Below, piece by piece: positions 1 through 64,000 of a DNA stretch of 64,000 bases (position 1 is its first letter; each line of letters begins with the position of its first letter). The stretch spans positions 1 through 64,000 of the forward strand of contig CALFNG010000207.1 of NCBI GenBank assembly GCA_937902985.1. The letters run 5' to 3'. Origin of the DNA: an uncultured Myxococcales bacterium (lineage in GTDB: Bacteria > Myxococcota_A > Polyangia > Polyangiales > Polyangiaceae). The position numbers and the translations under genes are program-made. The notes beneath the pieces were generated by a model. That model saw nothing but the letters and a program-made list of their open reading frames with translations, had not been told where the DNA came from and did not search any database.

Positions 1-2
1 GC

Positions 3-187
3 GTCTTTCAGGAAGCCGCTTGCCGCGTCCGTGAGGTTGCGAGCGACCTGCGCCATCCATGCCCCGTCGGGACTGTTGGAGACGCCGGCGACGTGAACGC
101 GACGAGTCTTCAGATCGATGACGAAGAACACGAAGTAGCGAACCAGCCCGCCGACCGTCACACGGCGGGCGACGATAGTCGCCGGTC
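3..187 (-). pseudogene. Integrase/transposase (rve) catalytic-core fragment, cut by the window edge and apparently degraded at its 5' side
   Basis: Reverse-strand translation TVGGLVRYFVFFVIDLKTRRVHVAGVSNSPDGAWMAQVARNLTDAASGFLKD resembles the rve core of IS3/IS481-type integrases; the expected upstream DFFTVE-like segment is absent. Confidence 0.6.
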
Positions 188-409
188 GCTCCCGCGCCAG
201 AGGGCGCTGCCATTGCGAAAGCTCTCCAATTCATGCTCGGCCCAGTTTCCGGACAGGACGGGCGCGCCACGCTTCCCTTCGAGGTCGCTCCCTGCCTCCG
301 CAGAGCGCGGTAGGCGCACAATGGACAAGAACCGCCATCAAGTGCGACTCCGCGCGCACGACACACGCGAACTGCTTCAGCGGGCCGGAGCTTCAAAGCT
401 ACTGAAACA

Positions 410-782
410 TCACGGCCACGAGTCCCTGGGACGACGGATAATTTGCAACCGCGATCGGACGTCGACGGTCATGGGATCCTCCGACCCTGCGGTGAAGGTC
501 ATGTCGACGAAAGCCGCCTGTGTGGCGCTGACGAAAGCGTCGGAGCAGGCGATGAAGGTCGTGCTGTAGGCCAGGCCGAGCTCGCTCGTGGCGTTCTTGT
601 TCGCGTCTTCCAGGAACAGCGCGGCGCCCCCGCCTTGCAGCGGCATCGACATCTGTGCGGTCGCTCCGAAGTTCGCACTGTCGAGGACCTCGACGCCATT
701 GACTTTCAGGCTCACGCCCAAGTCCTGGGGCACCTGCAGGAGTCGGAGGTTGCGCGCAGGCGGAGCGCCCTCTATTTAGGCG
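410..782 (-). pseudogene. DUF4397-like beta-sandwich domain fragment
   Basis: ORF plus upstream in-frame residues APPARNLRLLQVPQDLGVSLKVNGVEVLDSANFGATAQMSM...; no good start, a stop lies just upstream. Confidence 0.35.
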
Positions 783-1043
783 GCACCGATACTGCCTATT
801 ACGCACTCTATGGGGGATCGTGTCAGGTCGCAGCCGATTGCGCGCCAGCATGCGTCGCCGCCGCGGGTACGGCCGCCTCGTGCGCGAGCGGATCCGAATG
901 CCTATCGGGCGAGTAGGAAGCCCAAACGCCCCTGCGCGATCAAGGCGCCCCGGAGCGCGGCGCGGGGTCAACATAACGCCCATCGGACGCCCAACCAGTT
1001 CCCGTCGCGCTGGAACGCCGACCACGTTGGTACCATCCTGTGA

Positions 1044-1521
1044 GTGCGGATCTCGTGCCTTGCCGGGGCGACATCCTTGGTGCCGATCATCGCGATTCAG
1101 GCGCTCAGCGCCTGCGGCGGCGGAAGTGGAGCCGCTTCGGGCGACGGCGGTACGGAGAGCGGCGGCTCGGACGCCGGGACAACATCCGACGTCGGCACTG
1201 CCGCGCAGTCCAAGCGCATGGTCTGCGGGCAGCCTGGCGGATGCGTGTCTGGCCAGTCGTGCATCCCGGCGTGCCAGAGCGATTCCGACTGCGGCGGCGG
1301 CGACACCGTCTGCCGGTCGGGTCACTGCGTCGCCAAGCCGTGCCAGGTCGACTCCGACTGGCCCCTCGATCGACATCGACGACTTCGCGTGCTCGGGCCC
1401 GAGCGGCACCCGGGTCTGCACCCTCAAGGGGTGCGCGAGCGACTCGGACTGCCACGGCGGGTTCTGCGTGAACCGAACATGCTCGTCCCAGCAAGGTTTC
1501 TGCGCGACAAGCGCGGTCTGA
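1044..1521 (+). CDS. Cys-rich secreted lipoprotein interrupted by a single-base frameshift near 1360
   Basis: Signal/lipobox MRISCLAGATSLVPIIAIQALSACGGG; CxxxSDC repeats continue in the next frame (SIDIDDFACSGPSGTRVCTLKGCASDSDCHGGFCVNRTCSSQQGFCATSAV*). Confidence 0.6.
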
Positions 1522-1615
1522 GGCCGACGATCGCGAGCGTCTCCCACGTTCATCGTCTCGCTTCCTCGTCTCGCTGGACCGGTGCTAACCGACGCCGCTA
1601 GCGTGATCACGCGTC

Positions 1616-3595
1616 ATGATCGACCTATCGGCTCGCGCGCTCGAACTCGCGGCGCGGTGGCGCGGAACCTTGCGCGATCGATCGGGGGACGGCTCATCGC
1701 TTGCGTCCGTCCTGTCGTGGATCCGCACGATCGCGCTCGAAGAAGACGTCCTCTATCTCGATACGCCGCGCTGGCCGGACGCGTCTCTTGCGGGAGCATG
1801 GCTCGGACGACGGCGCGGCTACTTTCGGTTTGGCATTCCGTCCCTGCCATCGGCGCGCCCGGAGCCGATCACGGATCCGGATGCTCGCTCGCGCGTTCGC
1901 TTCGTCGTTCGAGCAAGACCCTATCTCGCCCCGCGACCCACTCGCCGGGGACCGGAGGCGGTCGGCGACCTTCCGACGAGCGGACGCGGACCCGGATGGC
2001 GCTCGATCCTGGACCTGCGCGATCTCATCGTGATCGAGCGGGATGCTCCTCACGGAGGCGAACGTCCCCTGCGGCTTGGTCTCAGCGCCGAGGAAGCGGC
2101 GCGCGTCCTGGCGCAAGCGCGGAGGTCGGCGGAGCGCTTCATCGCCGGCACCGGGCCGGACGTGGTCGCGCTTCGCTCGATGGGGGATCCTCCGCGTCTC
2201 GCTCAGCGCAGCACCGTCGCCGTTGCCCTCTGGACGCGCGGCCGCCTGCGAGGGTCCGTCATCTCCTCTCCAGGTCCGGCCCTGCGAACGGTCGGCCAAG
2301 CGGCCATCTCGGCCTGCCAGGACGCCCGCTTTCCTCGCCTCTCGACGAACGATCTCACCGAGACGGTCTTCCAGGTCGCCTTTCTTCACGCCCCGCGCGT
2401 CCCGTTGTCTCGTCGCGAGATCGAGACCTGCAACGCGTACCCGGACAAGGCGCTGTTCGTCTCAGAGGGTACGCGCTCGGGCGCCTACATGCCCGAGGCT
2501 TTCAACGTGTTTCCGCGTCGGATGGTGTGCCTGCAGGCAGTCGCCGAGAGCGTGGCGCGGGACAAGGCGGGTCTTGCCTCGCTCGGTCCTAGCGCGCGCG
2601 TCGAAGTCAACGAGGTCACCGAAATCATCGAGTCGGCCGACCGAAGCCGCGCCCTCCGCCTCAATGGCCCGGTGACGTGCCGGGAAGAGACGCCCCTTCG
2701 CGAGCACGCTCGGACCGCGGGACAGGCGGCATGCGGGTGGCTGGCCGCGATTCAGGCAGAGGATGGGTCGCTTCCCCTCTTCGTGCGACCGAGCACGGGC
2801 AAAGGAGAGAACACCGACGTCGTGCGGTGCGCGATGACGGCCGAGGCCCTGGCTGCCTTCGGGGTGGCCGCCGGACTCGAGAGCGCCGTGGACGGCGCTC
2901 GCCGTGTGCTGGCGTGGCTCGATCGATCACGCCAAGGGTGGATCCCGAACCGCGCCGTGGCGCTTCCCACCGCGATCTACCGGGGCAAGGCCGCGGGTTG
3001 GCTCGGCGACGACACCGCGTTGAAGGCGGCGGCGCGGAGCGTCCTCGAGCTGCTCGACGGCCCCGATCCAGGACCTCTGGTCCTCGCGAATGCCGCGTCA
3101 TTCCTGGACCGTGCCTCGGCCCACCACGCTCCTGCGGCGCACAAGTGTGCGGCCCTGCGGCGCGAGCTCGCCGAGCGCTTCGCACGCGCCACGGCGAGCG
3201 AAACAACGGTGTCGCTGGCCGAGTGGGCGGAGCTTGCGGCCGCGTTCCCGACCGACTCGAATACTTCGCGCGAGGTCCGCGATTGGCTCCGAAGCTGGCA
3301 GCTTCCCTCGGGCGCTTTCCCGGAGACGACGACGTCCGACTTCGTCTACTCGCGCGGGACCGGCAAGGTGTTCGAGGTCCTTGCCCTTCGGCCGGCCGAG
3401 TCGCCGGGCGCGCTCGATCGGGCACTCGCCTGGCTCTTGTCGATGCAGTACCGGCCCAATTCGGCGTTCTTCGTCCCCTACGAGCATTGGGGCCGCGTCC
3501 TGGGCGGCCTGCGGCACGACTACTACGGACCCGATGCATGGATCGACGCCGCGGGACACTTCTTGCTCGGCCTCGCGAGGCTTCTGGGACGATGA
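1616..3595 (+). CDS. AMMECR1-like domain fused to a prenyltransferase/terpenoid-cyclase-like alpha/alpha-toroid domain
   Basis: N-terminal half: RLRGSVIS...AAISACQDARFPRLSTNDL...FQVAFLHAP; C-terminal half: repeated helical W/Q-G motifs (WLAAIQAEDGSLPLF, WLRSWQLPSGAFPETT, WLLSMQYRPNSAFF). Stop overlaps next start (ATGA). Confidence 0.6.
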   Translation: MIDLSARALELAARWRGTLRDRSGDGSSLASVLSWIRTIALEEDVLYLDTPRWPDASLAGAWLGRRRGYFRFGIPSLPSARPEPITDPDARSRVRFVVRARPYLAPRPTRRGPEAVGDLPTSGRGPGWRSILDLRDLIVIERDAPHGGERPLRLGLSAEEAARVLAQARRSAERFIAGTGPDVVALRSMGDPPRLAQRSTVAVALWTRGRLRGSVISSPGPALRTVGQAAISACQDARFPRLSTNDLTETVFQVAFLHAPRVPLSRREIETCNAYPDKALFVSEGTRSGAYMPEAFNVFPRRMVCLQAVAESVARDKAGLASLGPSARVEVNEVTEIIESADRSRALRLNGPVTCREETPLREHARTAGQAACGWLAAIQAEDGSLPLFVRPSTGKGENTDVVRCAMTAEALAAFGVAAGLESAVDGARRVLAWLDRSRQGWIPNRAVALPTAIYRGKAAGWLGDDTALKAAARSVLELLDGPDPGPLVLANAASFLDRASAHHAPAAHKCAALRRELAERFARATASETTVSLAEWAELAAAFPTDSNTSREVRDWLRSWQLPSGAFPETTTSDFVYSRGTGKVFEVLALRPAESPGALDRALAWLLSMQYRPNSAFFVPYEHWGRVLGGLRHDYYGPDAWIDAAGHFLLGLARLLGR

Positions 3596-5301
3596 CCGTC
3601 AGCGAGCGGATCATCGGGGGACCCGGGCACCGGACGATGCCGCTGCCCGTGCGCCCCGCCTACGGCCTGGCCGAGCTCCTGCCTCGGCGCGAAGACGGGC
3701 TCTCGTACCGCGTCCCGGGAGAGATGGGGCGCGAGCTCGCCGCGGCCTTCGAAGGCGCGTTCTCGCTCTTGACGCGTGCGCATGGCGCGCTCGAAGTCAA
3801 AGCGCCTTCGACGATCCTGACGCCGAGATGGCACGGCGTCGTCCATCATCTCGTTCGCCGCGGCCTGGCGCGGAGGCTCGTGCTCTCGCTGCCGCTGGAG
3901 AAAGGCCTGCCGCTCTACTACTTCGACATCAGCTCTCCCTTCCTGGCGCATCGAACGGACGCCGGGCAGCCGGCCGCGCCGCGCTTCAGCCGCGGGTTCT
4001 CCGAGGACTACGATCACGCCCTCGCCAAGGTCGTCGGCGAGTGCCTGGAGCGGACCACCCTCCTCTACTTCCGGATGGCGGATCTCGTGCGCGGCAGTCC
4101 GCGTTCGCTCCAGCACGCCGGCATGCGCTTCCTTCCGCCCGAGCAGCTCACCGTCTTCGCGCCATGGCAGATCGAGCTACGCCCCGAGCTGCGCTTTGAC
4201 GAGGACTCGATATTCGCATGGGTGCCGTGCACGTCGCTCCTCTCGTCGGAGACCGCGCTCGTCCCGGCCCAGCTCATTTACTGGACGTACCCAGTCGCGT
4301 TCGGCGACGCGCCGGAGCCTCTGTTGCGCGAGCTGAACACGAACGGAGCCGGAGGCTTTTACTCGATCGAGGGGGCGATCCTCTCGGGGCTGCTCGAGTG
4401 CGTCCAGCGCGACGGGTTCTTCCGGCACTGGTTGCGCCGAATGCCGCCGCCGCGGATCGATCCGGCGGGCATCCGTCAGGAACGCACGAAGCGACTCATC
4501 GCCGAGGGGCGCGACGCGGGCCTGGCGACGCTCTTCTTCGACATCACCTCCGAACTTGGAGTGCCGACGTGCCTCTGCGTCCTAGTGCGGCAGGACGATG
4601 AGCTGCCGCACATCACGATGGGCGCGAGCTGCCGTCTCGATGGCGAGACAGCGCTGCATGACGCGCTGCTCGAGGCCGCGAGCGTCCACCACGTCATGGC
4701 CCAAGAGCCTCAGCGGTTTCGCCTGTCCGACGACTACGAACCCTTCACCGATCCGACCCTCTCGACGATGCAGCGCCTCGCGTTCTGGGCGAACCCCGAA
4801 CACCGAGGGCACCTCGACGCCTTCCTGAACGGTGGCGCCGAATCCGTCTCCACGTTTTGCCGCGGCCTCGCGCCGCCGAAGGACGCCCGCTCGGGCTTGC
4901 GCCGCGTCGTCGACGTGCTGCGCCGCCACGGGCTCGATGCCTATTACTTCCAGGCCCAGCACCCAGTCCTCGACGAGCTCGGCTACGCGACCGCGCGCGT
5001 GGTCGTGCCGGGTCTCGTCCCGATGTACTGCGAAGAGCGGAACGCCCCGCTCGGCCTCCCGCGCCTTGGGCTGGGTGCGAGCCCCGGCGACTGGCCGCCC
5101 TGGCCGCACCCCTTCCGTGACCCGGATCGTCAGTTCAAAGCGGGCGCCTCCACCCATGGAGAATGGCTGGCGTCGGATCCCGCGTCCGGGAAGGTGACGG
5201 CTTCGACCACGGGACCGTGTGCATCGGCCCCCGAGTCGGGTGGGGGCGCGGGGGCTTCGACCATCGGGGAAGGATGGGCGTCGGAGCCGGCGTCGAGGTA
5301 G
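3592..5301 (+). CDS. YcaO-domain protein (RiPP cyclodehydratase/thioamidation-type ATPase)
   Basis: NTNGAGGFYSIEGAILSGLLECVQRDGFFRHWL matches the YcaO ATP-binding region; Pro-rich end PPWPHPF; start overlaps the upstream stop. Confidence 0.8.
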   Translation: MTVSERIIGGPGHRTMPLPVRPAYGLAELLPRREDGLSYRVPGEMGRELAAAFEGAFSLLTRAHGALEVKAPSTILTPRWHGVVHHLVRRGLARRLVLSLPLEKGLPLYYFDISSPFLAHRTDAGQPAAPRFSRGFSEDYDHALAKVVGECLERTTLLYFRMADLVRGSPRSLQHAGMRFLPPEQLTVFAPWQIELRPELRFDEDSIFAWVPCTSLLSSETALVPAQLIYWTYPVAFGDAPEPLLRELNTNGAGGFYSIEGAILSGLLECVQRDGFFRHWLRRMPPPRIDPAGIRQERTKRLIAEGRDAGLATLFFDITSELGVPTCLCVLVRQDDELPHITMGASCRLDGETALHDALLEAASVHHVMAQEPQRFRLSDDYEPFTDPTLSTMQRLAFWANPEHRGHLDAFLNGGAESVSTFCRGLAPPKDARSGLRRVVDVLRRHGLDAYYFQAQHPVLDELGYATARVVVPGLVPMYCEERNAPLGLPRLGLGASPGDWPPWPHPFRDPDRQFKAGASTHGEWLASDPASGKVTASTTGPCASAPESGGGAGASTIGEGWASEPASR

Positions 5302-5561
5302 GTCGCCGCCTCCACCATCGGGTTGGGGCTTCCGTCGCCCCCCGCCGCTTCGATCACAGCGCCGCCTTCCTGCGCCGCCTCGATGGCGAGCCCGTGATCG
5401 GCGGCCGCGTCGCTGGTGCCCTCGCCCGGACCGGTTTGCGTGCTGCCGCCGCAGTGGACGACGCCGGCGGTCATCAGGAGCGCGAGGCCGAGCTCACCGG
5501 CGCTGTTGGCGCTCTTGACGAGACGGTCGAGCAGGCGCTTGCGAAGGCGAACCGTGGGCAT
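5130..5561 (-). CDS. Small ORF with 18-aa C-terminal repeats; candidate multi-core RiPP precursor or repeat-tailed lipoprotein
   Basis: ATG with upstream GCAGGAG; 143 aa; repeats MVEAATYLDAGSDAHPSP / MVEAPAPPPDSGADAHGP / VVEAVTFPDAGSDASHSP / WVEAPALN*; possible lipobox LMTAGVVHC. Confidence 0.55.
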   Translation of the reverse strand: MPTVRLRKRLLDRLVKSANSAGELGLALLMTAGVVHCGGSTQTGPGEGTSDAAADHGLAIEAAQEGGAVIEAAGGDGSPNPMVEAATYLDAGSDAHPSPMVEAPAPPPDSGADAHGPVVEAVTFPDAGSDASHSPWVEAPALN

Positions 5562-5793
5562 CGGGGTGCTCCTGCAGTTGCGAAGGAAGGGGGTCTTTAG
5601 AATGGAGCGGCGCGTTCGTTTGGTCAATTGGCAGGCTGGCCTTCACGCACCGTCCATCGCGGCAAGCGCCGACGCAATCGACCAGCTCGGGTTGGGCGAC
5701 TCGACCGGTGTTGACCTCGACGCATCCCATGTCGCAGTGAGATGCGGTCTCGGTCTCGCAGCTGTACTGCAGCCCAGCGCGCTTCGTTAGGGA

Positions 5794-6747
5794 TCAGGGC
5801 CCGCACCGGCCCGTTACGACGTGATCGCACCCCTGCCCGCACGTCAATGACGACGCACAACCGAGCTGCGGGTTGTGACACGCGGATCCGGCGCCCCCGT
5901 CGGGATAGGTACACGAATACAGATCCCAACCGGCCGGGCAGCAGGCGCCACCATCGACCGGAGCGACCGTCGTGCCGGAGTCCGTGCACGCGCCCTGATG
6001 GAGCAGTGGCGCCGGTGCATACCCGCTCGGCAGACCGTTGCAGACGATGTTGACCTCCGATCCGTCGCACGCGCATCCGGGCGAGGCCGCGTTGCAACCG
6101 AGCTGCGGGGCGACGAAGCAGGTCCCGGTCGCCGTGCAGGCGTCGGCAATCGGGAAGCCGCAGAGGCTTCCCATCGCGCAATCCGCGTCGGCGTTGCAGG
6201 TCGACCCGGCCATCCCTGCATCGGCGGCGGGGGCGCACTGGCACGTGTCGCAGCCGTGGCTGTCCTTGAGGATTCCGTTCGGACAGCTTGGGAGGCAGCC
6301 CAGCGCGGGGCACACCTGCGTCGAGCACGATCGAATCTGCCATCCGCAAGGGCCGTCCGGTGCCGTTACGCACACGGGGCCCGCCGTCGACCCATCGGGG
6401 CAGATGGAGGTCGGCGCGCCCGGCGCCGGCCCCGCGCACACGCACGACCCCGCGTCGTCGACGACGACCGGACACGCGGGGAAGTCCCATTCACACGAGC
6501 CGGTGGCGCTCCTGCTGCACATGGTTCGGCCGACGGCAGTCCCACCCGGACAGAGCTTCGCGTCCGATGGCGCTGCAAGGCCTGTGCAGTCCGGGGGTGC
6601 GCAGGCCGTTCCCGCATCGGAGGTGGGTGCCGGCGGGGACGCGATCTTCCCGCTGCATCCGTCACCGTCCGCGCCCGCCAGGAAGGGAAGCGTCAGGAAC
6701 AATGCGAACGTCCCCACGAATCGAAAGCGCGACGACAATGCCTTCAT
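5794..6747 (-). CDS. Secreted Cys-rich protein with an antistasin-like segment
   Basis: Signal MKALSSRFRFVGTFALFLTLPFLAGADGDGC; CPALGCLPSCPNGILKDSHGCDTCQC; GGAGGGG RBS before ATG. Confidence 0.7.
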   Translation of the reverse strand: MKALSSRFRFVGTFALFLTLPFLAGADGDGCSGKIASPPAPTSDAGTACAPPDCTGLAAPSDAKLCPGGTAVGRTMCSRSATGSCEWDFPACPVVVDDAGSCVCAGPAPGAPTSICPDGSTAGPVCVTAPDGPCGWQIRSCSTQVCPALGCLPSCPNGILKDSHGCDTCQCAPAADAGMAGSTCNADADCAMGSLCGFPIADACTATGTCFVAPQLGCNAASPGCACDGSEVNIVCNGLPSGYAPAPLLHQGACTDSGTTVAPVDGGACCPAGWDLYSCTYPDGGAGSACHNPQLGCASSLTCGQGCDHVVTGRCGP

Positions 6748-7441
6748 GTCCGTCCCCTCCTCCAGACTATTGCCTACGCATCCAGCGTGCCGGGGGAAGG
6801 CGCGATTGCCGGTTTGAGGTGTTCCCGCATTTACGGGAGTCGTCGTTGCCGGCCCGACCCGGCGGACAGCCCATGTGTGTGACCACACGATCCGGGATGG
6901 CACAGTCTGGCTTGACTACACCCACGCTGCTTGCAGCAAAAGACTCAGAGTGTGGCTCCGCGACGACATCGCGTCGACGAGGAGAAAGAGAACGAGGAGG
7001 GAGCCGAGAATGCGCGCCGTCCAGGTCTTGGCGGTCGCGGATCCGGTAGTGGCCGAGCTTGAACCTTGGTCGAGGATGGCTTCCATGCCCCGAGGACGAA
7101 CGCGGAAAGGTGGATCCGACACGCCCCTCACTTTTTTCGTCGACCCCCTGTCGTCCGCCGGCTTAGTCCTTCGTCCTGGGAAGGAGACCCCCGAAAATGC
7201 TGTACGCCATCATGGAACGTGTATCGCCAGGGCCTGCATGCCGAGCCTCTCCGACCCGCCGGGTCCGGCGGTACCTGTTCAAGAGCCCTGACGGCCCCGC
7301 AGGACGAGGAGCCTCCGCACCGATCACCTCCAGCGCGAGAGCCTGTGCCGGAACCTGCGCCAACCAGGGAACCACCGCCGGGTCCAATGACCAAGGGCGC
7401 CGACGCTTGACGCCGCACCCGGCCGTCACGATGGTGCGGCG

Positions 7442-8530
7442 ATGGAACTGGACGCGGCCATCGATCCCCAGAAAGCCGCCGAGCGCGTCGGCCGGCCCCT
7501 CAACGGGCATTGGTCCATCGACCGGCTCATCGACGTCGGGGCTACCGCCGGCGTCTACGAAGGAAGGCACCGCGACGGGCGGCGTGCCGCTCTCAAGGTG
7601 CTCCACACGAGCGTGGCCGCGGTGCCCGAGCTGCGCCGGCGGTTCCTGCGGGAGGCTTACGTCGCCAACAAGATCGATCACCCCGGCGCGCTGGCCATTC
7701 TCGACGACGGCCTCGCCACCGACGGCGCCCCCTTTCTGGTCATGGAGCTACTCGAAGGCGAGTCGCTGTCACGCCGGCTCGCCAAGGTGGGAGGCAAGAT
7801 CCCCTACGGCGAGGCGCTCGGCATCGCCGGGCAGGTCCTCGACGTCCTCGACATGGCGCACGCGAACGGGATCCTTCACCGAGACATCAAGCCGGGGAAC
7901 CTCTTCTTGACGACCGTCGGGCACGCCAAGGTGCTCGACTTCGGGCTCGCACGGATCCGGGACGGGATCGTCTCGTCGATTCCGACGCTCAGCGGCATCG
8001 TCATCGGGACGGTCGGCTATCTCGCGCCGGAGCAGGCCCGCGGGACCCCCGAGGAGGTCGACGTGCGCTCCGACCTCTTCAGCGTCGGCGCGGTCATGTT
8101 CCGGGCGATGGTGGGCCGGCCGACCCACGAGGCGTCCACCCAGCTCGAGACGCTCATGGCCTCCATGAAGGACCCCGCACCCTCGCTGGCCGTCGCGCTG
8201 CCGGGGGTTCCGGAGGCGGTGGTGAACGTCATCGATCGCGCGCTCGCGTTCGACAAGCGCGACCGATGGCGCAGCGCCCGCGAGATGCAGGTCGCCATCC
8301 GGTCCGCCTACGCATCGCTGGGACGCCGGCCGAGCATGCACGTTCCCATGGGCCCCGGCGCCGGAGCCGACACGACCGAGCCCCCGCCAACCCTGCGGGA
8401 GGACGACGCGGCGAGTCTTTTCGAGCAAATCGCCTTCGGCGAAGGTCACGACGAGGCGGTCGGGCGAGAGCGCCGGCGCACGCGCGAAGTGCTCGACGCG
8501 ATGGGCAAGGGGGGCCGAGAAGACGAGTGA
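7442..8530 (+). CDS. Hanks-type serine/threonine protein kinase
   Basis: ALKVLH, GILHRDIKPGNLFL, KVLDFGLARI, GTVGYLAPEQARG kinase motifs. Confidence 0.92.
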   Translation: MELDAAIDPQKAAERVGRPLNGHWSIDRLIDVGATAGVYEGRHRDGRRAALKVLHTSVAAVPELRRRFLREAYVANKIDHPGALAILDDGLATDGAPFLVMELLEGESLSRRLAKVGGKIPYGEALGIAGQVLDVLDMAHANGILHRDIKPGNLFLTTVGHAKVLDFGLARIRDGIVSSIPTLSGIVIGTVGYLAPEQARGTPEEVDVRSDLFSVGAVMFRAMVGRPTHEASTQLETLMASMKDPAPSLAVALPGVPEAVVNVIDRALAFDKRDRWRSAREMQVAIRSAYASLGRRPSMHVPMGPGAGADTTEPPPTLREDDAASLFEQIAFGEGHDEAVGRERRRTREVLDAMGKGGREDE

Positions 8531-8658
8531 GGGCGACTGGCACCTGGGTCGGCCATGAAGCCGGTCGTCACCTGGGACCTCGGACAGGTGGGCTCCCCCC
8601 CCGTGACCGCCGCGCCCATCCCCCTCAGGCGCCCGCCCATCCACGTCAGGGCTCCCCT

Positions 8659-9918
8659 CTACCGGCTCCCGACGAGCCCCAGGTTGCGCGCGCTCACGCT
8701 CGACGCGAACACGGTCCCGACCGACACCGTGAAGCCTCGTTCCTCGAGATAGACGGCCCGGTCGAGGAGCACGAAGACCTCGAGCACCCGGGCAAGCATC
8801 GACCGCGGCAATGACAGGCGCCTCGCTCTCGCATGCTCGGTGCGAGCCCACGCCGCCGCTGCCTCGATCTCCGGGCTCGACGGCATGGCCAATCCGCGGT
8901 GCCCGAACGCCCGCGCCACGAGCGACGACAGGTCGCCCTGCGCCGCCCGACGATTCAAGCCGTCGATCTCGGCCCCGAGGCGCAGCGCCCCGACGCGCGC
9001 CGAGAGCAGCCGATGAAGCGCGAGCCGTCGCTCACGGCCCGCCACATTCTCCGCGCGCGTCGCCTCGACGCCCTCGTCGCGCGCCGTCAGGTTGCTCAGC
9101 CCCAGCAGCGGTCGAGGCAACTCGAGAGCGCTCTCCAGCGCCGCGAGCTCGCTCCGTTCCGCCAACTCTCGCGACTGCCTGTCCTCCCCCACCCGGACGA
9201 GCGGCCGGCGCGACGCCGCTCGCCGCTTCTGCAAGCAACACCCGACGAGGGCGATCGAGACGCGCGCGTCGCCCTCCACGCGGCCCACGCTCTCGACCAT
9301 CGCGTCCCCGAGCTCGCCGCACGCATGGAGACCGATCGCGCAGTCGCCCGCCGAAAAGCTCAGACCGTCGCGCAAGACGTCGGTGACGGCAAACGCCGCC
9401 GCGCCCGATGAGGGCAGCGCCCGCGCGCGGTTCGCGAGGGCCGCGTCGCGCTCGAGGCCGACGACCGGCGTGGCGATGCGCCCGGCGATCTCTCGCGTCA
9501 AATGGCCGTGTCCCGACCCTACGTCGACGACCCGCGTCGCCCGCGACGCGAGCGGCACGATGACCTCGGCGAACGCGTCAATCTGCGCGCGCTTGCGCGG
9601 CGTCTCGAGTCGGCGCGCCGGCCGCGTCGCTCCCTCGGCCCTCAGCGAGGGCATCGCGCAGACGGCGCGCGCGTCGTGGAGCATCGCGGCGAGTGACGGC
9701 GGCGCGTCGCCCCAGTCCGCGTCGGTCCCACGCGTCTCGAGGGCCTCGACGCGCGCGTCGCTCAGTGACAGCAGATGCGACGCCCACCCGCGTGCCGCGA
9801 GCGCCGCCGGTGCACCGCCGTCCCCCTGCCACCGGGGGTCGCCCGGCCGCGCGTCGAGCACGTCGCGGGTCCGCGCGACGAGGGTCGCCGTGGCTTGCCA
9901 CCGGGCGCGGAGCGACAC
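8659..9918 (-). CDS. SAM-dependent methyltransferase (METTL25/methyltransferase-32-like)
   Basis: RVVDVGSGHGHLTREIAGRI motif I, GLHACGELGDAMV. Confidence 0.75.
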   Translation of the reverse strand: MSLRARWQATATLVARTRDVLDARPGDPRWQGDGGAPAALAARGWASHLLSLSDARVEALETRGTDADWGDAPPSLAAMLHDARAVCAMPSLRAEGATRPARRLETPRKRAQIDAFAEVIVPLASRATRVVDVGSGHGHLTREIAGRIATPVVGLERDAALANRARALPSSGAAAFAVTDVLRDGLSFSAGDCAIGLHACGELGDAMVESVGRVEGDARVSIALVGCCLQKRRAASRRPLVRVGEDRQSRELAERSELAALESALELPRPLLGLSNLTARDEGVEATRAENVAGRERRLALHRLLSARVGALRLGAEIDGLNRRAAQGDLSSLVARAFGHRGLAMPSSPEIEAAAAWARTEHARARRLSLPRSMLARVLEVFVLLDRAVYLEERGFTVSVGTVFASSVSARNLGLVGSR

Positions 9919-9937
9919 GGCCTCCCTCGGGCGCTCC

Positions 9938-10180
9938 TCAGACGAGCCCCGACCGGTTCACGAACTGCTCGACCACGGTCTTCGCCGCGCCGAGCGAGTT
10001 CGCGACGCCCGTGGCCATGGGGTTCAGCGCGTCGCCCTTGAAGACCTGCCAGTTGTAGCGGCCGTCGCCCTTGGGCTGGATCTTCACCGACAGCGGCCCG
10101 ACGGTGGCCGACCAGTCGTCTACCAGCTTCTTCGTCCACGAGATAGGCAAGGCGATAGCCTCTCCGTACACGCGAAGCAC
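9938..10180 (-). CDS. Hypothetical protein, about 80 aa
   Basis: Codon-like composition, GTG start proposed; VLRVYGEAIALPISWTKKLVDDW...NRSGLV. Confidence 0.4.
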   Translation of the reverse strand: MLRVYGEAIALPISWTKKLVDDWSATVGPLSVKIQPKGDGRYNWQVFKGDALNPMATGVANSLGAAKTVVEQFVNRSGLV

Positions 10181-10211
10181 CGCCCCCTCAAGGTGCGGCT
10201 CTACCCCGCCG

Positions 10212-11432
10212 ATGCCAGCACCTAGGGAAAGAAACAGCACGGACCGCGACCACCCGGGCGACGATCCGGGCGGCATCCGTTCGACCGAGGCGCCCGCGCG
10301 CGCGACCGTAGCCGAGCTGGCGCTCCTCTTCTTGCGCCTGGGCCTCACGGCGTTCGGAGGCCCCGCGGTCCACATCGCCATGATGGAGAACGAGGTCGTT
10401 CGACGGCGACGATGGCTCTCTTCCGAGCGGTTCCTGGATCTCCTCGGCGTGGCCAACGTGATCCCCGGCCCCAGCTCCACCGAGCTCGCGATCTTCATCG
10501 GCTACGAGCAGGCCGGGTGGCGCGGGCTCCTCGCGGGCGGCGCGTGCTTCATCTTGCCGGCCGCGGCGATGGTCTCCCTCCTCGCCTGGGCCTACGTGAC
10601 CTTCGGCGCGAGACCCGAGGTGGCGGGAGCCCTCTACGGGATCAAGCCGGTGGTGATCGCCGTCGTGGCCCAGTCGCTCTGGAGCCTCGCTCCGAAGGCG
10701 GTCAAGAGGTCGATCGGGCTCGGCGCCTTGAGCCTCGCGGCGTGCGTCGCCTCGGCGCTGGGCGTCGACTCGCTCGCGGTGTTGCTCGGAGGCGGGTTGA
10801 TCTCGTTGATCGCACGCCAGCTCGCGAAAGGAGAGCGGCGACTCCGCTCGTTTCAGCCGGGCCTCCTCGCAGGCGTGGCGTTCACGAGCGCGTCCGCCGC
10901 GGTGCCGGTGACCTTGACCCTCCTGTTCTTCACGTTCCTGAAGGCCGGGGCGTTCGTCTTCGGCGGCGGGTACGTCCTCCTCGCGTTCTTGCGCGCGGAT
11001 CTCGTCGACCGCCTTCACTGGCTCACCGAACAGCAGCTCCTCGATGCCATCGCGGTGGGTCAGGTGACGCCGGGCCCCGTGTTCACCGCCGCGACGTTCA
11101 TCGGCTACGTCGTCGCGGGCGGATGGGGCGCGGGCCTCGCGACCGTGGGCATCTTCTTGCCGGGCTTCGTCCTCGTGCCGCTGACGCGTCCCTGGCTCGG
11201 TCGCCTTCGGGCCTCGCCGGCCGCGGGCGCGTTTCTCGACGGCGTCAACGCGGCCGCGCTCGCCCTCATGGCCGTGGTGGCCGTGCAGCTCGCGAGGTCG
11301 GCGGTCGTGGACGTCGTGACGGGCGCTCTCGCCGTGGTCGCCGCCGTCGCGCTCATCGCGTTCAAGCTCGAGACGACCTGGCTCGTCGTCGGGGGCGGCA
11401 TCGTCGGGGCGATCGTGAGGGCCAGGCACTAA
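10212..11432 (+). CDS. chrA: Chromate ion transporter family (CHR) efflux protein
   Basis: LRLGLTAFGGPAVHIAMMENEVVRRRRWLS...ANVIPGPSSTELAIFIGYEQAGWRG; second half FGGGYVLLAFLRADLV...AIAVGQVTPGPVFTAATFIGYVVAGG. Confidence 0.92.
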   Translation: MPAPRERNSTDRDHPGDDPGGIRSTEAPARATVAELALLFLRLGLTAFGGPAVHIAMMENEVVRRRRWLSSERFLDLLGVANVIPGPSSTELAIFIGYEQAGWRGLLAGGACFILPAAAMVSLLAWAYVTFGARPEVAGALYGIKPVVIAVVAQSLWSLAPKAVKRSIGLGALSLAACVASALGVDSLAVLLGGGLISLIARQLAKGERRLRSFQPGLLAGVAFTSASAAVPVTLTLLFFTFLKAGAFVFGGGYVLLAFLRADLVDRLHWLTEQQLLDAIAVGQVTPGPVFTAATFIGYVVAGGWGAGLATVGIFLPGFVLVPLTRPWLGRLRASPAAGAFLDGVNAAALALMAVVAVQLARSAVVDVVTGALAVVAAVALIAFKLETTWLVVGGGIVGAIVRARH

Positions 11433-11540
11433 GCTGGGCGCCCGGGGCCGATGCGCCCGCGCGCGCTACTCTGGCCCAGAGGGGCCGGACAATCGTGCCC
11501 GGCCCTGCAAGGGTGCGCGTACGAGGCCACGTGCCTGGTT

Positions 11541-12071
11541 TTACTTGGTAACGATCTCCATGCGCAGCATCAGGTGCAGGGCCTCCAGTGGGTCAAGAAC
11601 CGGTGCTGGGAGCCGAAGGTCCTCCCGTCCCGGGTGCATGTGGGACCGCATCTCCCGCGCCTCGTTGGGGTGTCCTGGCGGGTTCAGGTCGAACCGGATG
11701 AACTCCGGCACATGGCCATCGGGGTACGCGACCTCGAAGGTGTAAGCGAGTAGGTCGAGAGCCTTGCCCCGACCTTCAGCTACCGTGATCGTGAAGTGAA
11801 ACCACACTCCGTCGCTGCGCCGCAGCTGAGCCGATTCGGACCGTCTCTTGAAATCTTTCTCGCCCCCTGCGATGGCACGCACTCTCGCGCCTTCGATGCC
11901 AGGGGGCGGCGCAACGATGTGAACGTAGCGATTGATGTCGTGCTGTGGAACGGCAAGCACATCGTCATCGTAGGCTCGCTTCATTGCAGCGCGCATACGA
12001 CGGAGTAGATCATCAGCGGTCACGTCCTCAAGGGTTGGCCGGGCTGCGAGTATTCGATCGGCAAGATTCAA
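11541..12071 (-). CDS. Hypothetical protein coupled to the upstream P-loop ATPase
   Basis: 176 aa ORF whose start overlaps the stop of the preceding gene (ATGA). Confidence 0.55.
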   Translation of the reverse strand: MNLADRILAARPTLEDVTADDLLRRMRAAMKRAYDDDVLAVPQHDINRYVHIVAPPPGIEGARVRAIAGGEKDFKRRSESAQLRRSDGVWFHFTITVAEGRGKALDLLAYTFEVAYPDGHVPEFIRFDLNPPGHPNEAREMRSHMHPGREDLRLPAPVLDPLEALHLMLRMEIVTK

Positions 12072-12873
12072 CGTCTTGCCCCCTCCACGAGTTCACCGCG
12101 ACCGAGGAGGACCAACCAGACCGCAAATTCCGGATCGGCCGGCGTGTCTCCTCGCTCGGCCTTTTGGACCGCTTCTTCGTCCGTCATCTTGAAGCGCTCC
12201 CGCAGGGCAGCGAGGCGGTCCAGCCGTACCGCCTGGCCGCGTGCTTCAACACCGTCTGAGAGGTACATCGAGCCTGCAACCCAGCTCGCAAGCGCTGGTG
12301 CAGCGGCGCTGATTCGCCTTGCGGTCAGGTCGTCCGCTACCAGGACGACGGGCGCCTTAGGCGTCAGACGAGAACGAGCCCGGTCGAGTGCTCGCCATTG
12401 CTCTTCGGGGACGCCGTCGACTCGGATGACCACCTGCGTCCGCGCCTCGATGGCCGCCTCGATGTCCTCGGCGCTGCGCGCGGAGAATTCAGAGACCTCG
12501 TCGCCGGACAGTTCAATCAGGTCGGCGCGGAGGGTGCCACGTGCTTGCCGGCGATGGCGATCAGGACCCCTTCGAGCGGTTCCGCATCGAACCGGTGGAA
12601 GCGGCTGACGTCGAGGTATGCACCGTAGTCCCCGGTCTCCTTCACTGCCTCACGGACGCGCTGCACGCATCGCCTCATCAGTGTTGTTTTCCCGGATCCG
12701 GTGCAGCCGACCACCAACAGTCGACGATCTGGCTTCAACTCGACGGTTCTGGCGATTTCGTCGACGATCTCTTCGCGCGGGTCAGACTCGACGTAGAGGC
12801 CGGCTTCAGGATCCGGCTGGACGAGCGGATCCATCAGGGCCACGTATTGTCGGAACCGTTCGAGTCGAGTCAC
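12068..12873 (-). pseudogene. P-loop AAA-type ATPase with an apparent 1-nt deletion near 12528-12536
   Basis: Walker A VVGCTGSGKTTL in one frame (to IAGKHVAPSAPT*); continuation TLRADLIELSGDEVSEFSARSAEDIEAAIEARTQVVIRVDGVPEEQW... in another. Confidence 0.65.
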
Positions 12874-13077
12874 AGAGCCAGTGTAGCGCCGTCGAACCGA
12901 CCCGGTCGACCGTAGACCCGGCCTTCGCGAGCACGCGTCCGGTGGGAGCCGAGGAGGCAGCGCGCTGCTGTCGGCGAAAGGAAGGCTCGATCAAGGGGCC
13001 CACGGGCCGACGTCTTGCCGTCGAGGGCACCTTGAGACTTCCGTCCGCCCAGCGCTCCTCTCGGGCGGGAGGTCCGT

Positions 13078-13539
13078 TCAGCGCTTTTCCTTGGCCTTCT
13101 CCAACCTCTCGAGGGCCGCGACGTCGGCGAGGTCCTGCGGCCGACCGGCGGCGCGCTTGTTCGTGAGCAAGTCGATTCGCCCGATGACCGCACACCTCAC
13201 CGACCCGAAGGACGTCTCGAGTCGCCGGGGCCAAGCGTCCTCGAATCGGACCCCTTCGATCTGCGTCAGAACGTCGATGCGCGCTGGCGGCTCGCCCATC
13301 TTGAAACCGGTCCCCGGCGCCTCGAGATCCCGTTCGGTGAGGTCACCGAGCGGCGCACCAAAATCCCGCAGCGCTTGGATGACCCTCCGGGCGTTGTCGG
13401 CGCTCGGCTCGATCCACACGTCGAGGTCCTTGGTCGCGCGAGGTCTGCCGTGGACGCCGACCGCATAGCCGCCGACGACGAGGAACCGCGCTTCAACGGC
13501 GCTCAAGGCGGTAAGCAGATCGAGGAAGTCGGCGTTCAT
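13078..13539 (-). CDS. DUF6036-like nucleotidyltransferase (toxin-antitoxin type)
   Basis: FLVVGGYAVGVHGRPRATKDLDVWIEPSADNA nucleotidyltransferase signature. Confidence 0.75.
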   Translation of the reverse strand: MNADFLDLLTALSAVEARFLVVGGYAVGVHGRPRATKDLDVWIEPSADNARRVIQALRDFGAPLGDLTERDLEAPGTGFKMGEPPARIDVLTQIEGVRFEDAWPRRLETSFGSVRCAVIGRIDLLTNKRAAGRPQDLADVAALERLEKAKEKR

Positions 13540-13720
13540 GGGTCTCCGGATGCGCGATCGCATGGAGCTCCTTGCTGAGCTCCCAGACCGCCTCGGCGCG
13601 GACGTCCACTGGGAGGCGGTCCCAGAAGAGCGCGTCGTAGTCGGCCATCTCTTCCCAGCCGCCGCGAAAGACACGTCCCTCCCAGCTGGCTCTGGCGGCC
13701 TTTCGCTCTGCGGCGTCCAC
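13493..13720 (-). CDS. Small partner protein upstream of the nucleotidyltransferase (antitoxin-like)
   Basis: GTG start; MADYDALFWDRLPVDVRAEAVWELSKELHAIAHPETHERRLPRSAYRLERR*; 3' end overlaps the nucleotidyltransferase start. Confidence 0.6.
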   Translation of the reverse strand: MDAAERKAARASWEGRVFRGGWEEMADYDALFWDRLPVDVRAEAVWELSKELHAIAHPETHERRLPRSAYRLERR

Positions 13721-13884
13721 CCTGAAACTGTACCACCGCCATCGGGCCGCGCTCGCCCCCGGCGGGTTCTTCGCCGCGACCGACGGCGAAGACAAACCTT
13801 CGCTACGATGTCCTTTCCCTCGGGACTCGCGCGTCCCTGGCTACGCGTTCGGCGAGCGTCGCCGACCCTCGAAGGAGACAGACG

Positions 13885-14232
13885 ATGGCAAAATTCATGT
13901 TCGTGTTCCGTGGCGGCGGTTTCGTGCAAAAGGGCCTGTCGCCCGCCGAGCTCGGCGCTCACCTCGAGAAGTGGAAGGTCTGGGTCGGCGAGCTCGCCAG
14001 GAAGGGCCACCACGAAGACGGCGGGCAGCCCCTGCAGAACAGCGGAAAGGTGGTGCGCGGCTCGTCGAAGACGGTGACCGACGGGCCCTACGCCGAGTCG
14101 AAAGACATGGTCACGGGCACTCTGCTCATCGTCGCCGAATCCCTCGAGGCGGCCACGACGCTGGCCCTCGGGTGCCCGGTCTATGAGTTCGACGGCTCGG
14201 TCGAAGTGCGCCCGATCTTCGCGCGCGGCTGA
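13885..14232 (+). CDS. YCII/DGPF-family protein
   Basis: MAKFMFVFRGG...VTDGPYAESKDMVTGTLLIVA (DGPF-type motif); AAGGAGACAG upstream. Confidence 0.88.
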   Translation: MAKFMFVFRGGGFVQKGLSPAELGAHLEKWKVWVGELARKGHHEDGGQPLQNSGKVVRGSSKTVTDGPYAESKDMVTGTLLIVAESLEAATTLALGCPVYEFDGSVEVRPIFARG

Positions 14233-14242
14233 TTCGCGGCCG

Positions 14243-15532
14243 ATGGGCATGCACGCCGACCCCGAGCTCGTGCTGGCGACGCTGTTCCGGCGCCAGTCGG
14301 GCCGGATGATCGGGGCGCTCGTCCGCATGCTCGGGGTCCAGCGCGTCGACCTGGCCGAGGACATCGTGCAGGAGACGCTGCTCGCCGCCCTCCAGGCGTG
14401 GCGACTCGGCATGCCACGCGACCCCGAGGGGTGGCTCTTCGCGGTCATGCGAAACCGGGTGCGAGACGCGCTCCGCCGGGATCGCGTCCGCGCGCGAGTC
14501 ATCACGCCCGAGGCCCTGGCCGACGACGCGGCCGCGGCCGAGCCGGCGTTCGACCCCGACGACGAGAGCGGCGACCTCCTGCGAATGATGTTCTCGTGCT
14601 GCCATCCCTCGCTGACGGACGACGGGCGCACCGCGCTGATCTTGAAGCTCGTGTGCGGCTTCGGAACCGCCGAGGTCGCGTGCGCCTTTCTCGCCGATCG
14701 CGCTGCCATGGAGAAGCGGCTGACCCGCGCGAAGAAGGTCCTGGCCGACGACGGCGTGCTCTACGAAGTGTCGACGCCCGAGCAGGCGCGCGAGCGGCTG
14801 CCGGCCGTGATGACGGCCCTCTACCTCATGTTCGACGCCGGCTATCACGGGAGCGCGACACCCGAGCCGATCCGCGCCGACCTCTGCGCCGAAGCGATTC
14901 GACTGGCGACGCTCCTGGTCGACGCGCCCGCCACGTCGAGCCCGGAGGTCCACGCGCTCGTCGCCCTCATGTGCCTCCACGCGGCACGCATGCCCGCACG
15001 GCTCGACGCGGCGGGCTCGCTCGTGCCCTTCGAGCGCCAGGACCGGACACTCTGGGACGGCGAGCTCGTGTCGCTCGGCATGCAGCACCTCGGCGCGTCG
15101 GCGAACGGAGGCGAGCTCACGGCGTACCACCTCGAGGCCGGGATCGCGGCGCAGCACGCGATGGCGCGATCGGTTCGCGAGACGCCGTGGAGCGAGATCG
15201 CGCGCCTCTACGATCTCCTCTACGCGCGCAAGCGCACGCCCGTCGTGGCGCTTGGCCGCGCGATCGCCCGGGCGGAGCTCGTCGGCCCCCGCGACGGCAT
15301 CGACGAAGTACTGGCTATCGAGTCGCGTGAGAAGCTCGAGGCGTACCCGTTCTTCTGGGCTGCTCTCGGCGACCTGGCCCTCCGGGCCGGCGACACGCCG
15401 CGAGCGCGATCGTGGCTCGAGCGAGGCGCGGCGACCGCCCGGAACGACGCCGAGCGCGCGATGTTCTTTCGGCGACTCGGCGAGTGCGGGCGCGCGTCCT
15501 GCAGCTGTCCGACGGCGCGGGTGCCGTCGTGA
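14243..15532 (+). CDS. ECF42-type RNA polymerase sigma factor with C-terminal TPR-like region
   Basis: DLAEDIVQETLLAALQAWRLGMPRDPEGWLFAVMRNRVRDALRRDR; directly downstream of a DGPF gene, as typical of ECF42. Confidence 0.88.
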   Translation: MGMHADPELVLATLFRRQSGRMIGALVRMLGVQRVDLAEDIVQETLLAALQAWRLGMPRDPEGWLFAVMRNRVRDALRRDRVRARVITPEALADDAAAAEPAFDPDDESGDLLRMMFSCCHPSLTDDGRTALILKLVCGFGTAEVACAFLADRAAMEKRLTRAKKVLADDGVLYEVSTPEQARERLPAVMTALYLMFDAGYHGSATPEPIRADLCAEAIRLATLLVDAPATSSPEVHALVALMCLHAARMPARLDAAGSLVPFERQDRTLWDGELVSLGMQHLGASANGGELTAYHLEAGIAAQHAMARSVRETPWSEIARLYDLLYARKRTPVVALGRAIARAELVGPRDGIDEVLAIESREKLEAYPFFWAALGDLALRAGDTPRARSWLERGAATARNDAERAMFFRRLGECGRASCSCPTARVPS

Positions 15533-15725
15533 TGATGGATGCCGACGCGGCGGCGCGGCGCGGGCTGCCGATCCTCGGTCAACGGGGGCGCGGTGGCCCT
15601 TGGTCATCCGTACGGCATGTCCGGGATACGGTACCTCGGCTCGACGCTGCTCGAACTCGCGCGCCGCGGCCGCCGCCGCGCGATCATGGGAGTCTGCACG
15701 GCGGGCGGCATGTCGACGGCCGTAC
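15505..15725 (+). pseudogene. Thiolase C-terminal remnant with internal deletion and frameshift
   Basis: LSDGAGAVVMMDADAAARRGLPILG followed in another frame by VNGGAVALGHPYGMSGIRYLGSTLLELARRGRRRAIMGVCTAGGMSTAV. Confidence 0.75.
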
Positions 15726-15829
15726 CTCGGGCGGCCTTGACGGGTCGGCGGCCGGTTCCCCATGTGACAGACTCGCGGCGACCGTAGAGCGTCGTTTCCA
15801 AAACGTTCTGCGGTGCCTATGCTCCGCCG

Positions 15830-17815
15830 GTGACCGTCCGAGACTCCACAGACCCGCGCGTCAACTCGACTACCCTGGAGCCGGCGCCGTCCTTGAACGA
15901 ACCGGGACCGCCTGGGTGGTCCATCGAAAAAAGCGTCGACCTCTACCAGATTCGGGGTTGGGGCGAGCCGTACTTCGCCGTGAACGCCGACGGGCACGTC
16001 GAGGTGCGGCCGGATCCGTCGCGGGAGAGCCGCGGCATCGATCTCTTCGCCCTGGCCAATGACCTCAAGGCGCGGGGCCTCGAGCTCCCGCTCCTCGTTC
16101 GCTTCTCGGACATCTTGCGCGACCGCATTCGTCGCCTCAACGAGTGCTTCGGCAGCGCGATCGGCGAGTACCGGTACCCGGGCGTCTATCGCGGCGTTTA
16201 CCCGGTCAAGGTCAACCAGCAGAGACACGTGGTCGAAGAGGTCGTCGAGTTCGGCGCTCCCTGGAGCTTCGGGCTCGAGGCAGGCAGCAAGCCGGAGCTC
16301 CTCATCGCGCTCGCAACCGCGCAGGAGAGCGGTGGGCTCATTCTCTGCAACGGGTACAAGGACGAGAAGTACATCGAGACGGCTCTCCTCGCCCAGCGCT
16401 TCGACAAGACCGTCTTCGTCGTGCTCGAGAGGATCGAGGAGCTCGACATGGTCTTTCGAGCCTCGGAGAAGCTGGGCATCGTGCCCGCCCTCGGGGTTCG
16501 CGCCAAGCTGACCGCGAAGGGCGTCGGCCGCTGGAAGGACTCTGCCGGCGATCGCGCGAAGTTCGGATTGACGACGTCGGAAATCGTGGAGGTCGTGGAT
16601 CGGCTCGCCGAGAAGAATCTCCTATCGAGCTTGCAGCTCCTCCACTTTCACATCGGCAGCCAGGTCTCGTCGATCATCCCCATCAAGAACGCGATCGCCG
16701 AGGCCGCGAACATCTACGTCGATCTCGCGAGAATGGGCGCGCGCATGTGCTACCTCGACGTCGGCGGCGGCCTCGCCGTGGACTACGACGGCTCGAAGAC
16801 CGACTTTCACGCTTCGAAGAACTACAATATCCAGGAATATGCGAACGACGTCGTCTTCGGCATTCTCGACGCGTGCAACAAGGCGAACGTTCCGGTGCCG
16901 ACGGTCGTCACCGAGAGTGGCCGCGCCATCACCGCGCACCAGTCGGTGCTGATCTTCGAGGTCGTAGGCACCAACGACGTCCGCTTCGGCGAACCCGAGC
17001 CGCCCCCGCCCGACTCGCACGCCATTCTCCGGGGCCTGTACGAGACCTGGAAGAACGTCGTGCCCAAGAACGTGCAAGAGGCGTGGCACGACGCCAGTCA
17101 GGCGAAGGAGGAGGCGCAGAGCCTCTTCAAGTTCGGTTACGTCGGCCTCCGCGAGCGCGCCCAGGTCGAGAAGCTCTACTGGGGCTGCTGCGTGAAGATC
17201 CTCCAGACCGTGCGGAGGATGCGCTTCGTTCCTGACGAGTTGCGGGACCTCGAGCGCGTGCTCGCCGCGATCTACTACTGCAATTTTTCCATATTCCAAT
17301 CGGCTCCGGACACCTGGGCGATCGACCAGCTCTTTCCCATCATGCCGATCCACCGGCTCGACGAAGAGCCGACCGAGCGCGCGACGATCGCCGATCTCAC
17401 TTGCGACAGCGACGGCGCCATCGACCACTTCATCGATCGCGAGGACGTGAAGAACGTGCTCGAGGTGCACCCCCTCGTGGCGAGCCAGCCCTACTACCTG
17501 GGGCTCTTCCTGAACGGCGCTTACCAGGAGATCCTCGGAGACCTCCACAACCTCTTCGGCGACACCAACGCCGTGCACGTTCGCCTCGCCGAGGGGCAGG
17601 GCTATCACGTCTCGCACGTGGTGAAGGGCGACTCCGTCGCCGAGGTGCTGCACTACGTGCAATACAAGACCGAAGACATGGTCGAACGCGTGAGGCAGCA
17701 GGCAGAGTCCGCGCTCCGCACGAACCAGATCACGCTGGCGCAGATGCGGCTCCTCATGCGGCACTACGAAGAGAGCTTGGGAAAGTACACGTACCTCAGC
17801 GACGACGACGACTAG
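15830..17815 (+). CDS. speA: Biosynthetic arginine decarboxylase
   Basis: YPGVYRGVYPVKVNQQRHVVEEV (PLP-lysine region), FGLEAGSKPELLIALA, YLDVGGGLAVDYDGSKTDF. Confidence 0.95.
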   Translation: MTVRDSTDPRVNSTTLEPAPSLNEPGPPGWSIEKSVDLYQIRGWGEPYFAVNADGHVEVRPDPSRESRGIDLFALANDLKARGLELPLLVRFSDILRDRIRRLNECFGSAIGEYRYPGVYRGVYPVKVNQQRHVVEEVVEFGAPWSFGLEAGSKPELLIALATAQESGGLILCNGYKDEKYIETALLAQRFDKTVFVVLERIEELDMVFRASEKLGIVPALGVRAKLTAKGVGRWKDSAGDRAKFGLTTSEIVEVVDRLAEKNLLSSLQLLHFHIGSQVSSIIPIKNAIAEAANIYVDLARMGARMCYLDVGGGLAVDYDGSKTDFHASKNYNIQEYANDVVFGILDACNKANVPVPTVVTESGRAITAHQSVLIFEVVGTNDVRFGEPEPPPPDSHAILRGLYETWKNVVPKNVQEAWHDASQAKEEAQSLFKFGYVGLRERAQVEKLYWGCCVKILQTVRRMRFVPDELRDLERVLAAIYYCNFSIFQSAPDTWAIDQLFPIMPIHRLDEEPTERATIADLTCDSDGAIDHFIDREDVKNVLEVHPLVASQPYYLGLFLNGAYQEILGDLHNLFGDTNAVHVRLAEGQGYHVSHVVKGDSVAEVLHYVQYKTEDMVERVRQQAESALRTNQITLAQMRLLMRHYEESLGKYTYLSDDDD

Positions 17816-17825
17816 AGCAGAGATT

Positions 17826-17871
17826 CTCTCTGCGGCTCCGCGGCCAATCTCGCTCTCGAGCGTGAGCCGAG
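17826..17871. repeat. Dispersed GGCCAATCTCGCTCTCG element, copy after speA
   Basis: CTCTCTGCGGCTCCGCGGCCAATCTCGCTCTCGAGCGTGAGCCGAG; the CTCGAGCG.GAGCCGAG tail is shared with the copy at 47840. Confidence 0.75.
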
Positions 17872-17878
17872 GGCACGG

Positions 17879-18881
17879 CTAGCGGCGGACGCCGAACGCC
17901 TCCAGGATCCGTTCGGCGGCGATGGTCGCGGTGACGGTCCCGTCGTGGACCTGCGCCTCGAGATCGGGCACCACCGAGACGACGCGCGGGTGCCGCTTGA
18001 ACGTGTCGAACAGCTCGCCTTCGACCATCTGCCACATCCAGCGTAAGAGCTGCCGTTTGCGGTTCTGCTCGAGGGCGCCGCTCGCCGTCTGCTCGGCGCG
18101 ATGCCGCTCGACGTGACCCCACAGGACATCGAGACCCTGGTTCGTGAGCGCCGAGCACTTCACGACGGGCACCTTCCACGACGCGTCGCGGCCTCGCAGC
18201 AAGTGGAGCGCGCTCGCGTATTCACGGCGAGCGCGCTCGGCCGCCTGCTCGTTGCCGCCGTCGGCCTTGTTGACCGCGACGAGATCCGCGATCTCGAGGA
18301 TGCCGCGCTTGATGCCCTGGAGCTCGTCGCCCGCGCCCGCGAGCATCAAGACGACGAAGACGTCGACCATGTCGGCCACCGTCGTCTCGCTCTGGCCGAC
18401 GCCCACGGTCTCCACGAGCACGACATCGAAGCCGGCGGCCTCGCAGAGCAGCAGGGTCTCGCGCGTCTTGCGGCCCACTCCGCCGAGCGAGCCGCTGCTC
18501 GGCGACGGGCGTATGAAGGCGTTGGGATCCTGGGTCAGGCTCACCATGCGCGTCTTGTCGCCCAGGATGCTCCCTCGGGTCTGCTCGCTCGTCGGGTCGA
18601 CGGCGAGAACGGCGACGCGGTGGCCGAGCTTCGTGAGGTTCGTTCCGAGCGCCTCGATGAACGTGCTCTTGCCGACGCCGGGCACGCCGCTGATCCCGAC
18701 GCGCTGCGCGCCGCCGGTGTACGGCAAGAGGCGCGTGAGCACGTCTTGAGCCAGATCGTGGTGGCCGCGCGCGTTGCTCTCGACGAGCGAGATCGCGCGC
18801 CCGAGGATGGCGCGGTCGCCCCCCCGCACGCCCTCCACGTAGTCGTCGACCGTGAGCGCGCGGCGGCGCGGCAGGTCGGGG

Positions 18882-18895
<14 letters not shown>
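17879..18895 (-). CDS. meaB: Methylmalonyl-CoA mutase-associated GTPase
   Basis: [43 protein letters not shown]. Confidence 0.93.
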
Positions 18896-21130
<2,235 letters not shown>

Positions 21131-21131
<1 letters not shown>

Positions 21132-23200
21132 CAGACCGCACCCGCGCGCTCGAGCAGCGAGCGCAAACAGGCGGCCACGTTCACGCCCACGAAGACGAAG
21201 TCGGTCACGCCCGCATCGCGATAAGCCGCCTCGGCGTCGCCGGGCGTTCCCGCGAGCACGATCGCCAGCGCGCCCTTCGCCCGGAGCGCGCGAGCCGCGG
21301 GTCGAGCGAGGTCGGCATAGAGCGCGTCGCTCGAGCAGAGGGCCGCGATCTCGGCGCCGCTCTCCACGAACGCGGCGGCCGCCTCGTCGGCGCTGACGAA
21401 TCCGTCGTTCGGGTGCACGAGAAAGCCTCCGGCCTCGAAGACGTTCTGCGCGAAGCCGGCGCGCGCCTTGTGGTCGGCGATGGGGCCGAGGTTGGCGAGG
21501 AAGACCGCGGGCCGCCGGCCCTTCGCGGCGAAGAACCGATCGGCGCGGTCGCGGAGCGCTTCGAAGGGCTGCGCCAGCCGCTCTCGCACGAGCGCAGTGA
21601 CCTTCGCGTGCTCGCCGCGATCGAGCGCGGCGCGCACTTCGAGGAACCCGGCGCCCTCGGCGACCGCGCGCGTCGCGTGCTCGACGAGCGAACCGCGGAG
21701 AAGGCCGAGCGACGCGGCCCTGGATGCCACGGCGCCGCCGACGTTCGGGCGCGATGCGACCGCGCGCTCCAGGCTCTCTTCGCGCACGTTCGGGTACTCG
21801 TTGACGCCGGTGATGGCCGTCTTTCGCGTCTCGACGGCTTTGCGGTCAGCCTCGAGAGCGCCCTTCAGCTCCGCCTGGAGCGTGCCGGCCGCGAGCACGG
21901 CCGCGAGGCCGCCGGAGTGCTCGATCGACTGGAGCTTCTCCCACGCTCGCCGCGCGAGACCGTCGGTGATGGCCTCGACGTACCAGCTCCCGCCGGCCGG
22001 GTCGACGACGCGATGGATGTTCGATTCATGACGCAAGATGTGTTGCGTGTTGCGCGCGATGCGGCGGCCGAAGTCGTCGCTCTCGCCGAGCGGCGCGTCG
22101 AAGCTCGACGTCGTGATCGCGTCCGCGCCGCCGACGACGGCCGAGAAGGTCTCGGCGGTGCCGCGGACCTGATTGACCCAGGGGTCGTGGCGCGACTTGG
22201 TCCGCCGCGAGGTGCGGGCGTGAATGACCATCGGCGCGGGCTCGCCGCCGCTTGCCGCCACGACCTTCGACCAGGTCGCGCGCGCGGCGCGAAGCTTGGC
22301 GACCTCGATGAAGAAGTCGCGCCCGACGCTGAAGCTGAAGACGAGCTGCCTGGCGGCGGCGTCGACGGTCAGCCCCGCGTCCGTCATCGCCCGGAGGTAG
22401 GCGACGCCGGTCGCCAGGGCCAGGGCCACCTCGGTCGCCGCGTCGGCGCCGCTGTCGTGGTAGGGGGAGGTGTCGACCGTGAACGCGCGCAGCCGCGGGG
22501 CGTGCGCGTCGGCCCAGATCGCGAGCTCGCCGGCCTCTTCGAGCGCGGCGTCGACGGACATCGGGAGCTCGCCTTCGGCTGCCAGCGTTCCGAGCGGGTC
22601 GGCTCCGAGCGAGCCCGCGAGCGCCGCCGGTTTCACGCGGCGCTGGGCCGCCAGAGCGACGAGACCGGCCACGACGGGCAACGCGCAAGCGCCCGCCGAG
22701 AGCATCAGGGGCATGGTATCGAGCGGCGCGTGCTCGAGCGCGACGGCGAGATCGGCGAGACCCGCGATCAGGGCGCCCTCGCTCCATGGCGCGCCCCCGT
22801 TCTCCTTCACGCCTTCTGCCGACGGAACGCCGCCACGGCGGGTGCCGCGATCGAAGGTGAGCACGATCGACGTGGCGCCGCCGTTCAACTCGGCGAGGAT
22901 CGCGCGGCCGGCCGCTGCCGGATCGGCGTGCGCCGTCTCCTGGCGGACGTCCCACCCTGCCTCGGAGGCGCCGAGCGCGGAGCTGCCCCGCGTGAACGGG
23001 GCAAATCCGGGTAGCCCGGGCCCCTCGGGCGCCTCGTCGACCCGGATGTAGAGCGGCCGGATGTCGAGGCCGGCCACGCGTTTGACGAGCCGTTTCTCGA
23101 ACGGCGCCCCGGCGAGATCGCGCTCGACGAGCGTGAGCCACGCCTCGTAGGTCGCGGGTTCGAACTCGTTCAGCCTGGCTTCTGGGCGATGCTCGCGCAT
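21131..23200 (-). CDS. mutA: Methylmalonyl-CoA mutase small subunit
   Basis: Homologous architecture, [55 protein letters not shown] overlap with mutB. Confidence 0.92.
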
Positions 23201-23460
23201 GACTTTCCTTCGATCGACTTCGCGGCTGCGCGCGACCCCGCCGAGAGACGGGGCCACTAGACCACTTAGCGACGTCTTCCTCGTCGGGCAAGGGGCCCCC
23301 GGTCACGTCTCACCGCGTCCGATAGGCGCCGAGAAGCGCGCGTCCGCGCCCAGATGCGCCGCCTCGCGAGGCCTCTGGCCTCGACTCAGCCCGTGCCCTT
23401 CTTGTAGAGGTCGGTCTGCCGGTTCGCGGTGCGCGGGCGGGCGTTTCCGTCCGTTGCCCC

Positions 23461-24702
23461 ATGGCCTTCGCGACCCCGTTCAAGGAGCTGACCACCCCTC
23501 AGCGCCACGCGTTCTTCGCGTCGCTCGCGGGCTGGGGCCTCGACGCGTTCGACTTCTTTCTATTCGTGTTCGCGATCCACGCGATCGCCAGGGACTTCCA
23601 CGCCGAGGTCAAGGCGGTCTCGCAAGGCATCTTCTGGACGCTTGCGATGCGACCGATTGGCGCCCTCTTCTTCGGGTGGCTGGCCGAGCGCTACGGACGG
23701 CGGCCGATCCTGATGATCAACGTCGTCAGCTACTCGGTCTGCGAGCTCGCGTCGGCGTTCGCTCCGAGCTTGTCGGTCCTCTTGTTGTGTCGGGCGATGT
23801 TCGGCCTGGCCATGGGCGGCGAATGGGGAATCGGCGCCGCGCTCGCGCTCGAGACGCTCCCGGCGAAAAACCGCGGGTTCTTCTCGGGCCTCCTTCAAGA
23901 GGGCTACGTGCTCGGCTACCTGATGGCCGCGCTCGTGTTCAAGTTCGCCTTCGATCACATCGGCTGGCGGGGGATGTTCGTCGTCGGCGCGGCGCCCGCG
24001 CTCCTGGTCTTTTACATCCGGCGAACGGTCGAAGAGTCGCCCGCGTGGCTCACCGGCAAGGCGGAGAAGCGAGCCTCGGTCGGCGAAGTCGCGCGGACCG
24101 TGACGAGCCAGCTGCCGACGCTGCTCTTTCTCGTTGTCTTGATGGCGTGCTTCAACGCGTTCAGCCACGGCTCGCAAGATCTCTATCCGACGTTCTTGCA
24201 GGTGCAGCACGGGTTCGACGCGTCGACGACCGGCACGATCGCGATCGTCTACAACCTCGGCGCGCTCTGCGGCGGCATGTTCTTCGGAGCCATCTCGGAG
24301 CGTATCGGCCGCCGTCGCGCGATCGCGAGCGCCGCGCTCCTCGCGCTTCCGGCGATCCCGCTCTGGGCCTTCTCGTCGACCGTCCCGATGTTCGCGCTCG
24401 GCGGCTTCGTGATGCAGTTCATGGTGCAAGGCGCGTGGGGCATCGTGCCGGCACACCTGAACGAGCTCTCGCCGCCCGCCGTGCGCGCGATCCTTCCGGG
24501 CTTCGCCTACCAGCTCGGAAACCTCGCGATGTCCCGCATGGCGCTGCTCCAGGCGGGGCTCGCCGAGGCGCACGGCAACGACTACGCGCTCGTCTTGGCG
24601 TGGACCGTCGGGATCGTCGGCGTCGTGCTCGCGATCGTCACACTCGCCGGACGCGAAGCGAAGGACGTCGTCTTCGCCGCCGCGAGCGAGACTCGCCGGT
24701 AG
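23461..24702 (+). CDS. MFS transporter (metabolite:proton symporter type)
   Basis: LDAFDFFLFVFAIHAIARDF, GWLAERYGRRPILMINV, GLAMGGEWGIGAALALE. Confidence 0.9.
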   Translation: MAFATPFKELTTPQRHAFFASLAGWGLDAFDFFLFVFAIHAIARDFHAEVKAVSQGIFWTLAMRPIGALFFGWLAERYGRRPILMINVVSYSVCELASAFAPSLSVLLLCRAMFGLAMGGEWGIGAALALETLPAKNRGFFSGLLQEGYVLGYLMAALVFKFAFDHIGWRGMFVVGAAPALLVFYIRRTVEESPAWLTGKAEKRASVGEVARTVTSQLPTLLFLVVLMACFNAFSHGSQDLYPTFLQVQHGFDASTTGTIAIVYNLGALCGGMFFGAISERIGRRRAIASAALLALPAIPLWAFSSTVPMFALGGFVMQFMVQGAWGIVPAHLNELSPPAVRAILPGFAYQLGNLAMSRMALLQAGLAEAHGNDYALVLAWTVGIVGVVLAIVTLAGREAKDVVFAAASETRR

Positions 24703-24723
24703 ACCCAATGCTGCTCAACTTAG

Positions 24724-24871
24724 GAGAGCGAGATTGGCCGCCGAGGCGCAGAGAGCGCAGTGCCGTGAGTTGGGTTGGTACCGAGCAACTCGCGCGCGAG
24801 AGGGCACGACGCGGCCCACGAGAGCCCGGCCCCCGTCTCTGCTCTGCGCCTCGGCGGCCAATCTCGCTCTC
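24724..24871. repeat. 148-bp MITE-like element with perfect 30-bp inverted ends
   Basis: GAGAGCGAGATTGGCCGCCGAGGCGCAGAG at 24724-24753; exact reverse complement at 24842-24871. Confidence 0.9.
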
Positions 24872-24967
24872 GTCCTACGTGAGACATGCGCCGGCGGCGG
24901 AGGCGTTGCCACCCTCTCTCGCCGCCATTGCATCTTCGTTCGGTTCGAACGAAGACCGACTCTCGCT

Positions 24968-25162
24968 CTAGAAATCGTCTTCCGGGATCGGCTGCGGCCC
25001 CGGAATGATTCCCGCGATATCCGGATCTTCGCCCGGCGCGACGTCGCCCCGAGGGGCGGGCCCCTCGGCGCGACGCTGCTTGCGCTTAGCGTCTTTCTCG
25101 CGCTGCTTGTCTTGGCGAGCTCGCTCTTTCTGTCGTTTGGCGAACGTGGTGTTCGAAGCCAT
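24968..25162 (-). CDS. Small basic hypothetical protein (64 aa)
   Basis: MASNTTFAKRQKERARQDKQREKDAKRKQRRAEG...; GGAGGGG upstream of ATG. Confidence 0.65.
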   Translation of the reverse strand: MASNTTFAKRQKERARQDKQREKDAKRKQRRAEGPAPRGDVAPGEDPDIAGIIPGPQPIPEDDF

Positions 25163-25176
25163 CGTCCCCTCCTAAC

Positions 25177-25503
<327 letters not shown>

Positions 25504-25981
25504 GCTGTTCTATTCTCTCTGAAAAGCAGCCCTAGAAAGCGCACAGGGTGCGCCGCGCAATGTACCCGCCCGATGAGCCGCTAGAATCGGGCGGACAGTC
25601 GCTCCGGAGTATCCGAAGCTCCTACGCATTGTGTCAATGCGTCACAAGTCGTCATGAGGCACGGCCAGGCGCGAGCCAACTCAGAAGAGAGTCGAGAGAG
25701 CGTGGTGAGCCAGGTAACGTCGTGAACCGAGGCACTGAGTAGCCCCACGACGGACCGGCCGCAAGCTCAGGCTTGTTCTGAACCTACGACGCGCACGACG
25801 GCCACGACCGGGGGGTATGTGCGCCTCGCGGGCGCGCCTGACCGCCACGCGCCCGCTTCGAACATGGACGAGATCGCCGCAGGCGGTTTTTCCCGATGTT
25901 TTTGCCATGGTCGAGCCCGAGCGCGCTTGTGGCGAGCGGCGTCGAGCCCCCATACTTTGGAGCGTGGCTCGCGTTGCGGAG

Positions 25982-26518
25982 ATGACCCTCGAGCCGACGC
26001 TTCGCTCGGCGAACATGATCACGGGCGTCTGGCGTCAGTTTGGCGTCCACGCCTTCGAGGGCACCCTGACGCTCGACGACATGGCCCGGATGGAGACGTT
26101 CGGCAATCTCTGGCACACGAGAAACCGAGGCAAGGTCGTCGAGATGGCCGTCATCTTCCCGAGCAAAGCCCGTCTGGGCGGCGAAGAGCGGGCGCGTATC
26201 GCGAAGATCATCCGTCGCTGGGAAATGACGCGAACGGCTTCGGCCACCGTCATCCTCGCCAGCGGCCTCGTAGGCTCGATGCAGCGAAGCGTGCTGACGG
26301 GCCTCATGATGATCGCGCCGCCGCCGCACCCGATCAAAGTATTCGGCACCACCGCAGACGCCGCCACATGGCTGGCGCCGTACATCCAGGCCGTCTGCGG
26401 GGTGGACGCCACCGCCGAAGGGATCAGGGCGGCGATCGACGTGCTCTGCGCGAGCTTCCGGGCGACCGGCCCAGCGGTGCCGCCGGGGCAGCGGACGCAG
26501 ACGCAGAGCCGGGCCTGA
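25982..26518 (+). CDS. Hypothetical protein
   Basis: MTLEPTLRSANMITGVWRQFGVHAFEGTLTLDDMARMETF... Confidence 0.55.
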   Translation: MTLEPTLRSANMITGVWRQFGVHAFEGTLTLDDMARMETFGNLWHTRNRGKVVEMAVIFPSKARLGGEERARIAKIIRRWEMTRTASATVILASGLVGSMQRSVLTGLMMIAPPPHPIKVFGTTADAATWLAPYIQAVCGVDATAEGIRAAIDVLCASFRATGPAVPPGQRTQTQSRA

Positions 26519-26592
26519 CCCGAGGCGGCGAGGCGGGTCGCGAGGGGAACGCCGGCTTGCCCGCTCCCGATCACGATGACGTCGGCTTTCAT
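26515..26592 (-). pseudogene. N-terminal remnant of an FAD/NAD(P)-binding oxidoreductase
   Basis: MKADVIVIGSGQAGVPLATRLAASGQ (GxGxxG dinucleotide fold), then no flavoprotein sequence. Confidence 0.7.
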
Positions 26593-26613
26593 TTGCGAGG
26601 CCCTGCCGATGCG

Positions 26614-26886
26614 TCACAACCCGACGCCGCTGATCGCCTCCAGGAGCGCGTTCACTGTGGGCGCGAGTTCGGCGATCCTCGAGAGCCCGCGCAGGTGTGA
26701 GAGCATCGTCACCTTGTCGGGGCTCTCGGCGTGGGCGTGTTCGTGGACGATCTCGGCAGCCGGGAGCGCGCCTTCACGAAGGTGGGCGGGGAGCTTGTCG
26801 GCCTCGGCCCGGAGCCGCGCGGCGAGGGCCTGCAGCTCCGCCGGCTTCGTCGTATCGCGCCCCGCGTTCCTGGAGTTCTCCGACAT
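26614..26886 (-). CDS. Hypothetical protein (about 90 aa)
   Basis: MSENSRNAGRDTTKPAELQALAARLRAEADKLPAHLREG...ISGVGL. Confidence 0.45.
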   Translation of the reverse strand: MSENSRNAGRDTTKPAELQALAARLRAEADKLPAHLREGALPAAEIVHEHAHAESPDKVTMLSHLRGLSRIAELAPTVNALLEAISGVGL

Positions 26887-26942
26887 GGTGACGACCATCG
26901 TGGCACAGAACCAGGGGCGGCTCCACGCGACGCCGGGCGAGC

Positions 26943-27806
26943 TCAGCGCTCTTCCGCGCCCTGGCGCGCCGTATCGCGCGAGGGGTCCCGGAGGACGAGC
27001 GTCGGCACGCCGCACGTCCCGCTCCGGATCGTGAAGACGCGCGTGGCGGGCTTCATTCCGTCGCGCGGCTCGCTCGCGGAGAGCCCGGCCGCCACGGCTC
27101 GCGCGTGGGCGGCGTCGAGATCGCGAACGCGGTAGGCGACGCCGGAGAAGGCGTCGGAAAGCCCGGCCCCGGGATCGACGATGACTTCGATCGTGACGCC
27201 ACCGACCCGGAAGAAGAGCATGCGCGCGCCGCGGACCTCGCGGTCGAGAGCCAGCCGGAGCCCGAGGCCTCGACCGTAGAGCGCGAGCGCGGCCTCGGCG
27301 TCCGACGTGCGGATGACGACGTGATCGAGGGCGTCGGCGCTCGCCGGGGCGGGCTCCCGGGATGCAGAGAGCGCTGGCCCCTCGCGCTCGACGACGAGGA
27401 GCGAAAGGCCGCGCGCAGCCCGTGGGGAGAGATCGACGGTCTGGTAGCGACGCCGAACGCCGTCGGCGCCGAGCGCTTCGCCAGGCTGCGGAGGCGTGGC
27501 ACGAATCCCCCGCTCGCGGAGGGTGGCCGCGCACCGCGCCGCGTCGTCGGTGCCGAACGCCAGGGCCTGGAGCCCCTCGCCCCGTGCGTCGAGCCACTCG
27601 CGCAAGCCGGTCGCCGCCGTCGCGTCGGCGCCGGGCCCGACGAGCTCGACGACCGCGTTTGCCAGCGCGAAGAGCGCGCCGGCGGTGCCGAGGTCCGGGT
27701 GCTCGCCCCGCCAGCTCGGCGGCGACCCCAGGAGCTGCTCGTACGCGCCGGAGGCCGCGTCGACCTCGTTCACGGCGATCGTCACGTGGTCGAACGTCGT
27801 CAGCAT
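26943..27806 (-). CDS. VOC/glyoxalase-superfamily protein, two modules
   Basis: MLTTFDHVTIAVNEVDAASGAYEQLLG...; second module ALDHVVIRTSDAEAALALYGRGLGLRLALDR. Confidence 0.82.
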   Translation of the reverse strand: MLTTFDHVTIAVNEVDAASGAYEQLLGSPPSWRGEHPDLGTAGALFALANAVVELVGPGADATAATGLREWLDARGEGLQALAFGTDDAARCAATLRERGIRATPPQPGEALGADGVRRRYQTVDLSPRAARGLSLLVVEREGPALSASREPAPASADALDHVVIRTSDAEAALALYGRGLGLRLALDREVRGARMLFFRVGGVTIEVIVDPGAGLSDAFSGVAYRVRDLDAAHARAVAAGLSASEPRDGMKPATRVFTIRSGTCGVPTLVLRDPSRDTARQGAEER

Positions 27807-27829
27807 CGGCGCCAGAGTAAGCCGATGCT

Positions 27830-28537
27830 ATGGGAACAGCCATGGCGACGGGCCTCCCGCCGATCGAACTCCTCTACGTCGACGACCACGTGGTCGTCGC
27901 CCAGAAGCCGTCGGGGCTCCTCGTGCATCGCGGCTGGGACAACGACGACGACGTCGCGATGTTTCGGGTCCGGGACGCGCTCGGCGGGTACGTGTATCCG
28001 GTCCACCGTCTCGACCGCGGCACGAGCGGCGCGCTCGTCTTCGCGCGCACGAAAGAGGCCGCGACGGCCCTCGCTCACGCGTTCGAGCAGGGCGCGGTCG
28101 CGAAGGGCTACCTCGCGCTCGTTCGCGGCGTCCCGCCCGACGGAGGGACCATCGACCATCCCATCCAGAGGCGCGAAGACGGGCCTCGCGTTCCGGCCGT
28201 GACGCGCTTCCGCGTGGTCGCCCAGTCGCCCGTCGACCGATGCTCTCTCGTCGACGCCAGCCCCGAGACCGGCCGCCTGCACCAGGTGCGCCGCCACCTG
28301 CGGCACATCAACCACCCCCTCGTGGGCGACGTGAACTACGGCTCGGGGGAGATCAACCGCCACTACCGCGCGCGCTACGGGCTCCATCGCCTCGCCCTCC
28401 ACGCCCATCGCGTCGCGTTCGCCCACCCGGCGACCGGCGCCCGGGTCGAGGTCGTCGCTCCCCTGCCCGCCGATCTCGCAGAGCCCTTCGCCGCGCTCGG
28501 CCTCGCGACGACGCTCCCTCCAGGCCTCTCGGCGTGA
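27830..28537 (+). CDS. truC: tRNA pseudouridine synthase C-type RluA-family enzyme
   Basis: VHRLDRGTSGALVFART; LLYVDDHVVVAQKPSGLLVHRGW. Confidence 0.92.
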   Translation: MGTAMATGLPPIELLYVDDHVVVAQKPSGLLVHRGWDNDDDVAMFRVRDALGGYVYPVHRLDRGTSGALVFARTKEAATALAHAFEQGAVAKGYLALVRGVPPDGGTIDHPIQRREDGPRVPAVTRFRVVAQSPVDRCSLVDASPETGRLHQVRRHLRHINHPLVGDVNYGSGEINRHYRARYGLHRLALHAHRVAFAHPATGARVEVVAPLPADLAEPFAALGLATTLPPGLSA

Positions 28538-29223
28538 GCCGCCGCGACAACGCCCACGTCCGCTGCCGCGGCTGCCGCATGCACGGCAGCCTCTGCGTGT
28601 GCTCGCTGATCCCGCGCGTCGAGACGCGGACGCGCCTCGTGCTCGTCATTCATCGCGTCGAGGCGCGCAAGCCGTCGAACACGGGACGGCTCGCCGCCGC
28701 TTGTCTCCCGAACAGCGAGGTCCTCGTGCGCGGCCACGCCGATGCGCCGAGCGAGCCGATCGCGCCCGCCGCGGGCTCTCGGCCGCTCTTGCTCTTTCCG
28801 CACGAAGACGCCGTCCCTCTCGGCCCCATCCACGCGGTCGCCCCCGGACCGGTGACGCTCATCGTGCCCGACGGCACGTGGCGTCAGGCGTCGAAGGTCC
28901 GCCAGCGAGTTCCCGGCCTGCGCGACGTGCCGTGCGTCTCGCTGCCCGCCGACGAGCCCTCGATTTACAGGCTCCGCGCCGAAGCGCACGAGCACGGCCT
29001 CGCGACGCTGGAGGCCATCGCGCGCGCGATGGGGCTGCTCGAAGGCCTCCACGTACGCCAGGCCCTCGAGCACGTGTTCCGCGCGATGGTCGAGCGCACG
29101 CTCTGGTCCCGCGGCGAGATGGCCACGGCCGACGTCACCGGGGGCCTCCCCGCCGGCGCCCTCCGTCACGATCCGCGCAGCGGCCTCGCACGGCCGTCAC
29201 GTCACCAGGTGACCGAGAGGTAG
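28534..29223 (+). CDS. DTW-domain tRNA-uridine aminocarboxypropyltransferase
   Basis: CRGCRMHGSLCVCSLIPRVETRTRLVLVIHRVEARKPSNTGRLA...LIVPDGTWRQASK; GTGA overlap with truC stop. Confidence 0.88.
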   Translation: MSRRDNAHVRCRGCRMHGSLCVCSLIPRVETRTRLVLVIHRVEARKPSNTGRLAAACLPNSEVLVRGHADAPSEPIAPAAGSRPLLLFPHEDAVPLGPIHAVAPGPVTLIVPDGTWRQASKVRQRVPGLRDVPCVSLPADEPSIYRLRAEAHEHGLATLEAIARAMGLLEGLHVRQALEHVFRAMVERTLWSRGEMATADVTGGLPAGALRHDPRSGLARPSRHQVTER

Positions 29224-29274
29224 ACGCCTCAAACTCTCGCTCTCGAGAGGAAGCCGGCGCGAACCCAAACCAGA

Positions 29275-29730
29275 ATGACCCGCTCCACGTCGATACGGGG
29301 GAAGGCGGCTCGCTCCGGCCCCAGAGACTGCCCGTGCCACTCGGGCCTGCGCTATGCGGCTTGCTGCGGGCCGCTCCACGACGGGGCAGCGGCCGCCGAG
29401 ACCCCCGAGGCGCTCATGCGATCGCGGTACGCGGCGTTCGCGCTCGGCCTCGGCCGGTATCTGGTCGAGACCCTCTCCGCGCATCATCCCGACCGCGCCC
29501 ACGACCAGGCGGCGCTCGCTATCGCGCTGTCGCAGGCCAAGGAGAGGCAGCGGTTCCGCGGTCTGACGATCCTCGAGTCGCGCGTCGACGGCGACCGCGG
29601 TGAGATGCTCTTTCACGCTCGTATCTTCGAGCAGGGCGCGGACCGGTCGTTCACCGAACGGTCCGCCTTCGAGAAGGAGGCGGGCGCGTGGCGGTATGCG
29701 GGCGCGATCTCGATGAACCCCTCGCCGTGA
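29275..29730 (+). CDS. YchJ-family SEC-C/NTF2-like protein
   Basis: CPCHSGLRYAACCGPLHDG, ALMRSRYAAFALG. Confidence 0.85.
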   Translation: MTRSTSIRGKAARSGPRDCPCHSGLRYAACCGPLHDGAAAAETPEALMRSRYAAFALGLGRYLVETLSAHHPDRAHDQAALAIALSQAKERQRFRGLTILESRVDGDRGEMLFHARIFEQGADRSFTERSAFEKEAGAWRYAGAISMNPSP

Positions 29731-29755
29731 ACCACGCGCGGCAGCCCTCTCGAGG

Positions 29756-30574
29756 TCATTGGCCGACCGCGATAGGCCAGTAGTTGTGCCTGCTGGCGAG
29801 ATACGAGTCGACGACCACCACGGTACCGGCCGCCGCCCCGGCTCTTCGCGTGATCGTGAGATGCAGCTTCTCGCCGTTCTGGCCCGTGACGCGGTCGAAG
29901 TGGAGATCGAGCGAGGGTCTCAGCGCCGCCAGGCCGGACACGCCCAGATCGTGCGCAAACGCCTCGAGCGACCACGGGCCGCCGGTGTCCGCGTCGCTGT
30001 ACAGATCGAGCTCGACGACCGCTGACGACCCGATCGGCACCGCGACGCCCCCGGTGCGAATCGTCGTATTGGCGTCGACCACAAAGTCGATATCGTCAGG
30101 AAGCAGCGCGCGCGCGTTGAAATACGCCGCGCTGCCATTCGTGGGGACGCAGGGGTCATGCCCTGCCAGCATGGCCTCGTTGGACCAGAGGCGCTGCACG
30201 TCCACGAGTGTGCCCTGCGGCGTGAATCCGTCAGCGTTCGACTCGCAGAGGTCGGCGACCTCGCCGCCGACCGGGATGAGCGCGTCGAACCCTCGCTCGG
30301 TGAGCAAGGCCGGAACGAATTGCCATACGAAGTGACCGGTATCGAGCGAGTAACCGGTGCAGCCATTTCCCTTGCACGGATTGGTCGCCGCCTCGGCCAC
30401 TTCGTGACTCGCGGTCAGGTCGAGAGGAGCGAATTCGGCATCCGATGGCGGAGACGCGCAGTCGGCGACCACCGCGTAAGAGACGCTCGTGCCGCCGGTC
30501 GTCAGGCCCCAGTGGTACCCGCCGCACCAGGGCTGTGACGCGAACAGGACCGTCAGACCTTTCGCGTGACCCAC
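29756..30574 (-). CDS. Putative secreted HEVAEA-containing protein, possibly 5'-truncated
   Basis: CGGYHWGLTTGGTSVSYAVVADC...LTASHEVAEAATNP. Confidence 0.5.
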   Translation of the reverse strand: MGHAKGLTVLFASQPWCGGYHWGLTTGGTSVSYAVVADCASPPSDAEFAPLDLTASHEVAEAATNPCKGNGCTGYSLDTGHFVWQFVPALLTERGFDALIPVGGEVADLCESNADGFTPQGTLVDVQRLWSNEAMLAGHDPCVPTNGSAAYFNARALLPDDIDFVVDANTTIRTGGVAVPIGSSAVVELDLYSDADTGGPWSLEAFAHDLGVSGLAALRPSLDLHFDRVTGQNGEKLHLTITRRAGAAAGTVVVVDSYLASRHNYWPIAVGQ

Positions 30575-30884
30575 GCGCCCCGGAACAGACTCACCGGGTG
30601 ATGATCGGCGTGGGGCCGTCCTCGAACGAGCCTTCGCCGCAGCCGTCGCCCTCGCAGACGGGGCTCCGCGTCGACCAGCGCGCGATCGAGGCGGTCTCGT
30701 TCCGCGTCAGGCGACGGACTCGGCGCGACGTCAACGACGATCGGAGCCGCCATGATGCGCCGCCATGGCCGTCACCATACCGCGGGCATGATCCCCCTGT
30801 CGGGTGTACGCACCTTGGCACAGTGTCGATCGCAACGATCCCGCGGTCTTGTGCGCGGCACAGAGGCTGCTGAAGGGCTCCCCC

Positions 30885-32114
30885 ATGCATCGAAGATGGC
30901 TTGGCGTCGCAGGGTCGTGCGGTCTCGTGGCTCTCGCGGCCTGCGGATCGAGCGCCACGGGGTCCTCCACGGGTGGCGGCACGGGAGACAGCAAGACGTC
31001 GCTCCCCTCCAGCGGCAGCAGCGGCGGCGCCGCGAGCGACACCGGCAGCAGTGGCGGGGGCAGTAGCGGGGCCACCGGCGGCGACAGCCCCGCGTTCGGA
31101 CCGGCCGGCGGATCGAGCGGCTCCGCCGGCGGCCTCGCTGGCGTCTCGGGGAGCAGTTCGACGGGGCCGGCGGCGGCGGCGTCTACCGATGCGGGTCCGG
31201 TGAACTCTGGCGCGGGCGTTCTGACCGCGGGCGTCTGGGACGACAGCCTCAACTTTCCGTTCTTCAGCAACTACCTCACGGCCCACTCCCAGATCGCGGG
31301 CGACCCCGGGTTCACTCCGGCCGACTACACCGCGGCCCACGCGGCGTCCGCGCAGCGCACTCCGCGCGCGGTCGTCGACGTCGCGCTCGTCATCGACACG
31401 ACCGGGAGCATGGGCGACGAGATCGCGTACCTGACCGCGGAGTTCGCAGGAATCTCGGCGGCCATCGCGTCGAAGTTCCCGAACGCCGATCAGCGCTGGG
31501 CGCTCGTCGTCTACCGGGATACGCCCGACTACGATCAGGGCGACGCGTATGTCGTGAAGTCATTCGACTTCACGGGAAATACGGGCACGTTCGCGTCGAC
31601 GGTCGGCGCGCAAACCGCGGGCGGCGGCGGCGACTACCCCGAGTCTCCCGAGCTCGGGCTCGAAGAGCTCGGGAAGCTCACGTGGCGAACGGATCCTTCG
31701 GTCGCGAAGCTCGCGTTCTGGGTCGCCGACGCGCCGCACCACACCGAGAGGGCGGCCGCGATGAAGAAGGCCATCACCGACGCCCAGACCGCCGGGATTC
31801 GCCTCTACCCGGTGTCGGCGAGCGGCACGGACGACTTGCTCGAGCTCACGATGCGCTCGGCCGCGGAGATCACCGGGGGCCGCTACCTCTTTCTCACGGA
31901 CGACTCGGGGGTCGGGGGCGTGCACAAGGTCCCGGAGATTCCCTGCTACTTCGTGACGCGGCTCGAGAAGGCCCTCGTTCGCGTCGTCTCGATGGAGCTC
32001 GCGGGCGACTACATCGGGCCCGATACCGCCGATATCCTCCGCGTCTCGGGCAACGCGTCGCCCGACGGCACGTGCGCGGTCGAAGGCGACGGCGGAACGG
32101 TGCAGATTTTCTAA
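30885..32114 (+). CDS. VWA-domain lipoprotein with Ser/Gly-rich linker
   Basis: MHRRWLGVAGSCGLVALAACGSS lipobox; VVDVALVIDTTGSMGDEIAYL MIDAS (DxTGS). Confidence 0.82.
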   Translation: MHRRWLGVAGSCGLVALAACGSSATGSSTGGGTGDSKTSLPSSGSSGGAASDTGSSGGGSSGATGGDSPAFGPAGGSSGSAGGLAGVSGSSSTGPAAAASTDAGPVNSGAGVLTAGVWDDSLNFPFFSNYLTAHSQIAGDPGFTPADYTAAHAASAQRTPRAVVDVALVIDTTGSMGDEIAYLTAEFAGISAAIASKFPNADQRWALVVYRDTPDYDQGDAYVVKSFDFTGNTGTFASTVGAQTAGGGGDYPESPELGLEELGKLTWRTDPSVAKLAFWVADAPHHTERAAAMKKAITDAQTAGIRLYPVSASGTDDLLELTMRSAAEITGGRYLFLTDDSGVGGVHKVPEIPCYFVTRLEKALVRVVSMELAGDYIGPDTADILRVSGNASPDGTCAVEGDGGTVQIF

Positions 32115-32145
32115 ATCGGCGCTCACGAACGTGAGCGCTGATTTA
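32112..32145. terminator. 34-bp near-perfect palindrome starting at the stop codon of the VWA gene
   Basis: TAAATCGGCGCTCACG-AA-CGTGAGCGCTGATTTA, one mismatch in 16-bp arms. Confidence 0.8.
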
Positions 32146-32161
32146 GTCAAACCTGGGCGAA

Positions 32162-32204
32162 TAAATCGGGCGAGCGTGATCGAAGATCGCGCCCGCCTGA
32201 TTTA
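32162..32204. terminator. Second palindrome, starting at the dipeptidase stop codon on the minus strand
   Basis: TAAATCGGGCGAGCGTGATC-GAA-GATCGCGCCCGCCTGATTTA, about 17/20 paired. Confidence 0.75.
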
Positions 32205-33545
32205 GGGCTTCTTCTCCGTCTTCCCGCTCGCGCCGCTCGACTCGTTCGCCGCGAGGATCCGGAGCACGTTCTCGCCGAGGATCTTCCGGATGTCGTCGGG
32301 GCTGAAGCCGCGGCGCGAGAGCTCTTCTGTGATGAACGGGAATTTGGATACGTCGTCGAGCCCCGCCGGGCCGAAGGGAATGCCGTCGAAGTCGCTGCCG
32401 AGGCAGACGTGGTCGACCCCCGCGACGCTGGCGATGTGCTCGATGTGATCGACCGCGCGCGAGGCGGGCACGCGGGGAAGCTGCGCCGCGAGGGCGCGGT
32501 ACCTGGGCAAGAACCCGAGCTGCACGGCCTTCGGGTCTCCCGGGTGCTCCTTGACGATGTCCTCGATCGCGCCGCCGAGCGACTTCTGCAGCACCGACCA
32601 CTGATCGTGCCACCCCTGGTCGAGGAACTCTTGACCGAAGTTCACGCAGACGGCGCCGCCGTTGTCGCGAACGGCGCGCAGCATGTCGTCGGTCATGTTC
32701 CTCGGGTGGTCGCAGAGCGCCCTTGACGACGAGTGCGACGCGAGCACCGGTCGGGTCGAGGCCTTCACCGCGTCGAAGAAGGTGGCGTCGGAGACGTGAG
32801 AGATGTCGACGATCATGCCGAGGTCGTTCATGGCCTTGACCACGCGCACGCCGAAAGGCGTGAGGCCTCGCGTCTTGCCGGCGTCGCCCGAGCTGCCGCC
32901 GAGCCGGTTCGAGTTCGACCACGTGAGCGTCATGTACCGCGCTCCGCGCGCGTAGAACTCGCGAAGCCGCGCGAGGAGCCGCTCGTCGGGCACCTCGCCC
33001 AGCCCGTGCGCTCCCTCGACGCCGATCAAGAACGCGATCTTGTTCGCCGCCGCGGCAGCGCGCACCTCGGCCACCGAGCGGGCGAGAACGGCCACGCCGG
33101 CGTTCGTCGCCACGAGGCGATCGATCGCATCGAACTGGGCGATCGAGTACGCATAGGCCTTCTCGCCCGGGTAGAGCTCCGGCGGGACCCACAACGACAA
33201 GAACTCGGCGTCGAGACCGCCCGCCTGCATCCGCGGGATGTCCGTCTGGGCGTCGGGAAATGGCCGAGAGAGATCGGCGTCTTCGAGGGCGAGGCGCTGC
33301 GTGACGTCGTTGTGCGTGTCGACGACGATCGCGGCGCGATGAAGCTCGTCTGCGGCGAGGCGCGCCACCTCGGAGGCGGCCGCTGAACTCGACGGGGTGG
33401 GCGACACGCTGGCGCCGCTCGCGGAGGCCGGAGCTGGTAGCGTCGACGCCACGGGTGCGGCCACGGGCTCAGGGGCCTTCGGGGGCGCGCACGCCGCGGC
33501 CATCACGATCGCAGAGACCAGGGCACGGCCGCTCGCCTTCGACAT
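32202..33545 (-). CDS. Membrane dipeptidase (peptidase family M19)
   Basis: IVVDTHNDVTQR, VDISHVSDATFFDAV, PVLASHSSSRALCDHPRNMTDDMLRAV, VCLGSDFDG. Confidence 0.93.
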   Translation of the reverse strand: MSKASGRALVSAIVMAAACAPPKAPEPVAAPVASTLPAPASASGASVSPTPSSSAAASEVARLAADELHRAAIVVDTHNDVTQRLALEDADLSRPFPDAQTDIPRMQAGGLDAEFLSLWVPPELYPGEKAYAYSIAQFDAIDRLVATNAGVAVLARSVAEVRAAAAANKIAFLIGVEGAHGLGEVPDERLLARLREFYARGARYMTLTWSNSNRLGGSSGDAGKTRGLTPFGVRVVKAMNDLGMIVDISHVSDATFFDAVKASTRPVLASHSSSRALCDHPRNMTDDMLRAVRDNGGAVCVNFGQEFLDQGWHDQWSVLQKSLGGAIEDIVKEHPGDPKAVQLGFLPRYRALAAQLPRVPASRAVDHIEHIASVAGVDHVCLGSDFDGIPFGPAGLDDVSKFPFITEELSRRGFSPDDIRKILGENVLRILAANESSGASGKTEKKP

Positions 33546-34746
33546 GAACCCGGAGTACCGCGTGACGGCGACGATTGCAAAAAGCGACGGGAAGGACCTG
33601 ACGGCGGCGAAACCGCGGATCTCGAACCGTCTCGTTGCCATCGACCTGATGCGCGGCTTCGTCATGGTGCTCATGGCGGTGGACCACAGCTCGGGCCAGT
33701 TCAACCGGGGCCGCGTCATGGCCGACGGGGCGTTCAGCTGGCATGCGGGCACGCCCCTTCCGACCGCTCAGTTCCTGACCCGCTGGATCACGCACCTCTG
33801 CGCGCCGTCGTTCGTGTTCCTCGCGGGAACGGCGCTGGCGCTCAGTACGGGGCGCCGGCTCGGCGGGGGCAACGGCACGCGCGAGGGGCAAGCGTCGATC
33901 GACCGGCACCTCTTGCTGCGCGGACTCTTCATCGCGAGCTGCGAGCTCGTGCCCTCGCTGTTCTGGATGCCGCGCGGCAAGTATCTGTTCCAGGTCCTCT
34001 ACGCGATCGGGTCGAGCTATCTCTTCATGATTCCTCTTCGGCGGCTTCCCGGTGCGCTCCTCGCCGCGCTCGCCCTGGCCGTGCTGGTCTTCGGGGAGGC
34101 GCTGGTCCGCGCTGCGGGCTGGGGCGGCTCCGGCGCGCCCGGTTCGACGCCGGCCGTCGCCGTGCTCCTCCTCGTTCCTGGATCGGTCGGCAGGGTCTTC
34201 GTCGCGTATCCGACGCTCTACTGGCTCGCGTTCATGGCCCTCGGCTTCGTCTTCGGGCAATGGCTCGAGCGGCGCCCCGACCCGGCGCGTATCCGCCGCT
34301 TCCTGGTGCTGTCGGGGGCCCTCTCGCTGGGTCTCTTCGCTGTCGTTCGCGGCGCCAATGCGTACGGCAACATGGGGATCCTCCGCGACGGCCCGGCGCT
34401 CGTGCAGTGGCTTCACGTGAGCAAGTACCCGCCGAGCCTCTCGTTCGCCGCACTCGAGCTCGGGCTCGCCGCCCTGGTGCTCGCGCTCTTGTTCGCCCTC
34501 GAGCACCCGGTAACCTCGTTCTTCGGGCGCTTTCTCCTCGTCTTCGGTCGAACCCCGATGTTCTTCTATCTGCTTCACATCCCGCTGCTCGCCCTCACGG
34601 CGAAGGCGCTCGGCGTCGAGGAGTCGCTCGGGCTCGGCGCCGCGTACGGGTTCGCGGCGCTGGCCGTGCTGGTCCTGTACCCCGCTTGCGTCTGGTACGG
34701 CGCCTACAAGCTCGCTCATCCGACGGGCATCGCGCGTTACGTCTAG
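33544..34746 (+). CDS. DUF1624/heparan-alpha-glucosaminide N-acetyltransferase-like membrane protein
   Basis: RLVAIDLMRGFVMVLMAVDHSSGQFN; multiple TM segments. Start codon uncertain. Confidence 0.82.
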   Translation: MNPEYRVTATIAKSDGKDLTAAKPRISNRLVAIDLMRGFVMVLMAVDHSSGQFNRGRVMADGAFSWHAGTPLPTAQFLTRWITHLCAPSFVFLAGTALALSTGRRLGGGNGTREGQASIDRHLLLRGLFIASCELVPSLFWMPRGKYLFQVLYAIGSSYLFMIPLRRLPGALLAALALAVLVFGEALVRAAGWGGSGAPGSTPAVAVLLLVPGSVGRVFVAYPTLYWLAFMALGFVFGQWLERRPDPARIRRFLVLSGALSLGLFAVVRGANAYGNMGILRDGPALVQWLHVSKYPPSLSFAALELGLAALVLALLFALEHPVTSFFGRFLLVFGRTPMFFYLLHIPLLALTAKALGVEESLGLGAAYGFAALAVLVLYPACVWYGAYKLAHPTGIARYV

Positions 34747-34781
34747 CCTGCTCGAGAGGCCATGCCGCTCACTTACATTGC

Positions 34782-35741
34782 ATGCGCCCCGCGACCGCGC
34801 TCCACTACCTTCGCCCCATCGTCGGGATCCTGGGGCTATGCGCGCTGGCGATCATCGTGCGCGCCGTCGGGGTCTCGGCGGTCGTGGAGACGCTTCGCGG
34901 TGCCGCCGCGTGGCTGCCGGTGCTCTGTCTCCTCGAGGCCGGCCGGATCGCAGCGGAGGCGACGGCGAGCTACTTCGCCTTCGGGAGCCTGGCGCCGCGC
35001 ATCCCCGTCGTGACGCTCCTCCGCGCGCACTTGCTTGGCCACGCGATCGGCGCCGTGGCCCCCGCGCCGACCGTCTTCAACGAGACCATCAAGGCGACGC
35101 TGCTGGCGCCCTTCGCGGGCGCTCCGGCGGCGGCCTCGGTGGCCGTCATCAACCAGGCGGCGACCCTCATGGCGGGCGGTTTCTTTTCGATCCCGTGCGC
35201 CTTCGCCATCTACGCGCTCGGGGGAGAGTCGCTGTGGCTATGGGCTTGCGCCGCGCACGCGGTCGTCCTCGTCACGTGCGGCGTCGGCCTCCGCGCCCTG
35301 TCGCGGGCGGGCGCGGCGAGGAGCTGGATCGCCTCGAAGGTGCCGCGCCTCGCGGAGCGCATCGTCGTGTTCCACGTGCACGCGACCGAGGCGGGACTCC
35401 TCGCGGCCCCCACGACCGGCGCGCTCTTCATGGGGCGGGCGATCCAGGCGCTCCAGTACGGCGTGGCGGCGCGCGCCGTCGGCGGCGACGCGACCTTCCT
35501 CCACGCGATGGCGGCACAAGGGGTGAATCTCCTTGCCGCCGCCGTGGGCGTCCTCGTGCCCGGGGGCCTCGGGACCACGGACGGAGCGTTCACCCTCGCC
35601 GCCCATCTGCTCGGCGTCACGGCGGCTCGGGCCACCTCGCTGGCGCTGCTCATGCGGTGCGTTCAGATCGTCTGGCTCCTGATCGCGTCGGTCCTGGCGC
35701 TCTTGGGGTCGAGCCGAAGAACGCCTGGCGACGTCCGCTGA
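34782..35741 (+). CDS. Lysylphosphatidylglycerol synthase TM region/UPF0104-family membrane protein
   Basis: Multi-TM; GHAIGAVAPAPTVFNETIKATLLAP, VLVPGGLGTTDGAFTLAAHLLG. Confidence 0.75.
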   Translation: MRPATALHYLRPIVGILGLCALAIIVRAVGVSAVVETLRGAAAWLPVLCLLEAGRIAAEATASYFAFGSLAPRIPVVTLLRAHLLGHAIGAVAPAPTVFNETIKATLLAPFAGAPAAASVAVINQAATLMAGGFFSIPCAFAIYALGGESLWLWACAAHAVVLVTCGVGLRALSRAGAARSWIASKVPRLAERIVVFHVHATEAGLLAAPTTGALFMGRAIQALQYGVAARAVGGDATFLHAMAAQGVNLLAAAVGVLVPGGLGTTDGAFTLAAHLLGVTAARATSLALLMRCVQIVWLLIASVLALLGSSRRTPGDVR

Positions 35742-35963
35742 AGCCGACAGGTCTTCGACGGGGACTACGCCATCTTGCCGCAAGACGTGGCAGACGGCGA
35801 GTTCCGCACGGGCAGGCTCGAGCGCGTGCTCCCCGAATACGCCGTACGCGGCGGGGCTTACTATCTGCTCATGCCGTCATCGCGGCTGATCCCCGGGCAC
35901 GTCGTGCTCTTCCGCGACTTCCTCCTCGAGCACCTCACGAGCTTCTGGGCGCAGGTCGCCGTC
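35742..35963 (+). pseudogene. C-terminal remnant of a LysR-type regulator
   Basis: ILPQDVADGEF...LERVLPEYAVRGGAYYLLMPSSRLIPGHVVLFRDFLLEHL; no upstream HTH region. Confidence 0.65.
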
Positions 35964-36108
35964 GCCTGCACCGAGCGCCGGGCCGCACTGCCCGCGGTCA
36001 ACGATGTGGCCGCGACGCGCGTGGATGGAGCGACGGCGAGCGCTCCGCACGCGAACGGAGCGACGACGCGGGTTCCACGCGACGCTCAGCCCCCGCGCGC
36101 GCCCGGCG

Positions 36109-38562
36109 TCAGCGCACCGGCGAAGCGCAGGCCTCACCGTAGAGCAGGTACTTCTCGCGCTTCGTGATGAACGCCGCGAGCTCGGCGCGATACGTGCCGA
36201 CGGCTGCATCGAGCGGGAGTCCGCTGTCGAGCGCCTTCATCACATCGGGGTGAACGAGGAGGCGATCGACCTTGGCGAACTCCCAGGCGCGCGGGTAAAG
36301 CCGGCGCAGCTCGCGCGCGATCGCGAGGCCGGTTCGCACGGGCTCGAAGCGGGGGCGATCGCCCACGACGACACGCACCCCGCTGCAGCTCTGGCCGGCG
36401 TAGCGATCGGTCTGGGGCGTGAACACATCGGGCGCGAAGGCGACGCCCGGCAGCGCGTCCGCCGCGAGCGCATCGGCGAGGGCCGCGCCGTCGATCCAGG
36501 GCGCGCCGACGCGTTCGAAGGGCGCGTCGGTGCCGCGACCCACCGAGAGGTTGGTGGCCTCGAGCAGCCCGAGCGCGGGATAGAGCAACGCCTCGGCGAC
36601 GCTACGCAGGTTGGGCGAAGGGTTCACCCAGGGCAAGCCCGTCTCGTCGCCGTAGCTCCCGCGGCGCCACCCGCGCATCGTCACGATCGAGAGCGCGACG
36701 CCGAGGTGGTCGTCGGCGTTGAGGAGCGTGGCGAGCTCGCCCAGGGTGAGACCATGCCGGATCGGCAGCGAGTGGTAGTTCACGAACGAGCCGCCGGCGG
36801 GCACCGCGACGGGACCGGCGACGTCGATGCCGTCGATGGGATCCGGGCGATCGAGGACCATGAAGCGAAGGCCGTGGTCCCGCGCGGTGACCATGGCGCG
36901 GCGCATCGTCGAGCCGTAGGTGAAGAAGCGGGTCCCCACGTCTTGAATGTCGAAGACGAGCGTATCGATTCCGGCCAGGCTCTCGGCGCTCGGGGCGAAC
37001 GTCTCGCCGTAGAGGCTGTACACGGGCAGGCCGGTGCGCACGTCGCGGCCGTCGGCGATCTTGCCGCTTCCGCTGGCGTCGAGGCCGTGCTCCGGGGTGA
37101 AGAGCGCGACGAGCGTCACGCCGGGTGCGCCCAGGAGCAGGTCTACGGTCGACGTGCCGTCGCGAGCCTTGCCGCTCGCGTTCGTGATGAGGCCCACGCG
37201 CTTGCCGCGGAGACGCTCGAAGCCCTCGTCGCGCAAGACGTCGATGCCGCTCCGGACGCCGCTCGGGGCAGCGGCGGGATCGGGGCACACGTCGACGCGA
37301 CCGACCTCGGGTCCCAGCGCCCGGGCCGCCGCCGTGTTGATGCGCACGACGAGCGGCTTCGAGTCTCCCTTGCCGTCGGGGTGCACGCGGTTCGTGAGGA
37401 CGACGACGAAGAGATCCTTGTCGGGATCGATCCAGAGCGCGGTGCCCGTGAAGCCGAAGTGCCCGATCGCGGTCGGTGAGAGACCCTGACCCCGCCATGG
37501 ACTGGTCACGTTCCAGCCGAGCGCGCGGATGCTGCCGGGCAGATCGTAGGGCGCGATCATCGCGGCCACGGTCTGCGCCGAGAGGATTCGCTTTCCGTCG
37601 ACCTCGCCCCCGCCGAGCAGGGCGCGCGCGTAGAGCGCCAGGTCGTCGCCCGTCGAGAAGAGGCCGGCGTGGCCGGCGACCCCGCCGAGAAGATAGGCCC
37701 GGGGGTCGTGCACGACGCCCACGCGCCAGACCCCGTCGACGAACTCGGTCCAGGCGGCGCGCTGCTTGAGCGCGTCGGAGGGCATGAAGCCGGTGTCCCG
37801 CATCCCGAGGGGCCCGAAGATGGTGTCGCCGGCGAACGCCGGCAGCTCGCGCGACGTCACGCGGCGCACCACCTCTTCGAGCAAGATGAACCCCAGGTCG
37901 CTGTACATCGACGTGGCGCCCGGCAGCCCGCGCAGCGTGACGTTGCAGATCCGCCGGAGCGCCTCGGCCCGGCCGTGCGCGAAGTCGCCTTTCGGAGTGT
38001 CCGCGGGCAACCCCGATACGTGCAGGAGCAGATGCCGGAGGGTGATCGCTCGCTCCCCGGCCCGGTTGCACTCCGGAACGTACTTCACGAGCAGATCGTC
38101 GAGCCCGAGGGCGCCCCGCTCGACGAGCGCCATGATGCTGGTCGCGGTCGCGATCGGCTTCGTGAGGGACGCAAGATCGAACACCGTGTCCGTGGTCATC
38201 GCGACCCGATCCGGCACGACCTCGCGAAAGCCGTAGGCGCGGCGAAAGACGACGCGATCGTGCCGCCCGATCACCACCACGGCACCCGGCAGTTCCTGGC
38301 TCGCAATGGCGTCTGCGACGGCCGCGTCGATCGCGCTCTCCATCGCGCCCTGGCGCGACGACGGCGCCTCGCCGGGCGCGGACGCGTCCGCCGACGCCGC
38401 GACGACCGGCGGGATCGCGACGCTGGCCGGAGCTCCCGGCGCGCCGACGGCCACCGGAGCGCGACTGCGCGACGCGCCGCACATCACCATCGACAGCGCC
38501 CCCAGCGCGAACACGTACCGCCGCGCCCGGCGGGGAGACCTCATGCTCGCATCGTATCGCAC
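36109..38562 (-). CDS. Serine beta-lactamase-like hydrolase fused to NamZ/DUF1343 exo-muramidase domain
   Basis: DLASLTKPIATATSIMAL (SxxK) plus KRVGLITNASGKARDGTSTVDLL...FTPEHGLDASGSG...DIQDVGTRFFTYGSTM. Confidence 0.88.
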   Translation of the reverse strand: MRYDASMRSPRRARRYVFALGALSMVMCGASRSRAPVAVGAPGAPASVAIPPVVAASADASAPGEAPSSRQGAMESAIDAAVADAIASQELPGAVVVIGRHDRVVFRRAYGFREVVPDRVAMTTDTVFDLASLTKPIATATSIMALVERGALGLDDLLVKYVPECNRAGERAITLRHLLLHVSGLPADTPKGDFAHGRAEALRRICNVTLRGLPGATSMYSDLGFILLEEVVRRVTSRELPAFAGDTIFGPLGMRDTGFMPSDALKQRAAWTEFVDGVWRVGVVHDPRAYLLGGVAGHAGLFSTGDDLALYARALLGGGEVDGKRILSAQTVAAMIAPYDLPGSIRALGWNVTSPWRGQGLSPTAIGHFGFTGTALWIDPDKDLFVVVLTNRVHPDGKGDSKPLVVRINTAAARALGPEVGRVDVCPDPAAAPSGVRSGIDVLRDEGFERLRGKRVGLITNASGKARDGTSTVDLLLGAPGVTLVALFTPEHGLDASGSGKIADGRDVRTGLPVYSLYGETFAPSAESLAGIDTLVFDIQDVGTRFFTYGSTMRRAMVTARDHGLRFMVLDRPDPIDGIDVAGPVAVPAGGSFVNYHSLPIRHGLTLGELATLLNADDHLGVALSIVTMRGWRRGSYGDETGLPWVNPSPNLRSVAEALLYPALGLLEATNLSVGRGTDAPFERVGAPWIDGAALADALAADALPGVAFAPDVFTPQTDRYAGQSCSGVRVVVGDRPRFEPVRTGLAIARELRRLYPRAWEFAKVDRLLVHPDVMKALDSGLPLDAAVGTYRAELAAFITKREKYLLYGEACASPVR

Positions 38563-38611
38563 GAGCGAGAGCGCCGCGCCTCCGCGAGGGTTGCGTCGGG
38601 CGCTCAGCGAC

Positions 38612-41600
38612 TCACGTCTCGGCCATTCGCGCCGCCACGTCGGGCCTCCCAGCCGCGAAGGCGCTGGAGCGCTCGCCGCTCTTGCCGGAATCGAACCCCG
38701 CGTCCGCCGACGTGCCGGCCTTCTCCCGGTGGTCCTTGGCGATGAGGACGTAGAGGGAGGGCACGACGAACAGCGTGAACAGGGTGCCTATCGTCATGCC
38801 GCCGACGAGAACGATGCCGATCGAGTTACGGGCGACGGCTCCCGCCCCCGAGACCAAGGTCAGCGGAAAGTGCCCGGCCACCGTGGCGACGGTCGTCATC
38901 AGAATGGGACGGAGGCGGGTGCTCGCGGCCTCGCGGATCGCGTCGATCTTGGCCATGCCCAGCGCCTGCTGCGCGTTGGCGAACTCCACGATCAAGATAC
39001 CGTTCTTGGAGACCAGCCCGACCAGCGTCACGAGGCCGACCTGGGAGTAGATGTTGAGCGTGGTCGTCCACCCCTCGGTGAGCTTGAAGTGCATCCCGGG
39101 GGGGCCCGCGAACTTGAGGAACGTGAAGATCAACGCGCCGAACATCGCGAGCGGCACCGACCCCGCGAGCACCACGAACGGGTCGCGGAACGAGTTGAAC
39201 TGGGCGGCCAGCACCAGGAAGATGAGGACGATCGCGAGGCCCATCGCCGGGAGGAACTTGCCCCCCTCTTGACGGAGCTGACGCGACTCGCCCGTGTAGT
39301 CGACGCGGTACCCCGGAGGGAGGATCCTGGCCGCCGCGTCTTCGAGGACCTTGAGCCCCCCGTCGACCGAGCGGGGGGCGACGCCGGAAATCTTGATCGC
39401 GTTGAGCTGCTGGAACCGATTCAGCGTCCGGGGCTCTACGCCGTCGCGCAGGGTGGCGACCGCGCTGAGCGGCATCAGCTGCCCGTTCGGACCGCTGATG
39501 TGGATGTCGTTCAGCTGCGTGGTCGTGAGGCGATCCGTTCGTTCGGCCTGGGCGATGACCTTGTAGCTTCGCCCGTCGATATTGAAGCGGTTCACGAAGT
39601 TGCCGCCGAGCATCGACGAGAGATCGCCGCCGACCTGCTGCATCGTCAGCCCCATCGAGCCGATCTTGTCGCGATCGAGCACGATCTCGGACATGGCCTC
39701 GTCGATCCGCACGTCGGTGATCGGCGGAAAGGCGAACTGCCCGCTCTTGACGGCTTCTTGCACGAGCTGCTGCGCGAAGCGAAGCACCTCGTCGTGATTC
39801 GCGGTGGACGAGATCACGAACTCGATCGGGAAGAACCCCGCGCTCGGCAGCGCCGACGGGAGGAACACCGGCGCGCGGATCCCCGCAATGGCCGACAGCT
39901 TGCCCGAGAGCTCTTCCTGGATCGGGAAGATGCTCCGCCGCCGCTCCTCGTAAGGCTTGATGAGCACGCCGCCGAAGCCGCTGCCGGGAAACGTGATCTG
40001 AAAACTATGATCGAACTCCGGCTCCGACTGGAAGATGCGGTTCACTTGCGCCGTGTAGGGCGTGAGCTGCTCGAGGGTGGCGTTCGCCGGGACGTCGACC
40101 GCCCCGAACATGACGCCCTGATCCTCGTTGGGCGCGAGCTCCTTCGGCGAGAACATGTACATCGGCACGAGCAGCAGCGAGAGCACGATCCACACCATGT
40201 AGACCGCGGGCCGCGTGCGGAGCGTCGCCCCGAGCGCGCGCGTGTAGACGACGCGCACGCGGTCGAACGCGGCTTCGATGATTCGCTGGAGCCGCCCTTG
40301 CTCGCCGTGCGACGTGAGCAGCCTCGACGACATCATCGGCGAGAGCGTGAGCGCGACCACGCCGGAGATGAACACCGCCCCCGCGAGCGTGAAGGCGAAC
40401 TCGCGAAAGAGCGCGCCGGTGAGGCCTCCCTGCAGACCGATCGGGGCGTAGACCGCCGCGAGCGTGATCGTCATCGCGACGATGGGCCCCACGAGCTCGC
40501 GCGCCCCCACGTAAGACGCCTCGAGCGGGGTCTTGCCCTCGCGGATGTGCCGTTCCACGTTCTCGACGACGATGATCGCGTCGTCGACCACGAGCCCGAC
40601 CGACAGGACGATGGCGAGGAGCGTGAGCAGGTTCACCGTGAACCCGAAGATCTGCATCAGAAAGACGGCGCCGATGAGCGACACCGGAATGGCGACCAGG
40701 GGGACCAGCACCGTTCGCAGCGAGCCGAGGAAAAGGAAGATGACCACGATGACGATGAGGACCGTCTCCGTCAGCGTGTGCGTGACCTCGGTGATGGCGT
40801 TGTTGATGTAGCCGGTCGAGTCGAAGGCCACCGTCGCCTGCATCCCGGTGGGCAGCTCGGTCTTGATGACGTCGATCTCCTTGCGAACCCGGGCGATGAC
40901 GTCGAGCGAGTTCGCGTTCGGCAGGACCCAGACGCCCATGAAGACGGCCTTCTCCCCGGACAGGCGCACGTCTTGGTCGTAGGTGTCGGCGCCCATCACG
41001 ACGTCGGCGATGTCTTCGAGGCGAACGAGCGCGCCGTTCTCCTGGCGAACGACGAGCCTCTTGAACTCGCCGAGCGACTTGAGGTCGGTGGTGGCGGTCA
41101 GATTGACCTGCACGAGGGCGCCCTTGGTGGTGCCCACGGCCGCGAGGTAGTTGTTGGCGGCGAGGGCCGCGCGCACCTGCGACGGGCTCACGTTCAGCGC
41201 CGCCATACGGTCGGCCTTGAGCCAGGCGCGAATGGCGAAGGTGCGGCCGCCCAGGATGTCGGCCCGCTGCACGCCCTCGATGGCGGACAGCCGCGGCTGC
41301 ACGACGCGGAGCAGGTAGTCGGTGACCTGGTTGTCCTCGAGGATGGTCGACCCGAAGCTCAGGTACATCGCCGCGATCTGCGCGTCGGACGGCTCGATGT
41401 TGATCGCAGGGACCTCGGCCTCGGGCGGCAGGTCGGCGCGCACCTGATTGACGCGGGCGCTGATGTCGGAGAGGGCGTTCGCCGCGCTGAAGTTCAGCTT
41501 GAGGCGAACGTTGATCGTCGAGAGGCCCTGCGTGCTCTGCGATTCGATGTAGTCGATGCCGTCGGCAGCGGCGATGGCCCGCTCGAGCGGCGTGGTGATG

Positions 41601-41785
41601 AAGCCGCGCACCAGATCCGCGTTGGCGCCCACGTACGTGGTGCGCACGGTGACCGACGCGCTCTCGAGCTTGGGGTATTGCCTGACGTTGAGCGACCGGA
41701 TCGCCTGGAAGCCGGCGATGACGATCACCAGGCTGACGACGATCGCCAGAACGGGCCGGCGAACGAAGATGTCCGTGAACTTCAT
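38612..41785 (-). CDS. RND efflux transporter permease
   Basis: MKFTDIFVRRPVLAIVVSLVIVIAGFQAIRSLNVRQYPKLE; full-length HAE1 architecture. Confidence 0.95.
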   Translation of the reverse strand: MKFTDIFVRRPVLAIVVSLVIVIAGFQAIRSLNVRQYPKLESASVTVRTTYVGANADLVRGFITTPLERAIAAADGIDYIESQSTQGLSTINVRLKLNFSAANALSDISARVNQVRADLPPEAEVPAINIEPSDAQIAAMYLSFGSTILEDNQVTDYLLRVVQPRLSAIEGVQRADILGGRTFAIRAWLKADRMAALNVSPSQVRAALAANNYLAAVGTTKGALVQVNLTATTDLKSLGEFKRLVVRQENGALVRLEDIADVVMGADTYDQDVRLSGEKAVFMGVWVLPNANSLDVIARVRKEIDVIKTELPTGMQATVAFDSTGYINNAITEVTHTLTETVLIVIVVIFLFLGSLRTVLVPLVAIPVSLIGAVFLMQIFGFTVNLLTLLAIVLSVGLVVDDAIIVVENVERHIREGKTPLEASYVGARELVGPIVAMTITLAAVYAPIGLQGGLTGALFREFAFTLAGAVFISGVVALTLSPMMSSRLLTSHGEQGRLQRIIEAAFDRVRVVYTRALGATLRTRPAVYMVWIVLSLLLVPMYMFSPKELAPNEDQGVMFGAVDVPANATLEQLTPYTAQVNRIFQSEPEFDHSFQITFPGSGFGGVLIKPYEERRRSIFPIQEELSGKLSAIAGIRAPVFLPSALPSAGFFPIEFVISSTANHDEVLRFAQQLVQEAVKSGQFAFPPITDVRIDEAMSEIVLDRDKIGSMGLTMQQVGGDLSSMLGGNFVNRFNIDGRSYKVIAQAERTDRLTTTQLNDIHISGPNGQLMPLSAVATLRDGVEPRTLNRFQQLNAIKISGVAPRSVDGGLKVLEDAAARILPPGYRVDYTGESRQLRQEGGKFLPAMGLAIVLIFLVLAAQFNSFRDPFVVLAGSVPLAMFGALIFTFLKFAGPPGMHFKLTEGWTTTLNIYSQVGLVTLVGLVSKNGILIVEFANAQQALGMAKIDAIREAASTRLRPILMTTVATVAGHFPLTLVSGAGAVARNSIGIVLVGGMTIGTLFTLFVVPSLYVLIAKDHREKAGTSADAGFDSGKSGERSSAFAAGRPDVAARMAET

Positions 41786-41792
41786 GATCGCC

Positions 41793-42947
41793 CTACCGAT
41801 TGTCCGGGTGAGGAGAGAGCTGCGGGTCGACCTTGATCTCGTTGTTCACGGTGACGGCCGACCCGTTTCGAAGCTTGAAGGCGCCCGCGCTGACGATGTC
41901 TTGCCCGGCCGAGATGCCGTCGACGATCGCCACGAAGTCGCCCCGGGAGGCGCCGACGCGCACGAACTGCTGCCGCGCCACCTTCGCGGGCTTGTCGCCG
42001 GGAGGCGCGCCTCCGGCTCCGGACGCGTCTTTCTTGTCTTCGACGACGAAGACCGAGTCGCCGTAGGACGCGTGGACGAGCGACGTGGACGGTACGGCCA
42101 CGAGACTCCCCTGGTCCGGAAGCACGACGGAAACGTTGGCGAACATCCCCGGACGGAGCGTCTCTTCCTTGTTGGGGACCGCGGCTCGAACCCGGATCGT
42201 CCGCGTCGTGGTGTCGATCGTCGGGTCGACTGCCGCGATCGTCCCGTCGCGGGGGGCCACGTCGGCGCCTTCGATGGTCACCCGGATCGGCATGCCAATC
42301 TTGATCTCGGCGAGGCGCTGCTGCGGCAGGGTGAAGTCGACGTAGACGGTGTCGATGGCCTCGAGCACCGTGATGCGCGTGCCCGAGTTCAGGTACTGGC
42401 CGAGGTTGATCTCGCGGATCCCGAGGCGCCCGCTGAACGGCGCGCGAACGATCTTGCGATCGATCTGGGCCGAGAGCGCGTTCGCGTCGGTGGTCGTCGT
42501 CTTCAGCAGCGACTCGTCGTTGTCGGCCTGCGACTGCGAGATCGTGTTGCTCTTGACGAGGGCGCGCGATCTCTTCACCGTCAAGGTCGCGAGGTCCATC
42601 TTGGCCCGCGACGAGGCGAGTTGAGCCCGCTCGACGCTGGTGTCGAGATCGACCAGAGTCTGGCCCTGCCGGACCACCGCGCCCGACTCGAAGTCGATGT
42701 GCGAGACGACCCCGGGCGCGTCGTTGCTCACGACGACGCCCTTGGCCGCCGTGATGCTACCGACCGCGGAGAGCGTGCCCTCCCAGGCCTGCGTCTGCGC
42801 GGTCGCCGTCCCGACGGTCTCGGGGGGCGGACCGGCCTTGGCCATCTCCTTGCCCATGTTCATGAGCGAAGAAATCTGGGTGAACTTGATCGCGACGAGC
42901 ACCGCGATCAATGCGACGAGGCCTAGAATCGGGAGGAGGTACCGCAC
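41793..42947 (-). CDS. RND efflux periplasmic adaptor (membrane-fusion protein)
   Basis: GVVSHIDFESGAVVRQGQTLVDLDTSVERAQL, APFSGRLGIREINLGQYLNSGT. Confidence 0.94.
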   Translation of the reverse strand: MRYLLPILGLVALIAVLVAIKFTQISSLMNMGKEMAKAGPPPETVGTATAQTQAWEGTLSAVGSITAAKGVVVSNDAPGVVSHIDFESGAVVRQGQTLVDLDTSVERAQLASSRAKMDLATLTVKRSRALVKSNTISQSQADNDESLLKTTTTDANALSAQIDRKIVRAPFSGRLGIREINLGQYLNSGTRITVLEAIDTVYVDFTLPQQRLAEIKIGMPIRVTIEGADVAPRDGTIAAVDPTIDTTTRTIRVRAAVPNKEETLRPGMFANVSVVLPDQGSLVAVPSTSLVHASYGDSVFVVEDKKDASGAGGAPPGDKPAKVARQQFVRVGASRGDFVAIVDGISAGQDIVSAGAFKLRNGSAVTVNNEIKVDPQLSPHPDNR

Positions 42948-43056
42948 CCACCGTCCGATGATCTCGGGAGGGCGATCGTTCCCCGAAATCGCGCAGACGC
43001 CGGGAATCCCCCGGGCGGGGCCGTGGGCGCGACCGACATGCTATCGCAGGCCCACC

Positions 43057-46000
43057 ATGAATGGCCCGTCGGCCCCCCCCGAGGACCCGCGCTCGCCGAT
43101 CCGGTTCTCGCCGGATCTGCCGATTTCCGCGCGTGTTCGAGACATCGCGAGGGCCATCGACGAGAACCCGGTCGTGATCGTCGCCGGGGCCACCGGGTCT
43201 GGAAAGACGACGCAGCTCCCGAAGATCGCGCTCGCCATGGGCCGCGGCGTCGACAAGATGATCGGCGTCACCCAGCCGCGTCGCATCGCCGCCACCACCG
43301 TGGCGGCGCGCGTGGCCAGCGAGATCGGCACCGTTCTGGGCACGGAGGTGGGCTACCAGATCCGATTCCAGGACCGAACGTCGCCGTCGACCTACGTGAA
43401 ATTCATGACCGACGGCATCCTCCTCGCCGAGATCCAGGGCGATCGGCTGCTCCGTCGCTACGACACGATCGTCATCGACGAGGCCCACGAGCGGAGCTTG
43501 ACGATCGACTTCTTGCTCGGCTGGTTGAAGCGGATCCTGCCCGAGAGGCCGGATCTCCGGGTGGTCGTCAGCTCGGCGACCCTGGAGACCGACCGCCTCG
43601 CTGCGTTCTTCGGCGGGGCGCCCATCATCGAGGTCGAGGGGCGAACGTACCCCGTCGACGTCCTCTACGAGCCGCCGCCGAGCGACGCCGATCTGCCCGA
43701 AGCGGTCGCCGCGTCGGTGGTGAACGTCACCGAGCTGGATCCGCGCGGCGACATCCTCGTCTTTCTCCCCGGCGAGCGCGAGATCCGCGAGACCGAGGGC
43801 GAGCTCCGGAGCCGCGACCTCCGGCACACTGTGGTCCAGCCTCTCTACGCGCGCCTCTCCGCGGCGGACCAGGCGAAGGTCTTTGCGAGCATCCCTCAGA
43901 GGCGTGTCATCCTGGCAACGAACGTCGCCGAGACGTCGCTGACGATTCCGGGCATCGTCTACGTCATCGACACGGGCCTGGCGCGGCTCTCCCGGTACGA
44001 CCCACGCTCGGGAACGACCCGGCTGCAGATCGAGGCGATCTCCCAGGCGAGCGCCGACCAGCGAAAGGGCCGCTGCGGGCGCGTGCGCGACGGCATCTGC
44101 GTACGCCTCTACGACGAGGCGACCTTCGCCGCACGACCGGAGTTCACCGACCCCGAGATCAAGCGCACGGGCCTGGCCGGCGTCATCCTCAGGATGAAGT
44201 CGCTCGGGCTGGGCGACGTCGAAGACTTTTCGTTCCTCGATCCCCCTCACTCGCGCGCGATCACCGAGGGGTACCGCGTCCTCGAAGAGCTGGGCGCGCT
44301 CGGCGCCCATCGCGAGCTCACACCTCTCGGCGAGCGTCTCGCGCGCTTTCCGGTCGATCCCCGGATCGGCCGGATGATCCTCGCCGGGGCCGATCACGGG
44401 TGCCTCCGCGACGTGCTCGTGATCGCGGCCGCGCTCAACATCCAGGACCCTCGCGAGCGCCCGCGCGAGGCGCAGCAGAAGGCCGACGACCTCCACCGGC
44501 GATTCCGTGACGAGCGGTCCGACTTCGTCGGGCTCCTCCGGCTGTGGAAGTTCGTTCGCGAGGCCGAGAGCAAGGGGACCTCGAATCTCCGGCGCGCGTG
44601 CAAGGACAATTTTCTCTCCTTTCTCCGCGTTCGCGAGTGGGGAGAGGTCCACCGCCAGCTCGAAGACGTGGTGCGCGAGCTCGACTTGAAGCCCTCGCCC
44701 GGCGGAAACGAGGACCTCGACGCGCTGCACCGGGCCCTCCTCACGGGGCTGCTCTCGAAGGTCGGGCAGTGGAACGCGGAGCACCGGGTCTACGTCGGGG
44801 CCAAGCAGACGCGGTTCGCGATCCATCCTTCGTCGGCGCTGGCGCGCAAGCCGCCCGCGTGGATCATGGCGTTCGAGCTGGTCGACACGACGCAGCTCTT
44901 CGCGAGGGTCGCCGCCAAGATCGAGCCCGAATGGCTGCTCGCGGCGGCGCCGCACCTCTTGAAGCGGAGCTACTCGGACCCGCACTGGTCGAAGAAGTCG
45001 GCGCGGGCGAGCGTGAAGGAGCACGCGACGCTCTTCGGGCTCCCCGTGTTCCGCGATCGCAGCGTCGACTACGCGAGCGTGGCGCCCGCCGAGGCGAGGC
45101 GAATCTTCCTCGACCACGCGCTGGTTCGCGGGGACTTCGAGACGCGCGGCGCGTTCCAGGCGAAGAACGCCGCGCTGGTCGCCGAGCTCGCGCGCCTTCG
45201 AGACAAGGCGCGGCGCAGCGACATGCTGGCCGACGACGACGCCCTCGTCGCGCTCTTCGACCGGCGGGTGCCGGACACGGTCGTCAACGGACCGACGTTC
45301 GAAGCGTGGCGCGAGACCGCGGAGAAGCTCGACCCGAAGGTGCTGCTCCTCTCGCTCGGCGATGTCCTCGCCGGCGATCCGACGCTCGTGCCGTCGGACT
45401 ACCCGGACACGCTGACGCTCCACGGCGCGCCGCTCGCCGTCACCTACCGGTTCGACCCCTCCGCGGACGACGACGGGGTCACCCTGACGGTGCCGCTCGT
45501 CCTCGTTCCGCAGATCGACCCGCGAGAGCTCGACTGGACGATCCCCGGGTGGCATCGCGAGAAGATCGCCCACCTCCTGCACGAGCTCCCGAAGGCCGCT
45601 CGCCGAGAGCTCGGCTCGATCGCGGATCTCGCTGCGCGCCTCGCCGGGGAGCTCGCTCCGTTCGAGGGTCCGATGATACCGGCGCTCGCCGCAGCGGTCA
45701 CGGCAGCGTCGGGAGTCGACGTGCCGGAGGAGTCGCTCCGGGCGGCGATCGTGCCCGCGTATTTGCGTCTCACCTGCCGCATCGTCGGCGAAGACGGCAA
45801 GCTCCTCGCCCAGAGCAAGGACCCCGTTGATCTCTGGAAGCGTTTCGGCCCACGCGCGCGCGAGGCGTGGAAGAAGACCGCGCCTTCGCCCAGCCTCGAG
45901 CGAAAGGGGCTGAAGACCTGGGACTTCGGCGAGCTCGTGCCGTTCGTCGCTCAGCGCGTGTCCGGAACCGAAGTGCGCACGTACCCCGCCCTGGTCGACC

Positions 46001-46761
46001 GCGAGACCTCGGTGGACCTGACGCTGCTCGAGTCGTCGAGCGCGGCGGAGGCCGCGACGCGCGACGGCGTGAGGCGCCTGCTCACGTTCGCTGCGCGGGG
46101 TGAGCTCTCGGCGATCGCGCCGAGGCTGCCGCCGGCGTTCGCCCGACCCGACGGCTCCGCCCGCGCGCGGTCCGAGCACGATGCGTTTCGCGCGCTCGTC
46201 CTGCACCGCATCGTCGACGACGCGTTCGGCCTCGGCGCCGAGGCGCCGCTCCCGCGGACGAAGCGCGCGTTCGAGGACCTCGTGACCGTTGGATCGGTTC
46301 GCATCGCGCCGGCGTTTCGCCTCTACACGGACGCCCTCACGCGCGCGTCATCGGAGCTCGACGCGACCTTGCAGGCGCTCCGCAGCGCGGCGAAGCACCC
46401 GGGCGCGAAGGTCGCCATCGCCGAGATCCGCGCGCAGCTCGCGGCGCTCTTTCCCGACGACCTGCTCGCCTCGGCGCCCCTCGCGCGCCTCGAGCAGCTG
46501 CCGCGCTACTTGCGTGCGGTGCAAGCTCGCCTCGGACGCGCAATCGCCGACCCGCGCAAGGACGCGGAGAAGCTCGCACCGATCACGCCACTCTGGGCGG
46601 TCTTCGTCGCCAAGGAGCGCATCGCGCGCGATCGCGACCTGGCCCGCGCGCTTCGCTGGTCTTTCGAAGAGCTGAGGGTCGCGGTCTTCGCGCCGGAGCT
46701 GAAGACCCCCGTCCCTGTGTCCGTCGCGAAGCTCACGGCGTCCGTGGCCGCGCTTCGCTAA
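43057..46761 (+). CDS. hrpA: ATP-dependent RNA helicase HrpA
   Basis: GATGSGKTTQLPKIAL, DEAHERSLTIDFLLG, VILATNVAETSLTIPGI, QRKGRCGRV; HrpA-type C-terminus. Confidence 0.95.
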   Translation: MNGPSAPPEDPRSPIRFSPDLPISARVRDIARAIDENPVVIVAGATGSGKTTQLPKIALAMGRGVDKMIGVTQPRRIAATTVAARVASEIGTVLGTEVGYQIRFQDRTSPSTYVKFMTDGILLAEIQGDRLLRRYDTIVIDEAHERSLTIDFLLGWLKRILPERPDLRVVVSSATLETDRLAAFFGGAPIIEVEGRTYPVDVLYEPPPSDADLPEAVAASVVNVTELDPRGDILVFLPGEREIRETEGELRSRDLRHTVVQPLYARLSAADQAKVFASIPQRRVILATNVAETSLTIPGIVYVIDTGLARLSRYDPRSGTTRLQIEAISQASADQRKGRCGRVRDGICVRLYDEATFAARPEFTDPEIKRTGLAGVILRMKSLGLGDVEDFSFLDPPHSRAITEGYRVLEELGALGAHRELTPLGERLARFPVDPRIGRMILAGADHGCLRDVLVIAAALNIQDPRERPREAQQKADDLHRRFRDERSDFVGLLRLWKFVREAESKGTSNLRRACKDNFLSFLRVREWGEVHRQLEDVVRELDLKPSPGGNEDLDALHRALLTGLLSKVGQWNAEHRVYVGAKQTRFAIHPSSALARKPPAWIMAFELVDTTQLFARVAAKIEPEWLLAAAPHLLKRSYSDPHWSKKSARASVKEHATLFGLPVFRDRSVDYASVAPAEARRIFLDHALVRGDFETRGAFQAKNAALVAELARLRDKARRSDMLADDDALVALFDRRVPDTVVNGPTFEAWRETAEKLDPKVLLLSLGDVLAGDPTLVPSDYPDTLTLHGAPLAVTYRFDPSADDDGVTLTVPLVLVPQIDPRELDWTIPGWHREKIAHLLHELPKAARRELGSIADLAARLAGELAPFEGPMIPALAAAVTAASGVDVPEESLRAAIVPAYLRLTCRIVGEDGKLLAQSKDPVDLWKRFGPRAREAWKKTAPSPSLERKGLKTWDFGELVPFVAQRVSGTEVRTYPALVDRETSVDLTLLESSSAAEAATRDGVRRLLTFAARGELSAIAPRLPPAFARPDGSARARSEHDAFRALVLHRIVDDAFGLGAEAPLPRTKRAFEDLVTVGSVRIAPAFRLYTDALTRASSELDATLQALRSAAKHPGAKVAIAEIRAQLAALFPDDLLASAPLARLEQLPRYLRAVQARLGRAIADPRKDAEKLAPITPLWAVFVAKERIARDRDLARALRWSFEELRVAVFAPELKTPVPVSVAKLTASVAALR

Positions 46762-46778
46762 ATCGGCGCTCACGAAAC

Positions 46779-46937
46779 GACGGCCCCTTCCCCGAGACCA
46801 AGGAGCTCATCGCGGGCTTCTGTCTCATGCAGGTGAAGTCGAAGGAAGAGGCCGTCGAGTGGGGCAAGCGCTTCCTCTCCGCCGCCGGCACGGGCGAGAG
46901 CGAGATCCGGCTCCTCCACGACATGCCCGCCGGCTGA
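46779..46937 (+). pseudogene. C-terminal fragment of a YCII/DGPF-family gene
   Basis: DGPFPETKELIAGFCLMQVKSKEEAVEWGKRFLSAAGTGESEIRLLHDMPAG*, no N-terminal half or start. Confidence 0.8.
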
Positions 46938-47019
46938 ACGCGCCCCGCGACGAAGAGGTCCCCCGTTGCGTCGTCGGGCGCTTCGATACCAACCGTGGCC
47001 GTGCTGCGTATTCAGCTCC

Positions 47020-47775
47020 ATGTCCTCGCCACGTGACCGTTCGAATCGGCTTGGGTTCTCTCTCGCGTTCTTCCTCGGGACGGTCGCGGTGTCCGGAGCG
47101 TCGGAGACGGCCCGGGCCTGCGGAGCCGCCACCGGAGGTGCCGCAGGAATCAGCGGATGCAGCCTGAGTGAGCACGACGAAGAGGCGCGCCTCAAGTGGC
47201 GCGTCGGTGCCGGCTATTCGTTCACGTCGACGGGGCTTCACTTCGGCGGCGGGCTCCGGGTCGACGAGATCCGCGACAGCGCAGTCGTCGCGCTCGACTA
47301 CAAGCCCATCTCCAGGCTCACGCTCGAGGCCGGCGCCGGGCCGTTCCTCGGCGGGAGCATCACGACCCCCGGAACGCGGTTCGCCCTGTCGCCCGGCTTC
47401 GCGGGTGCCCTCGGCGCGTCGTATCGGATCCTCGACGCCGACCGCGCGATCCCCTTCGTTCTCCTCACTGGACAGATCTCGTACGTTTCGTCGAGCACGT
47501 CTCCGGGCGTTGGATACAACGCCTTTGACCTTCGCCTCGGCGTCGCCGTGGGAACAACGCTCTGGCGCGTGCTGACCCCCTACGTCGTGGGCCGGGCCTT
47601 CGGCGGTCCGGTGTACTGGCGATTCCAGGGCACGCCGCTCGTCGGCACCGACGACAACCACTGGCAAGTCGGCGGAGGTCTCTCACTCGCGCTCGGATCG
47701 CGTCTCGACCTCTTCGCCGAAGGCGTCCCGCTCGGCGAACAGGGGGTGTCTGCCGGCGCGGGCTACTCGTTCTAG
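47020..47775 (+). CDS. Secreted/outer-membrane beta-barrel-like hypothetical protein
   Basis: Signal peptide followed by alternating beta-strand pattern ending in GAGYSF. Confidence 0.6.
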   Translation: MSSPRDRSNRLGFSLAFFLGTVAVSGASETARACGAATGGAAGISGCSLSEHDEEARLKWRVGAGYSFTSTGLHFGGGLRVDEIRDSAVVALDYKPISRLTLEAGAGPFLGGSITTPGTRFALSPGFAGALGASYRILDADRAIPFVLLTGQISYVSSSTSPGVGYNAFDLRLGVAVGTTLWRVLTPYVVGRAFGGPVYWRFQGTPLVGTDDNHWQVGGGLSLALGSRLDLFAEGVPLGEQGVSAGAGYSF

Positions 47776-47866
47776 GCGCAGTGCCGCTCTGCGCGCTCTG
47801 CGCCCTCTGCGCCCTCTGCGCCCTCTGCGGCCCATCTCGCTCTCGAGCGCGAGCCGAGCGGGGACT
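47775..47866. repeat. Short tandem CTCTGCGCC repeats ending in the dispersed GGCC(C/A)ATCTCGCTCTCG element
   Basis: CTCTGCGCG CTCTGCGCC CTCTGCGCC CTCTGCGCC CTCTGCGGCCCATCTCGCTCTCGAG. Confidence 0.8.
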
Positions 47867-47949
47867 GTATGAGCCCGACGGGGTTTCGCGTAGGGTCGAC
47901 CGCGTGCGGCCACGACGCCGCTCGGCTCGGTTCGGCGGAGAGGTCCATC

Positions 47950-49416
47950 ATGAAGACGCTAGGTTCGGGGGCCCTCGTTGCGCTGGCCGCCTTCGAGGTC
48001 GGGTGCTTCACGAGCAGCAATACGCCCGCTCGAGACGCGAGCGCGCCAGCGGGGCTCGACGCCGACATCGCCGGCGACGACGCCTCCCTCGATGCTGGAA
48101 CCGTTGCCGACTCCGGGTCCGAAGCGGCCGTCGCAGCCGACGCCGGCGTGATCAGCGAGTGCACTCCGTCGACCGGTCCCGGAACGGTGCACCAGAGCGT
48201 CAATGCCGACGAGACCTGGACCGCCGCCGGCAGCCCGCACACGCTCGCGTCCGATTCGACCATCTACGCGACGCTGACGATCGAGCCGTGCGCAGAGTTG
48301 CTGCTCGCCCCGGGCAGGACGATCACCGTGAGGGGCAACGGCACGATCGTCGCGCGCGGCACGCCCACGAAGCGCATTCACATCGGCGCGCAGACGCCGG
48401 GGCAGCCGTTCACGAGAATCCGCTCGCTGGGTAACCCGCTCCACTTCGCCTACGTCGACATCGACGGTGGCGGCGACCCCGCCAACACCAGCCCCTACCT
48501 GACGGGCACGATCGACGTGCAAGGCAGCGACAGCTCGATGCCCACGCAGCCGCTGCTCGAAGTCGACCACGTGAGCATTCAGGGCTCGGGCTCGAACGGA
48601 GTCGCCCTCTACGACGGAGCGGGCTTCGCGCCGGGCTCGGCCGAACTCACCATCGGAGGCTCCGCGCAATATCCCATCGGGATGTGGTCGCGCGCCGTCG
48701 ACGGCGTCCCCACGGGGCACTACACCGGCAACGCGCACGACGAGATCATGCTCTACGGGCAAGGTCTGGCCGAGAGCATTTACGAGAACGCGACCCTGCA
48801 CGAGCGGGGCGTGCCGTACCTCGTCGGTCACCCCGCGGCCGCCGGCACGCTTTACGTCGGAGGGGCGTCCGGTGCGACGGGCGTGACCACGCTGACCATA
48901 GAACCCGGCGTATCCGTTCGTTTCAAGAAGGGCGGCGTCATGTACGTCGAGCTCTTTTCGGGCACCGATCCCGCCCGGGGCGCGCTGATCGCCGCGGGCA
49001 CGACCGCGAAGCCGATCGTCTTCACCTCAGACGAAGCCGCTCCGGCAGCGGGCGACTGGCTCGGGATCTGGTTCGGCGGCATTCCGAGCGTGACCGACAC
49101 TCTCGCGTTCGCGAGGGTCGAGTACGCCGGCGGCGCGAGCACGAGCGGCTCCGCCTCGTGCCCCCTCCCGGGAATGCCGGCGCCGAACCCCGACGCCGCC
49201 ATTCGCATCTTCGGAGTGCCCGCGGGCCAGTTCGTCACGAACACGACGATCGTCGCGAGCGCGGCTCACGGAATCGATCGCGGCTACGTCTCCGACGTGA
49301 AGCAGGATTTCCTCGCGACGAACACCTTTTCGGGCATCGCGCTCTGCGACCAGACCTACCCGGGCGGCATGTCGGTGTCGTGCCCGGCGCCAGTGGACGT
49401 GCCCTGCCCCAAGTGA
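47950..49416 (+). CDS. Lipoprotein, probable parallel beta-helix
   Basis: MKTLGSGALVALAAFEVGCFTSS lipobox; repeated AAGTxxKPIVFTS-like segments. Confidence 0.6.
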   Translation: MKTLGSGALVALAAFEVGCFTSSNTPARDASAPAGLDADIAGDDASLDAGTVADSGSEAAVAADAGVISECTPSTGPGTVHQSVNADETWTAAGSPHTLASDSTIYATLTIEPCAELLLAPGRTITVRGNGTIVARGTPTKRIHIGAQTPGQPFTRIRSLGNPLHFAYVDIDGGGDPANTSPYLTGTIDVQGSDSSMPTQPLLEVDHVSIQGSGSNGVALYDGAGFAPGSAELTIGGSAQYPIGMWSRAVDGVPTGHYTGNAHDEIMLYGQGLAESIYENATLHERGVPYLVGHPAAAGTLYVGGASGATGVTTLTIEPGVSVRFKKGGVMYVELFSGTDPARGALIAAGTTAKPIVFTSDEAAPAAGDWLGIWFGGIPSVTDTLAFARVEYAGGASTSGSASCPLPGMPAPNPDAAIRIFGVPAGQFVTNTTIVASAAHGIDRGYVSDVKQDFLATNTFSGIALCDQTYPGGMSVSCPAPVDVPCPK

Positions 49417-49504
49417 CCGCGCGCCCCGCGGCGCGAACATCTCGCTGAACGGCCTGGACGCTCGGTAGATAGCTACGGCGACCGCGTGGAGCAGGTTCCC
49501 GTCG

Positions 49505-49903
49505 TCAAGTGAGACCGAGCATACGGTCGGCGCCACGGAAGTAGTGCCGGGCGAACGCGACCAGCTGCGGGTCGGTCGGATGGTCCACGGTCTCGACGCC
49601 CACGATCCGCTGCGCGAGCTTCGGATCGTGAGCGTGAGCGTACTTGATGAACTGTAGCTTCGCGCTCGACGGGCCGACGACGAGCACTTCGTCCGCCGCG
49701 TCGACCGCGCGGGCCACGTCGTGGAGGAACTGCTTCGGATCCTGGGGATGCTTCCCGTCGACCGCCTGACGAGACGTCTCGCGACGGACGTGGTGCTGCG
49801 GATCGCGCAGGGTCGATTCTTCGAAGGTCTCGTCCGCGATCCGGAAGATTCGCGCTTCCTTGTGATCGAGCCAGACGGCGACGTGGTGCGGATTGGCGGT
49901 CAT
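49505..49903 (-). CDS. eRF1-domain-like/host attachment-like translational machinery protein
   Basis: HVAVWLDHKEARIFRI...FLHDVARAVDAADEVLVVGPSSAKLQFIKYAHAHDPKLAQRIVGVETVDHPTD. Confidence 0.65.
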   Translation of the reverse strand: MTANPHHVAVWLDHKEARIFRIADETFEESTLRDPQHHVRRETSRQAVDGKHPQDPKQFLHDVARAVDAADEVLVVGPSSAKLQFIKYAHAHDPKLAQRIVGVETVDHPTDPQLVAFARHYFRGADRMLGLT

Positions 49904-50226
49904 GGCCGTGTACTTAGCAAAGGGCCCGCCATTCGGCCCGCGACCCGACGCGGTCGCGCCCGCCGTGACCAAGAGATGCTCACACGTGCCAACTTCTTTT
50001 GCTTCGAGCGGTGGACGGCGACGGCATGAAGTGCCGCGAAATCAGGAAATGGCCGCAGGCTCGAGGGCCAGTCAGCCCGGTCCGCCACGTGCCGTAGAGC
50101 CTCGAGGACCCCCCGTGTAGCCCCTTGCGACCCGGGAACTGCGCGTATTCGCACGTCGATCGCGCCAGGCACGACCACTGCGTTGGGTGATGCGCGCCGG
50201 CCTCGTGGCCGCCGGGACGAGACCCC

Positions 50227-50590
50227 ATGACCATCGTCGATCTCGAAGGCAACCACGACGCGGGCCTCGAACTGGTCGTGGCCGGCTTGACCCACGACGT
50301 CCGCGGCGCCCTTTGCGTGATCAAGATGCTGGGGGCGTGCATCCCGGTGCGCGAGGAACGGTGGTGATCGTGAGGGACCACGGTCGCGGCATACCGAGAG
50401 CGTCGCTCGAGAAGCTCTTCGCGCCGTACCGTGGGGCCGACGACGAAGACCGGTGCTTCGAGCGCTTCGGCCTCGGTCTCTGGATCGTTCGAAACCTGGC
50501 CCACTCGCTCGGCGGTTGGCTCGCCGTTGCCATTCCCTGGTCGGCCGAGCAAGGCCGCGTCGTGGTCGAAGCCGCCGAGCTAATTCTTGT
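50227..50590 (+). pseudogene. Histidine kinase remnant: H-box joined directly to ATPase N/G boxes
   Basis: [19 protein letters not shown] then, in another frame, [52 protein letters not shown]. Confidence 0.75.
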
Positions 50591-50779
50591 GCTCGAGGGC
50601 ATCGACTTGCGAGGCTCGGCGCGTCGCGCGCGATGGTCGCCACGGCCTCGGCTTGGTGCGGCCGCGCCCTCGGCGTGAGTGGCCTTGAAGGCCTCGCTGA
50701 ATTCGGTCACGGTCCAACCTCAGACGCCCCCTGCGTCGATGTCTCCGCCAGCCTCATCGCGAGGCGAGCGGACCGGACA

Positions 50780-51083
50780 ACTCCTTTGACACAGGGGGAG
50801 ACCCTCGAGCAGCGCTTCGAGCGACGATGTCGCGAGAGTGCGCCGCGGGTCCAAGAGCTTCGCGCGTGGGTCGACTTGCGGCTCGGCGACGTCGAGCCCA
50901 AGACGCCCCTCGGCCAAGCTCTCGGCTACCTCGACTGGCAATGGCCGCGACTGACCGAGTTCCTCCGCGACCCGCGCATGCCGCTCACCAACAACGAAGT
51001 CGAGAGCGGACTTCGTACTTGGGTCCTGAATCGCAAGACATGGCTCTTCGTCGGCCACGAGCTGAACCGAGCAGGCCTCGCGG
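50780..51083 (+). pseudogene. IS66-type transposase C-terminal remnant
   Basis: LGQALGYLDWQWPRLTEFLRDPRMPLTNNEVESGLRTWVLNRKTWLFVGHE. Confidence 0.8.
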
Positions 51084-51784
51084 TGCGCGCCGCCGACGAG
51101 CGGCTCGTCCGTGAAGCGGACAGGCTGGTTCTCTTGCTGTCGCCGCCGTTCGAGAGCACGGCGCACGATCCTGGATACATCCGTGCGTACCCTCCGGGCA
51201 TTCGCGAGAATGGTGGCCAGTACACGCACGCGGCGACGTGGCTCGGTTGGGCGTACGTCGGTCTGGGGGACGGAGAGCGCGCCGAGCGCATCTTCCGTAT
51301 TCTCAACCCGATTCTGCGCGCCCGAACTCGCGAAGAATCGGACCGCTATCGAGTCGAGCCCTACGTGCTCGCGGGCGACGTCTACGGCGCGCCGCCCTGG
51401 GTGGACCGGGGGGGCTGGACCTGGTACACTGGAGTCCCGGCGTGGGCCTGGCGGCTCGGCGTAGAGGGCATCCTCGGTCTCCGGAAAAAAGAGGAGGGCG
51501 AGCTGCGTATCGATCCGTGCATCCCTCCGACCTGGAAGGAGTTCGAAGCGTGGGTTCGAATGGGGGAGCAGCGAGTTCACATCGTCGTCGAGAATCCGGA
51601 CGCCGCCGGCAGGGGCGTCGCCGCCGTCACCCTCGATGGCGCGCGCCTCGATTCGAACCGGGTCCGTCTCGACCCGACCATCGCCGGCGAACACGAGGTC
51701 CGCGTGCGGCTCGGCAAGGGCGGCCTCACGACTCGCGATCGGCCACATCGAGACGCGGCCGCCGAGCAACCCGCGCGGAGCTAG
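51084..51784 (+). pseudogene. GH94/cyclic beta-glucan synthase C-terminal fragment, in frame with the IS66 remnant
   Basis: RLVREADRLVLLLSPPFESTAHDPGYIRAYPPGIRENGGQYTHAATWLGWAYVGLGDGERAERIFRILNPI...VEPYVLAGDVYGAPP...GGWTWYTGVPAWAWR. Confidence 0.8.
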
Positions 51785-52332
51785 AATTTTCTTCCCGGCG
51801 CGGGGGGTCCGAGCCACGTCATGCTGGTCGATGCCTTTCGCGAAGACCGCCATGGGGCAGTCGAGCGAGATCGCGTGCGGCGCAGCAATTGCGCATGCGC
51901 GCACGATCTCGAAGCGCCGTGGCACTCGGGCCGATGCCGCCGAGCTCCGGCTTGCGCGGACTGGCCGAGATGTTCTGGACGAGGATGACGCCGCCGCGCG
52001 TGGGGATGGCACGAGACATGGATGAGCGGCCCGTCGTGATGACCCGTCCCACGAAGGCTCCTCGTCATCAGCGGCGGGAGCGGCATCACGCCTATCGTGT
52101 CGATGGTCACCGGCACCTCGCGGCGGTCGGACACGAAGGCGACATCGGGTGGTTGCACGCGTGACGCGAACCGATGTTCGGGCGACGAGCTCGCCAGACT
52201 GGTATGCGCTACGAATGGGACATGGTCTGCGACGGCGATCCGTGGCGCCACGTTCGGAGGCCAGCTTCGGTCCGTCGCGCGGCGGATCTTCCGCATGCCG
52301 CTGCCGGCGCGGACGTCACCGGGAGAGATTCC

Positions 52333-53937
52333 ATGACCTTTGCTGAGAGCGATCGAGATCGGGCGAGCGTCGTACCCGCGAGCCAAACGCGCGAGCGGCC
52401 TGCGGCGGCGTCCCGAGGGCATATCCTCGTGGTCGACGACGACGAGAGCGCGCGACGGGCGCTCGAGAAGGCGCTGCGCGACGATGGGTTCGCGGTTTCG
52501 GCCGCTCCGGACGGCGTGGATGCACTCGCCGAAGCGACGGGCGCGCCGCACGACGTCGTTATCACCGACCTGCAGATGCCGCGGATGAATGGCGTGGAGT
52601 TGTGTCAGCGTCTTCACGCAATCGATCCCGAGCTGCCGGTCATCGTCGTGACGGCGTCTTCCGAAATGCAATCGGTGGTGGAGAGTTTGCGGGCCGGTGC
52701 CGAGGACTACCTCGTCAAGCCTCTGGAGTACGACGTGGTCCTCTGGCGCGTGGAGCGCTCGATCGCGCGACGCCGTGCGAAGCTCCAACAGAACGATCTC
52801 AATCGCAGACTCAACGAGCACCTCCTCCTGAGCAGTATCCGAGAGCAGGAGCACGCGGAAGCCGAGGCGCGGAACAGTACGCAGCTCAACGCGCTTCTCG
52901 AGAACCTGAGCGAAGGCGTCGCCATCTGCGACCGGAGCGGTCACCTGCGGATGATGAACGACGCCGCGCGGACCATTCTCGGCTTTGGGGACGACGATCT
53001 GCGCACCCTGGACGCGCTCCAATCGCTGGAGGCGCAAGACCTCGAGGGTCGAGCTCTCCCGCGCGAGCAGCGCCCTCTCATGCGCGCACTGCAGGGCGAG
53101 AAGTTCACGGACTACGAGGTGCTTCGCATCCGACGGGACGGCGAGCGGCGCCACCTCTTGACGGGGGGTACGAGCGTGAAGGACGACGAAGGGGACGTCG
53201 CGCTGGCGATTGTCGTATTTCGAGACGTCACCGAGCTTCGGCGCGTGGAGCGGCAGCGCGATGAATACTTGGCGCTCATCTCGCATGACCTTCGCAATCC
53301 GCTGAGCACCATCCTGTTGTTCATGTCCACGCTGAAACGGTCCCTGGCGGACAAGGGGCTAGCCGCGGACGCGAACCTCGCCGAGCGCGCGGAGCGGAAC
53401 GCCTGGCATCTGAACGCGATGGTCGACGATCTCACGGAGACGACAAGCCTCGAGTCGCAAGGCGTCGCGCTGGACCGCGTAGCGTGCGACCTGCGGGGGC
53501 TCGTCGCGAGCGTCGTCGAACGCCTGGACGACGCTCGCGCGCGACGAGTCACGATCGAGACGGACGACGCCGCTCCACACGTCGTGCTCGCGGACGCGTC
53601 ACGGCTCGAGCGTGTCATCGCCAATCTCCTCACGAACGCTCTCAAGTACTCGGGCGAAGAAGCGATCGTGACGGCACGGCTCTCGCGCAAGGGGACGACG
53701 GTCGAACTCGTGGTGATCGACCGCGGCATCGGCATCGAGCCCGAAAGCATCAAGAGGCTATTCGAGCGGTACTACAGGACGCCGGCAGGCAAGCTGCGCG
53801 CGAGTGGTCTTGGTCTCGGTCTCTACATCTCGCGCCTGGTCGTCGAGGCCCACGGGGGGCGAATCGATGTTTGCAGCGAGGTCGGCAAGGGCAGCGCGTT
53901 CACGGTGACCCTGCCGTCGCCCGGCGTGCCGACTTGA
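52333..53937 (+). CDS. Hybrid response regulator/PAS/sensor histidine kinase
   Basis: HILVVDDDESARRALEKAL (REC), PAS-like region, LALISHDLRNPLSTILLF (H-box), GLGLGLYISRLVVEAHGG. Confidence 0.93.
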   Translation: MTFAESDRDRASVVPASQTRERPAAASRGHILVVDDDESARRALEKALRDDGFAVSAAPDGVDALAEATGAPHDVVITDLQMPRMNGVELCQRLHAIDPELPVIVVTASSEMQSVVESLRAGAEDYLVKPLEYDVVLWRVERSIARRRAKLQQNDLNRRLNEHLLLSSIREQEHAEAEARNSTQLNALLENLSEGVAICDRSGHLRMMNDAARTILGFGDDDLRTLDALQSLEAQDLEGRALPREQRPLMRALQGEKFTDYEVLRIRRDGERRHLLTGGTSVKDDEGDVALAIVVFRDVTELRRVERQRDEYLALISHDLRNPLSTILLFMSTLKRSLADKGLAADANLAERAERNAWHLNAMVDDLTETTSLESQGVALDRVACDLRGLVASVVERLDDARARRVTIETDDAAPHVVLADASRLERVIANLLTNALKYSGEEAIVTARLSRKGTTVELVVIDRGIGIEPESIKRLFERYYRTPAGKLRASGLGLGLYISRLVVEAHGGRIDVCSEVGKGSAFTVTLPSPGVPT

Positions 53938-54008
53938 TCCGAGGGCGCGTAGAATCGGACGGAGCGCGGCACCGCCCGTGCCTATCAGCGAAACCGACGG
54001 AGGGCCGG

Positions 54009-54911
54009 ATGGCTTCTATAGCGTGCAGGATGGGAATCGGCGCGGCCGTGCTCTTCGCGGCCGGGGCAACGGCTGGGTGCGGTGGGAACTCCGCAAGCAC
54101 GCCGCCGCCGGCCACGGCCGCGGCCGTCGACGGCGATGACGACGCGACGGCCGATCTGACGGAGCACCATCGCTACCATCACCATGGAGGCGTGACGCTC
54201 TTCATCGCGATGAGCCTCGACACGCTGGGCGTCTCGCCCGAACAACGCGCTGCCGTGGCGAAAATCCGAGCCGATCTGCACGCCCGGATGGAGCCGGCGC
54301 GGGCCGCCGAGCAGACCCTCGTGGCCCTGCTGGCCGACGGGCTCGCCGCGGCAAATTTCGAGACGGCGAAGGTGGACGCCGCCGTCGCGCAATTGACCGC
54401 AGCGGCCGCCGTGGTTCATGAAGCGTCCGCCGACGCGCTGAACGACCTCCACGTCGTGCTCACACCCCCCGAGCGGGCGGCGCTCGTCGACAAGGTCGAG
54501 GCGCACTGGGCGGTCTGGCGTGAAGCGAACGCCGACGATACCGGAGCGGCGAAGGTGGGCGGCGGCCGCCTCGCGACCCTCGCGACGGACCTGGACTTGG
54601 CGCCCGACCAGGTGGACAAGATTCGCGCGGCGCTCGGCGAGGGGATGAAGACGGTGCCGAGGCTCGATCCGCAGGAGACCACGACGGAGCTTCATGCCTT
54701 CGGCGACGCATTTCGAAGCGAGAAGTTCGACGCGAGATCGCTAGCCACAGCCAGCGTCGCCAACACGCACCTGGTGGGCTGGGGAGCGGCGCACATGGCG
54801 CGCTTCGTAGAGATCGTGAGCCCGGTGCTCACCCCGGACCAGCGCGCGAAGCTCGCGCAAGGGCTCCACGAACATGCGAACCACGACCCAAGCGCCCAAG
54901 GAACCCCATGA
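54009..54911 (+). CDS. Spy/CpxP-like heavy-metal-sensor-type periplasmic lipoprotein
   Basis: Lipobox FAAGATAGCGG; LGVSPEQRAAVAKIRADLHARM and repeated LTPDQRAKL motifs. Confidence 0.6.
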   Translation: MASIACRMGIGAAVLFAAGATAGCGGNSASTPPPATAAAVDGDDDATADLTEHHRYHHHGGVTLFIAMSLDTLGVSPEQRAAVAKIRADLHARMEPARAAEQTLVALLADGLAAANFETAKVDAAVAQLTAAAAVVHEASADALNDLHVVLTPPERAALVDKVEAHWAVWREANADDTGAAKVGGGRLATLATDLDLAPDQVDKIRAALGEGMKTVPRLDPQETTTELHAFGDAFRSEKFDARSLATASVANTHLVGWGAAHMARFVEIVSPVLTPDQRAKLAQGLHEHANHDPSAQGTP

Positions 54912-55312
54912 GCCGAGCCAGCCGAATGAGGATGCTCCGAGGGATGGCCTGCGCCCTGAACCTTGGCGTAGCGATCGGGGCCTCTACCGGATGTGGCCTG
55001 GAGGTGGGCGCCCGGTACCCCGAAGGCGCTTACGACGACTACCCGCCGGACGCATACATCGCCACGACGGAGCCCGTGTACGTCGACGGGCGCGCCTCGT
55101 ACTGGTACGGCGGTCGCTGGTACTACCGGGACGGGGCGCGCTGGGGCCACTATGAGAGGGAGCCGCCCGCGCTCTATCAGCGGCGGATGCAGGCGCCCCC
55201 CGTGCGACGCACGTACGAGCCCTCCGTCGGACGCTCGACGGGTCGCACCGGCGGCCATCCGGGCGGAGGAGCCGGGCATCCCGGTGGCGGGAGGTCCGGC
55301 GGCCATCGCTGA
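54908..55312 (+). CDS. Small lipoprotein with YWYGGRWYYRDGARWGHY motif
   Basis: ATGA overlap with the upstream gene; lipobox GASTGCG; Gly/His-rich tail. Confidence 0.6.
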   Translation: MSRASRMRMLRGMACALNLGVAIGASTGCGLEVGARYPEGAYDDYPPDAYIATTEPVYVDGRASYWYGGRWYYRDGARWGHYEREPPALYQRRMQAPPVRRTYEPSVGRSTGRTGGHPGGGAGHPGGGRSGGHR

Positions 55313-55645
55313 CTTTCGCGGCGCCTGGCAGGCGCCGCGCGAAGGCGGGCCTCGCGTCGCCGCTCATTCGCGCGAAGCTCACTCAGCTCCGCGAGCTTCC
55401 AGCGCGTAACGCGCGCGCAGACGCAAGCCTTGCGTCGGTCTTCCCCTCGAACGCCGGCACGCTCATCATCTCTGATCAACGCCGGAACGCGCAGCAACGC
55501 GCACCGAACCCGAGGTCCCGACACCCACCCCGCGTGTCGTGATGGAGGCACCGAACTTGCTACGGATCTTGATTGACAGCCGCGCCGGAGTCATTCCGCC
55601 CTCGAGCGAGCTTTCAAATGCATCATCGAACAAGGAGAGACCCCA

Positions 55646-55813
55646 ATGGGTGAAATCATCGACAAGGTCAAAGGCAAGATCAAGGAAGTCGCAGGCAAGA
55701 CGACGGGCAACAAAAGGCTGGAGCGCGAAGGCAAGGTGGACGAAGTCAAAGGCAGAGTGAAAGGCGCCGTCGAGGAGGTGAAACACGGGGTCAGAGATGC
55801 CGTAAAGAAGTAG
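55646..55813 (+). CDS. CsbD-family stress protein
   Basis: MGEIIDKVKGKIKEVAGKTTGNKRLEREGKVDEVKGRVKGAVEEVKHGVRDAVKK*; AAGGAGAG RBS. Confidence 0.92.
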   Translation: MGEIIDKVKGKIKEVAGKTTGNKRLEREGKVDEVKGRVKGAVEEVKHGVRDAVKK

Positions 55814-55838
55814 CGCTCCGGCTGGAGAGGAGAACCGT

Positions 55839-55985
55839 ATGTTGCTCATCATCATTCTCGTCGTACTCGCACTGTCTGTCGGCGGGGGCACTTGGGGGCA
55901 TTCGCGGTATGGCTACGCCGGCTGGTCGCCGGCCGCGCTGGTCCTCGTCGTGCTGGTCCTGCTGTACCTCACCGGCCATCTGTGA
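55839..55985 (+). CDS. DUF3309-family small membrane protein
   Basis: MLLIIILVVLALSVGGGTWGHSRYGYAGWSPAALVLVVLVLLYLTGHL*; GGAGAGGAG RBS. Confidence 0.85.
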   Translation: MLLIIILVVLALSVGGGTWGHSRYGYAGWSPAALVLVVLVLLYLTGHL

Positions 55986-56055
55986 ACCTGGCCGGTAGCG
56001 CCGACTCGTACGAATCCCCTCCGCCGTCTTCCCCAAGAGGCTGCTTGCCGTTCAT

Positions 56056-56081
56056 CCCCGACGCCGGAGACGGCGTCGGGG
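56056..56081. terminator. Perfect 10-bp stem hairpin
   Basis: CCCCGACGCC-GGAGAC-GGCGTCGGGG. Confidence 0.55.
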
Positions 56082-56139
56082 GGGGCGCGATGGTTAGGAC
56101 TGGCTTGGGGTATGCGCGAGGGCAAACTTCGTACGGCTC

Positions 56140-56249
56140 ATGGCTCACCTTCTCGTGGTCGACGACGACAGTGATCTCGTAGAGGCTTACGCAGAACTGT
56201 TGCGCGCAGAAGGCCCTGAGGTCCGCACTGCGCGTACTGGCGAGGAAGT
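56140..56249 (+). pseudogene. Truncated response-regulator receiver domain (about 37 aa)
   Basis: MAHLLVVDDDSDLVEAYAELLRAEGPEVRTARTGEEV, then the 44-bp array. Confidence 0.75.
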
Positions 56250-56521
56250 GCGACATCCAAGCCCTTGCATGTCGCTCGACGAGCTCGTGAAGGGCGACAT
56301 GGCCGGCCCGCGCGTGTCGCCTCACGCTCGTGTGCAGCGCGACATGCATCGACGACAATGTCGCTCCACCCGCTCGCTCCGAGCGACATGCGAGGCGGAG
56401 CGTGTCGCACGACCCAGCTGTCCGGAGCGACATTCTCGACCGCACAGGTCGCCTCGCTCGACCTTGGAGTGCGACATGGACACGGAGGCGTGTCGCTCCA
56501 TCAAGGATACACAGGCGACAT
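56250..56521. repeat. Six complete 44/45-bp units plus a seventh left arm: GCGACAT-N13/14-TGTCGC-N18
   Basis: GCGACAT at 56250, 56294, 56339, 56383, 56427, 56471, 56515; opposing TGTCGC (one GGTCGC) about 20 nt after each of the first six. Confidence 0.9.
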
Positions 56522-56552
56522 TCACTCGCGGCGAACGCCGGACCCCATGGAA

Positions 56553-58064
56553 TCAAGCCTCGCTGGGGCCTGCCACGGACACTATCGCTGCCAGGAGCTC
56601 GGCGCCGCGGACGGGCTTGTAGACGATGATTCCCGGATACGTCCGCAGGAACTCGTCGTAGTTCGAGCCCGAACCGCCCGAGGTCGCCAGAATGGCGCGC
56701 CGCGCGAGATCGGGCCGGTTCGCCTCGAGCCAGGCCAGGAGATCGCGGCCGTCTTCGCCAGGGAGATCGAGCTCGATCACGAGGACGTCGGGCGTCGAGC
56801 CCGACTGGAGCATGTCGATCGCCTCGCGTCCGTCGTAGGCGATCATCAGGCGATGCTGCGTGCCGAGGAGGCGCGCGTACGAGCGAAGGACGCGCTCGTC
56901 GTCGTCGACCACGAGCACGCTGGTCGCCGCCACGGTGCGCTCGTTCGCCTCGAACGCGTCGGTCTCCTTCCGCGTGTTCCGCAGGGCCTCGGCCGATGGG
57001 ATCGGCAAGAAGCAAAGGAAGGTGGCCCCCTCGCCATAGACCGATTCGACCGACAGCTCCCCGCCGAGACGCCGCAGGATTTCGCGCGAGATGGAGAGCC
57101 CGAGGCCCGTTCCCAGCGCCTGGCTCTTCGTCGTGAAGAACGGATCGAAGATCCGCTCGAGCGACTCGGGAGAGATCCCGGGGCCGGTGTCGCTCACCGC
57201 GATCGCGACGAAGTCGGCGTCGGCCCGCGCGCTGATCCGGACGCGGTGGGCGGGGCGGTCGACCTCGGCGATCGCGTGGAAGGCGTTGATGAACACGTTC
57301 ATGATGACCTGCGTCACGCGGCCGCGCGGAACCACCAGCAGCGGGAGGTCCGGGGCGTAGTCGCGCTCGAGCACGCCGCGCCGTGAGGCCTCGCGACCGA
57401 TGAGACGGATGGCGTGCTCGATCAACTCGGGAACTTCGACGCGACCGGGCGGTTCGTCGCGGTCCGAGCGAGCGAACGTGCGGAGATCGCGCACGATGGC
57501 CGCGATCGCATCGGCGGCGGCGCCCATCTCGTCGAAGATCGCCGCGGCCCCGCGACCGTCTCGATCGGGCCACTCGTGCTTGCGGAGCGCGGCGATCGCG
57601 CTCTGCGGGATGGGCGCGCCGATCTCCGCCGCCCGCGCGATCTCGCGGGCCGCGTCGAGCGACGGGAGCATGTAACGACGAGCCACCTCGACCGAGAGAA
57701 TGACCGCCGACAGTGGGTTGTTGATCTCGTGCCCCACGCCCGCGACGAGGGTGCCCAGGGCCGTCAGCCGTTCGGTGTGCGCGAAGGTCTCTTGCAGCCG
57801 CCGGTTGTCGCCCCGCAATCTCGCCCTCAGCTCGAGGCGGTCGACGAACGCCGCGAGCCCCGCGGCGTCGAAGGCCGCGACGACAGCGGCTTCGTCCGCG
57901 CCCCCGGCGAGAGCCCCGAGAACCGCCGGTTCGTCTTCGGCGATGAACCCGATGGGCGACGCCGAGTCTCGCTCGCGACGCTCGGCGACGGCGGACTGCA
58001 CGTTGCCCGCGAGGACGGCGAAGGCGAGCCCCCGGCCACGGACCCACGGGAGCGACTCGGCCAA
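56553..58064 (-). CDS. Hybrid sensor histidine kinase with C-terminal receiver domain
   Basis: LGTLVAGVGHEINNPLSAVILSVE (H-box), VSDTGPGISPESLERIFDPFFTTKSQALGTGLGLSISREILRRLGG, SVLVVDDDERVLRSYARLL. True start may lie slightly upstream. Confidence 0.93.
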   Translation of the reverse strand: MAESLPWVRGRGLAFAVLAGNVQSAVAERRERDSASPIGFIAEDEPAVLGALAGGADEAAVVAAFDAAGLAAFVDRLELRARLRGDNRRLQETFAHTERLTALGTLVAGVGHEINNPLSAVILSVEVARRYMLPSLDAAREIARAAEIGAPIPQSAIAALRKHEWPDRDGRGAAAIFDEMGAAADAIAAIVRDLRTFARSDRDEPPGRVEVPELIEHAIRLIGREASRRGVLERDYAPDLPLLVVPRGRVTQVIMNVFINAFHAIAEVDRPAHRVRISARADADFVAIAVSDTGPGISPESLERIFDPFFTTKSQALGTGLGLSISREILRRLGGELSVESVYGEGATFLCFLPIPSAEALRNTRKETDAFEANERTVAATSVLVVDDDERVLRSYARLLGTQHRLMIAYDGREAIDMLQSGSTPDVLVIELDLPGEDGRDLLAWLEANRPDLARRAILATSGGSGSNYDEFLRTYPGIIVYKPVRGAELLAAIVSVAGPSEA

Positions 58065-58540
58065 CCGGCTCCAGCCTTCGAGTGCCTCTTCGCTGTAGAC
58101 GAGGATGAGCGTGCGCGTGAGACACCCCTCCGGGGAGGTGGCTCAGTGTGCCACTCAGTCGCCCAGGACGGGAAGCGACATCATCCGGCTTCGAGGATCG
58201 CCGCCGCGCGCGTGAACCCGGCGCCCTGCCCGTACATACCGATGAGCGCGCCACGAGGCGTTCGACCCAGCGACCGGGCGCGCGCGAGATTGAAGACGGG
58301 GCCGCAGGCGGCCAAGGTGGGCGATGTCTTCGTAGGTGGTAACCGCACACGAGCGGGGCAGACCGAGACGCTCGGCGATGGCGTGCGGAATGAACCCGCG
58401 CGGCTGCACGCTGGCGATCACCCCCAGGTCACGAAGCGCCGAAGCGAAGAGCGCGAGTCGGCGTTCACGCCGAGCGCGGTCGGCACATCTTATACCACAT
58501 GTGCAAGATACGGCTTCAACACTGAAAAGGCACGAGGCCT

Positions 58541-59158
58541 TCACCATCGAAGAATGTGCTGCCCGTTGAAGCGGTCCCTCAGCACGACTTCCGTTCGGAC
58601 CGGAATGTTGATGGCGTCGAACGTTCCCTTGGCCGCGCCCATGAGAAACGACTCGATATAGAGATATTCCTCGACCATCGTGACGACGGCCTCTCGCTCC
58701 GCGCGAAACTCGAGGTCCCATCGCCCGAAGCTGCAGCTCTGGCGGCGGGCCGCGATCCCCTGCCGGAGCAGCCGCTTCGGATCGCGCGCCAAGAGCCGCA
58801 AGAGCGTGCGCCCGAGAAGGCTCTCACCGAAGGCGATGGCGTTGCCGCGTCCGAGCTCGAACATTCCCTCGTAGACGCGCTCGGGCCCCGCGAGGAGCGC
58901 GCCCCCTACGGCGAGCTGCACCAGGAAGTCGGTCGCGGGGTGCCAGAGAACCGTCCCAAAGCGCTTGGGGAAGAGCGTCGCATACCGCTCGCCGTGGCCT
59001 GCGCTCGAGACGGCCCGCTCGATGTTGACGAAATAGAGACCGCGGACCGTCGCCGAGGGCGGCACCAGCGGAAGCCGCTCGGCCAGGTCACTCTCACGGC
59101 ACAGCTCTTCGATGAGCGCCGCGCGCTTGGCTGTCTCCATCGGCCGGGTGGCGGGCAC
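58541..59158 (-). CDS. DUF2378 (TIGR02265) family protein
   Basis: ATVRGLYFVNIERAV...YATLFPKRFGTVLWHPATDFLVQLAVGGALLAGPERVYEGMFELGRGNAIAFGESLLGRTLLRLL. Confidence 0.75.
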   Translation of the reverse strand: MPATRPMETAKRAALIEELCRESDLAERLPLVPPSATVRGLYFVNIERAVSSAGHGERYATLFPKRFGTVLWHPATDFLVQLAVGGALLAGPERVYEGMFELGRGNAIAFGESLLGRTLLRLLARDPKRLLRQGIAARRQSCSFGRWDLEFRAEREAVVTMVEEYLYIESFLMGAAKGTFDAINIPVRTEVVLRDRFNGQHILRW

Positions 59159-59503
59159 GTTGCGATAGGGTTGGTGCGGTCACGATCCCACGCGCGCCCG
59201 GTTACCGGCGCACGCCCCCCATCCTCGCGGAGCTGAGACCTACGCCGGCCGCCCCGTCCGCTGCCAGTCGAACGATCGGACGAACGTTCGCGGCGCCTAA
59301 CCGGCACCTACCTGGCCAGCGCCTACGAAGCGCACCGGAGCGTGGTTGCTGACTCCGCGGGCTGGCTTATAGATCAGTGGCCGAGCCGCCGCCAGTTTGT
59401 GTTGCGGACGCGGGCGACTGGGGTTACGTCCCCCGCTCGCCGAGCGCGCACGGTGCACATCGCGAAGTCGGCTCGTTCACCTGGCACATAGAAAGACACT
59501 CCC

Positions 59504-61636
<2,133 letters not shown>

Positions 61637-61665
61637 CCGTCGCTCGCGTTCGGTTCATCTCATCC

Positions 61666-61702
61666 GAGAGCGAGATTGGCCACAGAGGCGCAGAGGGCGC
61701 AG
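61666..61702. repeat. Dispersed GAGAGCGAGATTGGCC element, copy after fusA
   Basis: GAGAGCGAGATTGGCCACAGAGGCGCAGAGGGCGCAG, 30 nt after the fusA stop. Confidence 0.85.
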
Positions 61703-61839
61703 GGCCGAGATCGCGCCGGTTTCAGCCGCCCGTCTCCCACGGTCCCCATGGGCGTCCCGTGGGCGCCCCTTCGCGCAGGGCGCGCATCCGACAAATGCCG
61801 GATACCCGCCGCACCCGCGGGCCTCTAGGCTGCAGCGCC

Positions 61840-62415
61840 ATGGACACGCTCCCGGCCCGCTCCAACGGAGCTCTCGCGGCTTCGCGGCGGCGCCTCTTCG
61901 TGACGGCCTCGCTCGCCGGTATCGTCGCCGCGGGTGCGTGCGGGAGCAGCAGCAGCGGCACGGGCTCGAGCGCGGTGAGCGGCAGCCGCGGCGGCGATTA
62001 CGGCTGCAACCTCGGCGATCAAGACGGCATCGTCGGTGGGAACATCGTGATCGAGTTGACCGTGAGCGACACGGGGTTCGGCGTCGGAGCCCCCGACAGC
62101 GGGTCGAGCGAGTCGAACATCACGGTCCAGAACCTCGCGAGGGTGACGCTGACGCTGACCAACATCGGCACGCGACCGCATGACTTCGTCATTCAGTGCC
62201 TGTCAACGCCCAACGACAAGGGGTGCCCGACGCAATCGTGCTTCGCCGCGGGCGCTTCGATTCCGGCCGTGAATCCCGGCAAGAGCGTCACGACCACGTT
62301 CACGACTCCGGCCGCAGAGGGCGCGTACACGTTCACGTCGGACGAACCGGGCGATACGCAAACCGCCGCAGACGGCAGTCTCGGCGGCTTGGTCGGCGAG
62401 TTCAACCTGATGTGA
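61840..62415 (+). CDS. Secreted cupredoxin-like protein
   Basis: RRRLFVTASLAGIVAAGACGSSSS; NLARVTLTLTNIGTRPHDFVIQCLSTP...VNPGKSVTTTFTTPAAEGAYTFTSDEPGD. Confidence 0.55.
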   Translation: MDTLPARSNGALAASRRRLFVTASLAGIVAAGACGSSSSGTGSSAVSGSRGGDYGCNLGDQDGIVGGNIVIELTVSDTGFGVGAPDSGSSESNITVQNLARVTLTLTNIGTRPHDFVIQCLSTPNDKGCPTQSCFAAGASIPAVNPGKSVTTTFTTPAAEGAYTFTSDEPGDTQTAADGSLGGLVGEFNLM

Positions 62416-64000
62416 TGCGGTCGCCTCGCTGCTCGAGAATCGTCCCGGGCTTCCTTGGCCTCGCGCTCGGGCTGACTTCGCCCCTCGCGCGCGCGCAGGT
62501 GATCGCGGCCGAACCGACGGCGCCCATCGAAGCGCCGTTCCCCGACGGGGCGCCTGCCGTCGAGACCCAGGTGGTGCTGCAGCTCGTCGTCGACGCGTCG
62601 GGACACGTCGAGTCCGCCGTGGCGGTGTCACGGGCACCCGCCGATGCCCCGGACTCGTTCGTCGACGCGGCCTCGAGGGCGGCGAAAGGCGCCGTGTTCA
62701 CCCCGTCGAGTCGCGACGGCCGCCCTGTCCGGTCTCGCGTCGAGTACGTCGTGGTGTTCCCCGCGCCCGCGCCCGCGCCCGCGCCTGTACCCGTGCCCGC
62801 GCCGCTCTCCACCAGCGAACAAGACGAGGGCTACGCTCAGGTCGTCCAGGTTCGCGGGATGGGGTGGTCATCGCCGCGGGGCATCGACGACGTTCGCATC
62901 AAGCGCGATCTGCTCGAAGCCTCTCCCCGGCAGCAGACGAGCGAGATGCTCTCGGCCGCCCCCGGGTTCTTCGTCGATCACGAAGATGGTGAAGGCCTCG
63001 GCAACGACGTGTACCTCCGCGGCTTCGACCTGGAGCACGGCTCGGGAATCGAGATGCGCGTCGGCAACGTCCCGATCAATAGCCCTCTCCACGTGCAGGG
63101 GCAGGGGTACGCCGACGCGAATTTCATCATCCCCGAGGTCGTGCGAAGCGTCCGCGTTCTCGAGGGCCCCTACGATCCCCGCCAGGGCGACGCCGCGATC
63201 GTCGGCAGCGCCTACTTCGACCTCGGCGTCGCGGATCGCGGCATGCAGGTCAAGACCACGTACGGCTCGTTCAACCAGTTGCGCATCGTGGGGATCGCCG
63301 CGCCCGAGGGGGCAGACGAGGAGACGTTCGCCGCGTTCGCGCTCCGCAGGACCGACGGCTTCGGCGAGAACCGCGCGAGCGAGTCGGGGTCGATGAACGC
63401 TCAGTACGGCATCGACGTGAGCTCGCGCGATCACCTGCGTTTGCTGGCCACCGCGTACGGTGCTCGCTCGACCTTGCCGGGGGTCGTGCGCAAGGCCGAC
63501 GTCGACGCGGGGGTCATCGGCCTCTACGACAGCTACCCGTTCTATACGCAGGGTCAGGGAGCGCAAGCGTCGCGGGTCATCTTCGGCGCCGACTTCGACC
63601 ACGTCGCGCGGAGCGGCGCTCGCTTCGAATTCGCTCCCTGGGTGATGTGGACGGGCTTTCGCGATCGCCAGAACTTCACCGGCAACATCTACAGCTCGCA
63701 GCTCGATCCGGACCTCGCCGGGGGCATGGGCGATCTCTGGGAAACGACGAACGCCGAGACCGCCCTGGGGATGACGTCGCGCTTCCACGGCGCGCCGTGG
63801 GTCGTCGGCTCGTGGTTCGAGGGCACGGCCGAACCGGGGGTCTATGTCCGCGCCGGGCACACGGATCAGACGAAGAGCCTCATCAGCCCGCAGACCCTGG
63901 AGCCGTGGGACCGTCGCCTCGACGCAGGACTGAGTACGCTCGACGCCGCGGCGTACCTGGATCTCGATCTCCGCTTCTGGAAGAAGCTCCGCGTCTCCGG
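62415..64000 (+). CDS. TonB-dependent receptor with N-terminal TonB-CTD-like domain (partial, runs off the window)
   Basis: VETQVVLQLVVDASGHVESAVAVSRAPADAPDSFVDAASRAAKGAVFTPSSRDGRPVRSRVEYVVVF, Pro/Ala linker, plug domain EMLSAAPGFFVDHEDGEGLGNDVYLRGFD; open to 64000. Confidence 0.88.
   Translation, partial: MRSPRCSRIVPGFLGLALGLTSPLARAQVIAAEPTAPIEAPFPDGAPAVETQVVLQLVVDASGHVESAVAVSRAPADAPDSFVDAASRAAKGAVFTPSSRDGRPVRSRVEYVVVFPAPAPAPAPVPVPAPLSTSEQDEGYAQVVQVRGMGWSSPRGIDDVRIKRDLLEASPRQQTSEMLSAAPGFFVDHEDGEGLGNDVYLRGFDLEHGSGIEMRVGNVPINSPLHVQGQGYADANFIIPEVVRSVRVLEGPYDPRQGDAAIVGSAYFDLGVADRGMQVKTTYGSFNQLRIVGIAAPEGADEETFAAFALRRTDGFGENRASESGSMNAQYGIDVSSRDHLRLLATAYGARSTLPGVVRKADVDAGVIGLYDSYPFYTQGQGAQASRVIFGADFDHVARSGARFEFAPWVMWTGFRDRQNFTGNIYSSQLDPDLAGGMGDLWETTNAETALGMTSRFHGAPWVVGSWFEGTAEPGVYVRAGHTDQTKSLISPQTLEPWDRRLDAGLSTLDAAAYLDLDLRFWKKLRVS

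Follow-up and report, generated by a model that had tools for sequence, protein, structure and literature searches.

YcaO proteins have been described with partners of the E1-like, ThiF-like and TfuA-like groups (PMC7136475), and methanogens have a ycaO gene whose stop codon runs into the start of tfuA (PMC5589413). Standalone YcaOs acting without such partners also exist, for example in bottromycin biosynthesis (PMC7136475; PMC4603692). The stretch of DNA analysed here (the window, 64,000 nucleotides from an uncultured Myxococcales bacterium) carries a ycaO gene, B, preceded by a gene with an AMMECR1 domain, A, and followed by a convergent gene for a repeat protein, R. This arrangement raises the question of whether A is the partner of the YcaO, and whether R is its substrate, as a preliminary description of the three genes as a candidate RiPP locus had suggested.

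Gene organisation of the locus

The ORF anatomy and the positions of A, B and R were as the preliminary description had placed them. The features considered are:

1044..1521, plus strand: upstream of A, a Cys-rich, lipoprotein-like reading frame that breaks into two frames near 1350
1616..3595, plus strand: gene A, ORF of 659 aa
Residues 1-150 of A: N-terminus, unmatched
2183..2500, plus strand (residues 190-295 of A): divergent AMMECR1 domain (Pfam PF01871)
Residues about 355-659 of A: helical C-terminus, matching the AMMECR1 plus alpha/alpha-toroid protein family
3592..5301, plus strand: gene B, discrete SagD-like YcaO ORF, 569 aa as read
3592..5115, plus strand: conserved YcaO part of B, ending PWPHPF, from alignment with seven YcaOs
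5116..5298, plus strand: C-terminal extension of B, 61 codons, not conserved, not coding-like, antisense to R
5130..5561, minus strand: gene R, convergent, 143 aa from ATG
5794..6744, minus strand (as R): Cys-rich secreted or lipoprotein-like gene with DAG-rich linkers like those of R, from the ORF list

Gene B encodes a discrete YcaO

The identification of the second gene as a ycaO was confirmed by the Pfam YcaO model (PF02624), which matched B at 185.1 bits against a cut-off of 25.7 (E=2.7e-54) and places it in the YcaO superfamily. The NCBIfam SagD model (TIGR03604) also matched (E=2.2e-55), with a score of 188 that lies below its cut-off of 219. In the alignment with seven YcaOs, B retained the E-x-x-E-R and NG..G regions, and its C-terminal PxPxP is kept as PWPHP at residues 503-507. 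B therefore resembles the SagD-family (TOMM) YcaO cyclodehydratases in having a full-length, discrete (not fused) YcaO domain with a C-terminal PxPxP. It differs from them in its sub-threshold score and in carrying QRD where ERD was invariant in 34 distinct other myxobacterial YcaOs. We take the glutamate of ERD to bind metal or nucleotide in YcaOs, and the activity of B is uncertain because glutamine replaces this otherwise invariant residue.

The closest relatives of B share about 29-30% identity with it and are found in TOMM, nitroreductase/radical-SAM and TfuA-type contexts; none of its YcaO relatives within the family has A or R alongside. Judged by its sequence, B is an orphan, discrete, SagD-like YcaO.

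Several other YcaO loci were observed in the course of these searches. The window's own genome holds a second YcaO fragment, TfuA-type by similarity, consisting of an N-terminal half at a contig end (L180:7070-7744). The nearest YcaO relative of B (L063:5207-14289) lies beside a nitroreductase, a B12-type radical SAM protein, 2OG/PhyH oxygenases and a 74-aa ORF, and this locus is possibly a RiPP cluster. In a related genome, a 118-aa ORF with SSACTSGC (L066:7700-8056) adjoins a SagD-type YcaO and looks like an azoline/thiopeptide-type precursor.

Gene A and the AMMECR1-toroid superfamily

The AMMECR1 assignment proposed for the N-terminal part of A was upheld by Pfam PF01871, which matched at 28.2 bits, over its 25-bit cut-off (E=1.6e-6). 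The proposed toroid C-terminus had no direct Pfam family match and was supported indirectly, by a profile of nine AMMECR1-toroid proteins. This profile matched A over both parts (hmmsearch, two domains, E=1.1e-9; hhalign, probability 94.8%, residues 155-657), and 0/200 shuffled sequences scored in the control. The alignment spans AMMECR1 and the C-terminal barrel, as in AMMECR1 / AmmeMemoRadiSam protein A (PF01871, TIGR04335) and the Myxococcota fusions, and places A among the AMMECR1-toroid fusions; unlike those fusions, A is divergent and has its own N-terminus. A profile of A and its relatives matched the AMMECR1-type structures 1vaj and 1zq7 at about 1e-15. AlphaFold performed poorly without an alignment (mean pLDDT 39 and 50), and in these low-confidence single-sequence models the C-terminus of A was mostly helical; Foldseek with these models returned nothing at E <= 0.001. 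A LanC or prenyltransferase identity for the toroid was unsupported, the weak matches favouring glycan-active barrels.

A search for AMMECR1 across 379 Myxococcota genomes detected, besides ordinary AMMECR1 genes, divergent AMMECR1 copies within long open frames. In their translations a helical-barrel-like region comes after AMMECR1, and several of them begin with a lipoprotein-type N-terminus. An alignment-based profile search gave matches in 237 of the 379 genomes, among them a further one in the genome of the window itself; some of these matches are plain AMMECR1 genes or barrel-only proteins. Plain protein searches with A, covering 108 genomes of the family and 379 of the phylum, recovered only A itself and one weak AMMECR1 match. 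No function is assigned to the superfamily by the libraries searched. These profile comparisons indicate that A is a member of a widespread Myxococcota AMMECR1 plus alpha/alpha-toroid superfamily without a library-assigned function.

A neighbourhood check of A's relatives showed no YcaO in any of 30 sampled AMMECR1-toroid loci, which span 3.7-16 kb and are in part truncated at contig ends. Neighbours conserved across AMMECR1-toroid genes were clade-specific only. Since relatives of A are common and the 30 examined have no YcaO nearby, A-type proteins are not dedicated YcaO partners; coupling to a YcaO is the unusual feature of A within a superfamily that is itself widespread.

Among the AMMECR1-toroid proteins of Myxococcota loci L119-L128 and L158-L177, one clade adjoins an HtrA-like protease. 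A 1051-aa protein of the window's own genome (L158:6806-9961) matches the AMMECR1-toroid profile and has no Pfam AMMECR1 match.

The A-B pair and its surroundings

The stop codon of A and the start codon of B share an ATGA overlap, in agreement with the translational coupling proposed for them. As a two-gene unit whose stop and start codons overlap, A-B is reminiscent of the YcaO-TfuA thioamidation pairs (thioviridamide type, McrA), from which it differs in having an AMMECR1-toroid partner and no TfuA, and in its order, here partner and then YcaO. A second A-B pair was not found in family, phylum or species-wide searches, and scanning 85,462 species for patterns of A and of B, a method that reaches close relatives only, gave no relative. 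A and B are thus seen together at this one locus in the data.

The reported absence of the usual partners held for the neighbouring genes examined. No E1-like or ThiF-like protein with a leader-binding region lies beside the YcaO: neither A nor the N-terminus of B had an E1-like/ThiF-like match in Pfam or NCBIfam, and the genes sampled to 28.5 kb had none in Pfam. No TfuA match was present among the neighbours examined. The genes sampled from 7.4 to 28.5 kb encode a protein kinase, a methyltransferase, a chromate transporter, a sigma factor, arginine decarboxylase, MeaB, methylmalonyl-CoA mutase genes, an MFS transporter, a glyoxalase and a pseudouridine synthase, with no RiPP protease, dehydrogenase, ABC exporter or leader-binding gene among them. 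A lies 1.6 kb from the first base of the contig, which is also that of the window, in an assembly of 563 contigs, and partners may sit on other contigs. A comparison with PHROGs gave no matches. The locus is thus unlike SagD-family (TOMM) loci, with no E1-like/ThiF-like partner, dehydrogenase or obvious precursor among the neighbours examined. In having no canonical partner B is like the standalone YcaO of bottromycin biosynthesis, whereas bottromycin clusters combine other tailoring genes with a short precursor (PMC7136475) and here there is a coupled AMMECR1-toroid gene.

The 3' end of the ycaO ORF overlaps gene R

The last 172 nt of the ycaO ORF lie antisense to gene R, an overlap that the preliminary description had missed. 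As R is antisense to this end, identical DNA repeats show up in the tail of ycaO. Neither frame is coding by codon score in the overlap (ycaO tail, -7.7 bits over the last 57 codons; R, -4.2 bits). Most of the aligned YcaO relatives stop one residue past PHPF or its equivalent, and in B a TGA in another frame (5118-5120) directly follows PHPF. The stop codon of R (5130-5132) lies 9 bp from this likely ycaO end. The simplest reading would be two genes meeting tail to tail, with an indel in the draft assembly or in the gene, in which case the DNA repeats would belong to R and not to ycaO; the TGA may nevertheless be a chance occurrence. Upstream of A, the frame switch near 1350 is visible in the codon profile and is a second sign of indels at this contig end.

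The repeats described in R proved highly significant. They comprise three 18-aa VEA repeats and a partial fourth (PMVEAATYLDAGSDAHPS / PMVEAPAPPPDSGADAHG / PVVEAVTFPDAGSDASHS / PWVEAPALN), with a self-repeat score of 89 against a shuffle mean of 27.6 (sd 5.6), reached in 0/2000 shuffles, and at the DNA level in 0/300 codon shuffles. Outside the overlap R has gene-like codon usage (+37 bits, GC3 0.87). R may be a lipoprotein, as the preliminary description cautioned. Its tail is D/A/G/S/P-rich and its N-terminus signal-like (LGLALLMTAGVVHCGG), with a charged n-region and hydrophobic LGLALLMTAGVV; the VHC that follows is an atypical lipobox, as His at -1 departs from [LVI][ASTVI][GAS]C (2/68 in a crude scan). 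The D/A/G/S richness of R resembles that of the Cys-rich, DAG-rich secreted or lipoprotein-like ORFs flanking A-B, and the 5794..6744 gene carries an Antistasin-type motif (Pfam, E=7.6e-6).

R had no family match, and no homologue beyond low-complexity matches in its own genome or in 106 relatives. The search of these 106 family genomes gave many matches at E<=1, and the seven best-scoring, on inspection, were low-complexity or out-of-frame and had no VEA repeat architecture. No further VEA-repeat ORF was present in about 1 Mb of fetched loci. With its own strand, lack of homologues, gene-like codon usage and composition like that of the neighbouring secreted proteins, R is most likely a separate, convergently transcribed gene of secreted or lipoprotein type, its end meeting that of ycaO.

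Discussion

At this locus an orphan YcaO is translationally coupled to an AMMECR1-toroid protein, with none of the usual partners among the neighbours examined. We consider it the best explanation, at a probability of about 0.5, that the YcaO and its non-canonical partner act together on a peptide or protein, and that R is an unrelated convergent secreted protein. A and B would form a two-gene operon; by analogy with other YcaOs, B would spend ATP phosphorylating, and hence activating, a backbone amide of the substrate, and A would stand in for the usual partner by binding the substrate or performing a second step. This joint action, the amide activation and the independence of R are most likely on the present evidence, because B keeps the YcaO domain match and its E-x-x-E-R, NG...G and PxPxP elements, the ATGA overlap couples it to A, the usual partners were not found nearby and standalone YcaOs exist. 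The single A-B pair, the 30 YcaO-free loci of A's relatives, the QRD of B and the chance that partner proteins lie on other contigs are points against it and leave it uncertain.

The same QRD could instead mean that B is catalytically lost and that the locus is a relic or pseudoenzyme pair. The extension of the B frame past its conserved end into antisense sequence is consistent with such decay, as is A, which lacks motifs conserved in its relatives, such as YPGE, and is missing from two congeners and the other relatives searched. However, A and B are both long open frames that look like coding sequence over most of their extent, B has kept other conserved YcaO residues, and the 3' oddity may be an indel of the draft assembly. 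We consider decay unlikely.

If A and B were co-transcribed and acted separately, A would be an AMMECR1-toroid enzyme or binding protein with a glycan-hydrolase-like barrel, and B a standalone YcaO, of which examples are known (PMC7136475). A's relatives are widespread without YcaO, several as lipoproteins, and their barrels show weak similarity to the glycosidase models GH127, GH88 and GH76. Against independent action, ATGA coupling often links functionally related genes, and A itself lacks a lipoprotein-type N-terminus and has diverged from those members of the superfamily that are lipoproteins. We regard this arrangement as quite unlikely.

The RiPP locus of the preliminary description would have R as a multi-core precursor, with a leader followed by VEA repeats modified by B, and A as the protein that binds the leader or carries out a second tailoring step. 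Multi-core precursors are repeat proteins, and R is a real-looking gene with significant repeats that adjoins ycaO. However, R lies on the opposite strand behind a signal-like N-terminus, shares its D/A/G/S richness with neighbouring secreted proteins, and has no family match and no homologue co-occurring with a YcaO. Its repeats, rich in V/E/A/D/P, contain few Ser/Thr and no Cys, leaving few heterocyclisable residues per repeat, and do not resemble the TOMM arrangement of a short precursor with a leader and a Cys/Ser/Thr-rich core; no protease, dehydrogenase, ABC exporter or other maturation gene was found nearby. A role for R as precursor of B is possible but unsupported, and such a locus is decidedly improbable. 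It is very improbable that AMMECR1-toroid proteins represent a new YcaO partner class and that this pair modifies the backbone of a repeat protein, for example R, in a way not yet described.

Under the preferred reading, in which A and B act together and R stands apart, an AMMECR1-toroid protein is a YcaO partner not previously reported, no paper in the library searched having joined YcaO with AMMECR1. A coupled AMMECR1-toroid gene would add a new kind to the few described YcaO partners, and the A-B pair would offer a first way into the biochemistry of the AMMECR1 domain.

Follow-up and report, generated by a model that had tools for sequence, protein, structure and literature searches.

The array of inverted half-sites found in the window (the whole 64,000-nucleotide stretch that was analysed, part of contig C207 of this Myxococcales genome) is best explained as a copy, lacking its left end, of a dispersed family of BIME-like non-coding arrays that likely serve as sites for a dimeric protein, a reading to which we give about an even chance of being correct as a whole. 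The array is real: the pattern GCGACATN{12,15}TGTCGC picks out seven exact palindromes, both strands counted, where 0.01 were expected, a number that none of 100 shuffles reached. The initial annotation had reported seven GCGACAT heptamers at steps of 44, 45, 44, 44, 44 and 44 nt, the first six each followed after 13 (once 14) nt by TGTCGC (once GGTCGC) and then by 18 nt, and this layout was confirmed exactly. The half-sites alternate in orientation at steps of 20 and 24 bp (one of 21), with a mean of one half-site per 22 bp. A coding repeat is ruled out by the 44-bp period, from which the initial annotation had already argued against one, and by the lack of a conserved frame. The array is part of a longer element that recurs at other loci; the element's right end runs to about 56535, and its left end, known from other copies, is missing here (Table 1).

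Table 1. Features of the array and its neighbourhood, in window coordinates.
Feature	Position	Strand	Remarks
Half-site array	56250..56520	.	12 exact half-sites (GCGACA / TGTCGC) and 1 degenerate (GGTCGC, 56447); alternating; period 44
First inner palindrome, GCGACAT-N13-TGTCGC	56250..56275	.	
Further inner palindromes	starts 56294, 56339, 56383, 56427, 56471		right arm degenerate at 56427
First outer palindrome, TGTCGC-N18-GCGACA	56270..56299	.	
Further outer palindromes	starts 56315, 56359, 56403, 56447, 56491		degenerate at 56447
Conserved right end of family A element (GGCGACATTCACtCG...)	56423..56535	.	common to C446, C365, C255 and C128; by eye and block alignment
ORF start resembling N-terminus of a response-regulator receiver domain	56140..56249	+	by eye (MAHLLVVDDDSDLVEAYAELLRAEGPEVRTARTGEE); cut off at the array's left edge
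Histidine kinase with receiver domain	56553..58064	-	HisKA, HATPase_c, Response_reg
Small membrane-protein-like ORF	55840..55985	+	by eye; final clear gene on the plus strand ahead of the array

The setting of the window array was judged to be convergent, since the last clear gene before it is the small membrane-protein-like ORF on the plus strand and the gene beyond it is the histidine kinase on the minus strand, whose stop codon lies 33 bp past the last half-site. The whole receiver-like ORF gave no Pfam match. A similar truncation was observed at C128 (L017 1994-2450), where a minus-strand frame, by eye resembling a beta-propeller repeat protein, is cut short near the array edge.

A genome-wide scan revealed 35 paired palindromes, mostly in arrays on contigs C101, C128, C192, C207 (the window), C255, C338, C365, C418 and C446, so that arrays with GCGACA/TGTCGC arms (family A) occupy about nine loci. 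The initial annotation would have been refuted by the lack of any further array here or in relatives, a condition that does not apply, since many are present in the genome. With the C101 array as BLAST query, the window copy matched at 86% over 189 bp, and other copies at 74-92% in their best matches. The spacers of the window array align in order with those of C101, and this order is common to the dispersed copies. A left end (GCGAGCCAAAAGCGAC...) is common to C101, C255 and C192, and partially to C338, while a right end (GGCGACATTCAC...) is common to the window, C446, C365, C255 and C128. These shared features identify the family A arrays as copies of a single element in which the number of 44-bp units varies.

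Summed over six blocks, homologous positions differed at 4 of 192 arm positions (about 2%) and at 167 of 608 spacer positions (about 27%), where a position counted as arm if either of the compared sequences was exact there, a definition that favours a low arm difference. The spacers had been described as unrelated in sequence, which is contradicted by their shared order and by the consensus of both classes across copies, which is palindromic (inner, GCGACATGC-N8-GCATGTCGC; outer, about TGTCGCTCCGCACACGTGTGCGGAGCGACA). No covariation was detected between the two spacer halves of family A, which pair no better than shuffled halves. The unit thus gives no indication that a specific hairpin within it is selected, and the arms and their spacing, rather than a hairpin loop sequence, were argued to be under selection.

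Family A is, as far as tested, restricted to this lineage. Its exact 50-base array pattern was absent in 57 relatives, two congeners included, and a profile of its unit rose no higher than chance level in the rest of a 110-genome family set. Scans with the array pattern yielded only single isolated matches in nine genomes across GTDB and one isolated match, on one viral contig, in IMG/VR; by our estimate, this is close to what a pattern of 18 bases would give in collections as large as these. The relatives lack family A sequence, and at least one of them has arrays of 42-43 bp period. Literature searches on palindromic or tandem repeats of myxobacteria brought up no matching element.

Stretches of this genome (about 1.2 Mb, partly chosen on array-bearing contigs) and a small sample of relatives (about 0.75 Mb) were searched for inverted words in alternation and for tandem repeats, whatever their sequence, and further arrays with a period of 42 or 44 bp were revealed. 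The genome carries dozens of arrays, with at least three dispersed families (B, C and D) besides A. No sequence match was found among the four families. Family B (unit about GCGAAGCCGCCCGATCGGCTCGCCTGAGAGACGCGTCCCTCA, 42 bp) occupies about 16 loci and has fixed outer ends at several of them; family D (CATGGCAAGTGCCATGGTTCGTGATCGCAAGGGCGATGGTCGAC, 44 bp) occupies about eight; both were absent in 34 relatives. Family C is known from C7 and from C446, where it lies directly beside a family A array. At the latter locus (L022 1-310), seven near-identical 44-bp family C units run straight into the family A array, which makes the locus a junction of two families.

Nearly all arrays show dyad symmetry, with one dyad about every 21-22 bp. 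The symmetry of the consensus unit was significant for family A (p<0.0002), family B (0.001), the C446 array (0.0008) and family D (0.004), and was not significant for the family C array on C7 or for two of the three arrays tested in the distant relative G033. The arrays of G033 have periods of 42-43 bp, and one is clearly symmetric. Half-units of family D lie at multiples of 22 bp (43 of 44 in one array). Periods of non-coding tandem repeats in this genome cluster at 20-23, 42-44 and 87-88 bp, overlapping reports of one array being left unmerged, and those of coding tandem repeats are mostly multiples of three. The best reading is that geometry rather than sequence is conserved among the arrays.

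The arrays often start just past stop codons, 18-37 bp at C101 and C255. Among two-sided settings, 12 of 27 were convergent, compared with 25% of background gaps (p=0.026), as called by a simple composition-based caller that overlooks kdpE at C338 and small genes in the window; by eye, the convergent count would be 14. This enrichment is modest, and none was found in family D. Flanking genes encode a methyltransferase, a SNF2 helicase, DsbA-like thioredoxins, a TPR protein, an AI-2E transporter and KdpD, with no neighbouring gene common to the arrays examined; these flanking genes are unrelated to cas genes. At three family B loci (L248, L249 and L257), the TAG stop codon of unrelated right-hand genes lies exactly at the element edge, which suggests either that the element inserts at stop codons or that it supplies the stop.

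At the C101 locus, the array and a SNF2 helicase gene lie between the methyltransferase gene and a glycosyltransferase gene. In congener G002, the latter two genes face each other directly, with 54 bp between matches. The helicase gene is found elsewhere in both congeners, which places the C101 array at a rearrangement point. A GC-rich hairpin (GCCGCCCCGCCGGCAGGGCGGC) was observed in G002 (L098 1500-1536) between the two convergent genes, at the place taken in this genome by the array and the extra gene.

The element consists of two alternating palindromes with dyads 21-22 bp apart, or two turns of B-DNA. In the proposed mechanism, it would grow internally as its 42-44 bp unit is tandemly duplicated and homogenised, and would spread to new loci as a whole element with common ends, settling mostly in the 3′ regions of genes. 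Every palindromic dyad is a putative site for a dimeric DNA-binding protein, and many such sites on one helical face may form a nucleoprotein patch that would serve as a BIME-like chromosomal site; an array at gene ends may also separate convergent transcription. The two-turn dyad spacing is fixed across unrelated families. The simplest reading is a row of dimeric-protein sites on one face of the helix, and helical phasing would then underlie the period. Counting against this, no candidate binding protein for the arrays was found, and the period could reflect the mechanics of duplication instead of protein binding. Among the four options of the initial annotation, a multi-site binding platform is favoured, a chain of hairpins is possible, a recombination-prone array gains some support from the position of C101 at a synteny break, and a CRISPR-like array does not stand.

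A broader proposal, which we put forward only tentatively, is that the arrays form a class in which a dyad every 21-22 bp is conserved and the sequence is free, the spacing being read by an unknown architectural protein or by an unknown spreading enzyme. With sequence free under a conserved dyad geometry, unrelated families could so arise and turn over within one lineage.

The arrays might instead act as RNA. Transcripts reading through from either flanking gene would fold into long hairpin rods, and these would terminate transcription or shield the 3′ ends of mRNAs, in a bidirectional, Rho-assisted or stabilising manner. The predicted folding is far stronger than that of shuffled sequences (z = -4.7 for the window, -10.6 for C101, -10.8 for C192, -7.0 for family D and -4.7 for family B), although palindromic arms by themselves would give such folds. 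Many arrays start no more than tens of bases away from a stop codon; this, the stop codons at the family B edges and the short GC hairpin of G002 at the C101 site are all consistent with a role at transcript ends, but the genes on either side of some arrays are divergent or in tandem. The arrays are also symmetric on both strands, the family A spacer halves do not covary, and no T-run follows the window array. Compared with Rfam, four array-bearing loci gave a tRNA and no other match. Since read-through transcripts would fold strongly, a function as RNA is kept as a rival reading, which we consider rather unlikely.

It is also conceivable, if improbable, that the arrays are selfish or by-product repeats, palindromic tandems expanded by slippage, copied by recombination and tolerated at gene ends as the least harmful place. 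Such repeats would fit the fast turnover of families restricted to this lineage, the homogenised centres and degenerate ends of the arrays, their occurrence at contig ends and in mixed gene settings, and the array at the C101 synteny break. However, slippage alone leaves unexplained both the period of 42-44 bp with dyads every 21-22 bp in unrelated families and the much lower rate of change in arms than in spacers. Acquired CRISPR-like spacers, which the constant repeats, variable spacers and regular spacing had brought to mind, are excluded with near certainty, because copies at unrelated loci have common spacers in the same order where CRISPR arrays have direct repeats and unique spacers, the repeats here are 6-7 bp long and inverted, and a single isolated match was all that IMG/VR yielded.

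Among known systems, the closest counterparts are BIMEs, palindromes at regular spacing with alternating orientation (PMC2817692), and the initial claim that no element with this layout has been described was therefore too strong. The arrays studied here share with REP/BIME elements their non-coding, dispersed, palindromic and regularly spaced nature, the alternating orientation, a BIME-2-like tandem expansion and a largely extragenic position, often after genes (PMC2817692, PMC3733652). They differ in their dyad spacing, fixed at 21-22 bp, in the presence of several unrelated families in one genome and in their low copy number (about 35 exact palindromes in family A), REPs usually exceeding 100 per genome (PMC2817692). 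No GTAG or CGTC tetranucleotide marks the hairpin foot of the family A unit, with its GCGACA arms. The Y1 transposase (TnpAREP/RAYT, PF01797) had no match in the genome, which is 96% complete, and matched in 5 of 14 control genomes; a RAYT-driven REP was rejected on that basis. Binding of gyrase, IHF or Pol I is a further trait of REP/BIME elements. The arrays work like BIMEs, and membership of the REP/BIME class is not claimed, as neither the Y1 transposase nor, in the family A unit, the GTAG/CGTC tag was found.

Like MITEs, the arrays are short, non-coding and multi-copy, with common outer ends in family B and an orthologous junction lacking the array in a congener; unlike them, they contain an internal tandem array, and no parent transposase was identified. 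Neither terminal inverted repeats nor target-site duplications were seen by eye, family B having fixed ends. In plasmid iterons and partition-type repeat arrays, numerous protein sites follow one another on one face of the helix at intervals of about 22 bp. By analogy, the putative sites described here would be arranged similarly, whereas these arrays are chromosomal, dispersed and inverted instead of direct, and no replication or partition gene was recognised beside those of family A.

Knowledge of BIME-like arrays comes mainly from systems that have a dedicated transposase. Dozens of arrays in several unrelated families that keep to a single geometry, in a genome where no such transposase was detected, constitute a natural experiment that parts sequence from spacing, and this genome can show whether the cell or a spreading machinery recognises regular dyads at two-turn spacing. 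The assembly consists of 563 contigs with arrays at contig ends, so array counts are lower bounds and array lengths may be inaccurate; as several contigs start or end inside arrays, the arrays may explain part of this fragmentation. Beside the family A array of C255 (L019 5283-5860), about 580 bp are bounded by long inverted repeats (GGGGTCTGTCTCGAAATTCTTCCCCGTAAGCGTGCCCGTGCCCGTG...), and this stretch resembles a further small element of the mobile or inverted-repeat kind.
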